A program made the translations under genes and the position numbers. Shown here piece by piece: positions 1 to 64,000 of a stretch of 64,000 nucleotides of DNA (position 1 is the first letter of the stretch; every line of letters begins with the position of its first letter). The DNA lies in the NCBI GenBank assembly GCA_014695325.1, contig JACJNZ010000039.1:868001-932000 (forward strand), read 5' to 3'. Under the pieces are notes generated by a model that saw only the letters and a program-made list of their open reading frames with translations, was not told where the DNA came from and made no database searches. Origin of the DNA: Cyanobacteria bacterium FACHB-502. Lineage in GTDB: Bacteria; Cyanobacteriota; Cyanobacteriia; Elainellales; Elainellaceae.

Positions 1-1445
1 CGCAAAACGTTCAGCTTCAAAATGCTTCAGATGTTTCATCTGTCGAAGATTTACTGATAACAGAACAAACAGCACCTTTTCGAAGCTTTAATAAACGAAT
101 TGTCGCGCTGTTTCAAAACTTGGGAACGTTGGCTTTATTAGCGATCGCATTTCCCTTTAATCTCACGGTTGTTCTTTTATCGCTGCTGTGGAGCTGGATT
201 AGTCGTCCTTTCCAGAAACCTCGTACGGTTGCTGAGTTTCCCAAAACGGTATTAATTGCGGGAGCAAGAATGACCAAAACGCTGCAACTGGCGCGATCGT
301 TTTATGAAGCCGGACATCGCGCAATTATTATCGACACTGAGAAATTCTGGCTGAACGGTAATCAATACTCGAATGCAGTTGATGCATTTTATACAGTTCC
401 TGACCCTGCTAAAGATTGGGAAGGCTATCAACGAAAACTGCGATCGATCGCTGAGCAAGAGAAAGTTGATTTATTTATTCCGGTTGCCATTTTTGCAGTG
501 ATTTACCCAGACGGTGTCAATGAACATCCGCTCGAAGGCTACTGTGAAGTGTTGCACTTTAATGCCGACACTACACGAATGCTAGACGACAAATTTGCGT
601 TTGCGGAAAAGGCGCGATCGTTAGGCTTATCCGTTCCCAAATCGTTCAAAATCACTGCACCAGAACAAGTTTTGAATTTCGACTTTTCACAAGAGCAGAA
701 TCCCTACATTCTCAAAAGCATTCCTTACGATGCTGTGCGTCGCCTGGACATGACTAAACTGCCCTGCGCCACGCCTGAAGAAACGGCTGCTTTTGTGAAC
801 AGCTTACCGATCAGCGAAGACAAGCCCTGGATTATGCAGGAGTTTATTCGCGGCAAGGAATACTGCACCCACAGCACCGTGCGGAACGGCAAATCAACAC
901 TCTACTGCTGCTGTCCCTCCTCGGCGTTTCAAGTGAACTACGAGAATGTCGATAAACCCGAAATTAGCGACTGGATCACCCGTCTTCTCGCAGGCGTTGA
1001 CGGCATCGGACAGGCTTCTTTTGACATCATTCAAACCGAAGATGGAACCGTTTACCCGATCGAGTGTAACCCTCGCACTCATACGGCAGTGACGCTGTTC
1101 TACAACCACCCCGGCGTCGCAGATGCTTACCTCAATCCAGAACCCCCCGCCGAACCCCTACACCCGCTTCCAGATGCCAAGCCGACCTACTGGCTCTATC
1201 ACGAACTCTGGCGATTGAATGAGGTGCTATTTCCCCGAAAGGGAACTGCGAAGCAACCGATCAAACAGCTTCAAACCTGGTTGAGCAACATCACAAGCGG
1301 CACAGATGCCCTGTTCAGAGTCAACGATCCCCTCCCGTTTCTAATGGTGCATCACTGGCAAATTCCCTTATTGATTCTCGAAAACTTGCGCCAACTCAGG
1401 GGATGGATCAGAATCGATTTCAATATTGGTGAATTGATTGAGTAG
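1..1445 (+). CDS. mysC: MysC-like ATP-grasp ligase (5' end outside window)
   Basis: The reading frame is open from the left edge (first full codon at base 3). No ATG or GTG occurs before a TTG at 120, so the true start lies off the window and the protein is N-terminally incomplete here. A hydrophobic stretch near the visible N-terminus precedes a Rossmann-like 'VLIAGARMTKTLQLARSF' segment and an ATP-grasp core with 'DDKFAFAEKARSLGLSVPKSF', 'PWIMQEFIRGKEYCTHST' and a metal/ATP-binding 'YPIECNPRTHTAVT'. This order and wording match, from memory, the cyanobacterial MysC family, which ligates glycine to 4-deoxygadusol to give mycosporine-glycine, a UV sunscreen. Partners mysA and mysB would be expected just upstream, outside the window. 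Another ATP-grasp ligase of the same family is possible. Confidence 0.75.
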   Translation, partial: QNVQLQNASDVSSVEDLLITEQTAPFRSFNKRIVALFQNLGTLALLAIAFPFNLTVVLLSLLWSWISRPFQKPRTVAEFPKTVLIAGARMTKTLQLARSFYEAGHRAIIIDTEKFWLNGNQYSNAVDAFYTVPDPAKDWEGYQRKLRSIAEQEKVDLFIPVAIFAVIYPDGVNEHPLEGYCEVLHFNADTTRMLDDKFAFAEKARSLGLSVPKSFKITAPEQVLNFDFSQEQNPYILKSIPYDAVRRLDMTKLPCATPEETAAFVNSLPISEDKPWIMQEFIRGKEYCTHSTVRNGKSTLYCCCPSSAFQVNYENVDKPEISDWITRLLAGVDGIGQASFDIIQTEDGTVYPIECNPRTHTAVTLFYNHPGVADAYLNPEPPAEPLHPLPDAKPTYWLYHELWRLNEVLFPRKGTAKQPIKQLQTWLSNITSGTDALFRVNDPLPFLMVHHWQIPLLILENLRQLRGWIRIDFNIGELIE

Positions 1446-1496
1446 TGAATCAGAATTGAAATTGGAGGATAAACACGATTAATTCTTGCAGGATCG

Positions 1497-1994
1497 TTAG
1501 CGATAGTGTAGCTCACGGTGTTTTAAGCCTTTAGATTTCAAAGCTTCTCGATGAGTAAGACACTCTAGAGCCATTGCACCAATATGGCGATTGATGAAAT
1601 AGCGACTCATTACGTCGAGGGAGAGGTATTTGGCTCCAGCAATTAGCCTCAGGCAGTTCGATGCACTACAGAGGCAGATGAAGGGAGAAGTCATATCCCA
1701 TTCAGTGCTGGGGTAGAAAAAAGATAGCTCGTCTCCAGGCTGGATGTCTCGCGCTGCTTTAAGCTCCATCCGGGTAGTATCAACAATGACATTGGGATCA
1801 CAGCTATGATTCAGGTTGGCAAGACAAGCGTAGTCTTCAATGCTAGAGTCGTAGCTGATCTGAATGCTCGTGTAGGTGGGCTTGGCAATAGTTTTGTAGC
1901 TGCTCATCTTGTAAAAGGTTTCACCCTCGGAGATTGGCATTGTTGCGATCAACTGCTTGCCTTTTCCATCGATCGCGGCTTTCACTTGCATCAT
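1497..1994 (-). CDS. SET-domain protein (putative lysine methyltransferase)
   Basis: This 165-aa protein has the hallmarks of a compact SET domain. They are 'LANLNHSCDPN' (the NHSCxPN pseudoknot motif), 'AARDIQPGDELSFFYPSTEW' (the usual [IL]xxGDEL..Y strand with the catalytic-type Tyr), and a Cys-rich 'CLCSASNC' segment at the post-SET position. SET proteins transfer methyl groups from SAM to lysines of proteins; a substrate cannot be told from sequence. ATG at 1994 is preceded by GAGGAG six bases upstream on the coding strand, which fixes the start. It lies 63 bp downstream of, and in the same direction as, the heme-oxygenase-fold gene, so the two probably form one operon that converges on mysC. 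Confidence 0.75.
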   Translation of the reverse strand: MMQVKAAIDGKGKQLIATMPISEGETFYKMSSYKTIAKPTYTSIQISYDSSIEDYACLANLNHSCDPNVIVDTTRMELKAARDIQPGDELSFFYPSTEWDMTSPFICLCSASNCLRLIAGAKYLSLDVMSRYFINRHIGAMALECLTHREALKSKGLKHRELHYR

Positions 1995-2057
1995 GAATTT
2001 CTCCTCACTCTTAAAAATTGTGAATCTCGGCTGTAGAACAAGGGATTAGAGCGCGAT

Positions 2058-2918
2058 TTAGCTAGCGGCAGCTAAGGCTTGTACACTTTCCTGTAGCTCC
2101 TGTTGAACGCGCCGGAAAAACAGCATCTGAACATCGATGAAATGAGCGAATCCCTGCCTTGCCCACTCCCCAATCTGCTCCTCCGTTGCGTTGCTATATT
2201 GAATTGCTTGATTCAGTGCTAGCAGTGCATCATCGGAGTGATCAGCTTCTACTCCCCGCGTCTCGAAAGTGCCATGAATCGCAATCCAATACCAGGGGCT
2301 AACCACTCCCTGTGGGTATTGCACCTTGCTGCGCCGGATAAATTGCCCAAAAGAATTTTTTTTCTGTTCTGAGAAGAACACAGCGTTGATAATACTGCAC
2401 TCATTACTACCAATGGTTTCAGCTCCAGCATGAAATCCGATCGCTCGCACTAGGCTACCAAGGTCATCTGGGCGGGCAGCATATCCTTCTCGCACCTCTT
2501 CCAGTACCTTAGGGAGCCACGCACCCGCTTGGGCAATTTGGTTAACTTCTGCGGGAGTTAGATTGGCGTATTCTGCCAGCTTGTCTAACAGTGCATAGGA
2601 CAATGTTCGATGGGAAACTGCTGTTCTGGGATCGCGGAACTCCTCGATTGAAGCAGAAAACACATGGGCTGCAACATCCATACTGCGTTCGGCGTGAGCT
2701 GCGATCGTACAATTTTGATCTTTAAATAGAGGACTTGAGCCAATCACACTGGCAAGTTGCGGCACCAGAAAGCTGTAGGTTCTACCATAGGTGACAAATC
2801 TCTGCATAAAAGTGTAGAGGGTCTTAGGACTGACCACAGCCTCTCTACAGGAAAGCTCCATCACCCGATTGATGGAAGGCTCGTCAAACCAGCACTGCAA
2901 GGTTTCTAGCGTAATCAT
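2058..2918 (-). CDS. Heme-oxygenase-fold (DUF3865/CADD-like) protein
   Basis: This 286-aa, almost entirely helical protein has no signal peptide or membrane segment. The segments 'GFHAGAETIGSNEC' (161-174) and 'WYWIAIHGTFE' (209-219) followed by 'VEADHSDDAL' (223-232) resemble the metal-binding helices of heme-oxygenase-like proteins of the DUF3865/CADD group. Candidate ligands are H163, E167, H215, E219 and H227, but the spacing is not the exact HxxxDxxH of proven di-iron oxidases, so catalytic competence is unproven. Members of the fold include di-iron oxidases that act on amino acids or fatty acids. It is the first gene of the pair with the SET protein. The ATG at 2918 has only a weak GAGG upstream. 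The family call is by remembered resemblance. Confidence 0.5.
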   Translation of the reverse strand: MITLETLQCWFDEPSINRVMELSCREAVVSPKTLYTFMQRFVTYGRTYSFLVPQLASVIGSSPLFKDQNCTIAAHAERSMDVAAHVFSASIEEFRDPRTAVSHRTLSYALLDKLAEYANLTPAEVNQIAQAGAWLPKVLEEVREGYAARPDDLGSLVRAIGFHAGAETIGSNECSIINAVFFSEQKKNSFGQFIRRSKVQYPQGVVSPWYWIAIHGTFETRGVEADHSDDALLALNQAIQYSNATEEQIGEWARQGFAHFIDVQMLFFRRVQQELQESVQALAAAS

Positions 2919-3499
2919 TTTTAAGCCTCACATCTGTGGAAATTTGATTGTTTGTCGCAAAAGCGAACCTACACTGCGTTAGTGGAGCAGCGTTTAGACC
3001 CGCTCAAACTCAATGCAAAGCCAGCTATTCTCAGGAGAGTGACGATCGCGCTCAATCACTCCTTCTAAGGAGAACAGCACAGGACTGAAAAGGTTAGTAT
3101 GAACTGCTGTCAAATGATGTTGACAACCAGTTTGGTACTAGAAAGCTTACAAAGACATCAAACTGATTCAACGTTTATTGAATCAAGCACATAACCCGCA
3201 CTTGTGCGCCAAGAAAAAGCCTGTGCGAACTTTTAATGAATCACTTGAGGAACACAGAGGGGTGATACTCGGTTGCTAACAGGGAACATCAGCAGGGATG
3301 ACTTAGTGCATCCATAATTTCCACAATTCTTATAATTTTCCAAGGAAATGGGATCAGTAATCCCACGGAAATTAGTCTATTCTCATCCTTGCCTGGCTGC
3401 TTCTCTTCACACTTATCAAACTGATAAGGGGTATAAACCGATAGTTATGACTATCCAGCTTATAGAAATCTTTAAAAGACCTAGGCAGCTTGCCCGGCA
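2919..3499. other. 581-bp gap upstream of the heme-oxygenase-like gene
   Basis: I see no coding sequence or RNA gene here. It should contain the promoter of the minus-strand pair ending at 1497 and the 3' flank of pcrA. Two short perfect inverted repeats are visible: TGGGAT-CAGTA-ATCCCA near 3352-3368 and CTTATCA-AAC-TGATAAG at 3412-3428. Neither is followed by a clear T-run. Confidence 0.5.
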
Positions 3500-5839
3500 C
3501 TACTCAACCTTCTGAAGCGGGGTCAGCTTCGGATCGATAATCTTCTGTCCCATGCCGGGAAACTTGATCGCGAGACAGGCTTTGTTTCCAGCTCCAAAAA
3601 TGTGCGTCACCTGACCTGTGCCAAACGATCGATGAATGACGCGATCACCCACCGTCCAGTCCTGCTGGGGATAGCTGGGGGAACTGGCCGCCTGTTTGCG
3701 AACTTCCCGGATTGGGGTGGTCATCTTTTTGGGAATTGCATTGGCAACGCTGCTGAGCAAAAGCTCCTTCGGCAGTTCCGCTAAGAATAGGGATGGGCTG
3801 GCAGGTTCGCGGGAGCCGTAGAGTCGCCGCTCGCGGGCATAGCTGAGGAACAGACGCTCCTGGGCACGGGTAATGCCGACGTAGCAGAGCCGCCGCTCTT
3901 CTTCCAGGGATTTTGGGTCTTCCAGCGATCGAAAATTGGGAAATAATCCCTGCTCCAGCCCAACGAGAAACACGACCGGGAATTCCAGACCCTTCGAGGA
4001 ATGCAGCGTCATCAGCGAAACTTTTTCCTGGGCGGCTTCGTTCAGGTTATCCAGGTCAGACGCGAGCGAGGCATTTCCCAGGAAGAGCGACAGATTCGAC
4101 TCTTCGTTGTCTTCCTCGAATTGCAGCACGGCGTTGTAAAGTTCCTGCACGTTTTGCAGCCGTTCCAGTGCTTCGTCGGTTCCTTGTTCGCGTAAGTCCT
4201 GCAAGTAGTGGGAATCATCAAGAATGCCCTGCACAATCTCCGATGCTGAAGAGCCTTCGATCTTCGACTGCCAGTATTCAATCATCCGACCAAACGCCAG
4301 TACAGGCTTCGCCGATCGCCCTGCCAAAGTCTGCACCGAAGTTTCATCGCTGAGGATTTGCCAGAGGGGAACGTTTAGCTCCCTCGCAGCTTTTTCGAGC
4401 CGATCGATCGTTGCCTTTCCAATTCCCCGCCGAGGTACGTTGATAATCCGCTTCAGGCTGATCGAGTCGTCTGGGTTTGCAATCAGGCGCAGATATGCCA
4501 GCACGTCTTTCACTTCTTTGCGATCGTAAAACCGCAGCCCGCCGACAATGTTGTAAGGAATGCCATATTGCACCAACACTTCTTCAAACGCCCGTGACTG
4601 AGCATTCGTGCGGTAAAGAATTGCAAAACTGCCCCAGTTTAGCTCCGGGTTGACCAGTTCCATTTCCCGCAGCCGATTCACCACAAAGTTCGCTTCCTGA
4701 ATTTCGTCGTCGGCGCGATAGCAGTAAATTGTTTCTCCCGATCCGCGAGTCGGACGTAATACTTTATCAATTCGCTCAGTGTTGTTTTCGATTAGCTCAT
4801 TTGCTGCCTGGAGAATATTTTCAGTCGAGCGATAATTCTCCTCTAGCTTGACCATTGTGCGCGTATCGTCATCTGGCAAGCCATCACCAAAGTCATCCTG
4901 AAAGTTCATCAGAATCGTAAAATCAGCCGCCCGAAAGGAATAAATCGACTGATCTGCATCACCCACCACGAAAATCGATCGATAATTCCAGTCGTTAAAT
5001 TTCTTCGTATCTTCGCCATTCGTGACGAGTAATCGAATCAAGTCATACTGGGTGCGGTTCGTATCCTGATATTCATCAACCAGAATATGTCTAAACCGTT
5101 TATGCCAGTATGCCAACACCTGATCATTCTGCCGGAATAAACGCACAGGCATCAAAATCAGATCGTCAAAATCTAGCGCATTATTCTGAGCGAGCCGCTG
5201 CTCATACTCGGCGTAAATATTTGAAATCACCCGTCCGCGATAGTTGTTCTGCTCCCGCTCCAGGTCGCTCGGCGAATAGCCCTGGTTTTTAGCATTGCTG
5301 ATCGCATAGCGAACCGATCGCGGCTCAAATTTCTTATCGTCCAAATTCTGATTAACGACAATTTCTTTGACTAAACTCTGCGCGTCCGACTCGTCCAAAA
5401 TTGAAAAGTTACGGTTCCAGGAATAGCCCTGCTCACTCTGATACTTCTCGATGTCAAACCGCAGAATCCGGGCACAAAGGGCGTGAAACGTGCCAATCCA
5501 GAGTTCTTTCGTAATGGTTTTATAAACGTGCGATCGCAGCCGAGTTTGCTCAAATGGCGCAAGCGCATCCAGCGGCTTTCCGTACTTTTGCTCCGCTTCC
5601 TGTTCAGAAAACAGCTTCTCGATCCGCTCCTTCATCTCCTTCGCCGCTTTGTTAGTAAAGGTGACAGCCAGGATATTTTCCGGGTCAACGCGATGATTCA
5701 TCACCATATTGGCAATCCGGTAGGTCAGGGCGCGGGTCTTCCCCGATCCGGCTCCGGCAACCACAAGCAAAGGACCACAGTAATGCTCAACGGCACGCCG
5801 CTGGGAAGGATTGAGATGACTGGTAATGTCAACGCGCAT
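3500..5839 (-). CDS. pcrA: UvrD/PcrA-type superfamily 1 DNA helicase
   Basis: This is a 3'-5' ATP-dependent helicase of nucleotide-excision and replication-fork repair. The 779-aa protein has the full SF1 motif series: Q-motif and Walker A 'VVAGAGSGKTRALTYRI' near the N-terminus, 'AVTFTNKAAKEM', Walker B 'ILVDEYQDTN', 'VVGDADQSIYSFRAAD', 'LEENYRST', 'LMTLHSSKGLEF' and 'EERRLCYVGITRAQERL'. The C-terminal part ends in a Tudor-like 'VGDRVIHRSFGTGQV' module, typical of PcrA/UvrD proteins that contact RNA polymerase. Length and start (ATG at 5839, immediately before MRVDITSHLNPSQ) fit the family. It is transcribed alone, away from leuC. Assignment to PcrA rather than UvrD/Rep follows usage for cyanobacteria. 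Confidence 0.93.
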   Translation of the reverse strand: MRVDITSHLNPSQRRAVEHYCGPLLVVAGAGSGKTRALTYRIANMVMNHRVDPENILAVTFTNKAAKEMKERIEKLFSEQEAEQKYGKPLDALAPFEQTRLRSHVYKTITKELWIGTFHALCARILRFDIEKYQSEQGYSWNRNFSILDESDAQSLVKEIVVNQNLDDKKFEPRSVRYAISNAKNQGYSPSDLEREQNNYRGRVISNIYAEYEQRLAQNNALDFDDLILMPVRLFRQNDQVLAYWHKRFRHILVDEYQDTNRTQYDLIRLLVTNGEDTKKFNDWNYRSIFVVGDADQSIYSFRAADFTILMNFQDDFGDGLPDDDTRTMVKLEENYRSTENILQAANELIENNTERIDKVLRPTRGSGETIYCYRADDEIQEANFVVNRLREMELVNPELNWGSFAILYRTNAQSRAFEEVLVQYGIPYNIVGGLRFYDRKEVKDVLAYLRLIANPDDSISLKRIINVPRRGIGKATIDRLEKAARELNVPLWQILSDETSVQTLAGRSAKPVLAFGRMIEYWQSKIEGSSASEIVQGILDDSHYLQDLREQGTDEALERLQNVQELYNAVLQFEEDNEESNLSLFLGNASLASDLDNLNEAAQEKVSLMTLHSSKGLEFPVVFLVGLEQGLFPNFRSLEDPKSLEEERRLCYVGITRAQERLFLSYARERRLYGSREPASPSLFLAELPKELLLSSVANAIPKKMTTPIREVRKQAASSPSYPQQDWTVGDRVIHRSFGTGQVTHIFGAGNKACLAIKFPGMGQKIIDPKLTPLQKVE

Positions 5840-6252
5840 GAGAATCCAGAGATGAAAAGACAGGAGGAGCAGTTCAATAGAGCTAACCGCCGATGATATA
5901 TCTTATCGTCTGCGTCTGAGGATCGATCGCCTTTCGCGGGGACGATCGCCACCGATGAGAGACGGCATTGTACCTAAAACTTATGAGAAGAGTTAGGGTT
6001 CCTGCAAAGGATTAATCACCGATTTACTCATATTTCAAATGTCTTAATCTTGCATTAAAAATATATTGGACATTACCAATCGCCCCTCCTAATCTGGAAG
6101 AGTTAGGTCTAACATCAGCACTTCAGCAAACGAAAGCACCACTGCTCGTTTCACAATCCTCCAGAATTGGGGGATCTAGAGGGGAGAAACCCTCCAGCCA
6201 CCTGTCACACATCCTTGAGTTCACACATCCTTGAGTAAGGACGATTGCCGCT
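5840..6252. other. Divergent promoter region of pcrA and leuC, with repeats
   Basis: This 413-bp gap is non-coding and separates divergently transcribed genes. It contains HIP1-type GATCG sites near 5880-5960, a 'TCCTCCAGAATTGGGGG' element at 6155-6184 that recurs in inverted form at 30657-30690, and a perfect 16-bp tandem duplication at 6205-6236 just before the leuC ribosome-binding site. The repeat unit TCACACATCCTTGAGT ends 16 bases before the start codon. Confidence 0.55.
6205..6236. repeat. Perfect 16-bp tandem duplication in the leuC leader
   Basis: TCACACATCCTTGAGT occurs twice head to tail with no mismatch. The second copy runs into the AAGG that precedes the leuC start. It is one of about fifteen such two-copy duplications in this window, each with its own unit. 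Confidence 0.9.
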
Positions 6253-7656
6253 ATGAGTAAGGGCACACTGTTCGACAAAGTTTGGGATCTTCACACCGTC
6301 AACACGCTTCCCTCAGGACAAACACAGCTCTTTATCGGGCTGCACCTGATCCACGAAGTCACCAGTCCACAAGCGTTTTCGATGCTGCGCGATCGCGGAT
6401 TAAAAGTGCTGTTTCCCGATCGCACCATTGCCACGGTGGATCACATTGTGCCAACGATCAGCCAGACGCGTCCGTTTGTTGATCCGATGGCGGAAGAAAT
6501 GATGCAGGAACTCGAAAAGAACTGCAAAGAGAATAACATCCGCTTTTATAACATTGGCTCTGGGGGTCAGGGCATTGTTCACGTCATCGCTCCCGAACAG
6601 GGATTGACGCAGCCCGGCATGACGATCGCCTGCGGAGATAGCCACACTTCCACGCATGGCGCATTTGGCGCAATCGCCTTTGGCATTGGAACCAGCCAGG
6701 TACGGGATGTTCTTGCTTCGCAAACCCTGGCACTCGCTAAGCTCAACGTCCGCAAGATTGAAGTCAACGGGACCCTGCCCACCGGAGTCTATGCCAAAGA
6801 CGTGATCCTCCACATCATTCGCACCCTAGGCGTGACGGGTGGCGTGGGCTATGCCTACGAATTCGCTGGAACGACCTTTGAGCAGATGAGCATGGAAGAG
6901 CGCATGACCGTCTGCAATATGGCGATCGAAGGCGGTGCCCGCTGCGGCTATGTCAACCCCGATCGAGTCACTTATGACTATCTCAAAGACCGCAATTTCG
7001 CACCCAAAGGACCCGAGTGGGATCGGGCGATCGACTGGTGGAATTCCCTTCGCAGCAATGCCGATGCTCAATACGATGATATCGTCGTGTTTGATGCCGC
7101 TGACATTCCGCCAACTGTTACTTGGGGCATTACACCCGGTCAGGGAATTGGGGTCAATCAAACGGTTCCTACCCCAGAGGAGTTGTCGGACCAGGATCGG
7201 GCACTGGCTCAAGAGGCATACAGCTACATGAACCTGCAACCCGGACAGCCCATTCAAGGAACGGCGATCGACGTTTGCTTCATCGGAAGCTGCACCAATG
7301 GACGCATCAGTGATTTACGCGAGGCTGCCAAAATTGCCAAGGGTCGATTTGTTGCGGAAGGCATCAAAGCGTTTGTCGTTCCCGGCTCCGAGCAGGTGAA
7401 GCAGCAAGCAGAAGCCGAAGGGCTAAACGAAATCTTTGAAGCGGCAGGCTTTGAGTGGCGAGAACCGGGCTGCTCGATGTGTCTGGCAATGAATCCCGAT
7501 AAGCTCGTCGGCAACCAAATTAGCGCGTCCTCCTCTAACCGCAACTTCAAGGGACGGCAAGGCTCTGCGTCCGGTCGTACCCTGCTGATGAGCCCGGCAA
7601 TGGTGGCGGCAGCGGCAATCACAGGCCAAGTGACTGATGTCCGAGCACTGCTCTAA
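6253..7656 (+). CDS. leuC: 3-isopropylmalate dehydratase large subunit
   Basis: LeuC with LeuD isomerises 2-isopropylmalate to 3-isopropylmalate in leucine synthesis, using a cytosolic [4Fe-4S] aconitase-type enzyme. At 467 aa it is full length. '[11 protein letters not shown]' at the N-terminus, '[13 protein letters not shown]', and the cluster cysteines C347 ('[10 protein letters not shown]'), C407 and C410 ('GCSMC') are all present at the positions usual for bacterial LeuC. The C-terminus '[18 protein letters not shown]' is also typical. ATG at 6253 follows a TAAGGA sequence. leuD follows in the same direction after 226 bp. Confidence 0.97.
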
Positions 7657-7882
7657 TATCCCTTCCTTCACTAGAAATGCTGGAACGCTGGCCGTTTGGC
7701 AAGACCTCAGACGGGGCAGATGAGTTAGGAGCGTTCGTTTTAACCGGACGCAAGACAGCAACTTCCTCTTTGCTCAAAGCCTGTGAGGTCGAGAACGAAC
7801 CACTACCCTAGAGCTGATTCCCCTTCCTCACTTCCTCATCTCCTACCCCCTCACTCACCCACTTACCGATAAGGAGAACCCC

Positions 7883-8485
7883 ATGAGCCAAATTCAAACC
7901 CTTTCTGGTCGCGCCGTTCCTCTCATCGGCAACGACATCGACACCGATCGCATTATTCCTGCCCGTTTCCTCAAGTGCGTTACCTTCGACGGATTAGGCG
8001 CACAGGTCTTTGCAGACGATCGCGACCAGATGCAGGGACAGCATCCCTTTGACCAGTCGCAGTATCAGGGCGCAACTGTTCTGGTAGCAAATCGCAACTT
8101 TGGCTGTGGATCTTCTCGCGAACACGCACCACAGGCAATCTCAAAGTGGGGCATTCGGGCGATCGTGAGCGAAAGCTTCGCCGAGATTTTCTTTGGCAAC
8201 TGTGTCGCGATGGGCATTCCCTGCGTCACAGCAGATCCAGCAGTCGTGACAGAGCTACAGCAACGGATTGCGGCAAATCCTCAGGTATCAGTCACAGTAG
8301 ATCTGGAAGCAATGCAGGTGCGGGTCAATGACTTTGTGGCTCCGGTGCAGATGGGAGCCGGACCTCGCAGTATGTTCCTCAGCGGAACCTGGGATGCTTG
8401 TGGTCAGCTCGTTGCCCAAGCCGATCGCATTCGTCAAACCGCCGCAAACTTGCCCTATGTGAGCTGGAGCCAGGCAGCTTCTTGA
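7883..8485 (+). CDS. leuD: 3-isopropylmalate dehydratase small subunit
   Basis: This is the small, swivelling subunit of isopropylmalate isomerase, 200 aa. '[16 protein letters not shown]' near the N-terminus, '[16 protein letters not shown]' in the middle and '[15 protein letters not shown]' are characteristic LeuD motifs. The ATG at 7883 is preceded by AAGGAG at a 6-base spacing, a strong ribosome-binding site. The 226-bp space from leuC holds no gene and includes a C/T-rich tract (about 7808-7875), so leuD may be co-transcribed or have its own promoter. Confidence 0.97.
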
Positions 8486-8796
8486 AACCTCTTCGTATCC
8501 CCTAATTATCCCTAAAAGAACAGGGCATACTGGATGCAGTGTGTCCTATTAAACTGCTATAACTCAAAAGATAAGGAATCGAGCCTTCGCTTAACGGTCT
8601 AGCACTGAATGATTTTCGGTGGATAGAGTGAAAATATAAGTAACTTTCTCAGGCTCGTAGCCAGTCCAATGATATGTTCTATTCGTACTCGCTGTTTTGG
8701 ATTCGGGATCTCTGCTCCCGCTACCAATGCAGATTTGCTTTTTCACCCCAAATCAGCGAAATTTAACTCTCTCAAAGAATTTTTGAGGCTCCGCCA
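8486..8796. other. 311-bp gap between leuD and the BFN-domain gene
   Basis: It is non-coding as far as I can see, with no convincing hairpin-plus-T-run terminator and no ribosome-binding site beyond weak purines. It probably holds the promoter of the gene starting at 8797. Confidence 0.4.
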
Positions 8797-9303
8797 ATGA
8801 TTGAGATGAAAGTTGCTGGAATTGCCTTAGATGCAGTCTCTCGTAGCCCGATCGTCCTGCTACGAGATGCCTCCGAGCGTCGGCAGTTACCCATCTACAT
8901 TGGTCAAGATCAGGCGAGAGCGATTATTAGCGTTCTGGAAGGGCAGGCTCCACCACGACCGCTCACCCACGACCTGATGGTGAATCTGATGGACGAATGG
9001 GGCATGGTGCTGGAAAAGGTCGTTATTCACTCATTGCAAGATAATACCTTTTACGCCATTCTTCAGATGAAGCAAGGAGAGGTGAAAAAAGAAATCGATT
9101 CCCGCCCCAGCGATGCGATCGCCTTAGCACTGCGAACCAAAAGCCCAATCTGGGTCATGGAAGAAGTCGTTGCCGATGCCTCAATGCCTGTCGATCGCGA
9201 TGCTGATGAAGCCGAGCGCAAAGCCTTTCGCGATTTTCTTTCGAATTTGCGGCCGGGGGACTTTAATCAGGGCGGACGCTTTACCAAGCAGGATGAAGGT
9301 TAA
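8797..9303 (+). CDS. Bifunctional nuclease (BFN/DUF151) domain protein
   Basis: The 168-aa protein is essentially a single DUF151/BFN domain. Its markers are 'MIEMKVAGIALDAVSRSPIVLLRD', 'LPIYIGQDQARAI', 'PRPLTHDLM' and 'IDSRPSDAIALALRTKSPIWV'. (The first marker is quoted in two parts: MIEMKVAGIALDA then VSRSPIVLLRD.) Plant members of the family were reported to have RNase and DNase activity; bacterial members are widely conserved but poorly characterised. No signal peptide is seen, so it should be cytosolic. It stands alone between leuD and the aldo/keto reductase gene, with no evident operon partner. Confidence 0.88.
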   Translation: MIEMKVAGIALDAVSRSPIVLLRDASERRQLPIYIGQDQARAIISVLEGQAPPRPLTHDLMVNLMDEWGMVLEKVVIHSLQDNTFYAILQMKQGEVKKEIDSRPSDAIALALRTKSPIWVMEEVVADASMPVDRDADEAERKAFRDFLSNLRPGDFNQGGRFTKQDEG

Positions 9304-9453
9304 TCAAAACCAGGACATCAGCAGCCCTTCTTATCTTCTTATCAGATGGGCATCTCTTCCGTTCCCTCAGAAATAAAGCCCTAATAAAGCTCTCCACCCC
9401 TTCATTCAATCCGCAATCCTGAGCGACCCGATCGCGTCTCCGTAGAATTGTTC

Positions 9454-10584
9454 ATGCAGTATCGTCGCTTCGGCAAAACAAATCTCTTTCTGTCGGTTTT
9501 TTCGCTGGGCACGATGCGCTACCTTGCCTCAAAGGAAAACGCGATCCAGACGATTCAGCAAGCGATCGATCGGGGCATCAACCATATCGAAACCGCCAGA
9601 GGCTACGGCAGCAGCGAACTGTATCTGGGGGCAGCGATTCGGGCAGGCTTGCCTGTGATGCGCGAACAGATTCACATCACGACCAAAATTCCCCCGACCC
9701 CCAACGCAGACGCAATGGCACGATCGATCGACGAATCCCTCGATCGGCTGGGGGTGGATTATTTGGACGCGCTGGGCATTCACGGCGTCAATACGGCAGA
9801 ACAGTTGGACTGGGTTGAGAATTCACAGGGCTGTATGCAGGCAGTTCGAGCGGCGATCGCAGATGGGCGCATTCGTCATGTCGGCTTCTCAACCCATGCT
9901 CCTTTGGAAATTATTCTGAGGGCGATCGAGACGAATCAGTTTGAGTTTGTTAATCTGCACTATTACCTGTTTAATCAGCGCAATGAGGCGGCAGTGGCTC
10001 TCGCGCACCAAAAAGACATGGGCGTGTTGATTATCTCGCCTGCTGACAAAGGCGGAATGCTTCATACCCCTTCTGAAACGCTGGTGAACCTCTGCCAACC
10101 TTTCACGCCGCTAGAGCTAAACTATCGATTTTTACTCAGCGATCGGCGGATTACCACGCTTAGCTTGGGCGCAGCCAATCCACAGGAGCTAGAGACTCCA
10201 CTACAGGCCAGCGAACGAACCGAACCCCTCACGTCCGCAGAACTCAAAACCCTGGAACGGCTGGATCTTCACCACCAAGCGACCCTGGGAACCGATCGAT
10301 GCAGCCAGTGTTTTGCCTGTTTGCCCTGTCCAGAAAGTATCAATATTCCCGAAGTGCTGCGTCTGCGAAATCTAGCGGTTGCTTACGACATGACCGCTTT
10401 CGGGCAATACCGTTACGGAATGTTTGAAAATGCGGGGCACTGGTTTCCCGGCATGAAGGCAAATCGCTGTACCGACTGCGGCGACTGTTTGCCTCGCTGC
10501 CCGGAGCATTTGGATATTCCCACTCTGCTGCGTGATACGCACGATCGCCTGAGTGGGACACCCCGACGCCGATTGTGGGGCTAG
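9454..10584 (+). CDS. Aldo/keto reductase with C-terminal double ferredoxin-like domain
   Basis: An NAD(P)H-dependent TIM-barrel oxidoreductase domain (about residues 1-270: 'YRRFGKTNLFLSVFSLGTM', 'ETARGYGSSELYLGAA', 'HITTKIPP', 'ALGIHG') carries the catalytic-type Asp/Glu, Tyr, Lys and His. It is followed by two cysteine clusters, 'CSQCFACLPCP' and 'CTDCGDCLPRCP', typical of two [4Fe-4S] sites. This architecture is common in bacteria and its substrate is unknown. I prefer the ATG at 9454, which gives 'MQYRRFGKTN' as in relatives; an in-frame TTG lies two codons upstream. Its stop overlaps by 4 bp the stop of the opposing DUF4335 gene. Confidence 0.88.
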   Translation: MQYRRFGKTNLFLSVFSLGTMRYLASKENAIQTIQQAIDRGINHIETARGYGSSELYLGAAIRAGLPVMREQIHITTKIPPTPNADAMARSIDESLDRLGVDYLDALGIHGVNTAEQLDWVENSQGCMQAVRAAIADGRIRHVGFSTHAPLEIILRAIETNQFEFVNLHYYLFNQRNEAAVALAHQKDMGVLIISPADKGGMLHTPSETLVNLCQPFTPLELNYRFLLSDRRITTLSLGAANPQELETPLQASERTEPLTSAELKTLERLDLHHQATLGTDRCSQCFACLPCPESINIPEVLRLRNLAVAYDMTAFGQYRYGMFENAGHWFPGMKANRCTDCGDCLPRCPEHLDIPTLLRDTHDRLSGTPRRRLWG

Positions 10585-11957
10585 CGGGCATATTCCAGGA
10601 ACGTCTGCACCTTGCCATCAGGACGCAGCACCAACCGAATCTGCGGATTTCCTCCGTTGTCTGTAGGTGATACGAACGGCTCACCCATCAAAGGCATATT
10701 CGTGCGATCGAGGAAGGTTTCAGCCGCCTGACCCAAAGGCACAATTCGCTGAAGCGATCCGTCGGCGTTCAGCACCAGCCGATATTCCAGCGTTTGTGTG
10801 AGCTCGGTGGGCGGCTGCCAGTTCTGCTCAAAATACTGCCGAATCTCAGACACTTGAGGTACGGCATCAAATGCGGTACTGCTAGCTGCCGCTCCTGCTG
10901 AGTCTCCGGTTTCGGCTTCGGGCGCATTTGCCGCTGCGATACCCTGTTCAGCCGATCGCGCCGCAGAGCTTTCGATCTCTGGAATCGCGGTTATGCTGGG
11001 CTGCTGAACAGTTCCCTCAGGTGGAACGATCGCAATTCGCTCAGGTGGAGGTGGAGTAGTCGAGCGGGGCACTTCCACCACAGGCGGAGCCGGAGCAGGC
11101 GCAACCGGAACAGGCTCACGCGCAATTGAAACTGAGGGCGGAGGCGGGGCTGTTTGCACTGCTCCAGGGGGCGGAGCGGGAGGCTGCAGCGGAGTCAGTG
11201 ACAGCGAAGGAGATGGTGATCCGGGCGGCGAGGGAATCGCTAACGGGGTCGGCGAGGTTGGTGTGCCCTGGCTCAGGTTGGTTTCGGTCTGCACCGAAGT
11301 AGATGCCGTTTGCAGGGGTGGACTGGAGACATCCATCACAAATTTCGCAATCGCCCCCGTCACGCCCACGGTCAGCACTGCCGCAGCCGCAATTCCTGCC
11401 CAGCCTGAAGGCGATCGCATCCAGCTGGGACGAGCTAACGACGGTAGGGTAACAGCATCAGATTGGTACTGATCAAGCGCGTTTGCCAGGTCAAACAATT
11501 GCAGCGTAGACAGCGAAACAGACTCGCCCGACTGCTCGATTGCCATTGTCCCTAAATGCAGACGGTGTGCCAGCAAACCCTGCGGCTCCAAAACCATTGC
11601 AGATTCGCTCACATTCGTTTCCGTCAGCTGACGCTGAAGCATAGTGGGTTCGAGCACCTGAAGCGCAGTTGCTCCTGCCTCAACCCTACGCTCCAAAGGA
11701 AGGGAATCGGCGGTCGATCGGCTCAGCCAGTTTTGCACATAGCCATCCACAGCTTCACACAGCGCTTCAAGCTGGTTCCGATCGCCCTGAAGCGTCACCT
11801 GATTCTCCGCAGGTAGCTTGGGGTCGTCCAGATGCAGCCGGAAGCGCAAATTCTTTAACACTGCCCGATCTGTCCAGCAAGACAGTGCCGACCCGGTTGC
11901 CATCACTTCGAGGGTGCAGGTCGGGGGGGTGTATCGGCGTAGAACGGTTTGGGGCAT
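10581..11957 (-). CDS. DUF4335 protein with one membrane segment and Pro-rich linker
   Basis: This 458-aa protein is cyanobacteria-specific. The N-terminal half begins 'MPQTVLRRYTPPTCTLEV' and matches the DUF4335 family. A single hydrophobic helix at about 186-206 is followed by a long Pro/Ala/Ser-rich linker (about 225-345). A C-terminal globular domain of about 110 aa starts around 'VPQVSEIRQYFEQNWQPP'. The likely topology is a cytosolic N-domain with the C-domain outside. It lies 65 bp downstream of the DUF3038 gene, and the two are commonly neighbours in cyanobacteria. The function is unknown. The 3' end overlaps the aldo/keto reductase gene by 4 bp. Confidence 0.82.
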   Translation of the reverse strand: MPQTVLRRYTPPTCTLEVMATGSALSCWTDRAVLKNLRFRLHLDDPKLPAENQVTLQGDRNQLEALCEAVDGYVQNWLSRSTADSLPLERRVEAGATALQVLEPTMLQRQLTETNVSESAMVLEPQGLLAHRLHLGTMAIEQSGESVSLSTLQLFDLANALDQYQSDAVTLPSLARPSWMRSPSGWAGIAAAAVLTVGVTGAIAKFVMDVSSPPLQTASTSVQTETNLSQGTPTSPTPLAIPSPPGSPSPSLSLTPLQPPAPPPGAVQTAPPPPSVSIAREPVPVAPAPAPPVVEVPRSTTPPPPERIAIVPPEGTVQQPSITAIPEIESSAARSAEQGIAAANAPEAETGDSAGAAASSTAFDAVPQVSEIRQYFEQNWQPPTELTQTLEYRLVLNADGSLQRIVPLGQAAETFLDRTNMPLMGEPFVSPTDNGGNPQIRLVLRPDGKVQTFLEYAR

Positions 11958-12022
11958 GAGTCGGGGAGGGGTGGATGAGTGGAGGGGTAAAGAAGCAGAT
12001 AAGTAGGGAGGTGGGAGAAGGG

Positions 12023-12604
12023 TTAGGATTTTGAGCGATCGAGGAGAGCTATCCAGAGGCGGCGAGAGCCATTAGGGGCACTGTAGAACAGCAGATCGAT
12101 CAGCAGTTTGAGGGCGAGATGGGTCAGATCGTCAATGGAAGCCGTGTCATCCTCCATCCGTTCCTGATAGGCGTTGCTAAAGGTATCAAGGTAATCCCCT
12201 AGCAAAGCGGCATGGTGGGGCGGCTGATTTTGCTCGGTTAACTGCTCCAGCAGCGCGACGGCACGGCGAATGAGTTCCTGATGCTGGTTTGCCAGCCGAC
12301 AAATGATCATCACCAGCGATCGAGCTTCTTCCACATCGAGCCGTTTACGTCCCTGTCCCCGCCGCAGGGGGCTAGATTGCCGCAGTCGCCAGAGGGAAAC
12401 GCGATCAGCCACCACCTCGCTCAAATTCAGGTCAGCCGCCGCCTGCAAGACTTCCTCTGAGCCGATGTTTGCCAGCGATTCGAGTGCGAGCAGCACTAGA
12501 TCAAGCTGTGCCTTAATATTGTCGAGCTGACTCGGCTCTGGTGCATCGACCAGTTCCAGATCTGCCCAGGTTGGCTTTGAGGAGGGCTTTGCAGAGGGGG
12601 GCAT
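12023..12604 (-). CDS. DUF3038 protein
   Basis: This is a soluble helical protein. The core 'LDNIKAQLDLVLLALESLA' and 'RQSSPLRRGQGRKRLDVEEA' are typical of DUF3038, a family confined to cyanobacteria with no assigned function. I place the start at the ATG at 12604 (193 aa, 'MPPSAKPSSKP'). A TTG at 12673 would add 23 residues with several cysteines and has no well-spaced ribosome-binding site. It is the first gene of a two-gene unit with DUF4335, divergent from psb32. Confidence 0.8.
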   Translation of the reverse strand: MPPSAKPSSKPTWADLELVDAPEPSQLDNIKAQLDLVLLALESLANIGSEEVLQAAADLNLSEVVADRVSLWRLRQSSPLRRGQGRKRLDVEEARSLVMIICRLANQHQELIRRAVALLEQLTEQNQPPHHAALLGDYLDTFSNAYQERMEDDTASIDDLTHLALKLLIDLLFYSAPNGSRRLWIALLDRSKS

Positions 12605-12670
12605 AATTTCAGAATATGCAGAAACGCGAGGGTTGACAGCGCAGTTACAACTCTTGAAACAGGGTTTGAA

Positions 12671-12716
12671 CAATTCCTGAACTCATTCAATTCCTGAACT
12701 CATTCCTGAATTCATT
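12671..12716. repeat. 17-bp tandem duplication plus partial third copy
   Basis: CAATTCCTGAACTCATT is repeated exactly at 12671-12687 and 12688-12704. A decayed copy (CCTGAATTCATT) and a further CTTGAACCCATT follow. It lies in the divergent region between DUF3038 and psb32 (12605-13036), which otherwise shows no gene. Confidence 0.88.
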
Positions 12717-13036
12717 CTTGAACCCATTTCTGAGCCAGGACGATCGCGGGTTTTGTCAGGTTTCACCTTAAATCAATTAATCAATCAATTGACTTCTGAA
12801 TCAAGGCAGCTTAGACAGCAGCTTTTGAGATTCGATTCCTTCGCCGCGCTATTATCCTATCGAACTCTCAGACCTTCAACGTCCTCTAGATAGGTGACTT
12901 CACACGGACTCTACCCGCTACTCCGCCCAAGACACCCTTTCGCTTCGCCCGTTTGCTTTACTCCGACTTCAAGTTGCCCTTTGATTTGCCCTCCTGCGCT
13001 GTAGTATCGTCTAAGAGAAGCATTGGAACGCATTGG

Positions 13037-13768
13037 ATGAGACAGTTGCACTCTCGGATTCTGCCATTTATTCCGGTTCGATCGATTTGGCTAACCCTGG
13101 TATCGATTGTTTTAATGCTTCAGGTTTGGCTGATTTCTCCTGATTCGGCGGCTGCAACTGGCGTTTACAGTATGCCGTCTCTCAGGGCGGGAGAGCAAAC
13201 CTGGATCATTGATCAGGCAGGGGTGATGAGTCGGGCAACGCGAGGAGAACTCAGCAACGAACTGGCAAACCTGGCAGACCAGACCGGAAACGAAGTTCGA
13301 TTTGTTACGATTCATCGGCTCGACTATGGCGAAACGATCGAAACTTTCACCAAGCAGCTTTTTGAAAAGTGGTTTCCAACGCCAGAAGCCCAGGCAAACC
13401 AAACCCTGCTTGTATTAGACAATGTGACGAACAGCAGCGCAATCAGCACTGGAGCTGAGGTTCAGTCTTTGCTCACGCCTGAAGCTGCCCAGAGCGTGGC
13501 GCAGGAAACCGTCATGGTTCCGCTTCGCAACGGCAATAAGTACAACCAGGCATTTCTTGATGCCAGCGAGCGGCTAACGGCAATTTTGTCCGGTGAGGCT
13601 GATCCAGGTCCACCGATCGTGGAAAACAACGTTCAAACCGAAGGAACTTTTGCCCGCGCCGAAGAAACAGACGATCGCAGCGCAACGATGATTGTTGTAG
13701 TTCTGCTGCTGGCTGCCACGATTATTCCAATGGCGACTTACTACATCTATCAGGCGATTCAGTCCTAA
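13037..13768 (+). CDS. psb32: Psb32-like TPM-domain photosystem II repair protein
   Basis: From the ATG at 13037 the 243-aa protein has a basic N-terminus and a hydrophobic signal/anchor (about 17-33). A TPM domain follows, beginning 'WIIDQAGVMSRATRGELSN' and containing 'NQTLLVLDNV'. The C-terminal membrane helix spans about 211-230. That layout matches Psb32, the thylakoid-associated TPM protein implicated in protecting photosystem II from photodamage and aiding its repair (counterpart of plant TLP18.3). A TTG at 12953 could start a longer form but would bury the signal sequence, so I reject it. A strong hairpin follows the stop codon. Confidence 0.8.
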   Translation: MRQLHSRILPFIPVRSIWLTLVSIVLMLQVWLISPDSAAATGVYSMPSLRAGEQTWIIDQAGVMSRATRGELSNELANLADQTGNEVRFVTIHRLDYGETIETFTKQLFEKWFPTPEAQANQTLLVLDNVTNSSAISTGAEVQSLLTPEAAQSVAQETVMVPLRNGNKYNQAFLDASERLTAILSGEADPGPPIVENNVQTEGTFARAEETDDRSATMIVVVLLLAATIIPMATYYIYQAIQS

Positions 13769-13815
13769 TTCAGCGTTTCTTGAATCCATTGCAGCCTGAA
13801 AAGGTGAAAAATCAA

Positions 13816-13845
13816 AGGGGGGCAAGCAGCCCCCGTCTTTGCTTT
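13816..13845 (+). terminator. Candidate intrinsic terminator of psb32
   Basis: A perfect GGGGGC-AAGCA-GCCCCC hairpin (about 13818-13834) lies 50 bp after the psb32 stop and is followed by GTCTTTGCTTT. The stem is strong but the T-run is interrupted, so termination efficiency is uncertain. Confidence 0.5.
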
Positions 13846-14008
13846 AAAGGCGACAAAGGCGACACAAATTTCAATGCCTGAAGGTCGCCTTACCTGAGGC
13901 TGTCAACTCGGTTCGCAAAATGGTCTGACCCGGAGCCTGAATCCAAGAACCTGAATCCAAGGGCTCGACCCAATACTGCATCAATCGTCCAAATTTCAGA
14001 AATTCAAA

Positions 14009-14806
14009 TTAGCGCAGAAACTCTAACGAAGTAGGTGGAGCATTTGTTTGAGGCTGGTCTGGGCGTTCCAATCGGGTTGGATTTTGAGGTTCCTTCACCA
14101 GCACATATCGATCGCCCCAGCCGTAATTCTCTGGTTCCAAAGCTGCTGGAGCAGGTTGACCGAGGTTCGGGGCAGTGAGGGCGATCGTTTGGCTCACTTC
14201 TGCATATCGCTGTCCTTCTGCAGTCGTGCGAACAATGCCGCGAGGCAGCCTGAATCCTTCTTCGGCAAGCTGTTGCTCTAGAGGCGTTAGCTGATCCTCA
14301 GCAGTAAGCATGGTTACAAAGGAGACAGTCTCGGCGGGTTTCAGCGTTAGCCCCAGTTTAGGCTGCTGCATTTGCCACTCCTCCCAGCCTTTGCCATCTG
14401 TGCCCGGCTGCTGAAGCATGAGTTCAGCCTGCCATTTACCCTCAGCGACGGTGGTTGAAGCGTAGTCTAGAACCTCAAAAGTTGAGCTAGGTGGGTCTAC
14501 CGTGCTTTGTAAGCTGGCCAAATCCGATGAGCTTGTTGGATAAAAGTAGCGAATTGCCGCAACGGTGATTGGCGTATTGTCTGGAAGGTTTGTGGTTCCA
14601 GAGACAGTGTAGCCGCTGCGCTTGGAGCCAGATTCCACTGCCATTTGTAGGCTCACTTCTTGAGGCTGACCCGGAAGTGTTAGCGTCCTACAGCCGATCG
14701 TTAAAGGCAGCAGACTGGTGATCACAAGGAGGCATGGAAGCCAACGCCATTTAGCTGAATTTTGGGCAGGAAGCCGAAGACAAAGCTGAAGCAAACGATC
14801 GCACAT
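14009..14806 (-). CDS. Putative lipoprotein of unknown function
   Basis: The 265-aa protein starts at an ATG at 14806 and has a leader of about 38 residues ending in 'LLPLTIGC', an acceptable lipobox, so the mature protein would be lipid-anchored at Cys39. The rest is a secreted-type sequence rich in Pro, Thr, Gln and Glu, with a predicted beta-rich part around 'SLQMAVESGSKRSGYTVSG'. I do not recognise a family. It is transcribed toward psb32 from an isolated promoter in the 641-bp gap on its 5' side. Confidence 0.7.
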   Translation of the reverse strand: MCDRLLQLCLRLPAQNSAKWRWLPCLLVITSLLPLTIGCRTLTLPGQPQEVSLQMAVESGSKRSGYTVSGTTNLPDNTPITVAAIRYFYPTSSSDLASLQSTVDPPSSTFEVLDYASTTVAEGKWQAELMLQQPGTDGKGWEEWQMQQPKLGLTLKPAETVSFVTMLTAEDQLTPLEQQLAEEGFRLPRGIVRTTAEGQRYAEVSQTIALTAPNLGQPAPAALEPENYGWGDRYVLVKEPQNPTRLERPDQPQTNAPPTSLEFLR

Positions 14807-15447
14807 GACAGAGCAACTGAGAAGGGAATGGCAGAGTAAATACGATCGCTTCTACGTGAGAAGCAAGCCGATATCAGGATTTCTACCTAGCCTTATTCAA
14901 TCCTTTACAGCCCGCTTTATCGAGTCATTATAGAACAGTTATTTCTTCAGGGAAAACAAGGAAATTAGCGAATTTCAGCCATTTGGCGGAGTTGTGCAGC
15001 ATCAGAAGAGTTTGTAATAGAAATCACAGAAGATAACTTCTCTTTGAAGTCGCAGCCTGGAATTTAGTTCTTGCGGTAAGTCGTTTTCCCTTGTGTTTTG
15101 GCTAGAGTTTGTCTCCCTTGTCCGCCGTTTTTTGAACCATGAGACCTTTCTAGGCTGCTCTTCTGATGTAGGTTTTTAAGTTAATCCAAAATCATTTCTG
15201 CCTTCAATTATCAGGAAGTTTGGCAAAGCGAGTTGATCGCTTTTCTCCTGGCTTGTTCACGATCGCCTCAACGTCCTTCCAGCTCATATCCTGCAGCACC
15301 CCATGACTGGGCGGAGCCATGACTTACTCAAGCTGGAGCGTTACTACATCAGGCTAAACCTCATCGTTCTGAACTTACAGTTTTAGCAATTCCAGACTTA
15401 CAGTTTTAAACTTAAAGCCCTAAACTTTTAGTTCTAAACTTACAGTC
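14807..15447. other. 641-bp gap with a degenerate repeat at its right end
   Basis: I find no gene here. The left part should contain the promoter of the lipoprotein gene. The right end (about 15367-15460) is an AT-rich array of roughly four units of 20-24 bp built around AACTTACAGTTTTA, reaching into the stop codon of the tab2 gene. Confidence 0.5.
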
Positions 15448-15460
15448 CTAGACTTTAGTT
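15367..15460. repeat. Degenerate ACTTACAGT repeat array
   Basis: ACTTACAGT occurs at about 15372, 15394 and 15438. The related stretches TAAACTTTTAG and TAGACTTTAG lie between and after them, giving a spacing of about 20-24 bp. The last unit overlaps the 3' end of the tab2 coding sequence (stop at 15448-15450). Confidence 0.75.
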
Positions 15461-16284
15461 TGTAATAGCCAAAACCCGGTGTAAGTCATCCCAGAATTAT
15501 CGGGCTGAACTAATAGAAAATGGAGTCCTTTTGCCTGTGACTGGCGATCGCGAAACGTCTTTGCCGCCTGAATTACATCAGCATCTTCAAACGTTGTTAA
15601 GACCCATCGCTCAACCAAACCTGCTTCTAAAATTAAGCCGTCTGGCTGTCCAGGAATATAGTTGAGAAATACCGGGCGCGATCGCTGGAGCCATCGAGCG
15701 AGATTCATCGACTGTCTGCCCCCATCAATCACCACACCCGGAATGGGAAGCGTTGAAGGAAGCTGGAGCTTGATCGGAAACAGAGCATCCGGCATTTCAC
15801 GAATTGGAATCGGGCGATCGATAAACGCTGAGACAAGATCCCCGGCTGGGAGTGCGGCAAACCGCCATCGATCGCCCCACAGGTTTTCGGGCAAGGGTAG
15901 GGGAGCCGGACGATCGAGCGTAATTGGATCGTAGGGTTGATTCGTGTAGTGGGGGAGCGAGCGATATTCAGCCGCTCTCTGAATTAAAAACTGCTTCAGA
16001 GCAGGAACAGAGCGGGTTTGCTCAACTTTGAGGCCCAGTTTCTCTGCTGCCGCCAGCATCAGGCTCACCGACTGAGGACGGAAAACCTGGAGACGATCGG
16101 GCTTTTCCTGCGGGTCGATCCACTGTTGAAGCTGAGCTGCGATCCAGTTTGAATCTGCCTCAGACTGAGAACAAAAGGCACTTGCGGTAAATTTGCCGTC
16201 AGTGTCGCAAACGACCAGTTCCCAGAGCGGACTGCCTACAGCATCTTGAAGCGGACGACGATAGAAATCAGCTTGCCAGCGCAT
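15448..16284 (-). CDS. Tab2/Atab2 family RNA-binding protein
   Basis: The protein belongs to the DUF1092/Tab2 family. Near the N-terminus 'WQADFYRRPLQDAVGSPLWE' matches the family opening, and 'LLVQPDNSGMTYTGFWLL' is a typical end. The plant and algal homologues bind psaB/photosystem mRNAs and promote translation of photosystem I and II subunits; the cyanobacterial role is inferred. I take the ATG at 16284 (278 aa) as the start because it sits just before the conserved 'WQADFY'. A TTG at 16326 would add 14 residues. The gene is monocistronic and divergent from argZ. Confidence 0.85.
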   Translation of the reverse strand: MRWQADFYRRPLQDAVGSPLWELVVCDTDGKFTASAFCSQSEADSNWIAAQLQQWIDPQEKPDRLQVFRPQSVSLMLAAAEKLGLKVEQTRSVPALKQFLIQRAAEYRSLPHYTNQPYDPITLDRPAPLPLPENLWGDRWRFAALPAGDLVSAFIDRPIPIREMPDALFPIKLQLPSTLPIPGVVIDGGRQSMNLARWLQRSRPVFLNYIPGQPDGLILEAGLVERWVLTTFEDADVIQAAKTFRDRQSQAKGLHFLLVQPDNSGMTYTGFWLLQTKV

Positions 16285-16627
16285 AAATAGAGACGATCGA
16301 ATTAATTTTTGGGGCTGTCCCTTCAACCATACGCGATGACGTGGACAGAATAATCTACCGTCAGAAACGCTCAGGCTCTAAAACTTATAACTACAACATT
16401 GAGAACTTGTGCCAAGATGATAGGTTGGCTTTCACCTTGGCTTCACCGCTGCCTTTACTAATTGTCTTTACTAACGGCAACAAAAACCCGCTTCTAAAAT
16501 GTTCGTTCAGGCACAATTTAGATATCCCTTTCATTAGCAAGATCATTAGCAAGATAAGCCTTTGGTTAAAGTGTTCTGACCTAAGTTCCCACCAGCTTCT
16601 ATCTCATCTAACGCGACAGGTTTACTT
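16285..16627. other. argZ leader region with three micro-duplications
   Basis: This 343-bp divergent region between tab2 and argZ has no convincing gene. It contains three successive near-perfect tandem duplications: TTGGCTTTCACC/TTGGCTTCACC (16425-16447), CTTTACTAATTGT/CTTTACTAACGGC (16453-16478) and TCATTAGCAAGA twice (16531-16554). I did not see a GTA-N8-TAC NtcA-type site. Confidence 0.6.
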
Positions 16628-18760
16628 ATGAGTACCTCACCGATTCGGTTTTTGATGTGTTCCCCCGACCACTATGACGTGGACTATGTGATTAATCCAT
16701 GGATGGAAGGGAATGTTCACAAGTCTTCTCGCGATCGAGCCGTAGAGCAATGGCAAAAGCTATATCACGTCATTAAGGACCATGCCATTGTTGATTTAGT
16801 CACGCCACAAAACGGTGTACCGGATATGGTGTTTACTGCCAATGCCGGACTCGTTTTAGAAAAAACAGCCGTCCTTAGCCGTTTCTATCACAAGGAACGT
16901 CAGGGCGAAGAGCCTTTCTTCCAGCAGTGGTTTGAAGAGCATGGCTTTACCGTGCATACGCTGCCTAAAGATTTGCCGTTTGAAGGCGCGGGCGATGCGC
17001 TGCTCGATCGCGAAGGTCGCTGGCTCTGGGCAGGCTACGGATTTCGATCGGAGCTAGATGCTCACCCCTATCTAGCAAACTGGCTGGATATTGAGGTGCT
17101 GTCACTGCGGCTGATGGACGAACGGTTTTACCATCTGGATACCTGCTTCTGTCCGCTGGTAGATGGCTATCTGCTTTACTATCCGCCGGCGTTTGATTCC
17201 TATTCCAATCGCCTGATCGAGATGCGCGTTCCCGAATCAAAGCGAATTGCGATCGAAGAGGCAGATGCGGTCAACTTTGCCTGCAATGCAGTGAATATCG
17301 ATCGCACGATCATCATGAACAAAGCTAGTGCGGAGTTGAAACGGCGGCTAGAAGCGATCGGATTTCAGATCGTCGAAACGCCCCTGACCGAATTCCTCAA
17401 AGCAGGCGGCGCAGCGAAGTGTCTCACTCTGCGAACCATAGAAGCAGTACAGCCAATTCACCATGCAGTGGCGGCAATCGAGTCGCGCGTGGTGCAGCTC
17501 GAAGGGCATTTGCTTGATTCGGGTCTGATCAACCGGGCGTTAGATACGATCGTTGAAGCGGGCGGCAGCTTTCAGGTTTTAAACTTCCGGCTGGGCGAAC
17601 AGCGTCAAAGCACTTCTACTGCAGAGATTCGCGTCACGTCTCCCGATCATGACGTGATGGAAAATATTATGACGCAGCTCATTGATATGGGCGCAGTCGC
17701 TCGTCCGCAGGAGGTTTGCGACAATCAGCTTGAAACGGTGACCAAAGACGGCGTTGCACCCGATGATTTCTATGTCACTACGATTTATCCCACCGAAGTG
17801 CGCGTTAACTGCGAGTGGATTAAAGTCCAGAATCAGCGCATGGATGGGGCGATCGTCGTTTCGCAGACTCCAGAGAAAACCACGGCAGAATGTAAACTGC
17901 TGCGCGACCTGAAGACGGGCGATCGCGTGGTTGTGGGGGTTGAGGGCATTCGCACCATTCGCAAAACTGAGTCTCGTGAGCAGCGCAACGCGACCCAGAC
18001 CAAACCAGACGAATTCAGCTTTATGGGTTCGGGTGTATCGAGCGAACGCCGCGTCGAGCTAGTAGTCGAGCAGATTGCCTGGGAAATCCGCAAGATCCGC
18101 GATCAGGGCGGCAAGGTGGTGGTCGTCGCGGGTCCAGTCGTGATTCATACGGGCGGCGGCGAGCATCTGTCTCACTTGATTCGCGAAGGCTATGTTCAAG
18201 CACTCCTGGGTGGCAATGCGATCGCGGTTCACGACATCGAGCAGGCCATGATGGGCACATCGCTAGGCATGGATATGAAGCGTGGCGTTTCAGTTCGGGG
18301 TGGGCATCGCCATCACCTGAAGGCAATCAACACGATTCGTCGCTGCGGCAGCATTGCGGAAGCCGTTGAACAGGGCATACTTACCGGTGGCATTTTCTAT
18401 GAGTGCGTTAAGAACAACGTCCCCTTCTCGCTGGCAGGCTCAATTCGGGATGACGGTCCCCTTCCTGATACGCAGATGGATCTGATCAAGGCGCAGGAAG
18501 ACTACGCACAACTGATCAAAGGAGCTGACCTGATTCTAATGCTGTCTTCGATGCTGCACTCGATCGGTACAGGCAACATGACTCCGGCAGGTGTGAGAAT
18601 GGTCTGTGTTGATATCAACCCGGCGGTTGTGACTAAGTTAAGCGATCGGGGTTCGGTGGAATCGGTGGGCGTTGTGACGGACGTAGGCTTGTTCCTCAGT
18701 CTGATGGTGCAGCAGCTCGACCGGTTGACGAGTCCCTATAAACTGGCGCAAACCGTCTAG
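16628..18760 (+). CDS. argZ: Arginine dihydrolase / ornithine cyclodeaminase (ArgZ/AgrE)
   Basis: This 710-aa two-domain enzyme is of the cyanobacterial ArgZ/AgrE type. The N-terminal guanidine-modifying domain converts arginine to ornithine, CO2 and two NH3. Residues equivalent to its catalytic and substrate set are visible one position later than in the published numbering: N23, N72 ('VFTAN'), H169 ('YHLDTCF') and C265 ('GGAAKCLTLR'). The middle and C-terminal part (about 280-700) is the LOR/SDH and ornithine-cyclodeaminase-like (TIGR00300) region, which in AgrE converts ornithine to proline. The start 'MSTSPIRFLMCSPDHYDVDY' fits. With cphA and cphB 25 kb away it can use arginine released from cyanophycin. 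A terminator follows. Confidence 0.92.
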   Translation: MSTSPIRFLMCSPDHYDVDYVINPWMEGNVHKSSRDRAVEQWQKLYHVIKDHAIVDLVTPQNGVPDMVFTANAGLVLEKTAVLSRFYHKERQGEEPFFQQWFEEHGFTVHTLPKDLPFEGAGDALLDREGRWLWAGYGFRSELDAHPYLANWLDIEVLSLRLMDERFYHLDTCFCPLVDGYLLYYPPAFDSYSNRLIEMRVPESKRIAIEEADAVNFACNAVNIDRTIIMNKASAELKRRLEAIGFQIVETPLTEFLKAGGAAKCLTLRTIEAVQPIHHAVAAIESRVVQLEGHLLDSGLINRALDTIVEAGGSFQVLNFRLGEQRQSTSTAEIRVTSPDHDVMENIMTQLIDMGAVARPQEVCDNQLETVTKDGVAPDDFYVTTIYPTEVRVNCEWIKVQNQRMDGAIVVSQTPEKTTAECKLLRDLKTGDRVVVGVEGIRTIRKTESREQRNATQTKPDEFSFMGSGVSSERRVELVVEQIAWEIRKIRDQGGKVVVVAGPVVIHTGGGEHLSHLIREGYVQALLGGNAIAVHDIEQAMMGTSLGMDMKRGVSVRGGHRHHLKAINTIRRCGSIAEAVEQGILTGGIFYECVKNNVPFSLAGSIRDDGPLPDTQMDLIKAQEDYAQLIKGADLILMLSSMLHSIGTGNMTPAGVRMVCVDINPAVVTKLSDRGSVESVGVVTDVGLFLSLMVQQLDRLTSPYKLAQTV

Positions 18761-18794
18761 CAGTGACCAATTTTTAACTGATTGTTAAATCACT

Positions 18795-18826
18795 GGAGGG
18801 GTGGGCAGTTGTCCCCCCTTTTTTTG
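18795..18826 (+). terminator. Intrinsic terminator of argZ
   Basis: A G-rich arm (GGAGGGGTGGG) pairs across a short CAGTTGT loop with CCCCCC, directly followed by seven or more T. It lies 35 bp after the argZ stop. Confidence 0.75.
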
Positions 18827-18989
18827 AGCCTGATACCCGCTTCTAGAAGTCGATCGCCGAAAAGCTGCGTAACCGCCTATGATCTGTAAAAGTCTGCCTT
18901 GCGATAGACCTTTTCTCTGCGATCGTAGGGTTTTGTTGGGTTTCTAAATCGATTGTTTCAGCAGTTTTTAAGTCTCCTCTGAGTCTGAT

Positions 18990-20096
18990 ATGAGCAATTT
19001 CCCTGCAACCGTAACTCCTTTTGCCCCGGATGTTTTCGCCGATCATGACTGGTCGCTTTTGCTGCAACAGCTTCTCGATGGGCAATCGCTGACGGTGGAT
19101 CAGTCTGTGGCATTGATGGAAGGCTGGCTGGCGGAGGCAATTCCACCCGTGCTGTCAGGGGCAATTTTGACCGCAATTCAGGCAAAGGGCGTTTCAGCGG
19201 CAGAACTGACGGGCATGGCGCAGGTGCTTCAGGCGCGTTCGGTCGGCGGCACAGATACCTCAGGATTTCCCACTCCCCGAATTGATACCTGCGGCACAGG
19301 GGGGGATGGCGCATCCACGTTTAATATCTCAACGACCGTGGCGTTTGTGGCGGCGGCAGCAGGGGTTGCGGTGGCAAAGCACGGCAATCGATCGGCTTCC
19401 GGTAAGGTTGGCTCGGCAGATGTGCTAGAAGCCTTGGGTGTGAATTTGAGCGCGTCGCCCGACCGCATCAAAGCGGCTCTATCAGAAGTGGGCGTGACGT
19501 TTCTGTTTGCGCCAGGCTGGCATCCGGCGATGAAAGCAGTCGTCCCCCTGCGAAAAACGCTGAAAGTGCGAACAGTGTTTAATTTGCTGGGTCCGCTTGT
19601 GAATCCGATGCGTCCGACTGGTCAAGTCGTGGGCGTGTTTAGCTCTAATCTAGTAGAAACAATCGCCCAATCGATGCAGCAGCTCGGCATGGCAGAGGCG
19701 ATCGTACTGCACGGACGAGAGAAATTAGACGAAGCGGGACTGGCAGACGCAACCGATACGGCAATCCTGTCTGGAGGCGAGGTTCGATCGCTAACCCTGC
19801 ACCCCGAAGCCTTGGGACTCACCCCGGCTCCCACCGATGCCCTGCGCGGCGGCGAAGTGGCGGAAAACGCCGAAATTCTGCGTTCGGTACTGCAAGGTAA
19901 AGGGACACTGGCACAGCAGGAAGTGGTCGCCCTCAATGCTGCCCTTGCCCTTAAAGTTGGATGTGCCCTGCCGGAGGTTTCCAATGATCCGATCGCGACC
20001 TACCGTAAGGGAATTGCGATCGCCAAAGACATTCTCGCTAGCGGAGCCGCCTGGAAAAAAGTTGAGGAACTGACTGCATTTTTGCAAGTTGGTTAA
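18990..20096 (+). CDS. trpD: Anthranilate phosphoribosyltransferase
   Basis: TrpD transfers phosphoribose from PRPP to anthranilate, the second step of tryptophan synthesis. The 368-aa protein has the PRPP-binding '[14 protein letters not shown]' loop, '[21 protein letters not shown]', the '[21 protein letters not shown]' segment (quoted here as [17 protein letters not shown]) and the 'HGREKLDE' motif. All are standard for the family. The N-terminal helices precede residue 60. No other trp gene is nearby, as is usual in cyanobacteria, where trp genes are scattered. The ribosome-binding site is weak. The TPR gene follows after 103 bp. Confidence 0.95.
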
Positions 20097-20199
20097 ACTC
20101 TGTATCCGGGCAGCAATCCGACGAGAGCGATAATTTTATCCGCAAATAGGGCATCCTCCTCACAGCCTTGGTGTGATTTACCGCGATAGGAGGGATGTG

Positions 20200-21528
20200 A
20201 TGAAGCTTGCTCATGCGATCGTCTTGCTTACCAGTTTAGGAATTGGTTGTACGGCTGTCTCTGAAAGTGTTCTGGCGCAAACGGCTCCTGCCCCTGCCCA
20301 AACGCCTGCCTTACGGCCGAGTACAGCCAGTGCTGAACAGTTCTATCGCAGTGGGGTAAACCAGATTAACGCTGGAGAATTTGAAAACGCGATCGATAGC
20401 TTTAATCGTGCGCTCAATCTGTCTGCGAATTATGCTCCCGCCTATCTTTATCGCGGCTATGCTCAGGCAGCTCTGGGAAATTACACCGTTGCGGTGCAGG
20501 ACTATAACCAGGCAATTGAACTTGTGCCTAATGATCCCCAGGCTTACTTTTATCGGGGCGTGAGCTACTCCAGCCTGAACCAGCCTCAGCAGGCAGTCTC
20601 TGATTTCAACCGCGTCATTGCCCTTGCACCAGAAGAACCGGATGCCTATGTTCATCGCGGCGCACTCAAAGCCAGCTTGCAGGATCAGCAGGGGGCACTG
20701 GCAGACTTTAACCGGGCGATCGATCTCGATGACGAAGACGCAGAGGCGTATCTCAATCGAGGCAGCATTTTGTTTGGGCTGGGTCGGACTCAAGATGCGA
20801 TCGCAGACTTAAATGAGGCAATCGATCTCAATCCCGAATCTCCTTATGCCCATTACAATCGCGGCTTCATTTACTCCAGTCAGGGCGGACTGCGAACGGC
20901 AGTGGTCGATTTTACACGGGCGATCGAACTCAAGCCAGACTACGCAGAAGCCTTCCGCAATCGGGGGCTAATGCAGGCAAAGCTGGGCAATCATTCTGCC
21001 GCGCTCGGCGATTTAAACCGGGCACTGGCTCTAAATGCAAACGATGCCGAAGCCTTTAAGGTGCGGGGCGATGTGCGGGTTCTGGCTGGAGATTTGGTAG
21101 GCGCGATTTCAGACTACGATCAGGCACTTGCACTGCGTCCAGACTATGCCGATGCCCTCCGTAGCCGCGCCGATGTCCGTGTGGCGATCGGAAATCCAGC
21201 TGGTGCGGACGCAGACTATAGCGAATTCCTGGCGATTCAGCCCGAAGCTGCCGAAAACGGATCAGAAACCGCTGCGGTATTGAGCGATCGAGCCGAACTG
21301 CGGTTTGCAATGGGCGATCAGCAGGGCGCAATGGCAGATTACACTCAGGCAATCCAGCTCAACGGTCAAGACGCTCAGGCGTATATGAGTCGCGGTAGGC
21401 TCCACGCTAATCTGGGAGATCCCACAGCCGCCAGAGCCGATTTTCAGCAGGCAGCTAATCTTTTTCTCCAGCAGGGGCAGGCAGAAGGCTACCGTCAGAC
21501 TTTGCAAGAAATGCGCGGATTGCGATAG
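20200..21528 (+). CDS. Exported tetratricopeptide-repeat protein
   Basis: I choose the ATG at 20200 because AGGAGG lies six bases upstream; an earlier in-frame GTG at 20173 lacks this. The 442-aa product has a signal peptide ending 'ESVLAQ' (about 1-27) and is then almost entirely TPR units of 34 aa. About ten of these repeat the consensus A-x3-Y-x-RG-x3-L/A-x4-A-x2-D-x2-A-I-x-L-x-P/D ('AYLYRGYAQAALGNYTVAVQ' is one). TPRs are protein-interaction scaffolds; the partner is unknown and the location should be periplasm or thylakoid lumen. It shares a terminator region with the convergent infB operon. Confidence 0.85.
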   Translation: MKLAHAIVLLTSLGIGCTAVSESVLAQTAPAPAQTPALRPSTASAEQFYRSGVNQINAGEFENAIDSFNRALNLSANYAPAYLYRGYAQAALGNYTVAVQDYNQAIELVPNDPQAYFYRGVSYSSLNQPQQAVSDFNRVIALAPEEPDAYVHRGALKASLQDQQGALADFNRAIDLDDEDAEAYLNRGSILFGLGRTQDAIADLNEAIDLNPESPYAHYNRGFIYSSQGGLRTAVVDFTRAIELKPDYAEAFRNRGLMQAKLGNHSAALGDLNRALALNANDAEAFKVRGDVRVLAGDLVGAISDYDQALALRPDYADALRSRADVRVAIGNPAGADADYSEFLAIQPEAAENGSETAAVLSDRAELRFAMGDQQGAMADYTQAIQLNGQDAQAYMSRGRLHANLGDPTAARADFQQAANLFLQQGQAEGYRQTLQEMRGLR

Positions 21529-21672
21529 TTTGACGACCCGAACTGCCCCTAAATCCCTCCAAGAATTCCTTCAAGTAAGGAGCTTTGAGCCGGAAGAGAG
21601 TTTCCTAGCTTTGGAGATTTCTACAACATCACTCTGAAAAAAGCAGCGACGATCGCCGGAAAAATCGCTACA

Positions 21673-21710
21673 AAAAAGGAGCCAGGATTTCCTGAACTCC
21701 TCTTTTTTTA
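21673..21710. terminator. Bidirectional terminator between the TPR gene and infB
   Basis: AAAAAAGGAG...CTCCTCTTTTTT forms an outer stem with an inner AGGA-TTT-TCCT pairing. It has A-runs on the left and T-runs on the right, so it can act on both strands between these convergent genes. Confidence 0.75.
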
Positions 21711-21765
21711 TCGTTTATCTAGCTTGGAAGACGATCCGTCCATTCATTAGAACAGGATCAGAGTC

Positions 21766-24700
21766 TTAGGCAGAAAGCGATCGGCGTTTTGCCACCAGTC
21801 GGAAGACTTCGATAATGTCTCCGTTCTGCCAGTCGCGGAAGCTGTCGGAGCCAATACCACACTCGTATCCGGCATTGACTTCCTTCACGTCGTCCTTCAC
21901 CCGCTTCAGCGAATCCAGGTTGCCCTCAAAGACAACATCGTTTCTGCGGCGAACGCGCATCTTCGTGTTGCGGATTGCCTTACCCGACAGGATGTAGCAG
22001 CCTGCAACGGCTCCTCGTCCCACGGTAAAGACTGCCCGTACCTCTGCCTGACCGAGGGGCTCTTCTACCTGTTCGGGTTCCAGCAGACCTTCCATCGCAC
22101 CCTGGATGTCTTCCAGCAGCTTGTAGATGATGTTGTAGTCGCGGACATCTACTCCGGCACCGTCGGCTGCCTGACGCGCACCGCTGGCAAGCGTCGTATT
22201 GAAGCCAACGATTACGGCACTACTTGCCGCCGCCAGATCCACGTCTGTCTCGGTAATTTCGCCCGGAGCAGCAAGCAAGACGCGCACCTGAACCTCTTTC
22301 TGCGGCAACTGCTGGAGCGCACCGAGGATTGCCTCGACCGAACCCTGCACGTCTGCCTTCAAAATCAGATTCAGTTCCTTCAGATCGCCTTCCTGAGCTT
22401 GAGCAGAAATGGTGTTGAGGCTAACCCGACGCGACGCCATTGCCTGTTGAAGGCGAGACTGACGCTGCTGATCCAGACGACTGCCTGCGACTGCACGCGC
22501 TTCTTTCTCGTCGCGGTAGACCTCAAAGTCATCACCTGCCGCCGGAACATCGCTCAGACCCAACACCTCAACTGCAAAGGAAGGAGTTGCTGCATCTACG
22601 CGCTTAAGGCGATCGTCGATCATTGCCCGCACCTTACCAAAGGTAGAACCTGCGACCAGCACATCGCCCACGCGCAGCGTCCCGTTTTGAACGAGCAGCG
22701 TCGCGACCGGACCCCGTGCCTTATCCAGGTGTGCCTCAATCACCGTGCCCTTCGCGGTGCGATCGGGATTGGCGTAAAGATCTTCGACTTCAGCCACCAG
22801 CAGCAGCATTTCCAGCAGCGTATCGAGGTTGTCACCCTGGAGCGCGCTCACCGGAACCATAATCGTTTCGCCGCCCCACTCTTCAGGAACCAGGCTGAAC
22901 TCAGTCAGTTCCTGCTTGACGCGATCGGGCTGAGCTCCTTCTTTATCGACCTTGTTAATCGCAACGACGATCGGCACTTCAGCAGCTTTAGCGTGGCTAA
23001 TTGCTTCGATCGTTTGAGGACGCACTCCGTCATCAGCAGCTACCACCAGTACGGCGATATCCGTGACTCTTGCGCCTCGTGCCCGCATTGCAGTAAAGGC
23101 TTCGTGACCTGGCGTATCCAGGAAGACGACCTGTTGTGTACCGTTCTCGGTGTCCACATCCACGTGATATGCACCAATGTGCTGCGTAATGCCGCCTGCC
23201 TCGCCCTGAGCCACCTTCGTTTTGCGGATCGAGTCGAGCAGCGTGGTTTTACCGTGGTCAACGTGACCCATGATCGTCACCACAGGCGGACGCCGCTGGA
23301 GGTTTTCTAGATCCTCGGCGGACAGCATTTCGGTGATCTTCTTGGCTTCGGCTTCCACTTCGCCTGTCTTCACTTCGATCTCGTATTCCTGCGCCACCAT
23401 TGTCGCGGTGGGAATATCAAGAATCTGGTTGATGTTTGCGGCAATTCCCTTCATAAAGAGAATCCGAATTAGCTCCGTTTCAGGGACGGCCAATTCGATC
23501 GCCAGATCGTGAACCGAGAGCCCGCCCGTAAGGGTAATTTCCGTCGGACGCTGCCGCATTTCTTCCTGCTGCTTTCGGTCGCGCCGACTGCGGAAGGATT
23601 CAGACGATCGCTTCTGCTTCACAGGAGCAGCTGCCGCCACGGGTTTCGCTTGCTGTCCAGGACGGCTCTTTGGCTTCGGCGGACGTGCCAGCGAAAGGCT
23701 GACCTGTATAGGAGCATCCTCATCAAGCTCATCTTCGTCGAGGATATCTTCTAGCTCCAGATCTTCCTCATCAATCACAGGCTGAGCGCGTCGCTTAGTC
23801 TTCGTCGCTGCCTTGCCTGTCTTAGCGGCTTCCTTCTCTTCCTCTTCTTCCTCCTCCCAGGTCTTGCCTCGCTTGGGCGGACGATTCAGAGTGGGACGAC
23901 GAACTTCTTCACCGCCCGGCACAAAGGGTCTAACAATACCACCGTCTTCAGTTTTCGCAGCCGTTTCCGCACCGTCTCCGCCTTCTCCGGGACGCGTGGG
24001 TTTGCGGCGCAGCTCAATAACGGGCTTGGGCCTCAGCGGTGATTCCGGGCGACCCGCACCACCGGGCTGATCGTTACGTCGAGGAGCTTCCCGAACCGAA
24101 ACGCCACCTTCACGCGCTTGGACAGGCTTAGCTCCTACTTCTACCTGCTCTGCCGCTTCTGCTCTTGCCTTCCTCAAAACGGGCCGGTTAGTTAGATTCG
24201 GGGCTGAGCCATCAGCCGCCTTGACCGGACGAGGCGGAGGAGAGCTAAGCTGGGGCTGGGGAGCGCGAACGGATTCCACCCTGGGAGCCGCCCCATCATC
24301 AGAAGAGCTGCTCTGCATTGGCCTTGGTGCAGCTACCTGCGGCGTTTCCTCAACCGGAGCTTCAGCTTGAACTAGCTCTATCTCGACAGGAGCTTCGACC
24401 TCTTCTATCGTCGCTTCGATCGATTCGGGACTGGGCTGGGCCGCTTCGTCTGCTGGTGCTGAACGAACCGGGCGGCTGGGTGAATTGAGCTTTGCGGGGG
24501 CTCGGTCTGCGGTAGGTGTGGCGGGGGCAGAAGCCGAGCTGGTTTCAACCTCTGCACGCTTGGGCGGTTCTGCAAGAGGGCGGGTTCTGCGAATTTCTAG
24601 AATTTGCTGCTTCTTCACAGGGGGTTGAATACTAGACGGCCTTGACGAAGCACCTGCCTGAGAAGCACCTGCCTGAACTGATGCCATAGGCCTGGGTGCA

Positions 24701-24882
24701 ACAGCATGGTTGGGTGTGTATTTCTCGGCAGCAGAACGAATCCGCTCCGCTTCCGCCTCAGTAATGGTGCTGCTATGACTCTTGTACGCAATATCAAGCT
24801 GGTCGCAAACTGCCAGAATGTCTCGATTGTCCAAATTCAATTCCTTCGATAACTCGTATATTCTCACTTTGCCGTTATTCAT
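21766..24882 (-). CDS. infB: Translation initiation factor IF-2
   Basis: IF-2 is the GTPase that places initiator tRNA on the ribosome. The 1038-aa protein opens with the IF2-N module '[20 protein letters not shown]', then a long (about 60-440) Pro/Ala/Glu/Arg-rich low-complexity linker. A second IF2-N region comes before the GTPase domain with '[14 protein letters not shown]', '[15 protein letters not shown]' and 'NKVDKEG'. The C-terminal beta-barrels end '[14 protein letters not shown]'. The linker contains an in-frame 15-bp duplication (24647-24676) giving [13 protein letters not shown] at 24882 follows GAGGGG. It is the last gene of the rimP-nusA-ylxR-infB cluster. Confidence 0.97.
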
Positions 24883-25358
24883 CCACTATCCCCTCTACGT
24901 CCCAAACGATCTTGATTAGGTTACATACTGACCTGCACTTCTGGTGTACAAAACAAATCAATCCCACCTGGAACTGTTTTACCTTATCGACTCAAGCAGG
25001 CAGTTTACCCCTTCCTTGAGATTGATTCAGGCTCAACAGCTTTTATTTAATCAGATGAATTGAGTACTGCTTTACCGGGATAAAACAGCTTCCCTTACCA
25101 TCTTGCACGAATTTCGGAATGTTGAAGACGTTTTTCAGGTTAAGAACGACTTGCACCACGGAGTGCAATCTAGGCTTAGATGACTCAGGTTTCAGTTCTT
25201 GCGGAGTGCCTGACCTGATAGTTACTGCTTAACGAATGCCCTGCCTCCGTGAGTGCATCAATTCAACCAATCTCAATCGATTAACCTCAACTTATTACGC
25301 CTCTCTGGGAAAAATCGCTCGCTTGACTTTCCCTGACTCAGAAAGGATATATCAACAA
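24883..25358. other. 476-bp gap between ylxR and infB
   Basis: No gene is recognised on either strand. In many bacteria an L7Ae-type gene (ylxQ) lies here; none is seen. The length suggests infB has its own promoter or a long leader. Confidence 0.5.
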
Positions 25359-25622
25359 TTACTCTATCGTAGCGGTTGTGGAAAGTCGTTGCCACAGAGT
25401 TCGATAAATTTCTTCAGAAACTGTCGCCTTCAAGGCACGTCCCAGACGATCTTTACGTTGAGCAGTCTGAAGACAGGCCGAGTCTGGACAAAGGTAAGCC
25501 GATCGCCCCATCCCCTGATCTAGCATAACAATTTGTGAAGGAAACGATCGCACGACACGCCAAAACTCTTCTCTGGGAGCAACACGGCGACAGCTAATGC
25601 AGCGGCGATGGTTGGGGGGCAT
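25359..25622 (-). CDS. ylxR: YlxR family RNA-binding protein
   Basis: I take the ATG at 25622, giving 87 aa that open 'MPPNHRRCISCRRVAPREEF', the conserved YlxR start with its CxxC motif. 'GRSAYLCPDSAC' follows, the second conserved block. Longer in-frame starts exist, but their translation is the low-complexity 'PYPYPYPSTP' encoded by a C/T-rich tract and is unlike the family. YlxR proteins are small nucleic-acid-binding factors found between nusA and infB; a regulatory role has been proposed. Confidence 0.88.
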   Translation of the reverse strand: MPPNHRRCISCRRVAPREEFWRVVRSFPSQIVMLDQGMGRSAYLCPDSACLQTAQRKDRLGRALKATVSEEIYRTLWQRLSTTATIE

Positions 25623-25883
25623 AGGGGTGGATGGGTAGGGATAAGGGTAGGGCAAGGGAAGGGAATGAGTGAAGGGATAGGGGCAACGGGGTGAAGCAGC
25701 AAGGACGTAAAGCCTGGAGGAGATAGCCTCATAGGGAGCGTCGTAGGGTAAGAGACAACACTTGCTCTTTTTCTTTTGCTCACCCACTGCCTAATCTCGT
25801 CCTTGGGTACACCTTAGGTACAGCATGAAACTTTACTCACTCCTCTACCCTCCACCCTTGCACCCCTCCACCCTCACCAACTC

Positions 25884-27245
25884 CTACGATCGCTCTGGAC
25901 GCTGCACTGCCTCTCCCAATTCGCTCCCAAAGCCATCTCTGGCGGATTGTGCCATTTCCTCAGCATCGAAGTCTTGTTCGGTCAGGACGGCTGCTTCGTC
26001 TTCGGCAAGGGGTTCTTCATCATCGTACTCGTCCTCGTACTCGTCCATTTCGGCTTCGCGGGCGAGGCGGCGTTCTTCAGCAAGTGCTTCCATTTTGCGG
26101 GTTTCGGCTTCGTAGTCGTATTTAGCAGTGTCTTTGATATCAATTTTCCATCCGGTGAGGCGAGCTGCCAGGCGCACGTTTTGCCCTTCTTTGCCGATCG
26201 CCAAACTGAGCTGGTCATCGGGAACAAGGACATGGGCCTGCCGCTCATCGGGGTTAATCAGCCGGACTTCATCGACCCTGGCAGGGCTGAGGGCGTTAGC
26301 AATGTAAGTAGCCGGGTCGGGCGACCAGCGAATCACGTCAATTTTTTCGCCGCGCAGTTCGTTTACCACAACTTGAATGCGTGATCCCCGTGCACCGATA
26401 CAGGCTCCAACCGGGTCAACATCTCGTTCCAAGGTATCGACGGCGATTTTGGTGCGGGGTCCAACCGATCGTGAGGGCGGATTGGCTTCCCGTGCCACTG
26501 CCACGATCCGCACGACCTCGTCTTCGATTTCGGGCACTTCAGTGGCAAACAGGTCTACCACCAGTCCGGCATCTGCCCGTGATATTAAGAGCTGTGGTCC
26601 GCGATGGGAGCCTTCCAGCACCTTCTTTAGGAACACTCTGAACGTAGCGTTTGCTCGATAGTTGTCGTTGGGCAACTGTTCGCGTTTCGGCAGTTCGGCT
26701 TCGACATCAGGTTGACCGAAACCGCTATTGACTGCCATGACAACAGACTGCCGCTCAAACCGCAGAACCCGGGCCTGAAGTACCGTGCCTTCTAGCTCCT
26801 GGAATTCTTCCTGAATCAGCTTGCGCTGCTGATCCCGCAGTTTTTGCGCTAGCACCTGCTTTGTTTGGATGGCTGCCATACGTCCAAACTCACCCTGGTC
26901 TGGGGTAACATCCAGAACAACCGTATCGCCCAACTGCGCTTCGTCGGCGACTTCCTGCACTTCTTCCAGCGAAATCTGGTGATCGGGGTTGGAAACTTCT
27001 TCCACGATCGTCTTGGTTGCTAGCACCCGAAACCCTTCGTCTTCGATATCGAGTTCGACTTCAAAGTTATTGAAATATTCTTCGTCAAACGCAGATACAT
27101 CTGGGCGATGGGTGCGGCGGTAGCGTTCGTAGCCTTTGAGCAGTGCTTCGCGCAGGGCAGCCTGAACCGCGTGCTTGGGCAAATTTCGTTCGCGGCTGAT
27201 GCCATCAATTAGTTCCTGGAGTCCAGGAAGGGCAACCATTGACAT
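25884..27245 (-). CDS. nusA: Transcription termination/antitermination factor NusA
   Basis: NusA binds RNA polymerase and RNA to control pausing, termination and antitermination. The 453-aa protein has the N-terminal polymerase-binding domain (to about 125), an S1 domain ('[20 protein letters not shown]'), and KH1/KH2 domains ('[18 protein letters not shown]' and '[20 protein letters not shown]'). An acidic tail ends '[17 protein letters not shown]'. The tail replaces the acidic repeats of proteobacterial NusA, as usual outside that group. ATG at 27245 is preceded by GAGAGGA at a good distance. It lies 70 bp after rimP. Confidence 0.96.
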
Positions 27246-27315
27246 AGGTTAAGTCCTCTCTTCAGTTGTCAGTATCTTCAGTTGTTTGAATTTCTTTGCG
27301 GGTGAATTGTTGCTG

Positions 27316-27783
27316 CTATTCCTCAATGCCATCGACGAGCTGCACCTGACTTACCAGATGACGCGGGATGGCGATCGTGCGTCCTTTGCGGTTCAGGCGA
27401 ACTGCCTCCTCGTCGCGACGTACTAGCCGACCCGTCCAGTTGATATGACCCGAGTATGGCTCTGTAGTCGTCACCAGAACCGGAAATCCCTTAAAGGAAA
27501 TGAACTCGCGATCGGAGGTGAGCGATCGAGAAATTCCAGGACTGGAGATCTCCAAAACATAGGCATCGGGAATTATACTCGACGCATCCAACGCGGCTTC
27601 AAGAGCACGGCTCATGCGCTCACAGTCATTCAGACTAGTATCGGCTTGCAGGTTTCGCACATCTACCCGCAGCACAGGCGGACTTTGGTTGGTTTGAAAC
27701 ACGGCTCCAACCACTTCTAGCCCCAGGTCGGCGGCAACGGGCGATGCGAGTTCGAGAATGGGCGGAATTAAAGGATGGGTCAT
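27316..27783 (-). CDS. rimP: Ribosome maturation factor RimP
   Basis: RimP assists 30S subunit assembly. Starting from the ATG at 27783 the protein is 155 aa and opens 'MTHPLIPPILELASPVAADL', the usual cyanobacterial RimP beginning; a TTG four codons upstream is possible. The 'ALDASSIIPDAYVLEISSPG' and 'RFEFISFKG'-like (here 'DREFISFKGFPVLV') blocks mark the alpha/beta N-domain and the start of the SH3-like C-domain. It is the first gene of the cluster leading into nusA. Confidence 0.94.
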   Translation of the reverse strand: MTHPLIPPILELASPVAADLGLEVVGAVFQTNQSPPVLRVDVRNLQADTSLNDCERMSRALEAALDASSIIPDAYVLEISSPGISRSLTSDREFISFKGFPVLVTTTEPYSGHINWTGRLVRRDEEAVRLNRKGRTIAIPRHLVSQVQLVDGIEE

Positions 27784-27899
27784 GGCAGGTTGCAAATCAG
27801 ATAACCGTTGCTTTCCTCAATCTGTTTGATGAAACTGAATTTGAGAAATCGTGAGCCACGGTAAAACGCAAAGACAATAAAACACAGCAATAAAACGCA

Positions 27900-27923
27900 A
27901 AAAAGTGGGCGATCGACCCACTT
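27900..27923 (-). terminator. Terminator downstream of the membrane-protein gene
   Basis: Read on the minus strand, AAGTGGG-TCGATCG-CCCACTT is a perfect 7-bp stem followed by TTTT. It lies between the end of the 28091-29518 gene and rimP, separating the two transcription units. Confidence 0.7.
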
Positions 27924-28090
27924 CTGACGGGAGTTATCATCAGAACCCCGGAAAGCAGTTTTCCCGGTAGATTTTCAGTTTAACGTATGGGGTTTGAGAT
28001 GGAACGGGGGAAAGGAAATTGGCAGGAATGGGTGAAGCGTTGAGGGGATGGGAGGATAAGGGCTGATTGAGCAGTTTTGCTAAAGGTTTA

Positions 28091-29518
28091 TTATTTGTTT
28101 TGGGGAATTTGATAAAGCCGCTGGGTCATCGATCGCAGGCTGTCGTTGTCGGCTTCGTTGATGCGCTCAACGTAGTTGACTTTGACTTCGTCCAGAAGGG
28201 CGATCGTGAGTGCCTGAATTTCGGTGAGTGCCTCGTGTTGCTGGGCTTCATTACGGAAGGTTTGGTTGAAATTGCTGACGAGTTTTTGCATCAGGGCTGA
28301 CCCGACTTCATCTTCCAGAGCGGTGGTAACAGCACGGTAGGCGTTTTGGGAAATTTGATTCGCCATTTCGCGGCTGAGCTGGTCTGACCAGTGGCTCATT
28401 CCCGGAATTTGGCGCAGTCCGGCATAAAGGGGAGAGCTGTTGATTGCCTGAGCAAGGCTGTGGTGCAGTAGGGCATCCAGATCCGGCTGGACTTTGGGGA
28501 AGACGCGATGCACCAGCAGATCGGTCAAGTGTCGGGATAGGACGGCGACTTCGTCTACGTTGTTGAGATCAATGTAGGGGCGATCGGGCTGAAACAGCCA
28601 GCGTTTGATTGCACCGCCGCGAATCAGTTCCTGCATCTGGTCAACAATTCGCAGCACAACCATTTCGGTTAGCTCGACGGCAACGCTCGAGACGCCCAGA
28701 CGCACCACGCGCTTGCTGATCGGTCGGAGATTCACTAACTGCGATCGATGCAGCCGCACCGTCACCGGAATAATTCGCAAAATCCGCCAGAAGGGAAGCA
28801 ACAGCAGCAGATCATACCAGCGCAGCACGATCGCATCCAGCCAGGTTAAGCCCGGATAGCGGCGCATCAGGAACAGAATCCGGGCAGACATCTCGATCGC
28901 AAATAGCCCGATGAACCACATATCGATTCTCCAGAACCGATCGATCGGCTTGCCGTTTTCCCCAATGCCCCGGAAATAGTTGCTGGCAAACTGAGGACGG
29001 ATTTCCCGGTTAAAAAAGGCGATCGAATCATTCCAGCCTGCTTGAGTGAGATAGGGCTGACTCCAGAAAGTAGTGAGGGCCTGGGTTGCCGATTCCTGCC
29101 GCAAACGGTCGCGCATTCGGTTCTTGATGCGTTCTAGCGAACCAGACTTCCCCGCACTCTCAAACGGATTTTCTTCGATGATTTCCTCGCTGCGGCGGCG
29201 GAGGTCTTGCAGCAGTAGGGCAGTTTGGGGAGACTGTAATCCGGTTTGGGCAATCTGTTCGTTTAGGCGATCGACTGTTTGCAGGTAGGCAGCCGTGGTG
29301 CGGTGCGGTTCAATGCCTTTGATGTGGTAGCCATACGCTTGGGTGAACCCCGGAAATACACGCATATACTCATCGCGCAACGGCAAATAGCTCCAATCAA
29401 ACAGCACCAGCAAGAAGCTAATCAGCGCGAGCAATGCCATCAGCTTTTCAAACCATAGCCTGCCGCGTGGCTGTTGCCTGACCCTTGCGCCCTGCCGAAC
29501 TCGAACATTAATCGCCAT
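28091..29518 (-). CDS. Membrane protein with a voltage-sensor-like segment, function unknown
   Basis: This 475-aa protein has a basic N-terminus and a first hydrophobic helix at about 25-42. A roughly 150-aa mostly helical loop follows, then a second helix at about 200-218 ('MWFIGLFAIEMSARILFLM'), and then 'WLDAIVLRWYDLLLLLPFWRILRIIPVTVRLHRSQ' at about 226-260 (given in two blocks, WLDAIVLRWYDLLLLLPFW and RILRIIPVTVRLHRSQ). The Glu/Arg pair in the middle helix, the Asp in the next, and Arg245, 248, 255 and 258 recall S2-S3-S4 of ion-channel voltage sensors. No pore motif is present. The remaining 215 aa are soluble and helical. I cannot assign a function; the sensor likeness is inference. Confidence 0.7.
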   Translation of the reverse strand: MAINVRVRQGARVRQQPRGRLWFEKLMALLALISFLLVLFDWSYLPLRDEYMRVFPGFTQAYGYHIKGIEPHRTTAAYLQTVDRLNEQIAQTGLQSPQTALLLQDLRRRSEEIIEENPFESAGKSGSLERIKNRMRDRLRQESATQALTTFWSQPYLTQAGWNDSIAFFNREIRPQFASNYFRGIGENGKPIDRFWRIDMWFIGLFAIEMSARILFLMRRYPGLTWLDAIVLRWYDLLLLLPFWRILRIIPVTVRLHRSQLVNLRPISKRVVRLGVSSVAVELTEMVVLRIVDQMQELIRGGAIKRWLFQPDRPYIDLNNVDEVAVLSRHLTDLLVHRVFPKVQPDLDALLHHSLAQAINSSPLYAGLRQIPGMSHWSDQLSREMANQISQNAYRAVTTALEDEVGSALMQKLVSNFNQTFRNEAQQHEALTEIQALTIALLDEVKVNYVERINEADNDSLRSMTQRLYQIPQNK

Positions 29519-29664
29519 TGCCCCACTCCTTGCCCTTTCCTAATAGGCTTTTTCTCTTTCCCGATCGCCTGAACGCTTGCAGTACAATAATTTACGATTG
29601 CTGATTTGCGATCCCCCCTTCTCTTCATCACTCAAAAACACCCTTAAAAAATCACTCCTGAGAA

Positions 29665-30630
29665 ATGACTATGCAGGTTCGGATCTCTTCCTCTACCGGA
29701 GCCTACTGGCAGTGGCGCGGACAGTCAATTTATTACGTTAAAGCAGGGCAGCGACGCGCAGACCGTCCCCCCTTGCTACTGATTCATGGTTTTGGCGCAT
29801 CCACCGATCACTGGCGCAAAAATGTTGACGGACTCTGCAACGAGTTTGAAGTGTGGGCGATCGACTTGCTGGGATTCGGTCGCTCTGCCAAGCCGGAGTG
29901 GGAATACAGCGCAGACGTCTGGCGCGATCAAATTCACGACTTTATCACTCAGGTCATTGGTCAGCCTGCAGTGCTGGCAGGAAATTCGATCGGCGGCTAT
30001 GTTTCACTTTGTGTGGGCGCGCAGCGATTACCCCTTCACGGAACTGCGAAGCAAACGGATACAGTCGCAGGGCTAATTTTGGTGAATCCTGCCGGATCGT
30101 TTAGCGAAGCTCCTTCGGTGACCAAGCCCGACCCGTTCCGGGAAGTGTTTTTCAACCTGGCGCGATCAGTGATTTTGCTGCCGATGCCGAGCTATCTGCT
30201 GTTTCAGTACGTGCGGCAGCGATCGATTATTCGGCGGACGCTTTCCCAGGTCTATCTAGATCAGAGCGCGGTTACCGATGAGCTGGTAGAAAACATCTAC
30301 CGTCCGTCCTGCGATGAGGGAGCGGTGAAGGTGTTTGCGTCAGTGTTCAAAGCTCCGCCCGGAGAGAAAAACGATGTGCTGGTCGAGCAGCTAACCTGTC
30401 CGCTGCTTATGCTGTGGGGTGAGGGCGATCCGTGGATGAATTCGCGAGAGCGGGGCGCAAGATTCCGTCAGCATTATCCCAGCCTTACAGAATACTATTT
30501 GCAAGCCGGACACTGCCCCCACGACGAAGTGCCCCATCAGGTGAACGCGCTCATCCGTGAGTGGATGTTGCAGTTGCCGAAGCCTGCGGTTTCTTCAGTT
30601 ACGGCTGATGTGACTGTCGATTCTCAATAG
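29665..30630 (+). CDS. Alpha/beta-fold hydrolase
   Basis: The 321-aa protein is a classic alpha/beta hydrolase. 'PLLLIHGFGASTDHWR' provides the oxyanion region and 'LAGNSIGGYVS' the nucleophile elbow with its Ser. 'LMLWGEGDPWM' carries the acid and 'AGHCPHDEVP' the catalytic His. There is no signal peptide. The cap between strands 6 and 7 is about 90 aa, as in plant and cyanobacterial hydrolases related to pheophytinase or haloalkane dehalogenase-type enzymes; the substrate is unknown. ATG codons at 29665 and 29671 are both possible starts, and neither has a strong ribosome-binding site. Confidence 0.88.
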   Translation: MTMQVRISSSTGAYWQWRGQSIYYVKAGQRRADRPPLLLIHGFGASTDHWRKNVDGLCNEFEVWAIDLLGFGRSAKPEWEYSADVWRDQIHDFITQVIGQPAVLAGNSIGGYVSLCVGAQRLPLHGTAKQTDTVAGLILVNPAGSFSEAPSVTKPDPFREVFFNLARSVILLPMPSYLLFQYVRQRSIIRRTLSQVYLDQSAVTDELVENIYRPSCDEGAVKVFASVFKAPPGEKNDVLVEQLTCPLLMLWGEGDPWMNSRERGARFRQHYPSLTEYYLQAGHCPHDEVPHQVNALIREWMLQLPKPAVSSVTADVTVDSQ

Positions 30631-30656
30631 AAAATATTTGGAACGGGTATCGATGC

Positions 30657-30690
30657 GTCCCCCAATTTTGATTCTGGAGGATCTCAGGGG
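30657..30690. repeat. Copy of a dispersed CCCCCAA/TCCTCCAGAAT element
   Basis: CCCCCAATTTTGATTCTGGAGGATC here is an inverted relative of the 6155-6184 sequence, with an extra AAAA spacer (the first 13 and last 12 bases are the matching parts). It lies in the short gap before the panE-like gene. Confidence 0.6.
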
Positions 30691-30735
30691 CAATATAGTC
30701 CCCTGTCACACTGCTCAAACCACTTCCGATTCACC

Positions 30736-31770
30736 ATGACCTATCCACCGCTGCCTGATTGTCGAACCTATGCCGTTATCGGGACAGGCGCACTGGGCGG
30801 ATTCTACGGCGCAAGGCTTCAGCAGGCAGGCAACGAGGTGCATTTTTTGCTGCGAAGCGACTATGACACCGTGCGGCAACAGGGCCTAGTTGTGAAATCG
30901 ATCGACGGAGACTTTCATTTGTCTCAGGTTCATGCTTATCGGGATGTGGGCGACATGCCTGCTTGCGATGTAGTGATCGTTGCCCTGAAAACGACGCAAA
31001 ATGAGCGATTGCCTCAATTGCTGCCGCCGATCGTTAAACCAAACGGTATTGTTCTGGTGCTGCAAAATGGCTTAGGAATTGAACCGCAAGTCGCGCAGGT
31101 CGTGGGCAGCGATCGAGTGGTGGGCGGCTTGTGTTTCCTTTGCTCCAATAAAATTGCGCCTGGGGTGATTCATCATGTGGACTATAAGCAGATCACGCTG
31201 GGCGATTACGCAGACAGCTATGCCCCCTGTGGAATGACTGATCGCCTGAAGCAAATTGCTCAGGACTTTGAGCAAGCCGGAATCCCGATCATTCCATCTG
31301 AGGATTTGCTGATGGCGCGCTGGAAAAAGCTGATGTGGAATATTCCCTTCAATGGCTTATCAGTTGTTCTGGATGCCACGACCGACCGTATTATGGCAAA
31401 CCCCTTCGCCCGACAGCTTTCGACCAGCTTGATGCAGGAAGTGCTCGACGGCGCAAATGCCTCGATCCAAATGCTCTCCGGTTCTGTCCATCCAGATTCT
31501 GCTCATTCAGGTTTTGCCCAGCAAACAGAGACAAATCGTGCCATCCCTGCCGATTTCATTCAAACCATGCTGGACTACACCGAAAAAATGAAGCCCTACC
31601 GCACTAGCATGAAGCTCGACTACGACGATCGCCGTCCGTTGGAAGTAGAAGCAATCTTCGGCAATCCGCTTCGCATGGCACAAGCCGCTGGAATCAATCT
31701 CCCTCGTGTTCAAATGCTTTATCAACAGCTTAAGTTTCTGGATGGGGAAAGGCGATCGGCTCAATGCTAG
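30736..31770 (+). CDS. 2-dehydropantoate 2-reductase family protein
   Basis: This is an NADPH-dependent ketopantoate reductase family member, 344 aa. The N-terminal Rossmann motif 'YAVIGTGALGGFYGARLQQA' and 'VVIVALKTTQN' bind the cofactor. 'LQNGLGIE' and 'ARWKKLMWNIPFNGLSVV' supply the conserved Asn and the catalytic-type Lys, and the C-terminal domain contains 'RPLEVEAIFGNPLRMAQ'. True PanE makes pantoate for coenzyme A; several paralogues of this family exist in cyanobacteria, so I leave the symbol open. The last 41 bp overlap the convergent nucleotidyltransferase gene. Confidence 0.85.
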   Translation: MTYPPLPDCRTYAVIGTGALGGFYGARLQQAGNEVHFLLRSDYDTVRQQGLVVKSIDGDFHLSQVHAYRDVGDMPACDVVIVALKTTQNERLPQLLPPIVKPNGIVLVLQNGLGIEPQVAQVVGSDRVVGGLCFLCSNKIAPGVIHHVDYKQITLGDYADSYAPCGMTDRLKQIAQDFEQAGIPIIPSEDLLMARWKKLMWNIPFNGLSVVLDATTDRIMANPFARQLSTSLMQEVLDGANASIQMLSGSVHPDSAHSGFAQQTETNRAIPADFIQTMLDYTEKMKPYRTSMKLDYDDRRPLEVEAIFGNPLRMAQAAGINLPRVQMLYQQLKFLDGERRSAQC

Positions 31771-32566
31771 CGGGGGTGAAATCTCGAATTGCCTGCATCA
31801 GATCGTCTGGTGTGCCAATATCACGGTAGCTGCCCTGGGGAAACGGAACGGCGTTTACCGATAAGCCTGCGCCGATGCTCGCCTGAATCACGTCACCGAT
31901 CGGCAATTCGCGCTCAGCAAGATGGGTTTGGAGAAAACGATGCAAAAACTCGGTGAAGCGAGGAGTCCAGAGGGCGATCGCCCACATATAGCGTAGATGG
32001 GTCTGCTGCGGCTTTTCAACAATTTGAAACACCTGCCCTGAGGTTGAATCAAAATCAACCATTCCCGCTTTCTGATACTTCTCGGTGGGAAAGAGCCCCA
32101 GCACAACATCTGCCCCAGTTTTTGCTTGCTGCTTCACCAGTTGCACAAAGGCATCTTCCGGCTCCAGCAAAATATCGGGAAAGCCCAGCGCGATCATGGC
32201 TCCCTGCACAAAGGGATACGCCTGGTTCAGGGTGTAGGGAACGCCGTGCGGCACATGAACTGTAAGATAGCCCAAGTGCATTTCCAGTAGCGAACCGTCG
32301 CCGTAGTATTGCGGAATATCCCACTTGCCTGGACGCAGAATAAAAAACGCTTTCTGGACTCCCGCCGATCGCATGTTCTCTAGCAGATAATGACTCACCA
32401 CTTTTGGACGCATTCCTCCCTGAGCCGATCGAAAGCCGATCGGATAAAGCTCTTTGCTCATGGGTAAGGGCGCAAGACGAGTTGCCTGCCCGCCTGCCGG
32501 AAGGAGACCAATAATTTCAGGAGAACGGAAAGATGAGTTTTCTGAATCATGCGGGGCAGTGGTCAT
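31730..32566 (-). CDS. Sugar-1-phosphate nucleotidyltransferase family protein
   Basis: The protein has the N-terminal NTP-transferase signature 'IIGLLPAGGQATRLAPLPMS' followed by 'KELYPIG', with the Lys and Arg that bind the nucleotide triphosphate. 'DVVLGLFPTE' comes next, then 'FQIVEKPQ' and 'SYRDIGTPDDLMQAI', typical of glucose-1-phosphate thymidylyl/uridylyltransferases. It would activate a sugar for glycan synthesis, fitting the polysaccharide genes that follow from 33 kb. I prefer the ATG at 32566 (278 aa); an ATG at 32614 would add 16 residues. It overlaps the opposing panE-like gene by 41 bp. Confidence 0.82.
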   Translation of the reverse strand: MTTAPHDSENSSFRSPEIIGLLPAGGQATRLAPLPMSKELYPIGFRSAQGGMRPKVVSHYLLENMRSAGVQKAFFILRPGKWDIPQYYGDGSLLEMHLGYLTVHVPHGVPYTLNQAYPFVQGAMIALGFPDILLEPEDAFVQLVKQQAKTGADVVLGLFPTEKYQKAGMVDFDSTSGQVFQIVEKPQQTHLRYMWAIALWTPRFTEFLHRFLQTHLAERELPIGDVIQASIGAGLSVNAVPFPQGSYRDIGTPDDLMQAIRDFTPASIEPIAFPHPET

Positions 32567-33090
32567 AGAAAAAGCACGGTAGAACAAAGAGATACTTTTC
32601 TTAAATTCCTGCATCTGAAGATATTGCAGGACAATTGTGCGGTTGCTTCGCAGCTTTCTGAACAGATGATCGAATTTCTAAAATTTCCGCATCAGCATCA
32701 ATAGAATCGAGAAAATCAATGCATTTTCATGCGCGATCGATAGGATAACTCACCCTAATAGCTGCACTCCAGAGCACTTCCGCCAAGGGAGCGATCGAGA
32801 TCTAATGCCTCACCGTGCAGGACGATCAGACGATCGTTAGATAATGAAGACTGGAATCCTGGCTTTAGTAAAGAGCGAGTGGCGTTAGGCGTTAATTAAA
32901 GGACAGCTTTATTGTATGGCTACCAGGGGAACGGCTCACCGTGCAGCAGTCACCCGAATGAGAAGAGGTTGCTGATTTTTTGAAGCCTGAGCTTTCGTAG
33001 GGGTTGCCCTTGGAGAGATTCACTTTTATCCGCTCGTTACCGTCGTGTCTTCTAGGGGAATAACTAAGGCGTAGTTCGATTGCCCCTCGG
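32567..33090. other. Divergent region upstream of the HpsL-like gene
   Basis: About 520 bp hold promoters for the nucleotidyltransferase (minus) and the HpsL-like gene (plus). I see no additional gene. A short GGCGTTAGGCGTTA duplication lies near 32882, and HIP1-like GATCG sites are frequent. Confidence 0.4.
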
Positions 33091-34866
33091 ATGGTACTGA
33101 AAACGCGGCAGGCTCCAAAGCCACAGACCTCGAATGCAGAAAGCATTGCTCCCAGTTCGGCGGCTCCGAGCCTGAAAGAACGACTGGCTCAAAAGCGAAA
33201 AGCGGCGCGGCTGCGAAAGGAAATCACCAACTTTACGCTGTTTGCGGTCTTTTTTACGGTAATGGTGGGCGCGCCTCTGGCGATCGTGGGCGGCATCAAA
33301 ATTGCGATCGCAGCCGTCGGCGGGGTTCTGATGCTGGCGTTTAGTTTTAAGTATCCAAAACTTGCCCTCTGGGGATTTATTATCTATCTGCCCTTTGGCG
33401 GCACAATCACCTATGCGATCGGCAATAGTCCTTTGCTTCAGCTTGCCAAAGATGGACTTTACCTGCCGGGGCTGTATGGCATTGTGCAGTACTGCAAACA
33501 ACAAAAACTGCCGCTGCTGATTCCCAAAGCACTCATGCCTACGCTGGGGATTTTGCTGTTTTTTTGTATGGTGACCCTGTTAGGGGTAAATGGCTATCAG
33601 CAGTTTTTTGGCAAACCAGGCGAAAAGCCGATCGCAATGGGCATTTTGGGCTTGAAGGTGATGCTGGGCTATGTTCCGCTTATCGTCTGCGCTTACTATC
33701 TGCTCCGCAGCAAAGCAGAGCTACTGTTTTTCACTCGGCTAATGACCGTTCTGGCGATCGTCTGCTGCATTCTGGGCATGGTGCAATATCTGCTGCTGTT
33801 AACGGGACGCTGCGAAGGAACCCGGTTTGCGGTAGGCGAAGATTTGTTTAAGGCAACGCTGGAGGCACGCTGCTTTGTGGGTGGCGCGCTGGTCTACAGT
33901 CCGCAGCAGGACATGATTCGGCTACCCGGAACGTTTGTGGCTCCCTGGCAGTGGGGCTGGTTTTTGATTGCAAACAGCTTTCTTGTCTTTCCAACTGCGT
34001 TTAACGAGCCGAAGTTTTTCTGGCGGATTGCAGGCTATATCGGGCTGGGGCTAATTTTTGTGATGGCGGTCGTGTCTGGACAGCGAATTGCCCTTGCCCT
34101 CGTGCCGATCGCGATTGCGCTGCTGCTAGTCTTCACCGGACAGGTTGTGAACCTGAAGCGATTTGTTCCTGTTGCCGTGGTGCTGGGAATTACGCTGACG
34201 GCAGGGGCTCTCAATAACATGGCAACCGTTCAGGAGCGGATAAACAGCTTCGTTAGCCGATGGAATGCTTCGCCGCCCTATGCCTTTATCCTGGAGCAGT
34301 TTCACTGGGCACTCGATGACAATCTTCTCCTGGGCAACGGGTTAGGACGCGCCACCAACTCTGCCCGTGCCCTGGGAAAAACCGCGCTGGTAGAAACCTA
34401 TTACCCCAAGATGCTCTACGAGATCGGTCCGTGGGGAACGCTGGCATTTTTAGCAATGGTTACAACGCTAACGGTTCTTTGCTTCAGGGCATATCGATCG
34501 GTGCGCGATCCATCCCTGCGGGGCTACGGTGCAGCTTTCTGGCTATTTATTCTATTCATCAGCTACAACACCTACTACTATCCGCTCGATGTTGACCCGG
34601 TTGCAGTTTATTACTGGTTTTTTGCGGGCGTAATTCTAAAACTGCCAGAGATCGAAAAGCTGGCGCGGCGAGAAGCAGAACAGGAATTGATCACGCCTCA
34701 AGCTGCCTTTAAAGGAAAAATTACAGGCAAAGGCACAGGTCGATTATCCCGAAAGGGCAACCGCTCTCCCTCAAGTCCGCGAGGTCAACCGTCATCAAGC
34801 CGCGAGCGATCGAGGTCTAAGCGGAGGTTTAAACAAGCCCAATTATCGTCTGAACCGCCCCCTTAG
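33091..34866 (+). CDS. HpsL-like polysaccharide polymerase/ligase membrane protein
   Basis: The 591-aa integral membrane protein has about ten to twelve hydrophobic helices between residues 45 and 515. A periplasmic-type loop contains 'RLPGTFVAPWQWGWFLIANS', and 'LLLGNGLGRATNSARALG' precedes the last helices, as in O-antigen ligase/polymerase (Wzy/WaaL) families. The cyanobacterial version is annotated HpsL, part of the hormogonium polysaccharide machinery for gliding; I recognise this by type and neighbours, not by a search. The N-terminal 40 and C-terminal 60 residues are soluble. The tail is unusually rich in Arg, Ser and Lys ('SRERSRSKRRFKQ'). Two glycosyltransferases follow on the same strand. 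Confidence 0.7.
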   Translation: MVLKTRQAPKPQTSNAESIAPSSAAPSLKERLAQKRKAARLRKEITNFTLFAVFFTVMVGAPLAIVGGIKIAIAAVGGVLMLAFSFKYPKLALWGFIIYLPFGGTITYAIGNSPLLQLAKDGLYLPGLYGIVQYCKQQKLPLLIPKALMPTLGILLFFCMVTLLGVNGYQQFFGKPGEKPIAMGILGLKVMLGYVPLIVCAYYLLRSKAELLFFTRLMTVLAIVCCILGMVQYLLLLTGRCEGTRFAVGEDLFKATLEARCFVGGALVYSPQQDMIRLPGTFVAPWQWGWFLIANSFLVFPTAFNEPKFFWRIAGYIGLGLIFVMAVVSGQRIALALVPIAIALLLVFTGQVVNLKRFVPVAVVLGITLTAGALNNMATVQERINSFVSRWNASPPYAFILEQFHWALDDNLLLGNGLGRATNSARALGKTALVETYYPKMLYEIGPWGTLAFLAMVTTLTVLCFRAYRSVRDPSLRGYGAAFWLFILFISYNTYYYPLDVDPVAVYYWFFAGVILKLPEIEKLARREAEQELITPQAAFKGKITGKGTGRLSRKGNRSPSSPRGQPSSSRERSRSKRRFKQAQLSSEPPP

Positions 34867-34894
34867 TTCCGCTATGTTAGGGAACTTTAAACCG

Positions 34895-34930
34895 TTTACT
34901 TCATGGTTTGGATTTACTTCCTGGTTTGGA
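34895..34930. repeat. 18-bp tandem duplication, one mismatch
   Basis: TTTACTTCATGGTTTGGA is followed immediately by TTTACTTCCTGGTTTGGA, in the gap between the HpsL-like gene and the fused glycosyltransferase gene. Confidence 0.88.
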
Positions 34931-35053
34931 GTATATGGAACCGTCTGTCAGGCAGCCTAAATTGCCCTAACCAAACCAAATTCCGATCGCCAAACTGTCC
35001 CCGTCCTATTCTTTAACGCGTTCATTTTCCTTTGTCCCTTTCTATCTCCTTCC

Positions 35054-37210
35054 ATGTCTTTTCCTCTCATCTCAATCATTATTCCAACCTACGAACGCGA
35101 AACGATTCTCTGTGAGTCGATCGCCTCAGTGCTTCAGCAAGACTATCCTTACTTTGAAGTGCTGGTCGTGGACCAAACACGACAGCATCAGCCCGACACC
35201 GAGGCATATTTGCAGGAAATGGATGCGGTCGGCAAAATACGCTGGCTGCGGGTGAACTGGGCAAGTTTGCCGGGGGCGCGAAACTATGGGGTGCGGCGAT
35301 CGGTTGGGGAGATTGTGCTGTTTCTGGATGACGATGTGCAGTTGCCGCCCGGATTTCTGGCAGCCCATGCCCGAAACTACGATCGCCCAGAAGTGGGAGC
35401 CGTGGCAGGACGAGTATTCGATCGCATGAAGCTGGCAGGCACAGAACCGGGATATGCGATCGAAGATTTGCCACCAGAAGCGATGGATGCGGGAATTGCC
35501 TGGTATCACATCGACCTGGTGCATACGGTCAAACCGCAGCAGGTGTTGACAGCGCGGGGCTGCAATATGTCGTTTCGCAAGACGCTGTTTACGCAGCACG
35601 ACATCTGGTTTGATGAGCGGTTTCGCGGCAGTGCAGTGCGAGAGGAATCGGACTTTTGTTTGCACATTCGCAAAACAGGAATGATCATTTGGTACGACCC
35701 AGACGCGCATCTCGTTCATTTGGGCGAGGAATCAGGCGGCTGTCATGACATCAGCACGCGATCGCTTCAGTATCAAATCAGCTTCTATCACAATCATTTC
35801 TTGATGGCATTAAAAAATCTCACTCCCTGGCAAGCTTGTCGTTTGGCAGCAAGTTTGTTTGACTGCCACGTTTTGGGGCATCCGCCCTGCTACAAAAGCG
35901 GCTCTCCGATTAAGGTTTTGACGCGGGGAATTTTCTATGGCATCGGCTTGCTGGATGCGCTGATGACTCAGGTTCGCGGTTTATGGGATGCGGGTCAGGT
36001 CTACACCCAACAAGACAAACTCGATCCGCCAACAAAACCCCTGCGAATTCTGGTGGTGAGCCATACCTACATCGTCGATCTCAACTGCGAGAAACTTCGA
36101 TCGCTTGCACAGCTAGAGCCGGGAACCGAGGTCGTCGTCGTCGTACCAAAACGCTGGCGACCGGGAGGCGTACAAAAAGGAACGATCGAACCTCGCAGTT
36201 GGCAGGAAGGATCGTTTCGCGTTGTGCCCGTTTCTAACTGGAGCGAAAACCATCAGGGATTGCTTTGTTTTGGTGCGGAGCTAGTCACGCTGCTGCAACA
36301 GTTTCGTCCCCAGGTGATTCAGGTTGAGCAGGGGTCGCGATCGCTTGCATACGCCCAGCTCATTGTGCTGAATCGGCTGCTGAAGCTCAACGCCAAACTG
36401 CTGTTTTTTACCTGGTGGAATTTGCCCTACAAGTTAAAACCCCCGGTATCGTGGCTAGAGCAGTTTAATTTGCGCTATACCAGCGGCATTATTTCGGGAA
36501 ATCAGGACGGTGCGGAAATTCTGCGGCACCACGGTTATGAGGGCAAAATTCAGGTGATGCCTCAGCTTGGGGTAGACGAAGCGCGATTTTGTCCCCAGCC
36601 CCAGCACCAACTTGCAGCCCAGCTCGGCATTCAGCCCGATCAGTTTGTGGTGGGCTACGTAGGGCGGTTTGTTCCGGAAAAAGGACTGCTGACCCTGTGC
36701 GATGCGCTAGCGGAAATTCACCCCGAATTTAACTGGAAATGGCTACTGGTGGGACGGGGAGACCTGCGACCGACGCTTCAGGAAAAGGCTCAAAAAGCGG
36801 GAATTGCCGATCGCTTGATCTGGGTTGAAAGCGTTCCCCATGCCGAGATCCCAAACTATCTCAATCTCATGCACACGCTGGTTTTGCCCTCGGAAACTTC
36901 GCAAGATTTTAAGACCCTGACTTCTGCGGGTTGGAAAGAGCAGTTCGGGCACGTTTTGATCGAGGCAATGGCTTGTCGGGTTCCGGTGATCGGCTCCGAC
37001 TCTGGCGAAATTCCTTATGTGATTGACGATAGCGGACTGACGTTTCCCGAAGGCGATGCTGCGGCACTGCACGATCGGTTAACGCAGCTCATGGCTCAGC
37101 CGGAACTGACGCGATCGCTGGCTCAGAAGGGATACGATCGGGCGATGTTGCACTACACCAATCTGGCGCTCGCAAAACAGCAGCTTGCGTTCTATCGGCA
37201 ACTGGAATAG
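35054..37210 (+). CDS. Fused GT2-GT4 glycosyltransferase (HpsN/HpsO-like)
   Basis: This 718-aa protein joins two glycosyltransferases. Residues 1-315 are a GT-A/GT2 domain: 'PLISIIIPTYERETIL', then 'VLFLDDDVQLP' with the DDD metal/sugar-nucleotide motif at 92-94, then 'REESDFCLHIRKTG'. A linker at about 316-328 leads into a GT-B/GT4 domain (329-718) with 'RILVVSHTYI', 'VGYVGRFVPEKGLLTLCDAL' and the EX7E-type region 'FGHVLIEAMACRVPVIGSDS' near 640-660. In related polysaccharide loci these activities are usually two adjacent genes. It follows the HpsL-like gene on the same strand after 187 bp and likely adds two successive sugars at the membrane. No signal or membrane helix is seen. Confidence 0.88.
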   Translation: MSFPLISIIIPTYERETILCESIASVLQQDYPYFEVLVVDQTRQHQPDTEAYLQEMDAVGKIRWLRVNWASLPGARNYGVRRSVGEIVLFLDDDVQLPPGFLAAHARNYDRPEVGAVAGRVFDRMKLAGTEPGYAIEDLPPEAMDAGIAWYHIDLVHTVKPQQVLTARGCNMSFRKTLFTQHDIWFDERFRGSAVREESDFCLHIRKTGMIIWYDPDAHLVHLGEESGGCHDISTRSLQYQISFYHNHFLMALKNLTPWQACRLAASLFDCHVLGHPPCYKSGSPIKVLTRGIFYGIGLLDALMTQVRGLWDAGQVYTQQDKLDPPTKPLRILVVSHTYIVDLNCEKLRSLAQLEPGTEVVVVVPKRWRPGGVQKGTIEPRSWQEGSFRVVPVSNWSENHQGLLCFGAELVTLLQQFRPQVIQVEQGSRSLAYAQLIVLNRLLKLNAKLLFFTWWNLPYKLKPPVSWLEQFNLRYTSGIISGNQDGAEILRHHGYEGKIQVMPQLGVDEARFCPQPQHQLAAQLGIQPDQFVVGYVGRFVPEKGLLTLCDALAEIHPEFNWKWLLVGRGDLRPTLQEKAQKAGIADRLIWVESVPHAEIPNYLNLMHTLVLPSETSQDFKTLTSAGWKEQFGHVLIEAMACRVPVIGSDSGEIPYVIDDSGLTFPEGDAAALHDRLTQLMAQPELTRSLAQKGYDRAMLHYTNLALAKQQLAFYRQLE

Positions 37211-37213
37211 CCG

Positions 37214-37561
37214 CTAATTATAAGATTCAACAAACTCAATCCGGTATTCCGGCATTTGTTCGACCTGTGCTCTGGTCAGTCCTGATGCAAACAGTTTCCG
37301 CGAATGGGGATGAATGTAAGCTCGTCTTGCAGGCAGCAGCACAACGCGCCCCCAGCCTGCCAGTTCCAGGTCAACCACTACATACTGCGGACGACCATCG
37401 TGGCTGCACAAGACATCGCGAACCCGCCCAATTCTCTCGTGCGTGGTGTGGCTCATTACGCCTGCCACTAAATCCGAAAAAATCTCTGCCCCACGCAGGT
37501 CATATCCATGAAACTGCTGACGTTTGCGGCTGCCAAAGTCGATTATTTCTACGGGAACCAT
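37214..37561 (-). CDS. PRC-barrel domain protein
   Basis: The 115-aa protein contains one PRC-barrel: 'GAEIFSDLVAGVMSHTTHER' then 'IGRVRDVLCSHDGRPQYVVV'. PRC-barrels occur in RimM and in photosystem-associated and regulatory proteins; this stand-alone version has no assignable function. It is inserted on the opposite strand between the two glycosyltransferase genes, ending only 3 bp from the stop of the fused one, so it is not part of that operon. Confidence 0.75.
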   Translation of the reverse strand: MVPVEIIDFGSRKRQQFHGYDLRGAEIFSDLVAGVMSHTTHERIGRVRDVLCSHDGRPQYVVVDLELAGWGRVVLLPARRAYIHPHSRKLFASGLTRAQVEQMPEYRIEFVESYN

Positions 37562-37689
37562 GATGACGCGAGTAATTGAGTTCTTTTGATTGCTATCTCT
37601 ACGCTAATTACAACCCCGGCGTTTCACCTCCCTCACAAGCATTAACTCAGAAGTCTTAAAAATTTATTCACTTCTCCCCTGTACCAGCC

Positions 37690-38853
37690 ATGTCTTCTCT
37701 CAGAATTCTTCAGATCGTGCCTGCTCTCTCGCTGGTTTACGGCGGTCCGAGCCAGATGGTACTGGGACTGGCAAAAGCGTTGGCAATGCAGGGCGTAGAA
37801 GTAACGATTCTCACTACGGCTGCAAATGGCGATCGCGGTCAGCCTGCTTTAGATGTTCCCCTCGGAAAACCCGTTTTTCAAGACGGCTACCGCATTCTTT
37901 ACTTTCCCTGTGCCCCGTTTCGCCGCTACAAGTTTTCGGTTGACCTGCTGCACTGGCTAGCAGACCATGCCCAGGAGTTTGACCTGGCGCACATTCACGC
38001 CTTGTTTTCTCCTGTCAGCACGGCGGCTGCAACGATCGCCCGGCTCAAAAAACTTCCTTATGTAATGCGTCCTTTGGGCACGCTCGACCCAGCTGATCTT
38101 CAGAAAAAACGCTGGCTAAAACAGCTTTATGGCACGCTGCTCGAACGCCCTAACCTGAGCCATGCCGCCGCCGTTCACTTTACCAGCACTCAAGAAGCAA
38201 AAATTTCTGAGCGGTTTGGAGCCGTCACTCGCGACTGGGTAATTCCCCTCGGCGTTGATTTGCCGTCCGCCCTGCCACCCATCACCCAATCAACTGTGCC
38301 TCATCTCCTGTTTCTGTCGCGGATCGATCGCAAAAAAGGCTTAGAGCTCCTGCTGCCTGCTTTAGAACAGCTTGCTGCCGAAGAAATTCCGTTTCACCTG
38401 ACGATCGCCGGAACCAACCCACAAGACCCAGACTACGAAAAATCAATTCTTGATCGCTTTCAAACTTCCTGCCTTGCCTCCCGAATCACCCTAAGCGGCT
38501 TTGTCTCCGGTCCGGCAAAGTGGGCACTGCTGCGATCGGCAGATTTATTTGTGCTGCCTTCTTATTACGAAAACTTTGGCATCGCCGTCGCCGAAGCAAT
38601 GGCAGCAGGCGTTCCCGTCGTTATCTCCGATCGCGTTCACATCTGGCAAGAGATTCAGCAAAGCGAGTCCGGCTGGATTGCCACCTGCGAAGTTTCCAGC
38701 TTGACTGATCAACTGCGATCAGCTCTTCAAAATCAGACAGAACGGCAGCGGCGCGGACAAAATGCTCAAGCCCATGCTCAGACAACTTATGAATGGAAAG
38801 CGATCGGCGATCGGCTGATCAAGGCATACACTCAAGCCGTCACGCTGGCTTAA
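37690..38853 (+). CDS. GT4 glycosyltransferase (HpsP-like)
   Basis: This is a 387-aa GT-B glycosyltransferase. The N-terminal domain opens 'ILQIVPALSLVYGGPSQMVL' with the glycine-rich acceptor loop. The C-terminal domain contains 'LLFLSRIDRKKGLELLLPAL' and 'YENFGIAVAEAMAAGVPVVI', where the two Glu residues of the EX7E motif sit. It probably transfers a hexose in the same polysaccharide pathway as the HpsL-like and fused GT genes. No strong ribosome-binding site precedes the ATG at 37690. The HpsP label is inference from the gene neighbourhood. Confidence 0.85.
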   Translation: MSSLRILQIVPALSLVYGGPSQMVLGLAKALAMQGVEVTILTTAANGDRGQPALDVPLGKPVFQDGYRILYFPCAPFRRYKFSVDLLHWLADHAQEFDLAHIHALFSPVSTAAATIARLKKLPYVMRPLGTLDPADLQKKRWLKQLYGTLLERPNLSHAAAVHFTSTQEAKISERFGAVTRDWVIPLGVDLPSALPPITQSTVPHLLFLSRIDRKKGLELLLPALEQLAAEEIPFHLTIAGTNPQDPDYEKSILDRFQTSCLASRITLSGFVSGPAKWALLRSADLFVLPSYYENFGIAVAEAMAAGVPVVISDRVHIWQEIQQSESGWIATCEVSSLTDQLRSALQNQTERQRRGQNAQAHAQTTYEWKAIGDRLIKAYTQAVTLA

Positions 38854-38892
38854 ACCTCTCCTCCATCCATTAACCTATCCACTCCTCTCCTG

Positions 38893-39234
38893 CTACGCTT
38901 CCACTCTCCCATTCTCCGATGGCTGCACATCACAAACCACTTCATAAAAAGTGACCTCTGGTGGTTTTGCAAATAGCGGCTTCATCTTTTTGAGAATTGC
39001 TTCATGCTCTTGCGATCGATTCGCTTCCATATCAGCAGGGCTATCCCAGAAAATAATTGAAATGCCGCGATCGGTTCCCGGCTCCTGCAACAAGAATGTT
39101 CCTTCAAATCCTTGTCCGTAGGTTGAAACTGCCTCTTCATAGAGGCTACAGGCTTCGTCAAATTTACCGGGTTTAAATTCGCCAATCGCAACGTAGGCAA
39201 ATCTTCGCTTCAAAAAATCTTGAAATTCTGACAT
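38893..39234 (-). CDS. Small dimeric alpha/beta-barrel-type protein
   Basis: The 113-aa protein, 'FAYVAIGEFKPGKFDEACSL' through 'VTFYEVVCDVQP', has the beta-alpha-beta-beta pattern of the antibiotic-biosynthesis-monooxygenase/dimeric ferredoxin-like barrel superfamily. No catalytic residues can be named, so a stress-related or heme/quinone-related role is only a guess. It converges on the GT4 gene with a 39-bp gap. A 38-bp interrupted inverted repeat (39273-39310) lies just upstream of its start and may regulate it. Confidence 0.6.
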   Translation of the reverse strand: MSEFQDFLKRRFAYVAIGEFKPGKFDEACSLYEEAVSTYGQGFEGTFLLQEPGTDRGISIIFWDSPADMEANRSQEHEAILKKMKPLFAKPPEVTFYEVVCDVQPSENGRVEA

Positions 39235-39272
39235 AGGTTTACCTAATTTCTATTACGCCAAACTTGAAAAGA

Positions 39273-39310
39273 CCTGTAGGGTTCTGTGTAGAAGTAAGAA
39301 CTCTTACAGG
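39273..39310. promoter_or_regulatory. Interrupted inverted repeat upstream of the 38893-39234 gene
   Basis: CCTGTA-GGGTTC pairs with GAACTC-T-TACAGG across a 13-base loop; one wobble and one bulge are the only defects. It begins 39 bp before the start codon (minus strand), so it could be an operator or a 5' leader hairpin. Confidence 0.45.
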
Positions 39311-39478
39311 AGCTTCACTTTTATGATCTGCTGTAGTCTAACGCACTTCATTGGAGCGATCGGGCATCCTTTAACCTTTATTTCGAATCAGAAGACACTC
39401 AATAAAAATACTTTCAACTACTTTCAAAAATTCTCCCTTCCTGCCTCATCCCCCCATCTCTTCCATCCCCCAACTCCC

Positions 39479-40138
39479 TCACCCCGCTGAGGAAACCGCG
39501 TTCCCCCGCCTCAACAAATCCCGCACTTCCTCATCCGAAGTCTGATCAAAATTCTCGTACCACTGCCCGATCGAATGAAGCGGCTCTGGCATTAAGAGAC
39601 AAACTACCCGATCAACGATCGCCGCCAAACTTTTTACAACCTCAGCGGGTGCGATCGGTACAGCCACCACAATTGCTTGAGCCTCAGCCGCCCGAATCGT
39701 AGCAATAGCAGCGCGAATGGTCGAACCTGTCGCAATCCCGTCATCGACCAGAATCACAGTGTGCTTCCGCAGATCAGGAAAGGCTCGATCGCCCCGATAA
39801 GCTCGATCGCGACGGTTTAATTCCTGCTGTTCCTCAGCGGTCACAGTATCTAAAGCGGCTTGAGTAATCTGCAGCGAGCGAATCACGTCCCGATTCAAGA
39901 CCATGACATCTCCAGGAGCAATTGCCCCCATTGCCAACTCTTTCTGTCCGGGAACCCCAAGCTTCCGCACCAAGCAAACATCGAGCGGGACGTGCAGCGT
40001 AGCCGAAATCTCATAGGCGATTGGAACGCCACCTCTCGGCAACCCCAGCACAATCACATCCAGGCGATCTGCATAGTCTGTAAGCTGGGTAGCAAGCTGC
40101 TGTCCGGCCTCTCTGCGATCCTGAAATGGCTGCCTCAT
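39479..40138 (-). CDS. Phosphoribosyltransferase family protein
   Basis: The 219-aa protein has the PRPP-binding signature 'VILVDDGIATGSTIRAAI' and the N-terminal 'VIVLGLPRGGVPIAYEIS', the layout of stand-alone phosphoribosyltransferase-domain proteins often found with erythromycin-esterase or hydrolase domains. A specific base acceptor cannot be deduced. It may equally be a regulatory or phosphatase-like relative. The ATG at 40138 has an upstream purine-rich stretch (AGGAGG nearby). A C/T-rich tract follows the gene. Confidence 0.8.
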   Translation of the reverse strand: MRQPFQDRREAGQQLATQLTDYADRLDVIVLGLPRGGVPIAYEISATLHVPLDVCLVRKLGVPGQKELAMGAIAPGDVMVLNRDVIRSLQITQAALDTVTAEEQQELNRRDRAYRGDRAFPDLRKHTVILVDDGIATGSTIRAAIATIRAAEAQAIVVAVPIAPAEVVKSLAAIVDRVVCLLMPEPLHSIGQWYENFDQTSDEEVRDLLRRGNAVSSAG

Positions 40139-40300
40139 CGAAGCCTCCTCCTATCGCTGAGCCAATTTACCGCTCTCTCTGCTTTAAAGGCTAACTCGCC
40201 CACTTAGGAAGCAACCGCCAGATTCGCGATTCTTTAAAGTCAAACTCTCAAAGTCAAACCCTCACTCATTCCCCCTCTACCCATCCACTTATCCACCGCT

Positions 40301-41179
40301 CTACCTCAAAATTCCCAACTCCATTCCCGCCAGCAGCACAAACCCCAACCAGACATTCTGCCGAAAAATCTGACCATAAACACTGGGATCGATCGACGGC
40401 TGACGCAACTGCCAGTAATGCCAGAACCACCCCCCACAGCTGATCGCCAGACTTACCCAAAACCCAAAATTCAGATTCAGCAAAATTCCTAGAGCCGCCA
40501 AACAGACCACAGTACCAGCAAAAAATAGCCCGATCGTAAGCGGCGCATATTTTCCAAAAAAGCGGGCACTGGAGTTCACCCCAATGCGTTCGTCGTCTTC
40601 GCGATCGGCAAGGGCATAAACGGTGTCGAAACCGAGGGTCCAAAGAACGGTCGCCGCCCAAAGAAGCCAGGTAACAGGCTGCAAACTTGCGGTCACGGCA
40701 CTCCAGCTAATCAGCACCGCAAACCCCCACGCCAGCGACAGCACCAACTGCGGCACCGGAAAAACTCGCTTTGCCAGGGGATACAACACAATCACCGGGA
40801 TCGCCGCCACGCATAGCCAGAAGCTAAACCGATTCAGGTAAGCCGCGGCACCCCAGGCACAGGCAAAAGAGACGATCGCCACCCCAATTCCGGTATTTAC
40901 TGAAAGAGCACGGGATGCCAGGGGACGATTGCGCGTCCGGTTCACCTGCGGGTCGATGTCCCGATCCCATAGGTCATTCACCACACAGCCTGCCGCGCTG
41001 GTTGCCAGAGAACCAATGACGATCACCGCCAGCAGCAGCAGAGGAGGTTTTCCCTGGGATGCCAGCACCACTGCCCACAGCGCAGGAATCATCAAAATTA
41101 GGCGTCCGGTGGGTTTGTCCCAGCGCAGGAGACGGGCGATCGTGAGCCAGGTAGGTTCGGGGGTAGGTTGGGTGAGCAT
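40301..41179 (-). CDS. 4-hydroxybenzoate polyprenyltransferase (UbiA type)
   Basis: This membrane enzyme attaches a solanesyl-type chain to 4-hydroxybenzoate; in cyanobacteria this is the plastoquinone pathway. From the ATG at 41179 it has 292 aa, about eight transmembrane helices, and both Asp-rich motifs: 'NDLWDRDID' (68-76) and 'ADREDDERIG' (191-200). Earlier in-frame starts up to 41509 would add more than 100 residues unlike the family, so I reject them. It stands alone, divergent from cphB. Confidence 0.9.
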   Translation of the reverse strand: MLTQPTPEPTWLTIARLLRWDKPTGRLILMIPALWAVVLASQGKPPLLLLAVIVIGSLATSAAGCVVNDLWDRDIDPQVNRTRNRPLASRALSVNTGIGVAIVSFACAWGAAAYLNRFSFWLCVAAIPVIVLYPLAKRVFPVPQLVLSLAWGFAVLISWSAVTASLQPVTWLLWAATVLWTLGFDTVYALADREDDERIGVNSSARFFGKYAPLTIGLFFAGTVVCLAALGILLNLNFGFWVSLAISCGGWFWHYWQLRQPSIDPSVYGQIFRQNVWLGFVLLAGMELGILR

Positions 41180-41657
41180 GGCTGGATGGTAGGGGAGCGG
41201 TTCAGAGCACAGCGATGATTCCTCAAGCATTTTCTTAAAGAATCTCAATAATTGTGCTGTAATTATAAGTTTGTCATAGGTCTGTGTCATGGGCCTGTGA
41301 ACTTCTAGCGTAGGCAAGCTTCGGCTTAAGCCGCTGCTAATCAGGAAAGCGGTAATAGAGTGCGATTGAGAGTTTCGATAAAAGCCATTGGGGATGCCAG
41401 TGATTTGTTCAAGAATGTGAAATACTAAATTAAAATATTGTTCGCCCAGCCCAGTAGTTTTTTGATTGAGAGCATTCAAAGCGTTTGTATCCGACCGTTT
41501 AAAAATCATTTAGCGAATTGTCGCCTATCGCCTCTGGAAGCTAAAGCTCGAATCCAGAGCTGGTTTAAATGAGCAGTCAACCCGGATGAATCAGCCCAGC
41601 ATCTCGTTCGTCAACTTACTGGATCGATTGACCTACTGGATGTCCAGAAGCGATAAG
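41180..41657. other. Divergent region between ubiA-type gene and cphB
   Basis: This 478-bp region has no convincing gene; any coding extension of either neighbour is unlike its family. It should contain both promoters. I looked for NtcA sites (GTA-N8-TAC) and saw none. Confidence 0.4.
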
Positions 41658-42512
41658 ATGCTGCAATTAAACCCTCAACTCCTGCGACCAAGGATGCCTC
41701 AGTCGAAGAACACAACCGCCGTGATGGTGATTGGCGGAGCAGAAGACAAAATTCACGGACGACAAATCCTGCAAACGTTTTTTCAACGCTCTGGCGGCAC
41801 GAATGCCAAGATTGCGATTATTCCGTGTGCGTCGCGAGAGCCAGCGGCGATCGGCAGTCGCTATCACGAAATTTTTGAGGAAATGGGCGCCAAGGCGATC
41901 GAGGTGATTGACATTCGCGATCGAGACAACGCAGCCAATCCAAGCTGGCAGGCATACGTTGAGGACTGTACGGGTGTTTTCATGACGGGCGGCGACCAGC
42001 TTCGCCTTTGTGAACTGCTGTCAGACACGCTAATTATGGAGCGGGTGCGAATGCGGGCACAGCTCGGCGAAATTACCCTTGCCGGAACCAGTGCAGGCGC
42101 GGCAGTCATGGGGCAGCAGATGATCGCAGGTGGCGGCAGTGGTGAATCGCCCAATCACTCCCTGGTTGATATGACGATCGGGCTGGGCATTATTCCAGAA
42201 GTTCTGGTCGATCAGCACTTTCATAACCGCAATCGCATGGGACGGCTCCTGAGTGCCGTTGCTGCCCACACTGACAAGCTTGGTATTGGCATCGATGAAG
42301 ACACCTGCGCCATGTTTGAACAGGATGGCGTTTTTCAGGTAATTGGTAAGGGAGCCGTTACAGTGGTTGATCCGGGCCAGGTATCCCACACAAACTATGC
42401 CCATGTGACTGATACAGAGCCAATTAGTATTCATAATCTGCGGCTCCACATTCTCACGCACGGTGATCGATTTGATATCTACAAGCGGCAGGTTGTCTCC
42501 TCAGGTCGCTAG
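41658..42512 (+). CDS. cphB: Cyanophycinase
   Basis: CphB is a serine exopeptidase that cuts cyanophycin to beta-Asp-Arg dipeptides. I use the ATG at 41658 (284 aa, 'MLQLNPQLLRPRMPQS'), which resembles known starts; an ATG at 41586 would add 24 residues. 'VMVIGGAEDKIHGRQIL' opens the peptidase S51 fold. The nucleophile elbow is 'LAGTSAGAAVMG' with Ser145, and 'FMTGGDQLRL' and 'GLGIIPEVLVDQHF' are conserved. The gene lies immediately upstream of cphA in the same direction, the standard cyanobacterial arrangement. Confidence 0.95.
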   Translation: MLQLNPQLLRPRMPQSKNTTAVMVIGGAEDKIHGRQILQTFFQRSGGTNAKIAIIPCASREPAAIGSRYHEIFEEMGAKAIEVIDIRDRDNAANPSWQAYVEDCTGVFMTGGDQLRLCELLSDTLIMERVRMRAQLGEITLAGTSAGAAVMGQQMIAGGGSGESPNHSLVDMTIGLGIIPEVLVDQHFHNRNRMGRLLSAVAAHTDKLGIGIDEDTCAMFEQDGVFQVIGKGAVTVVDPGQVSHTNYAHVTDTEPISIHNLRLHILTHGDRFDIYKRQVVSSGR

Positions 42513-42849
42513 AGGACTTGTAAACGCGATCGGGCAGGTTGCAGAGCTTTTTACCCTTGTTCTTCTACATCCAAAGACAATCTTTGGGAACTAATAAAGA
42601 TTGGAATGCAACCCCCGAAGGAGTGAATTTAAAGCGTATTCAAGGTAGCTTGAAAAATATCTTGTGATAAAGACAACATTAAATCGTTACACTGCTGATT
42701 AAAACTGAATCTTGTTAATCCATTAAATAGACCAGCTAGATAGACCAGCTAGATCAATCAAAATGTTCAGCGTGGACATTTTACCGCTCCTTAAGGCACA
42801 AGACTAGATCTGCATCACCCGCCCCAAATTTTATTGACATCAGCCAGTT
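42513..42849. other. cphB-cphA intergenic region with a 13-bp duplication
   Basis: No gene is seen in these 337 bp. ATAGACCAGCTAG is duplicated in tandem at 42727-42752. The length suggests cphA can be transcribed from its own promoter. Confidence 0.6.
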
Positions 42850-45564
42850 ATGAAGATCCTCAAAACCCAGACGCTTCGCGGTCCTAACTACTGGAGTATT
42901 CGTTATAAAAAGCTCATTGTTGTCCGTCTTGATCTTGAGGAGCTGGCAGAAACTCCATCGAATCAAATTCCTGGATTTTATGAAGGCTTGGTTGCCGCTT
43001 TACCCAGTCTGGTCGAGCATTTTTGTTCTCCAGGCTGTCGCGGTGGCTTTTTAAGCCGGGTGCAGGAAGGCACAATGATGGGGCATATCATTGAGCACAT
43101 CGCCCTGGAATTGCAGACGCTTGCATGCATGCCTGTTGGCTTTGGACGCACCCGCGAAACAGCAACACCAGGGGTGTACCAGGTCGTGTTTGAATATGTC
43201 GATGAGCAGGCGGGTCGCTATGCAGCAAGGGCAGCCCTACGGCTCTGTCAAAGCATTATCAGCAGCGGGCATTATCCGCAAGAAGAGCTGGAACAGGATA
43301 TCGCCGACCTGCGTGATTTTGCGACTCAGGCTTCTCTCGGTCCCAGTACGGAAAATATTGTGCGAGAAGCCGAGGCAAGAGGTATTCCTTGGCTGTCGCT
43401 TAATACGAGAGCCATGATTCAGTTTGGTTACGGGGCGCACCAAAAGCGAATTCAGGCAACCCTCAGCAGCCAGACTGGAATTTTGGGCGTTGAGCTAGCG
43501 TCCGATAAGGAAGGCACAAAGCAGATTTTGCGCGATGCGGGGGTGCCTGTCCCTCGCGGTACGGTAATTTACTATCTGGATGAGCTGGAGCAGGCGATCG
43601 AGGATGTGGGCGGCTTCCCGATCGTGATCAAGCCTCTAGACGGCAACCACGGGCGCGGTATTACGATCAACATCACGGACTGGCAGTTGGCGGAAGAAGC
43701 CTATGACGCTGCTAAAGCGGTTGCCAAAGGCGTGATTGTGGAGCGGTACTATGTCGGGCGTGACCATCGAGTCCTGGTGGTGAATGGCAGAGTTGTCGCA
43801 GTTGCGGAGCGGGTTCCGGCACACGTAGTAGGAGACGGTCAATCGACGATCGCCGAACTGATCGAAGCAACCAATCGCGATCCCCGGCGCGGCGTGGGGC
43901 ACGACAACATCCTGACCCGCATCGAACTTGATCGCACCTCCTGGGAACTGCTAGAGCGACAGGGCTATGATCTGGATACAGTCTTGCCTGGAAACGAAAT
44001 CTGCTATTTGCGAGCAACGGCAAACTTGAGTACAGGCGGCATTGCGATCGATCGGACCGATGAAATCCACCCCGAAAACGTCTGGATTGCTCAGCGCGTT
44101 GCCAAAATTATCGGGCTGGATATTGCCGGAATCGATGTGGTTACGTCGGATATCTCCCGTCCGCTGCGCGAAATGGATGGCGTGATTGTCGAAGTGAATG
44201 CAGCTCCCGGTTTTCGGATGCACTTCTGCCCCAGTGAGGGAATTCCGCGCAATGTGGCTGAGCCTGTGCTGGATATGCTGTTTCCGCCGGGAACCCCTTC
44301 TCGGATTCCGATTCTGGCAGTCACAGGTACAAACGGCAAAACAACCACGACTCGATTACTGGCCCATATCGTGCGGCAAACCGGGCAGATGGTGGGTTAT
44401 ACGACAACCGACGGCATTTACATCGGCGATTATCTGGTTGAGCAGGGCGACACCACGGGACCGCAAAGTGCCCAGGTGATTTTGCAAGATCCCACGGTTG
44501 AGGTGGCAGTACTGGAAACGGCGCGGGGCGGGATGCTGCGATCGGGTCTGGGCTTTAGCGAGTGTGATATTGCAGTCGTGCTGAATGTAGCAGCCGATCA
44601 CCTGGGCATTGGTGATATCGAAACCGTAGGCGACCTGGCACATCTCAAGAGCGTGCTGCCAGAAACTGCCCGTCCCAATGGATACGCGATTCTAAACGCA
44701 GATGATCCGCGGGTGGCGGAAATGGCGGCGCGGGTAAAGGCACAGGTTGCCTATTTCTCGATGAATCCTGATAACGAGCTGATTCAAACGCACACGCAGC
44801 AGGGTGGCTTGGCGGCAGTTTATGAAAACGGCTATCTGTCGATTTTGAAGGGTGACTGGACGCTGCGAATCGAGCAGGCGGTGAATGTGCCGCTAACAAT
44901 GGGCGGACGTGCGCCGTTCATGATTGCCAATGCACTCGCGGCAAGTTTAGCGGCATTTGCTCACGGCATTCGGATCGAGCACCTGCGGGCAGCTCTGCTC
45001 AGCTTCAAGGCATCGGCAAGCCAAACCCCCGGACGAATGAACCTCTTTAATCTGGGCAAGTTTCACGCAATGGTGGACTATGCCCACAATCCCCACAGCT
45101 ACGAGGCGTTGGGTGGCTTTGTTCGCAACTGGTCAGGCGAAAAAGTTGGAGTCGTGGGTGCACCAGGCGATCGTCGCAATGAAGACTTCGTTCTGCTAGG
45201 CAAACTTTCTGCCGGAATGTTCGATCGCATTATTGTTAAAGAAGATGAGGATCGCCGGGGACGATCGGAGGGTGAAGTGGCAGCCCTGATCGTGCAGGGA
45301 ATTCAGTCCGCAGGGCGGTCAGTTCCCTACAACATCATTCTGAAAGAATCAGAGGCACTAGAAACTGCCTTGAGTCAGGCGACCGACGGTGCGCTGGTGG
45401 TGATTCTGCCGGAAAGTGTCAGTCGTGCTATCAACCTGATTCAAAGTCGTCATCCCCAGGCAGAAATGACGGTTCCGAAGCAATCTGCTCCAGCAGTGCC
45501 CAGTTCGATCGTCACTACGCCAATTTCGGCAACCTATGTTCAGTCTGCAGTCAACAAGCAATAG
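42850..45564 (+). CDS. cphA: Cyanophycin synthetase
   Basis: CphA builds the nitrogen reserve polymer multi-L-arginyl-poly-L-aspartate, using ATP to add Asp and then Arg. At 904 aa it is full length. The N-domain opens 'MKILKTQTLRGPNYWSIRYK'. The ATP-grasp domain (about 220-480) contains 'GFPIVIKPLDGNHGRGITIN' and 'VIVEVNAAPGFRMH'. The Mur-ligase-like domain has the P-loop 'GTNGKTTTTR' at 493-502 and 'DYAHNPHSYEAL' further on. The start codon and start sequence fit the family exactly. A terminator lies at 45697-45727. Confidence 0.97.
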   Translation: MKILKTQTLRGPNYWSIRYKKLIVVRLDLEELAETPSNQIPGFYEGLVAALPSLVEHFCSPGCRGGFLSRVQEGTMMGHIIEHIALELQTLACMPVGFGRTRETATPGVYQVVFEYVDEQAGRYAARAALRLCQSIISSGHYPQEELEQDIADLRDFATQASLGPSTENIVREAEARGIPWLSLNTRAMIQFGYGAHQKRIQATLSSQTGILGVELASDKEGTKQILRDAGVPVPRGTVIYYLDELEQAIEDVGGFPIVIKPLDGNHGRGITINITDWQLAEEAYDAAKAVAKGVIVERYYVGRDHRVLVVNGRVVAVAERVPAHVVGDGQSTIAELIEATNRDPRRGVGHDNILTRIELDRTSWELLERQGYDLDTVLPGNEICYLRATANLSTGGIAIDRTDEIHPENVWIAQRVAKIIGLDIAGIDVVTSDISRPLREMDGVIVEVNAAPGFRMHFCPSEGIPRNVAEPVLDMLFPPGTPSRIPILAVTGTNGKTTTTRLLAHIVRQTGQMVGYTTTDGIYIGDYLVEQGDTTGPQSAQVILQDPTVEVAVLETARGGMLRSGLGFSECDIAVVLNVAADHLGIGDIETVGDLAHLKSVLPETARPNGYAILNADDPRVAEMAARVKAQVAYFSMNPDNELIQTHTQQGGLAAVYENGYLSILKGDWTLRIEQAVNVPLTMGGRAPFMIANALAASLAAFAHGIRIEHLRAALLSFKASASQTPGRMNLFNLGKFHAMVDYAHNPHSYEALGGFVRNWSGEKVGVVGAPGDRRNEDFVLLGKLSAGMFDRIIVKEDEDRRGRSEGEVAALIVQGIQSAGRSVPYNIILKESEALETALSQATDGALVVILPESVSRAINLIQSRHPQAEMTVPKQSAPAVPSSIVTTPISATYVQSAVNKQ

Positions 45565-45696
45565 CACGTCTAGACACTCTTTTGAGAAGGGAGATTTAGG
45601 GAAATCTCAATCGCCTTGCAACTTACCTCAGACTTTCTAAATCTTTTCCCTTTCTTTGCTTCGCAGGAAACTAAGTGTAGAAAATAAAGCGACCGC

Positions 45697-45727
45697 AACG
45701 GGTAGGAATCATCCCATCCGTTTTTTG
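45697..45727 (+). terminator. Intrinsic terminator of cphA
   Basis: AACGGGTAGG-AATCAT-CCCATCCGTT forms a roughly 10-bp stem with one mismatch and one wobble, directly followed by T6. A second, T-less hairpin (GAGATTT-AGGG-AAATCTC, 45591-45608) lies closer to the stop. Confidence 0.7.
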
Positions 45728-45775
45728 GTGTCTTGAATTGTTTTAATCGGGTTCGTTTTCTCAGGAAAGGCGAAC

Positions 45776-45952
45776 TTATTCCGCATCGAGATCCTGAATT
45801 TCAGTCTCCTCCGACGGCTTTTTCACTTCTTCCTTAAAGCCACGCAGCGTTTTTCCTAAGGCACTGCCCAATTCAGGAATTTTCTTAGGTCCAAAAATTA
45901 AAACGGCGGCGATCGCAATAATGCCCACTTCGGGCCAACCTAAACCGAACAT
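45776..45952 (-). CDS. tatA: Sec-independent translocase subunit TatA/TatE
   Basis: This small gene encodes 58 aa: 'MFGLGWPEVGIIAIAAVLIF' then 'GPKKIPELGSALGKTLRGFK' and a charged tail. It has the TatA pattern of a short N-terminal membrane helix, the conserved F-G-P hinge followed by an amphipathic helix, and a hydrophilic end. TatA forms the size-variable pore for folded twin-arginine substrates in thylakoid and plasma membranes. ATG at 45952 follows GAGGTAA on the minus strand. It lies between cphA and the kinase-fold gene. Confidence 0.93.
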   Translation of the reverse strand: MFGLGWPEVGIIAIAAVLIFGPKKIPELGSALGKTLRGFKEEVKKPSEETEIQDLDAE

Positions 45953-46054
45953 GAAGTTACCTCGTTACGAGTCCTTTCCATCACTATAGGGCTTGATGCC
46001 CCTTGTTAGATTGGGTCAGATTGGCAGAAAATCGGCATTTGCTCAGGCTATCGG

Positions 46055-46855
46055 CTAGAGGGCAGCAAGGGCGGCTTCTACGGCAGGAAATCGATCGCTC
46101 AGTTCGGGTGCGGTCATGTTCTGGAGCCACTCTAGGAATTTGGGATGACCACTTAATACTTTCGCAATATCAATTCGCATCCCGTTTCGCGGCAGTTCAA
46201 CCGGGTCGATACTGGTCATTGCCGTGATCAGGGTGATTCCCAGACTGTATAAGTCAGAGGCTTGCACTGCCCTTCTGCCCATTTGCTCAGGCGGCGTGTA
46301 GCCATCGGTTCCTACCATACTCGCCGTTGTTTCATCGTAGGGACTAAGTGATTTAATCAAGCCAAAATCGACCAGAGAAACGCGATCGATCATTGTCTGC
46401 GGCGGGCTAGCCAGCAGAATATTACCGGGGTTGATACCGCGATGAATAATGGGCGGCTGATGCTGATGCAGATCGCACAAAATCTCCAAAACTGCTTTTC
46501 CAAGCTGCTGCGCTTCGGCTTCGGTCAGGCGGATGCCCTGCTGAAGATATTGAAAAAGCGAGGTTCCTTCGACGTAGCTCCGCACCAGCACAAAGGCTTT
46601 TCCTTCTTCAAGTAACTCAATTTCGAAGGAACCGAAATAGTGCGAGGTTGCCGGATGGTTCAGAGTCTTCAGTACCTCAATTTCATGCTGAAACAGAGTC
46701 AGATCGCTGCTCAGCACCTCTGCATCCCGAACAATCAGCTTCAGAATTACAGGAGTTTGGGTCTGCAAATCCTGCGCGAGCAGTGTCCGTCGCCCCGATT
46801 TTTCGCCTAGCTGCTGTTCGACTTCGTATCGGTCGCCTAGAATCTGATCCGCCAT
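46055..46855 (-). CDS. Serine/threonine protein kinase-like protein, catalytic Asp replaced
   Basis: This 266-aa protein is a bare kinase fold: 'LGDRYEVEQQLGEKSGRRTL', Lys39 in 'VILKLI', Glu near 58-60, 'DFGL' at 163-166 and the activation-loop end 'GTDGYTPPEQMGR'. The catalytic loop, however, reads HRGINPGN (138-145), where active kinases have HRD and usually K at the fifth position. The glycine-rich loop is also degenerate. I checked the codons (CAT CGC GGT). It is therefore probably a pseudokinase or a much weakened kinase. It lies downstream of the pcyA promoter region on the opposite strand. Confidence 0.85.
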   Translation of the reverse strand: MADQILGDRYEVEQQLGEKSGRRTLLAQDLQTQTPVILKLIVRDAEVLSSDLTLFQHEIEVLKTLNHPATSHYFGSFEIELLEEGKAFVLVRSYVEGTSLFQYLQQGIRLTEAEAQQLGKAVLEILCDLHQHQPPIIHRGINPGNILLASPPQTMIDRVSLVDFGLIKSLSPYDETTASMVGTDGYTPPEQMGRRAVQASDLYSLGITLITAMTSIDPVELPRNGMRIDIAKVLSGHPKFLEWLQNMTAPELSDRFPAVEAALAAL

Positions 46856-47133
46856 AGCATTCCCTGATACTGGCTGTAAGTGTAATTTCTCTGAATATAC
46901 TCTTAATTTAGAGCCTGCCTAATTGCCTGGTTTAATTGACTGGTTTGCTGTAGGGCGATCGAATCCTGCTTTGGGGCTGGAAGAATCTTCTGTGAGAAAA
47001 TGCGCTCTGTTGTAAATTCATATCAATTCAGGGGGATAAATCGCTTCTGCGATATGCTGAGAAATTGGCGTTTGAAAGCCGCCCGAAGGGGTTCACTTTT
47101 GAATTCATGTATTAATACAACCTGCAATTTTCT

Positions 47134-47868
47134 ATGTCTTCCTCCGCCGTTTCAATCCGTGAGCAGCAGCATTCGCTCATTCGTCATCTTGCCGATGCGA
47201 TCGATTCAACCTGGCAGCAATTCCTGGATTTGTCGCCCTATCATTTGCCCGAAGATTTAGGCTATGTGGAGGGACGACTAGAAGGTGAAAAGCTGACGAT
47301 CGAGAATCGCTGCTATCAAACGCCGCAGTTCCGGAAGCTGCACATGGAACTAGCAAAAATCGGTAACTCGCTCGATATTTTGCACTGCGTTATGTTTCCG
47401 CGCCCGGAATATGCCCTACCGATGTTTGGCTGCGACTTGGTGAGCGGACGGGGACAAATCAGTATGGCGATTGCCGATCTGTCGCCAGTGGGAACCAATC
47501 GATCGCTGCCGGAAAACTATCAAACCAATCTCGCTGCTCTACCGACGCTTGAGTTTTCCCAGTCTCGCGGTTTGCCGGAGTGGGGCACGATTTTTTCTGA
47601 GTTCTGTTTGCTGATTCGTCCGGTCAATGAAGCCGAAGAAGCGCAGTTTCTTGCACGGGTGACAGACTTCCTCAAAATTCACTGTCAGCAGGCAACCGCA
47701 ACGCAGCCCACCCCCGATCGCCGCGACGAAATTATGGCAGGACAACGCCATTACTGCACCCAGCAGCAGCAAAACGATAAAACCCGCCGCGTCCTGGAAA
47801 AAGCCTTTGGAGAAGCCTGGGCAGAGCGATACATGACCACGGTGCTGTTTGATATGCCGACCGTTTGA
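47134..47868 (+). CDS. pcyA: Phycocyanobilin:ferredoxin oxidoreductase
   Basis: PcyA reduces biliverdin IXalpha to phycocyanobilin, the chromophore of phycobiliproteins and phytochromes. The 244-aa protein contains Glu72, His84 ('[20 protein letters not shown]') and Asp101 ('CDLVSG'), which correspond, four positions earlier, to the catalytic Glu76, His88 and Asp105 of the Synechocystis enzyme. cobL starts 27 bp after its stop, in the same direction, so the two tetrapyrrole genes are probably co-transcribed. Confidence 0.97.
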
Positions 47869-47895
47869 CCCAAGAGAATGCTCTGAGACAATTCA

Positions 47896-49155
47896 ATGAT
47901 TCACGTTGTCGGAATTGGTCTGGATGGCACATCTGGGCTGGCGGAATCGGTACGCCAAGTGGTCGATCGCGCCACACTGCTGGTTGGCAGTGCTCGTCAT
48001 CTCGATTATTTTGCGGATCATCCTGCCGATCGCCTCGTGCTAGGTAATTTTCGTACGGCAATTCAAGCGATTCGCGATCGATTAAATCAGGATTTAAACC
48101 CGCAGGAGGAATCCGGCACGGTTGTTTTAACTTCTGGTGATCCGCTCTTTTTTGGCTTGGGTCGGCTGCTGCTAGCAGAATTGCCGCCCGATCGCCTCAT
48201 GTTTCATCCCCATCTCAGTTCGGTTCAGCTTGCCTTTAGCCGGGTGAAACTGCCTTGGCAGGGGGCTGCGCTAATTAGTGCCCACGGTCGCTCGCTAGAG
48301 GAGCTGACGCGGGTACTGCAACAGGGAACTGAAACGATCGCCGTACTCACCGATTCCACGAATACGCCTGCTGCGATTGCGCGGCATGTACAGGGGCTTG
48401 ATTTACCGCTCGCCTACCAAGTCTGGGTATGTGAAAATCTGGGCGGGACGGATGAACAGGTCAATTGCTTTTCGCCTGAAGAACTGCACGATCGATCGTT
48501 TGCCTCTTTAAATGTAGTGATTCTGCATCGATCGTCTGAGGCTGACTCGCCGGATCTGGCAACCCTGCCTGCTTTCGGCCTGCCGGATCATCTGTTTCTC
48601 AGCTTTTCCGATCGTCCGGGATTGATGACTAAGCGCGAAGTCAGAATCCTCATCCTGGGAGAATTGAGTCTGCCTCCGTCTAAGCGTTCCGTCATTTGGG
48701 ATATTGGTGCAGGCACAGGCTCCGTTGCGATCGAAATGGCGCGGCTTTATCCCGATAGTCAGGTTTATGCGATCGAGCAAACTGCCGCCGGAATTAACCT
48801 GATCGAGCAAAACGCAGCCCGATTTGGCGTTAAAGTCATTCCCGTTCATGCCAAAGCCCCCGATCGGCTGGAAGAACTACCCGCGCCCGATCGCGTGTTC
48901 ATTGGTGGTAGCAGCGGTCAGCTTGCAGAAATTTTGCATCAGTGCAGTCAACGGCTTGCTCCAAATGGAACGATCGTGCTGGCAATGGCGACGCTGGAAA
49001 ATCTGACCCGATCGCTGTTCTGGCTTCAGGAGCAAACAGGCTGGAATCATCGACTGCTGCAAATCAATCTGGCGCGATCGACTCCCATCGCAGACCTGAC
49101 CCGATTCACACCGCTTAATCCTGTCACGCTGCTGACGCTAGAACGCCAAGCCTAA
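47896..49155 (+). CDS. cobL: Precorrin-6Y C5,15-methyltransferase (CbiE/CbiT fusion)
   Basis: This is a bifunctional corrin-ring methylase and decarboxylase of cobalamin (pseudocobalamin in cyanobacteria) synthesis, 419 aa. The N-terminal CbiE domain (1 to about 205) has 'IHVVGIGLDGTSGLAESVRQ' and 'VVLTSGDPLFFGLGR'. The CbiT domain (about 225-419) has the SAM-binding 'VIWDIGAGTGSVAIEMARL' and 'RVFIGGSSGQL'. It is closely coupled to pcyA. Its last 18 bp overlap the convergent CPBP-protease gene. Confidence 0.95.
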   Translation: MIHVVGIGLDGTSGLAESVRQVVDRATLLVGSARHLDYFADHPADRLVLGNFRTAIQAIRDRLNQDLNPQEESGTVVLTSGDPLFFGLGRLLLAELPPDRLMFHPHLSSVQLAFSRVKLPWQGAALISAHGRSLEELTRVLQQGTETIAVLTDSTNTPAAIARHVQGLDLPLAYQVWVCENLGGTDEQVNCFSPEELHDRSFASLNVVILHRSSEADSPDLATLPAFGLPDHLFLSFSDRPGLMTKREVRILILGELSLPPSKRSVIWDIGAGTGSVAIEMARLYPDSQVYAIEQTAAGINLIEQNAARFGVKVIPVHAKAPDRLEELPAPDRVFIGGSSGQLAEILHQCSQRLAPNGTIVLAMATLENLTRSLFWLQEQTGWNHRLLQINLARSTPIADLTRFTPLNPVTLLTLERQA

Positions 49156-50073
49156 AATTCCGCCTGTCGCCAGCAGGAATAGCAGCCCCATCGCACCTGC
49201 CAGCGGTTTATTGCCAATGCCCGTCGCCCATTCACCGACCCGGCCTTGATAGTGAATCGCTCCCAGCGTGTCCAGGCTTGCCATGACCCAAATCCAGCCC
49301 GCATGGAGTCCCCAGGCAAGCCCCAGATTGCCCCGATCGACCGATCGCGCCAGCACTAGCACCAGTCCCATCAAAAAGAGTCCAGGGAGCTGGGGCAGGT
49401 TCTCTTTGCCTTCCCAGACAAGATGCAGCACGGCGAAAATTAAGCTGGCAATCGTTGCTGCGACCCAAGGCACAAAATCACTTTGCAGCGTCGTCAGCAG
49501 AAATCCGCGAAAAATGAGTTCCTCGGTCAGGCTAATCCAGGTTCCAATCAGCAAGGTGGTGAGCAGGGTTGGGAGAACTGGAACGGGAGATTGAGCCGTA
49601 ATCGTTTCCGTTGATTCTGTTGCTAATGAAGACTCAGTGGGAGGCAGTTGCCGTTTTACCCAGCCCAATCGCCACTCCAGCAGAAACAGGCTGAGCAAGC
49701 CTAGACTACCAAACGCTAATCCTCCGCCAAACGATCGCAGCAAATCGCTCTGCCAGGGCAAGCCATAATCTTTAAATCCTTTTCCTTCAAGCGCAACAAT
49801 TCCCCACAAAACAAGTGGAGCTAACGCATAAAGCGAGGCAAGCAGCGGCAGTTTTTGAGCTGGAGAAATGGGCTGAGGAAATCGCCATTTCACAGCTTTG
49901 GCGATCGGGAGGGCGATCGGCAGCCAGCAAACTAGCCAAAGCACAAAAAACACCAATACTCGCAAAACTGCGATCGCATTGAGCCAAAAGGATTGAGCTA
50001 AGAGCAAGCAGCTATTAAGGGATAGAATCAAGGACGTTTCAGACAAAGATTTGAAATCGGGGACGAACCACAA
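49138..50073 (-). CDS. CPBP family intramembrane metalloprotease
   Basis: The 311-aa protein has about eight hydrophobic helices and the CPBP/Abi signature: 'SLTEELIFRGFLL' (EExxxR motif) and 'SLIFAVLHLVWEG' (FxxxH motif), followed by 'GLAWGLHAGWIW' with another conserved His. Relatives are CAAX-processing-type proteases; the substrate is unknown. The start is a TTG at 50073 with AGGAGA upstream on the coding strand. Its 3' end overlaps cobL by 18 bp. Confidence 0.85.
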   Translation of the reverse strand: MWFVPDFKSLSETSLILSLNSCLLLAQSFWLNAIAVLRVLVFFVLWLVCWLPIALPIAKAVKWRFPQPISPAQKLPLLASLYALAPLVLWGIVALEGKGFKDYGLPWQSDLLRSFGGGLAFGSLGLLSLFLLEWRLGWVKRQLPPTESSLATESTETITAQSPVPVLPTLLTTLLIGTWISLTEELIFRGFLLTTLQSDFVPWVAATIASLIFAVLHLVWEGKENLPQLPGLFLMGLVLVLARSVDRGNLGLAWGLHAGWIWVMASLDTLGAIHYQGRVGEWATGIGNKPLAGAMGLLFLLATGGILGLAF

Positions 50074-50147
50074 AAAGAGTTTCTCCTAAGCCGATGCGAA
50101 GCAGTTCCCGCCGGGGGTAATCGATCGTCTTACTGAGTTACTCCTCT

Positions 50148-50543
50148 TTATTCCTCATCCTCAGAATCTTCGTCTGCACTGCTTACCTGAATCAGATGAA
50201 TGTGCTTATAGCCTAGCTTGATTTCAAACTCGTCCCCAGGCTTCAATCCCATCTTTTCCGTATAGGTCGAGCCAATCACGATCTGACCATTTTTATGCAC
50301 ACTCACACGATAAGTTGGCTCTCGACCGCGTCCATCTTTTGTGCCTTCTGCATCGAGCGTGGTTCCTTTCGCTTCCAGCAAAGCCTCAAAAAAATCAGCC
50401 AGATTGACCCGCGTTTGGCTATTTCTGCCGACCGTGTAGTAGCCGCATCGTTTTGCCTTTTCCCGACGGGGCAAGTGTGAAAGTTCTTTTACTTTTTGAA
50501 GTAGGGCTTTTCCGGTTAGGGGGGTCGGTGAAATATCGTTCAT
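50148..50543 (-). CDS. cyAbrB transcription factor (AbrB2-like)
   Basis: This 131-aa protein starts at the ATG at 50543. It has the N-terminal 'PLTGKALLQKVKELSHLPRR' block and a C-terminal AbrB-type domain, 'REPTYRVSVHKNGQIVIGST' and 'MGLKPGDEFEIKLGYKHIHL', found only in cyanobacteria. The sequence looks closer to the cyAbrB2 (sll0822-type) clade than to cyAbrB1. Members bind many promoters and act on nitrogen and carbon gene expression. A perfect inverted repeat at 50607-50623, upstream of its start, could be a regulatory site. Confidence 0.9.
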   Translation of the reverse strand: MNDISPTPLTGKALLQKVKELSHLPRREKAKRCGYYTVGRNSQTRVNLADFFEALLEAKGTTLDAEGTKDGRGREPTYRVSVHKNGQIVIGSTYTEKMGLKPGDEFEIKLGYKHIHLIQVSSADEDSEDEE

Positions 50544-51132
50544 TGCTCTTCCCAAACTTCCTTGCAATTTCCAGGGCAGAAACCTGCTACCAAATCTGCT
50601 ATCTGCGAAGGTAATTTACCTTCATCTATAACGAATATAACGCTAAAATTCCCCCGTCGGATCATCAATCTCTCAGGAAAAACTGGTTCGCATTGTCGCT
50701 TCAAATTCCAGGATTGACTGAAGCTTTATTTGCTCTAAACCTGAATTGAAGAGATCGTTAAAAATATTTGCTTTGGCAACTCAGGTGCAATGAATCGCTC
50801 TGTTAATCAATAGCGAAAGCAAAGGACTTCGACCCTATCAGGATTATTCTGTTTGCCGTCTGATTGTTCCGGTCATCCCGATCGACAATCGGTCTTCACA
50901 ATACGTTTTTTAGAGTTTATTGCTCACGATCGCCCTCAGCGGCAACAAATCCCACTCAAAGACTCAACAGAGGTTGCAGTACAAGCCTCAGTTAAAAAAC
51001 TTTGTTATTCTCAACCAAAGCCTACTTTTTTCTTGCCGAATTTGTGGCAGTAGGAATCGCAGCAAACGAATCACCTGGAATCCTGCAGCAATACCCAACA
51101 ACTGAAAAAAACGGCTTAGACTGGGAGAGTGG
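50544..51132. other. Divergent region between cyAbrB and sdhB
   Basis: 589 bp without a recognisable gene or RNA. Short open frames on the plus strand (for example 50853-51053) have no family likeness. The region holds the two divergent promoters and the palindrome listed separately. Confidence 0.45.
50607..50623. promoter_or_regulatory. Perfect palindrome upstream of cyAbrB
   Basis: GAAGGTAA-T-TTACCTTC is an 8+8 perfect inverted repeat with a single-base centre, 64-80 bp upstream of the cyAbrB start codon. The dyad is of the size expected for a dimeric regulator; the binding protein is unknown. Confidence 0.5.
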
Positions 51133-52200
51133 ATGGCGAATTCGATCGATATTTATATGCAAGTTATTTTTAAAGTAGTTCGGCAAACCTCTGATAGTCT
51201 CCCGCAGATCCAAACCTATGAGCTGGATGTCGAGCCGGGAAACACAATTTTGGACTGCTTAAATCGAATCAAATGGGAGCAGGATGGCACACTGGCATTC
51301 CGCAAAAATTGCCGCAATACCATTTGTGGAAGCTGCTCAATGCGGATTAACGGACGTTCTGCGCTTGCCTGCAAAGAGAACGTGGGCAGCGAGGCGGCGC
51401 GACTTCAGGCAATTGCCGCCAGTCATGCTGAACATCCTGAAGGTAATGGCTTATCGCATAGCTCAACTTCAGAGATTCCGGTCTTCACGATCGCCCCGAT
51501 GGGCAATATGCCCGTAGTCAAAGATCTGGTGGTGGATATGAAGAGTTTCTGGGATAACCTGCAAGCAGTCGATCCCTACGTCAGCACCGAGGCGCGGGCA
51601 GTTCCAGAGCGAGAATTTTTGCAAACGCCAGAAGAGCGCGATCGGCTCAATCAGGTGGGCAACTGCATTCTGTGCGGAGCCTGCTATTCCGAATGCAATG
51701 CGCGTGAGGTCAATCCTGAATTTGTTGGACCCCATGCCCTGGCGAAGGCATACCGGACCTTAGCAGATTCTAGAGACAGCCGCACCGAGGAGCGAATCGA
51801 GCAATACAGCGAAGGCACAAAGGGCGCATGGGGCTGCACACGCTGCTATTACTGCAACTCGGTTTGTCCAATGGAAGTCGCTCCGATGGATCAAATCGGC
51901 AAAATTAAACAGGAAATCCTCGATCGCCAGGATGATCAAGCGGGTCGCCCGGTGCGCCATCGCAAAGTGCTGGTGGAGCTGGTGAAAGAAGGCGGCTGGA
52001 TTGACGAGCGCAAATTTGGCATACGAGTCGTGGGCAATTCCCTCCGTGACTGGCGAGGCATTCTGAGTCTGGGACCGCTGGGACTACGAATGCTGGCACG
52101 CGGCAAGTTTCCTCTTGGCTTTGAGCCATCTGAAGGCGTAACCGAAATCCGATCGCTGATCGAAGCAGTTCAGGCGATCGAAGAATCTGAACCGGTCTAA
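51133..52200 (+). CDS. sdhB: Succinate dehydrogenase/fumarate reductase iron-sulfur subunit
   Basis: This is the electron-transfer subunit of the respiratory succinate:quinone oxidoreductase, 355 aa. The [2Fe-2S] ferredoxin domain has C60, C65, C68 and C80. The second domain has C178, C181, C184, C188 and a second set C235, C238, C241, C245 ('CTRCYYCNSVCP'). The extra Cys at 238 replaces the Ile/Val of classical SdhB, so the third centre may be [4Fe-4S]. The C-terminus is longer than in enterobacterial SdhB. ATG at 51133 follows GGGAGAG closely. sdhA is not in the window, as is common in cyanobacteria. Confidence 0.9.
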   Translation: MANSIDIYMQVIFKVVRQTSDSLPQIQTYELDVEPGNTILDCLNRIKWEQDGTLAFRKNCRNTICGSCSMRINGRSALACKENVGSEAARLQAIAASHAEHPEGNGLSHSSTSEIPVFTIAPMGNMPVVKDLVVDMKSFWDNLQAVDPYVSTEARAVPEREFLQTPEERDRLNQVGNCILCGACYSECNAREVNPEFVGPHALAKAYRTLADSRDSRTEERIEQYSEGTKGAWGCTRCYYCNSVCPMEVAPMDQIGKIKQEILDRQDDQAGRPVRHRKVLVELVKEGGWIDERKFGIRVVGNSLRDWRGILSLGPLGLRMLARGKFPLGFEPSEGVTEIRSLIEAVQAIEESEPV

Positions 52201-52265
52201 CGCCCTGTTGCATCCTGCCAAACTGCGGGAACGATAAGCGAAGTTCAGCCGGAAATTCTTCGTTT

Positions 52266-53240
52266 ATGGGCAGATGCACGATTGGAATGCTATCGTCTTA
52301 CCAAAATATCAAACAAAGCGATTGGCTCTGGCATCAAACCCCAGAGCCATTTGGCGTTTGGCGCAACATCCAAATCCTGAAGAATGCGCCCCGTCCTGAC
52401 TTTCTGCTGCTGTATCAGTTCGACTTTTACCGCAAAGCGGCGAAACCGCAACGTTTTCCCTGGCAGCGATCGACTAGCTGCATCGAAACCGTCAGTCTGA
52501 CCGATGCCGATCGCCGTTCCCTGCCTCCGTCTCGTCTAATTTCCCTGATCCGCGAACCGCCCCTGACAGAAACACTGTCCCAACTTCAGCTTAATTATGA
52601 GGCGGCGAAGTCTACCTGCGGCTATGTCTCGGCTCCCGACGAGGCGGCTCCTACACCAGACTATATGCCTGCGATCTGGTATCACACGAACTCTTTCCGT
52701 GAACTCGATCAGATGCCCCCTCCCGCCAAGCCACGCACCTGTAGCTGGATCACTTCCGGCATCAATCGCACCGAAAATCACCGCAAACGGCTGGCATTCC
52801 TACACGACCTGCAAACGATCGCCCCCGGTCAGGTTGACATCTACGGTCGCAATCTGCCGCCGGAAGCTCAGGCAATGGGCGAATTATCCAATAAATGGCA
52901 CGCGATGGCTCCCTACTATTACAACCTGGCGATCGAAAACTATGCTGAGAACGGCTGGTATGCCAGCGAAAAACTGTGGGACGCTCTGCTCGCTTGGTGT
53001 CTGCCCATTTACTACGGAGGCACTGCCGCCGATCGCCTATTGCCGCCCGGAAGTTTTCTGCGGTTGCCGAGCCTCGATGAAAAGGGAATTGCCTATATTC
53101 AGGAGGTGATTCGATCGCCAGAAGCCTGGTATGCCGCAAAATCAGCCATTGCCGAAGCGCGGCAGGTGATTCTACACAAGCTCAACCTTCTCAATTGGCT
53201 ATCTGATTTCGTCGATTCCTATCCCCTGAATGACTCATGA
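52266..53240 (+). CDS. GT10 (fucosyltransferase-like) glycosyltransferase
   Basis: The 324-aa protein has the GT10 C-terminal hallmark: 'NLAIENYAENGWYASEKLWD' then 'ALLAWCLPIYYGG'. This is the region that binds GDP-fucose in alpha-1,3-fucosyltransferases. The N-terminal half is variable, as is usual for the acceptor side. No membrane anchor is present. Its stop overlaps the next start as ATGA, so it is translationally coupled to the following glycosyltransferase. The donor sugar is inferred from the family only. Start codon ATG at 52266 (or 52287) is uncertain. Confidence 0.8.
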   Translation: MGRCTIGMLSSYQNIKQSDWLWHQTPEPFGVWRNIQILKNAPRPDFLLLYQFDFYRKAAKPQRFPWQRSTSCIETVSLTDADRRSLPPSRLISLIREPPLTETLSQLQLNYEAAKSTCGYVSAPDEAAPTPDYMPAIWYHTNSFRELDQMPPPAKPRTCSWITSGINRTENHRKRLAFLHDLQTIAPGQVDIYGRNLPPEAQAMGELSNKWHAMAPYYYNLAIENYAENGWYASEKLWDALLAWCLPIYYGGTAADRLLPPGSFLRLPSLDEKGIAYIQEVIRSPEAWYAAKSAIAEARQVILHKLNLLNWLSDFVDSYPLNDS

Positions 53241-54265
53241 ACGCCACTATAAACGGCACGATAAGCGGCATTTGTACTCTGGCAAACGATCGCGTCTACG
53301 AACAGCTCATTGCCCTACTTAACAGCATTGAAGCCATGATGGGCGCAGAAATGCCCGTTTGTGTGTTTCCTTACGATGATCAGGTCGAGCAGATCGCGGC
53401 AGAAATCGATCGGCGTCCGAACGTACAGCTCTTTCAAGACCAGGCAATCATTGCCAAATGGGACAGCTATGTGCGCGAGATCTGGGACGCTCACCCTACC
53501 GCTCGCCACTGCTGGAACAATCCTGATCCGAACTACTATCACCGCATTGGAACCCATCGGCGATTCTGTGCCTTTGATGGACCCTTCGATCGCTTTGTCT
53601 ACATGGATGCAGATACACTGCTGCTCAGTCCGCTAGACGACATCCTTGCTCAGCTCGATCGATCGGATTGGGTCGTCTATGACTTCCAGTACACTGATCC
53701 CAGCCATGTGTATGATCTGGCGGCGCCTCAACTTGCCCTGCTGTTTGACCCAGATCGCTTGCAGGAAATTTTCTGCTCCGGCTTCTATGCATCCAAACGA
53801 AACGTCTTCAGCCCGGAAATGCTGCATTGGCTGCTGAGCGAACTGCAATCGGGCGATGCCTCGGTGCTATACCCCATGGCTCCTGATCAGACGATTCTCA
53901 ATTACATGGTGATGAAGGCAAAGCTTGCAGTCAATAATCTAGCGTTGACGCTGCCGATCGCTCAGCGAACAGGCTGTTGTGTCACTTCACCCCATTTCAT
54001 CGAAGAAACTGCGGGGGGAGACCCGCTTTTGTACGACCGCGCCAATCGCCTGACTTACCTGCACTACATCGGTCTGTCTTCGGTTTTATTCAACCGTGTC
54101 TGTCGCGGCGAAAATATCAAGTTTCCCTACCGTGATCTTTTTCTGCACTATCGCTATCTGCACCAGCCGGAACAGCGTCCGATTCTGACTGGTAAGCCTC
54201 GCTTGTACAATCAACCTCCGGGCTTAATGCAGCGGGTTTTCCGAAAACTGCAACTGACGCGCTAA
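53237..54265 (+). CDS. Glycosyltransferase-like protein (Npun_R2821/R2822 type), copy 1
   Basis: This 342-aa protein resembles GT-A enzymes. 'GICTLANDRVYEQLIALLNS' opens the fold, 'FVYMDADTLLLSPLDDIL' carries the DxD motif, and 'YPMAPDQTILNYMVM' follows. It is of the cyanobacterial type annotated after the Nostoc punctiforme genes Npun_R2821/R2822; donor and acceptor are unknown. It overlaps the GT10-like gene by 4 bp and is followed 35 bp later by a paralogue, so the three form an operon that should build one glycan. Confidence 0.78.
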   Translation: MNATINGTISGICTLANDRVYEQLIALLNSIEAMMGAEMPVCVFPYDDQVEQIAAEIDRRPNVQLFQDQAIIAKWDSYVREIWDAHPTARHCWNNPDPNYYHRIGTHRRFCAFDGPFDRFVYMDADTLLLSPLDDILAQLDRSDWVVYDFQYTDPSHVYDLAAPQLALLFDPDRLQEIFCSGFYASKRNVFSPEMLHWLLSELQSGDASVLYPMAPDQTILNYMVMKAKLAVNNLALTLPIAQRTGCCVTSPHFIEETAGGDPLLYDRANRLTYLHYIGLSSVLFNRVCRGENIKFPYRDLFLHYRYLHQPEQRPILTGKPRLYNQPPGLMQRVFRKLQLTR

Positions 54266-54300
54266 ACCATTCGCCAAGCCATTCACTGAGGACTTCTACT

Positions 54301-55233
54301 ATGAATCGCGGCATTTATATCGTCGCCAACGATCGCGTGCTCGATCAGTCGATCGCACTGCTGAATAGTCTAAGACTGCATGATCCAGACACGCCGATCG
54401 TTCTGATTCCCTACGACGAAAACTACCATCAGGTAGTGGCGGCTTTGGCACGGCATCAGGTGCAGCTTTTCCCCGATCTCAATCTGCTGGAACGCTGCTC
54501 CCAGCGGCTGCATCAAATTTTTGGCGATCGATTTTTTGACAAGCCTAATAAGCTGCGAAAGCAGGCCTGCTGGCTCGGACCCTTCGACGAATTTCTCTAT
54601 ATCGATACCGATATTGTGGTGTTTGAGAAAATCATCGACGTGCTGCACAATTTTGATCGCTATGACTTCCTCTGCGCCGACTACCAGCATCGCTCAGGAA
54701 TTCAAAACATCTTTTCACCAATCGTCCAGCAACAGAGAATCTTTAGCCCAACCGAGCTGCAAGACGTGTTTAATAGCGGATTCTGGGCAGCAAAAAAATA
54801 TTTACTGCCTGAAACAGACCTTTACGCGCTCTGTGCTGAGTGTGCTGCTCATCCAGAATACTTTGATTTCTCCGGCAAGGTCTCCGACCAGCCAATTCTC
54901 AACTACCTGGTGCTAAAGCAAATTTCACGTCGCCTGAACCTTGCTCACCAAGATGAACCCATACCCGGTAACTGGGCAGGCAGCCCCCATTTTATTTCTA
55001 AGAACTATCAGCTTTTTGATCCACAGACGGGGCGATCGCTGCAGTTTCTTCACTGGGCAGGGATTAAGATTCAGCCAGGATGCCCCTACTGGGAAATCTG
55101 GAAGCACTACCGTTATCTCAATGAAGCGATCGATGAAGCTGCCCTGCATGAAAAATACTCAGCTCACCCTACCAGTCAAACCAGCCCGGTTCAGCGAATG
55201 CTGCGGAAACTGGGACAATTGGTTAACAAATAG
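54301..55233 (+). CDS. Glycosyltransferase-like protein (Npun_R2821/R2822 type), copy 2
   Basis: The 310-aa protein is a paralogue of the preceding gene: 'GIYIVANDRVLDQSIALLNS' at the start and 'FLYIDTDIVVFEKIIDVL' with DxD. 'FSGKVSDQPILNYLVLKQ' and 'LQFLHWAGIK' align with the same positions in copy 1. The pair arose by duplication but has diverged strongly, so the two probably act on different acceptors. ATG at 54301. The stop codon lies within a perfect 16-bp tandem duplication. Confidence 0.78.
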   Translation: MNRGIYIVANDRVLDQSIALLNSLRLHDPDTPIVLIPYDENYHQVVAALARHQVQLFPDLNLLERCSQRLHQIFGDRFFDKPNKLRKQACWLGPFDEFLYIDTDIVVFEKIIDVLHNFDRYDFLCADYQHRSGIQNIFSPIVQQQRIFSPTELQDVFNSGFWAAKKYLLPETDLYALCAECAAHPEYFDFSGKVSDQPILNYLVLKQISRRLNLAHQDEPIPGNWAGSPHFISKNYQLFDPQTGRSLQFLHWAGIKIQPGCPYWEIWKHYRYLNEAIDEAALHEKYSAHPTSQTSPVQRMLRKLGQLVNK

Positions 55234-55251
55234 AGTGGTTAACAAATAGAG
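55220..55251. repeat. Perfect 16-bp tandem duplication spanning a stop codon
   Basis: TGGTTAACAAATAGAG occurs twice in tandem. The first copy contains the TAG stop of the second Npun_R2821-type gene, the second lies just after it, so a spare copy of the last codons and stop follows the gene. Confidence 0.9.
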
Positions 55252-55270
55252 CTATCCTGCGCTTTACGCC

Positions 55271-55564
55271 CTAAATTCCGCGATTCATCATCGTTAAAAT
55301 GCCTTGCTGTCCCAGGAACAGCTCTCGCAGCAAGCTAAAGATGCCAACCCAGAGAATAGGCGTAATATCAACGCCTCCCATCGGCGGAATCAGCTTGCGA
55401 AGCGGGATCAGCAGTGGCTCTGTAATCAGGGTGATGATATTGAAGGGAAACTTAGTCAGGTCAACCTGCGGATACCAAGTCAACACAATGCGGAAAATAA
55501 ACAGCAGGATCAGCAGACCCAGCAACGGTGAAAGAACCCAGGTAGCGATCGTGGTAGCAGTCAT
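55271..55564 (-). CDS. YggT family membrane protein
   Basis: The 97-aa protein has two hydrophobic helices separated by a short hydrophilic turn, with 'FRIVLTWYPQVDLTKFPFN' and 'TEPLLIPLRKLIPPMGGVDI' in between, the conserved YggT block. Relatives (plastid Ycf19/CCB3 family) are small integral proteins; plant homologues act in cytochrome b6f heme attachment and cyanobacterial ones in cell shape or nucleoid partition. The role here is not determined. ATG at 55564. Confidence 0.88.
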   Translation of the reverse strand: MTATTIATWVLSPLLGLLILLFIFRIVLTWYPQVDLTKFPFNIITLITEPLLIPLRKLIPPMGGVDITPILWVGIFSLLRELFLGQQGILTMMNRGI

Positions 55565-55787
55565 AGACAGTTCTCAGCACGAAATGAGCGGCAATTTTTT
55601 TAAGCTTCGTAACTTTCTACTCATATTTTAATCGTCCCCAAGCATGAATTTTAAGCTGTCAGCTTTGCTTTTGGTTGAATTCTGCCAACGCTTTCCTGCA
55701 ATTAGCGATCGTGCCACTCTTCTCAAATGGGAAACAGACCGATAAGATATTTAATTCAGTAGCCTTATTCTTAACGGATAAACCCCT

Positions 55788-55907
55788 ATGACACCCTCTC
55801 TCGCAAACTTCCTTTACAGCCTCTTGGCTGGCGTAGTCATTGTTGTCATTCCGATCGTGGTTGGACTTGTTTTTATTAGCCAAAGAGATAAGATTCAGCG
55901 TCAGTAG
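55788..55907 (+). CDS. psbX: Photosystem II protein PsbX
   Basis: This 39-aa gene, '[20 protein letters not shown]' then '[19 protein letters not shown]', is a single-helix photosystem II subunit located near cytochrome b559 and the QB site. The start 'MTPSLANFL', the hydrophobic span and the 'FISQ.DKI' end match PsbX. It is monocistronic, with no strong ribosome-binding site, and lies between the YggT and ycf66 genes. Confidence 0.95.
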
Positions 55908-56362
55908 TGTTGTGGTCTAACGTTCTAGTCTAGGTTCTCGTCTAAGTGCTGTAGTCTAAAGTACTGTGGGTCTAACGCGCTGTACTTTTACTCCCTACTT
56001 CTGCGGTATCTGTACTTCTGCGGTAGGGAAGCCCTCCTATCTGCGCTAGGATAAATCTGGTTTGAAACTTCGCCCGTTTCATTCCCATTCTCAACGCTTG
56101 AGACCCTCAATTCTCGTTTAGATTAGCCTCGGAGGTGGCATTGACGGCAGCGTTCGTCTGTCCATGATGCGATTCCGGGGCTTTTAAGCATCAAGTCATT
56201 TAGATTACGGCTAGACTACGGCATTTTTATTTCAGCATTCTGTTTCAGCATCGTGTGTATGCGAATCGGGTTGAACAATAAAGCAATGCCTTTTGCCGGA
56301 TTGCAGTTGCGGATTCTACATTTACAGTCGCTAAGATAGGGACATAACATCGGAGAACTGAA
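55908..56362. other. psbX-ycf66 gap with several short tandem duplications
   Basis: No gene in 455 bp. TACTTCTGCGGTA occurs at 55996 and 56013 (17-bp period), TAGATTACGGC/TAGACTACGGC at 56201-56222, and TTTCAGCATTCTG/TTTCAGCATCGTG at 56230-56255. A run of looser CTAGTCTA-like copies lies at 55918-55975. Confidence 0.6.
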
Positions 56363-57217
56363 ATGGTAAACGTCGGATTCGGCTTGCCTAGCGTCCTTGG
56401 CATCGCGCTGATTCTTGCAGGAGCCGGACTATACTTTCTGCGGACGATGCGACCTGCCTTAGCCCGCGACCAGGATATTTTCTTTGCAGCCATTGCCCTG
56501 CTTTGCGGCGGCATTCTCTTCTTTCAGGGCTGGCGGCTTGATCCGATTTTGCAGTTTGCCCAGTTTCTCTCGACCGGGGCAGCCGGTTGGTTTGCGATCG
56601 AGGCAGTTCGTTTGCGCGGCATTGCCACAGAGCAGGCAAAGCGATCGACTCCGGTTGTGGATGAAGAGCGTCCAGTAAGCCGAGTTTATCGGGCTGAACT
56701 GGATGATCTCACGCCGATCGACGAACGCAGCCGAGTCAGTCCTTCGCGTCGGATTCGGGGCAGCCGGGATTCCAGAAACGAATATGACGACTATGCAGAC
56801 GATCGCCGCCGGAGTCGCACCTCCGATTACCCTACAGGGGGAACAGCTTCGCAGCGCTATGTCGCAGACGATCGCTCTCGTCGTCGGGCTGCCCGACCAT
56901 TGCCTCCCGATCGATCGCAGACAAACCGAGATTGGGATGATGATTTTGACAGCTCCTCAACGCGCAGACGGGATACAGATAGCCGGAACGTAGAGCCGCC
57001 CAGCTACGACAGCGACTATGGCTCAAGCGGCAGCTATAGCTCCAGCACCTATAATTCCAGCACCAACAATACGGATGAGTCGCCCCGTTCTCGTCGCCCC
57101 CGATCGAATTCGAGTGCTTCGCCACGTCGTCGCAGTTCTGAATCGATTCGATCGACCTCAGATGTCTCTTCGGATTACGTAGATTATCAACCTGTTGATT
57201 ATCCTGATGAGCCTTAA
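56363..57217 (+). CDS. ycf66: Ycf66 family protein
   Basis: This 284-aa protein has the Ycf66 N-terminal domain: 'VNVGFGLPSVLGIALILAGA' with a helix, then 'DQDIFFAAIALLCGGILFFQ' and a third hydrophobic stretch ending 'GWFAIEAVRLRG'. From about residue 95 it continues as a low-complexity tail rich in Arg, Asp, Ser and Tyr. Ycf66 is conserved in cyanobacteria and some plastids and has no firm function. ATG at 56363; a strong hairpin terminator follows. Confidence 0.92.
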   Translation: MVNVGFGLPSVLGIALILAGAGLYFLRTMRPALARDQDIFFAAIALLCGGILFFQGWRLDPILQFAQFLSTGAAGWFAIEAVRLRGIATEQAKRSTPVVDEERPVSRVYRAELDDLTPIDERSRVSPSRRIRGSRDSRNEYDDYADDRRRSRTSDYPTGGTASQRYVADDRSRRRAARPLPPDRSQTNRDWDDDFDSSSTRRRDTDSRNVEPPSYDSDYGSSGSYSSSTYNSSTNNTDESPRSRRPRSNSSASPRRRSSESIRSTSDVSSDYVDYQPVDYPDEP

Positions 57218-57712
57218 GCCTTTACCTTTCTAAAAACCGAATTATTCCCAAATCATTTATCAGTGGGGGTGGAAATCTGAAGGAATTCAGTTTCTATCCC
57301 CTTTTCTGTCCAGGGCATACTGCCAATTTTTTGTGAGCTGATCTATTCTGAATAATCAGGATAGCTGGCTGGGTACTTTGAGACAGCGGGCATTGCCATT
57401 GACAAACGGGGAGGGGCATCAGCAGTTATAAAGCGAAATCATCAGTGATTCGCCGATCGCTGCAAATCAAAACCAGCCTGAGTTTTATCTGAGCCTTTCT
57501 TAAATTCCATCTGATCCATCTGACAATCTCCCAGCCAATCTCACATGACGCTTTAGCAATCTGTTAAGCGTTTCTCTAGCAGGGTAGACACCAGTTTGAC
57601 CGGATTTAAAGGCTAAGACGGTGAATGGCATAAAGACGGCGGCAATTCATTTCCTTTAGACTCGATCGTAATCTATTCGTCTCCTCACTCTCATCAATCG
57701 CGTGGTGACAGC
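57218..57712. other. Gap between ycf66 and the HtrA-like gene
   Basis: 495 bp without a gene. The left part holds the terminator listed separately; the right part presumably the promoter of the protease gene. CCATCTGAT/CCATCTGAC near 57507 is another tiny duplication. Confidence 0.4.
57265..57306 (+). terminator. Intrinsic terminator of ycf66
   Basis: GGGGTGGAAA pairs with TTTCTATCCCC, with an inner CTGAA-GGAA-TTCAG hairpin. TTTT follows directly at 57302. It starts about 48 bp after the ycf66 stop. Confidence 0.7.
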
Positions 57713-59197
57713 ATGAATCGTAAATTTCTCCGCTCCGTAACTTCTGGTTTTGCAGTGCTAGGAACCGCACTTAGCTTTAATCTGCTGAATGCAGTCAGCT
57801 CAGTAGAACTGCTAAATCTGGCTCGTTTTGGGCAAACGAATGCCTCCTCTGCGCTGGCGCAAACCCAGGATCAGGAGGAAACCGTCAATGTTCGGGTGTA
57901 TCAGCAGGCAAGCCCAGCGGTAGTCTCGATCAAGGCAGGGGAAGGGACAGGCAGCGGCATTGTAATTTCTCAGGATGGCTTAGTTTTAACGAATGCTCAC
58001 GTCGTCAGCGGATCTGAAAAGGTCACAGTGACGCTGGCAGACGGGCGAGAATTTGAAGCCGAGGTTATCGCCTTTGGTGAAAATGGGCTAGATCTAGCAG
58101 CTGTGAAGATTGACGGACAGAATGATCTGCCAACAGTGCGGATCGCGCCTGCAGGATCGGTAGCAGTGGGTCAACGCGCCTTTGCGATCGGCAACCCCTT
58201 TGGACAGTTTCAGGGAACCTTCACTACAGGAATTGTTAGCCGGGTTGACAGCAATCGAGGCTTGATTCAAACTGATACGGCAATTAACCCCGGTAACTCT
58301 GGTGGACCATTGCTTAACGGTCAGGCAGAGCTGATCGGAGTCAACAGCGCAATTTTCTCTCCGGGCAGCAACGGCACGAATAATACGGGAATTGGCTTTG
58401 CTATCTCGGTCGATCGCGTCCAGCCTTTTCTAACTGCGGTGAGAGAGGGGAGTGCCCCGCGTGTCGCACAACAGTCGCCGCTGTTGGGAGGAGGCTATAC
58501 TGCTGAACGAATTGCGATGAATAGGCCTGTGAGTGGGCGGCTCGATCGCGACAGCAATGTTTTGCCGACTGATCGCAGCTTCTTCGATGCCTACACTTTT
58601 GAGGGACGGCAGGGCGATCGCATCACGATCGAGATGAGCAGCAGCCAGGTTGATCCGTTTATCATTCTGCTCGCTCCAGATGGTCAAAACGTGGCTCAGG
58701 ACGATGATAGCGGCGGTGGCTCGAATGCACGTGTCACTGCGGCTCTGCCTGTAGATGGCATCTACACGGTGCTGGCAAACACCTATGCGGCGGGCGAAAC
58801 GGGCGACTACAGCATTCGATTGGCGGCGGGAGGATCAACCCCTCAGCAGCAGGGACAAACCTTGCAGCGTCAGAGCGGACAGGCACTTCTGCGCGAACAG
58901 GGAACACTGGGTCCAGGTTCGCCTGTGCTTCCTTCGGACGGCAGTTTCTATCAGGAATACAGCATTGAGGGGCGGCAGGGGCAGTCCATCACGGTTTCGA
59001 TGGAAAGTTCCGACTTTGACACCTATGTCATCGTGGTTGATGCGAGCGAACGCGTCATTGCCCAAAATGACGATGCCACGCCGGAGAATACCAATTCGAC
59101 CGTAACGGTAACGCTGCCGGAAAACGGAACCTATCGGATTATTGCCAACTCCTACGATCGCTCGGGACGCGGTTCTTTCACCCTGGAAGTCCGTTAG
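57713..59197 (+). CDS. HtrA/Deg-type serine protease with two C-terminal PPC domains
   Basis: This exported protease has a signal peptide (about 1-49, ending 'SSALAQ') and a trypsin-like domain at about 60-250. The catalytic triad is His96 ('LTNAHVVSG'), Asp127 ('NGLDLAAVK') and Ser196 ('INPGNSGGPLL'). Instead of the PDZ domain of classical HtrA, it carries two pre-peptidase C-terminal (PPC) beta-sandwich domains of about 100 aa, at about 270-365 and 395-494, each with 'EGRQG' and 'PxxGxYxxxANxY' signatures. The protein is 494 aa. PPC domains are usually found on secreted proteases. It ends 4 bp into the convergent kinase gene. Confidence 0.9.
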   Translation: MNRKFLRSVTSGFAVLGTALSFNLLNAVSSVELLNLARFGQTNASSALAQTQDQEETVNVRVYQQASPAVVSIKAGEGTGSGIVISQDGLVLTNAHVVSGSEKVTVTLADGREFEAEVIAFGENGLDLAAVKIDGQNDLPTVRIAPAGSVAVGQRAFAIGNPFGQFQGTFTTGIVSRVDSNRGLIQTDTAINPGNSGGPLLNGQAELIGVNSAIFSPGSNGTNNTGIGFAISVDRVQPFLTAVREGSAPRVAQQSPLLGGGYTAERIAMNRPVSGRLDRDSNVLPTDRSFFDAYTFEGRQGDRITIEMSSSQVDPFIILLAPDGQNVAQDDDSGGGSNARVTAALPVDGIYTVLANTYAAGETGDYSIRLAAGGSTPQQQGQTLQRQSGQALLREQGTLGPGSPVLPSDGSFYQEYSIEGRQGQSITVSMESSDFDTYVIVVDASERVIAQNDDATPENTNSTVTVTLPENGTYRIIANSYDRSGRGSFTLEVR

Positions 59198-61251
59198 TTT
59201 TTCGCTTCGGGTGCTTCTGGGCGGGCGGCTTCTACTGGAGCAGAAGTGACATTGTCAATGGCAAGATTGAGCTGATAGTCAGTCGCAGTCTTTCCTCTGG
59301 CAACGATCACAATCTCGTAATAGCCAGACTGGGGTAGATTGCCCGTCCAGGTTACATCGGTTGAGTCTTCCAAAAGAACGGGCAATTCGCGGGTTGGCTT
59401 CGGCAAATAGATCGAGAGCAAGGTGCTTTGGGACGCAGCCTGGATATTCAGGCGCATGATCTGTCCCTCAGACAAGTTTGCCAGAAAAACCCTCCCAGTT
59501 CCGGGGGCAAGGCGACCATTCACCTGCTGACTAAATGTGCCCGGAGCAAACTGAATTTTTTCCAGGGCAGTATGGTTTAAAGTTTTAACCTGCTCGGCTG
59601 CCATACCGTGCCACACCTGACCGATCGGCTGATCGATAAAATTTTGCCCCTGCTGGTCAGGAAACAGCGCGAAAAAGCGAGCATCGGTCAAGTCGAACAG
59701 CGATCGACTGCTGACATAAAGCTGGTTGATCTGCTCTTTCCAGCGATCGCGATCGGCTTTGGTGTAGCTGCCGAGCTTCTGGCGGACAGTTTCGCTCAAG
59801 TTCGTCTCAAGCAGGCTGAGCCACTCCGCAGCAATGATATCCCAGGTTTTTCGCAGCTCCTGATCCTGAGGTGCATTGGTTAGCGTGCGCCCCTGCTGAT
59901 CGGGATAGCGGGTATAAAACGTTTGATTGGTAAGCTGCACGAGAAAGGAAAAATCAACGCCAAGGCTCTGGCTCCGCTGCTGAGGCGTCATTTGACGATT
60001 TCCTTGCTGAGAACTCGGACTACGACTGGAAAAAAGCGGCAGCCATCGATCGTGTGCCATCCAGCCTGCCCCACCCAGAGCCAGCACCACACCGCCCAAC
60101 GCCGCCCATTGGTGCCACTGAACCTGATTTTTTGCTTGACCCCTAGCAATGGTTTGAGGCGCAGTGGGAGCAGTCGCCATGCCTGGGGGAGAACCGCCTG
60201 ATATCGCCTGAGGAGAATGAAGATGTTCAGCGATCGGAGCCGTGGGCAGATGAGCAGTCGCGGCATTTTCCTGAACCTGAAGCGGCAGTTGATGGGCAGC
60301 CGGAACCAAATTGGCTTGCTGAAGTGCTGTTAACACGGCATCAGCAGAACGAAATCGATCGTCAGCGTGGGAGGCCAGCATTCGCTGTAAAATCTGGGTC
60401 AAGGCTGGGCTGATTGCAACCGATCGCTGCCACTGCGGACGGGTGCCCTTCATTTCGAGCAGCCATGTGGGTTCCTGCCCCGACAGCAGCACCAGCACGG
60501 TGACGGCAAGGGCATACAAATCGCTCTGAGGGGAAACAACCCCCTGCTGCATTTGCTCGATCGGGGCATAGCCAATTTTGCCTAAACGGGTCGCGGCAGG
60601 AGCAACCTGAGCGGGAGGTACAAACTGCAATTCAGCCGCCGCCGAAACTTGTTTTACGCCGCCGAAATCAATTAGAACAGGCAAACCGTCACTCGATCGC
60701 AGAATCAAGTTGTCGGGCGAAATATCGCGGTGAATCACGCCAGAGTGATGTAAATAAGTTAGAACGGGCAAAATCTGGGTCAAGAGCTGGCAAACCTCTG
60801 GCTCCCTGAATGTGCCTCCCTGCTGCTGTCGCTGCTGAAGCAGTTGCCCATAGGTTTCTCCAGGAATGTAGTCCTGCACCAGAAACAGATGACTGCGATC
60901 GCCCAGCACCGCCCGAAACAGTTCCCGAAAACGCGGAATCTGAGGATGATGCAAGCCGTAGAGAATCCCTGCTTCTCGCTCAAACAATTCTTCTGCTTTT
61001 TGCAGCGAAGACGTGCCCTGAACCTGCGGCGCAAATTCCTTCAGCACACAGGCCTCACGAAATCGGTTTAAATCTTCGGCAAGGTAGGTGCGCCCAAAGC
61101 CGCCGTGCCCGAGTTCTCTGACGACTCGATACCGATCGCCTAAAATCAAGTCCTGCTGCATTGCCCGACTGCTCAGCTTCTCGCCGCACAGATAGCAAAA
61201 TCGGTTGTCGCCCGGATTCGGATGTCCTCGACTGCAAAAAACAGCGGCCAT
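59194..61251 (-). CDS. Membrane Ser/Thr protein kinase with zinc ribbon and PPC-like domain
   Basis: The 685-aa kinase has a zinc-ribbon-type N-terminus (C6, H10, C19, C22). The catalytic domain (about 41-310) has the glycine loop 'GHGGFG' at 48-53, Lys71, 'HRDISPDN' (174-181, catalytic Asp intact) and 'DFGG' at 195-198. A transmembrane helix follows at about 383-399, then an outer region with two similar 'FYTRYPDQQG' / 'FFALFPDQQG' segments (about 445 and 526). A C-terminal PPC-like beta-sandwich lies at 576-666. It is therefore a receptor-like kinase with outside sensing modules. It converges with the PPC protease and overlaps it by 4 bp. Confidence 0.9.
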   Translation of the reverse strand: MAAVFCSRGHPNPGDNRFCYLCGEKLSSRAMQQDLILGDRYRVVRELGHGGFGRTYLAEDLNRFREACVLKEFAPQVQGTSSLQKAEELFEREAGILYGLHHPQIPRFRELFRAVLGDRSHLFLVQDYIPGETYGQLLQQRQQQGGTFREPEVCQLLTQILPVLTYLHHSGVIHRDISPDNLILRSSDGLPVLIDFGGVKQVSAAAELQFVPPAQVAPAATRLGKIGYAPIEQMQQGVVSPQSDLYALAVTVLVLLSGQEPTWLLEMKGTRPQWQRSVAISPALTQILQRMLASHADDRFRSADAVLTALQQANLVPAAHQLPLQVQENAATAHLPTAPIAEHLHSPQAISGGSPPGMATAPTAPQTIARGQAKNQVQWHQWAALGGVVLALGGAGWMAHDRWLPLFSSRSPSSQQGNRQMTPQQRSQSLGVDFSFLVQLTNQTFYTRYPDQQGRTLTNAPQDQELRKTWDIIAAEWLSLLETNLSETVRQKLGSYTKADRDRWKEQINQLYVSSRSLFDLTDARFFALFPDQQGQNFIDQPIGQVWHGMAAEQVKTLNHTALEKIQFAPGTFSQQVNGRLAPGTGRVFLANLSEGQIMRLNIQAASQSTLLSIYLPKPTRELPVLLEDSTDVTWTGNLPQSGYYEIVIVARGKTATDYQLNLAIDNVTSAPVEAARPEAPEAKN

Positions 61252-61507
61252 AGAAATAGAAATAAAAGAATAGGAATAAAAATGGAGGTTGTAGACTAGC
61301 TCACCCCTAGCTTAATGGAAGTCCCTTCGACTGTGGAAAAAGGGCCCACTACTTCAGCCGCAGTCGCAGAGAAAATTCACATAAGCTGGAACCTTTTGCC
61401 GCGATCAGCTCGTCTGTATTAACAAGATTCCCATGATAAGATTCCCGCCCCTATCATCTGGCTCTCCTTTTGACTCTACTTTTATCTACGTAAGGAATTG
61501 CGGAACT

Positions 61508-62113
61508 ATGAGGACGTTTGTGCTGGCTGCTGTTTCCTCGCTGACTCTGACAACAGGCTTAGCAGTTTTTCCGGTTCGTGCTTCGACTTTAATCAGCAAT
61601 ACCTCATTGCTATTCGCGCAGCGCGGAGGGTTAGGAGACGCAGAAGAAATCTGTACCGAGCAGGCAGAAAATCGGGGACTGCGGGTGCGTGAGATTTTAT
61701 CGATCCAGCCGGTAACGGGCGGAGCTGAGGTTCAGATGCAGGTGAGCCAGCGGCAGGGTAGCTCTTTTGTAGTGGGGTGCGACTATTCCAGCGGGACGGG
61801 CAATGTGCAGCTTTACCGGCTGGAGGGAGTCGATCGCAGCGATCGCGATGATGACGACAACCAAGACTGGCGCAGAACCTATTCCGATGGCGGCAGCGTT
61901 CGCAGCCAGAGTGATGCCGAAGATGTGGCGCGGGCAGTTGTGGGTCAGCGGCTCAGCATTCGCGACCCCTACTCAGATGTGGTGGAGATTGATGATGTCG
62001 ATCGCGTCGAGAGCAATCGTGCCTGGGAGGTGAAAGGACGGGTCAACGGTGCGCCCTTTATCGTACGGATTCGTGCCAGCGATGCCTATGTGCTGGGATT
62101 TGATTTGTTTTAG
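61508..62113 (+). CDS. Exported protein of unknown function
   Basis: From the ATG at 61508 this is a 201-aa protein with a signal peptide (about 1-24, 'RTFVLAAVSSLTLTTGLAVF') and a small folded domain. Two similar halves open 'AEEICTEQAENRGLRVREIL' and 'AEDVARAVVGQRLSIRDPYS', possibly a duplicated motif separated by an Asp/Ser-rich linker. I do not recognise the family. The next gene begins 9 bp after its stop, so the two are likely co-transcribed. Confidence 0.72.
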   Translation: MRTFVLAAVSSLTLTTGLAVFPVRASTLISNTSLLFAQRGGLGDAEEICTEQAENRGLRVREILSIQPVTGGAEVQMQVSQRQGSSFVVGCDYSSGTGNVQLYRLEGVDRSDRDDDDNQDWRRTYSDGGSVRSQSDAEDVARAVVGQRLSIRDPYSDVVEIDDVDRVESNRAWEVKGRVNGAPFIVRIRASDAYVLGFDLF

Positions 62114-62122
62114 TTTGAATTC

Positions 62123-62857
62123 ATGAAACTCAAAGTTCTTTTTTCGGCGATGCTAGGTGGAGCGATCGCATCGATGGGTTGTTCTGCCCCTGAAAACCCC
62201 AATGCCGGTTCGCCTTTTGCTGCACCCGCAAATTCTTCAACGGTTGCGGATTCGCGTGTGATTAGCAGCCCGGTCATTTCGGCTCCGGCTCAAGATGCCA
62301 CTGCTCCGGCAGCCGAGTTTTTGATTGTCCCCGGAGCGCGAGTCGGGCAGATTACAGCCGCAACAGCATTTGACGATCTGGTGAATCTCTATGGCTCGGA
62401 GCAATTAACAAATCAGCAGTTTTCCGTGGGCGAAGGCGAAATGCGCCCCGCAACACGAGTAGATCTGGGCGAAACGCGATCGTTCACCGTGATCTGGCGC
62501 GATGAAAGCCGGACGCAAGCCGAAGCCGTCTCGCAGTTGGGCACAGAGTGGAAAACGGCTGAGGGTATCGGCATGGAAGCCACCCTGATGGATTTACAGG
62601 CAGCTTTGGGACCGTTTCAGCTTTATGGCTTCGGCTGGGATTATTCAGGAACAGTTGTGCTTACCGGAACTCGGCTGGCTCAATATGAGGACTTGCTCAT
62701 TCTGCGGCTGGCTCCTCAGCCAGGAACGATCGAAATGCGATCGGCTGACTTCGAGGCAGTCATGGGAGACCAGCTTTTTGACTCTGATAATCCTCACCTG
62801 GAAGCCCTTTATCCGACGGTGAATCGAATGATTGTCAGGCTGACTAAAGCTCCTTAG
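62123..62857 (+). CDS. Putative lipoprotein of unknown function
   Basis: The 244-aa protein has a signal sequence ending 'AIASMGC', a lipobox, so it should be lipid-anchored at Cys20. A Pro/Ala/Ser linker leads to a domain starting 'LIVPGARVGQITAATAFDDL' and containing 'LMDLQAALGPFQLYGFGWDY'. This opening resembles small secreted proteins that share a 'G.vG.i' start, but no function follows. It is the second gene of a two-gene exported pair. Confidence 0.75.
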   Translation: MKLKVLFSAMLGGAIASMGCSAPENPNAGSPFAAPANSSTVADSRVISSPVISAPAQDATAPAAEFLIVPGARVGQITAATAFDDLVNLYGSEQLTNQQFSVGEGEMRPATRVDLGETRSFTVIWRDESRTQAEAVSQLGTEWKTAEGIGMEATLMDLQAALGPFQLYGFGWDYSGTVVLTGTRLAQYEDLLILRLAPQPGTIEMRSADFEAVMGDQLFDSDNPHLEALYPTVNRMIVRLTKAP

Positions 62858-62914
62858 CCTGAATACCTAGCCTGTCCACATCAGGCATTCTTGTGAGCAT
62901 TTTCAGGTTGGCAG

Positions 62915-62990
62915 CCCCCCAAATCCTCCAGGGGGACTTTCAACTCCGAATTAGGCTCGGTTTCTTCCAGAATTAAGGGGTTAGGGGGCA
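62915..62990. repeat. Copy of the dispersed CCCCC..TCCTCCAG..GGGG element
   Basis: The stretch CCCCCCAAATCCTCCAGGGGG (20 bases shown as CCCCCC, AAATCCTCCAG, GGGGG) is followed by CTTCCAGAATTAAGGGGTTAG. It is related to the elements at 6155 and 30657 and occupies most of the gap between the lipoprotein gene and the small 63087-63290 gene. Confidence 0.55.
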
Positions 62991-63086
62991 AGCAGTAGCA
63001 ATTTGAACCTGGGTAGCAAGATGGAGGTACACCGTAGTCTCTCTACAGCAGGGATTAGCGGAAATCAAGCTCCTTGAAAGCTCACC

Positions 63087-63290
63087 CTAAGCCTTGATCC
63101 ATTGTTCGGGTTGGGAGCCTTGCACCCATTGATAGCCATTGCAAGCAAGCCAGGAAGTCACATTGCCGCGAATCGGAGAGATAAAGACAGGCGTGGGGGC
63201 ACTGTCTCCGTTTTGCACATCAACAGGAAGGACCTGAAACCGGGTCGAAGGGGTTTCAGGATTAAAGACAACGGTCACTGTTTGAGCCAT
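63087..63290 (-). CDS. Small hypothetical protein (67 aa)
   Basis: The reading frame starts at an ATG at 63290 and gives a 67-aa soluble sequence with normal composition ('MAQTVTVVFNPETPSTRFQV'). It lacks low-complexity bias and lies in an otherwise empty gap. No Shine-Dalgarno sequence is seen. No family is recognised. The opposite strand has an equally long but less protein-like frame, so this gene call rests on composition alone. Confidence 0.5.
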   Translation of the reverse strand: MAQTVTVVFNPETPSTRFQVLPVDVQNGDSAPTPVFISPIRGNVTSWLACNGYQWVQGSQPEQWIKA

Positions 63291-63410
63291 AGGAGGGAAT
63301 GAAAAAGTACTTAATTTTTGCCAAACCGAGGGTGCTTTTATTATCTAATGTTGTGTTGTGTTAGCGATCAGATTGCCTAATCTGTAAGACAACCGAATGG
63401 GTGACGCAAC

Positions 63411-64000
63411 CTAATCAGCAGGACTGATGCGATCGATCCGCTTAAACTGCCCGCGATCGTCTACCGTCCAGACATCGTAGTTGCCTTTGACATCCCCAGC
63501 GCGATCGATGTCGACTTTGCCGCTGACTCCGTTGTAGTTAATTTCTTGTCCGTTCTTGAGTAGAGCCAGCCCTTCGCACACATGGTTCACCGTCATCCCT
63601 GGAGGATTGGCAACCTCTCTCAGCTTTGCCTGGATTTCCTCACGGCTGTTTGATTTTGCTGCCTGAGCCGCCAGCATCACTAGGGCAGCAGCATCCCAGG
63701 TTTGCCCCACAAATAGTCCCGGAGGGCTGCCAAACTGCTCCTGCCACAGTTTCGCTAAATCAGAAAAGGCTGAACCATCTGATGCCGGAGCCGTCCCGAT
63801 CGCTCCTGACAGAAGAGACGTGCCATCCGTCGCTTTGCCCACTCGTTGAACAAAAGCATCGATGCGAACTTCGTCTGTCAGCACGACTGGAACTCCCTCT
63901 GTTAACCCCATCTCAGCCGCAGATTTTAGCAGCGACGCACCTGCTCCCGGATCAAGAATAGCGATGACTGCATCAGGCGGATCAAAGGGACGAAACGCAG
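63411..64000 (-). CDS. ABC transporter substrate-binding protein (5' end outside window)
   Basis: This is the C-terminal part of a periplasmic binding protein of the branched-chain amino-acid/amide type (Peripla_BP_6). The frame is open to the right edge ('AFRPFDPPDAVIAILDPGAG' near the border), so the start is off the window. 'FVGQTWDAAALVMLAAQAAK' and 'GVSGKVDIDRAGDVKGNYDV' are characteristic. It would capture a small amide or amino acid for an ABC importer; the ligand is not deducible. Confidence 0.85.
   Translation of the reverse strand, partial: AFRPFDPPDAVIAILDPGAGASLLKSAAEMGLTEGVPVVLTDEVRIDAFVQRVGKATDGTSLLSGAIGTAPASDGSAFSDLAKLWQEQFGSPPGLFVGQTWDAAALVMLAAQAAKSNSREEIQAKLREVANPPGMTVNHVCEGLALLKNGQEINYNGVSGKVDIDRAGDVKGNYDVWTVDDRGQFKRIDRISPAD

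Follow-up and report, generated by a model that had tools for sequence, protein, structure and literature searches.

A predicted dimetal oxidase gene recurrently paired with a BurB-like SET gene in cyanobacteria

The 64,000-nucleotide stretch of DNA from Cyanobacteria bacterium FACHB-502 that we analysed (the window) carries near its start two minus-strand genes, one for a 286-residue heme-oxygenase-fold (HO) protein and one for a SET-domain protein, which form a two-gene operon converging on an orphan, plus-strand paralogue of mysC (Table 1). A preliminary description of this DNA had already reported this arrangement, and we find all three genes where it placed them. What do the HO and SET proteins do together, and does the neighbouring mysC have a part in it? 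A Shine-Dalgarno-like sequence lies ahead of each minus-strand gene, and a promoter and terminator scan gave results at or below chance. The true start of the MysC-like gene lies 28 bases upstream of the window (G000:C34:867973).

Table 1. Genes and predicted metal-ligand codons at the start of the window (window positions).
Feature	Position	Strand	Basis or comment
Heme-oxygenase-fold (HO) protein, 286 aa, predicted dimetal oxidase (HDO-like)	2058..2918	-	AlphaFold2, Foldseek, alignment
SET-domain methyltransferase, 165 aa, BurB-like	1497..1994	-	Pfam SET 39.1 bits, E 1.1e-9; BurB matches
Spacer from HO stop to SET start, 63 bp, with AGGAG-type ribosome-binding site	1995..2057	-	sequence
Orphan MysC-family ATP-grasp gene, convergent bystander outside the cassette	1..1445 (ORF 3-1445)	+	PRK06849 459 bits
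E93 codon, predicted metal ligand 1 (core helix 1)	2640..2642	-	invariant in 37 rows
H103 codon, predicted metal ligand 2	2610..2612	-	alignment; Arg in L081 and L082 only
E167 codon, predicted metal ligand 3 (core helix 2)	2418..2420	-	invariant in alignment
H215 codon, predicted metal ligand 4 (core helix 3)	2274..2276	-	invariant save degenerate L082
E224 to H227 codons (E-x2-H), predicted metal ligands 5 and 6	2238..2249	-	invariant save degenerate L082

The mysC neighbour

The neighbour does belong to the MysC family of ATP-grasp genes, and most of its relatives lie in mysABC operons, as judged from flanking genes of the dehydroquinate-synthase-like and O-methyltransferase-like kinds. The window copy, however, has no mysA or mysB beside it, either within 10 kb upstream or among the first genes of the window, and HO and SET were absent from every other mysC locus that we examined. 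The preliminary description had raised the possibility that the pair modifies a mycosporine intermediate, and we considered tailoring of any product of the MysC-like enzyme. This idea draws on the adjacency and convergence of the genes in this genome and on the presence of HDOs near ATP-grasp ligases elsewhere (PMC13185094; locus L083), but synteny speaks against it. The window mysC lies near pcrA, and the same-genus genome G455 (locus L103) keeps both an orphan mysC (78-81% identical) and pcrA (94%), separated by other genes; a profile search found no HO in G455, and it has no SET. A MysC-like match was missing from all other HO loci examined, and in none of them does the pair adjoin mysC. 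A second, complete mysABC sits on another contig (C52) of the genome that holds the window, and the window mysC is convergent and orphan. We consider a mycosporine role extremely unlikely and rejected the link on synteny; the mysC gene is a chance neighbour of the pair and not a member of the cassette.

A heme-oxygenase fold with a predicted dimetal site

The HO protein had no family match in Pfam, NCBIfam, PHROGs or PADLOC, and a PDB sequence search with the protein or its profile returned nothing significant. Its AlphaFold2 model, built with 21 homologues (mean pLDDT 93.6, pTM 0.91), has the heme-oxygenase fold: Foldseek matched it to HDO structures with probability 1.00 and TM scores of 0.42-0.58. 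The PDB matches comprised the DUF3865 structures 3b5p and 3b5o, HamA, PSPTO1738, PolF, CtCADD, BesC, AetD and TenA, with 3b5p (Npun_F6505) at the top. Modelling bore out the fold that had been described as CADD/DUF3865-like, but by sequence the protein does not belong to DUF3865. The Pfam model PF12981 matches neither the window copy nor its relatives, and we rejected membership of that family. The two families do resemble each other, as both are cyanobacterial and have similar EE-x9-H and E-x5-E motifs, and a statistically weak profile comparison pairs E93, H103, E167 and E173 with equivalent DUF3865 residues. The only PF12981 match in this genome is, however, a distinct gene on another contig (C74), which adjoins a Rieske oxygenase. 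The same arrangement, with the DUF3865 gene directly upstream of the Rieske oxygenase, was seen at L122:215-2190 and L121:249-2211, one copy being that of this genome (G000:C74).

The HDO dimetal motif is E-H-E-H-(D/E)-H, exemplified in FlcD by E181, H191, E244 and H274 (PMC11363339). In the HO protein the residues E93, H103, E167, H215, E224 and H227 make up a complete motif of this kind, and 35 of the 37 rows of the alignment retain all six. These ligands were picked by alignment and motif and not by coordinates. The E-x9-H spacing of E93 and H103 is that of E181 and H191 in FlcD (PMC11363339). The grouping of H215 with E224 and H227 is supported by a distant HO relative, at locus L160, which has a compact helix-3 motif, H-x4-E-x2-H. 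We predict that the HO protein binds two metals through these six residues. Three of them (E167, H215 and H227) had been named in the preliminary description, which missed E93, H103 and E224. It had also named E219, which is not conserved, and H163, which is invariant but falls outside the canonical motif; E173 is invariant as well. With regard to the Tyr and Lys donor that a CADD-type pABA synthase sacrifices from its own chain, the HO alignment has an invariant Y146 and a K198 conserved within the close clade.

The fold and the order of ligands are those of known HDOs (UndA, BesC, CADD, AetD, PolF, FlcD and HamA), all with seven helices. Unlike these, the HO protein matches no solved HDO or Pfam family by sequence, has different partner genes, and spaces the ligands of core helix 3 further apart (H-x8-E-x2-H), this helix being preceded by a beta hairpin. 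Could it be a non-metal protein like TenA or PqqC, or a degenerate scaffold that lacks oxidase activity? TenA structures are among the Foldseek matches, and one relative (L082) has lost its helix-3 ligands, but the near-complete retention of the six positions across the alignment makes this highly unlikely. The L082 protein itself (L082:8286-9170) keeps E93, H163, E167 and E173.

The HO family is rare. A single-sequence search found it in 4 of 386 genomes of the phylum; a profile search found it in 21 of 390 genomes of the class, and sampling at the level of the order gave 18 of 293. A plasmid or phage origin of the pair was rejected, as neither plasmid nor PHROGs or PADLOC matches were found.

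Recurrence of the pair and the likeness of SET to BurB

Our in-depth sampling covered cyanobacterial genomes. The closest HO relatives form a clade of nine proteins (support 98/97), and at six of these loci (L070, L075, L078, L079, L080 and the window) an intact SET gene lies directly downstream of HO on the same strand. At a seventh, in genome G605, a decayed SET with stops and a frame change (L076:9530-10000) lies directly behind an intact HO; elsewhere in this genome a close paralogue of SET has stayed intact, next to genes for a dCache kinase and an A-PCP-reductase. The distant locus L160 has a reversed pair, with SET directly upstream of HO, and the HO-paired SETs fall in two separate clades. 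Of about 40 loci, 8 have SET next to HO, counting the window and the decayed SET. SET genes occur about 38 times in 194 background genomes (35 of the 194 carry SET), whereas a scan of 13 other HO genomes found none. The probability of HO-SET adjacency arising by chance is about 5e-9 for even three independent cases. Thus, HO and SET are a recurring, functionally linked pair, far beyond chance. The proposed linkage of HO with SET is upheld by this survey of co-occurrence, while the proposed linkage with mysC fails, as no other HO locus examined has it. A literature search for an HDO-SET combination found none.

The other two close-clade loci, L003 and L069, have in place of SET genes for a desaturase-fold protein, for a PrmC-like methyltransferase and for an SMR exporter. 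Desaturase-fold proteins occur near some HO genes, and the one in L003, a 'fatty acid desaturase', is similar to GntB, an arginine hydroxylase.

Which substrate might the SET protein methylate? It carries an NHSC motif, Tyr94 and post-SET cysteines (CxCx4C). Its best PDB match in both sequence (E 4.2e-14) and fold is BurB (9l4t, 9l4v), a SET-domain enzyme that S-methylates free methionine to S-methylmethionine (PMC12542666, PMC7496086). The fold match to BurB scores 7.1e-11 at a TM of about 0.7, and the best of the unrelated entries after it scores 1.2e-6. With the family profile the margin is wide (BurB 1.4e-25, next best 1.8e-12), and for the divergent type II SET BurB is again the best solved match, by a smaller margin. 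The two proteins are of the same size and share Y-x-S-T-E, NHSC/LHSC and the post-SET cysteines. They differ in that identity over the fold alignment is about 32%, some residues that contact SAM are changed, and homologues of BurI, BurD and BurE were not seen beside the window SET. The BurB side chains that bind SAM (R42, H72, H93, R133 and H138) correspond here to K11, T42, H63, S103 and L108, one identical and one conservative. BurB touches methionine through its main chain only; because of this, and because H138 and R133 are replaced by L108 and S103, methionine as the substrate is not provable from sequence.

Other cyanobacterial SETs of this family, at loci where SET is not paired with HO, adjoin genes for an aminotransferase, 2-hydroxyacid dehydrogenase, 2OG-oxygenase, BesD/HalD-like halogenase, LysA-like decarboxylase and A-PCP-reductase. 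As BurB is the closest solved match and the relatives adjoin amino-acid enzymes, a free amino acid is the better guess, and the SET protein most likely acts on a free amino acid or a close derivative rather than on protein lysine. The lysine-modifying role assumed in the preliminary description is weakened accordingly, since a methionine S-methyltransferase is the closest solved homologue in both sequence and structure.

We also considered that SET might be a protein lysine methyltransferase acting on its partner HDO, for example at K198, or on another protein, in a self-modifying or regulatory module comparable to CADD, which consumes its own side chains (PMC13108848). The NHSC motif, the tyrosine and the post-SET cysteines are canonical for SET, and in one alignment (A2) all 9 close-clade HO proteins have lysine at position 198, against 0 of the 11 others. 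The same lysine is, however, found in L003 and L069, which have no adjacent SET, and in three rows of other clades in a larger alignment, and we rejected K198 as a discriminating sign of a SET target. Histone enzymes score well below BurB against the window SET in sequence and in fold, and the surroundings of its relatives point to amino-acid chemistry. We regard lysine methylation as unlikely.

Several SET loci have gene contents of their own. At L041:3875-7431, L042:8159-11061 and L044:2311-7760 a BurB-like SET has an LL-DAP-aminotransferase-like gene and one for a 2-hydroxyacid dehydrogenase as neighbours, together with a 2OG-Fe oxygenase or a LysA-like decarboxylase (the latter in L044); as a set, these genes parallel the route to DMSP by transamination. 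At L040:7859-9253 a gene for a BesD/HalD-like amino-acid halogenase is directly upstream of a BurB-like SET gene, and at L043:8807-10873 an ATP-grasp domain of the D-Ala-D-Ala-ligase type is fused to a C-terminal SET domain and adjoins a second SET gene.

A proposed two-enzyme pathway and its possible link to sensing

Based on these findings, we propose that the pair is a cassette of an HDO and a BurB-like methyltransferase that makes a small metabolite derived from an amino acid. We hold this explanation, the best of those considered, with moderate confidence. The HO protein would bind two metals and activate O2 against a small substrate; the substrates of characterised HDOs are mostly amino or fatty acids (PMC13108848). 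The SET protein would carry out SAM-dependent methylation of a free amino acid or close derivative, with the conversion of methionine to S-methylmethionine as the precedent. One enzyme may feed or finish the substrate of the other, in an order that we can only infer. The close HO relatives without SET, L003 and L069, count against the cassette.

The product may be sensed or exported in those relatives that have a dCache kinase, a PQ-loop protein or an SMR exporter. A dCache histidine kinase lies near HO in many loci of both HO clades, and many HO relatives adjoin a PQ-loop-type membrane protein (named by the look of the sequence, with no Pfam match) or an SMR exporter. Across the two clades the sensor part of the HO-linked dCache protein is 37-43% identical and the kinase part 22-27%. 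At L075, L076, L078, L008, L010 and other loci the dCache sensor domain is kept beside HO, and the attached kinase domain varies by clade. In a check of these sensors for an amino-acid or amine motif, the WY pair was present but the Arg of the amino-acid motif was missing, and we assigned no ligand. Genes for chemotaxis proteins (CheW, response regulator or MCP type) lie beside HO in L154, L156, L159 and L163. These neighbours suggest that the HO product is sensed or exported in many relatives. For the window copy they do not, as no dCache kinase or SMR gene was found within 10 kb upstream or in the 64-kb window, nor a PQ-loop gene nearby; since kinase and SMR are missing there, a signal role is unsupported at this locus.

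An alternative is that the HDO belongs to a sensory pathway, in which it would produce or break down a ligand that the adjacent dCache kinase or a Pix-like chemotaxis system recognises and that SET tunes by methylation. The kept sensor domain in both clades and the chemotaxis neighbours fit this idea, as does L169, a dCache-SET locus without HO. Sensor kinases are common in cyanobacteria, however, and the window copy has no dCache kinase nearby. We think it doubtful, and it is compatible with the cassette explanation rather than exclusive of it. The L169 locus (1867-8773) comprises the dCache kinase, an A-PCP-reductase whose ORF is split by a frame change, and an intact BurB-like SET; in the genome that carries this locus, the SET linked to HO has decayed.

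A more specific form of the cassette explanation is that it yields a new signal derived from an amino acid by oxidation and methylation, possibly a sulfonium: SET would make S-methylmethionine or a related methylated amino acid, the HDO would oxidise it, and the dCache kinase encoded alongside in many relatives would sense the product. We consider this distinctly unlikely.

In sum, the O2 chemistry of HDOs is unusual, and few of these enzymes, about a dozen, have been characterised. The HO family appears to be an unannotated cyanobacterial branch of HDOs with a complete metal motif, repeatedly paired with SET enzymes of a type for which methylation of a free amino acid is known. Additionally, the usual reading that a SET domain means lysine methylation is corrected for these bacterial proteins. 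HO and SET offer a small two-enzyme pathway that is directly testable, and the HO loci hint that HDO chemistry and sensory kinases may be linked. If the proposal of a methylated amino-acid signal is true, it would be the first pathway to join an HDO with a SET enzyme and would represent a new form of small-molecule signalling in cyanobacteria.
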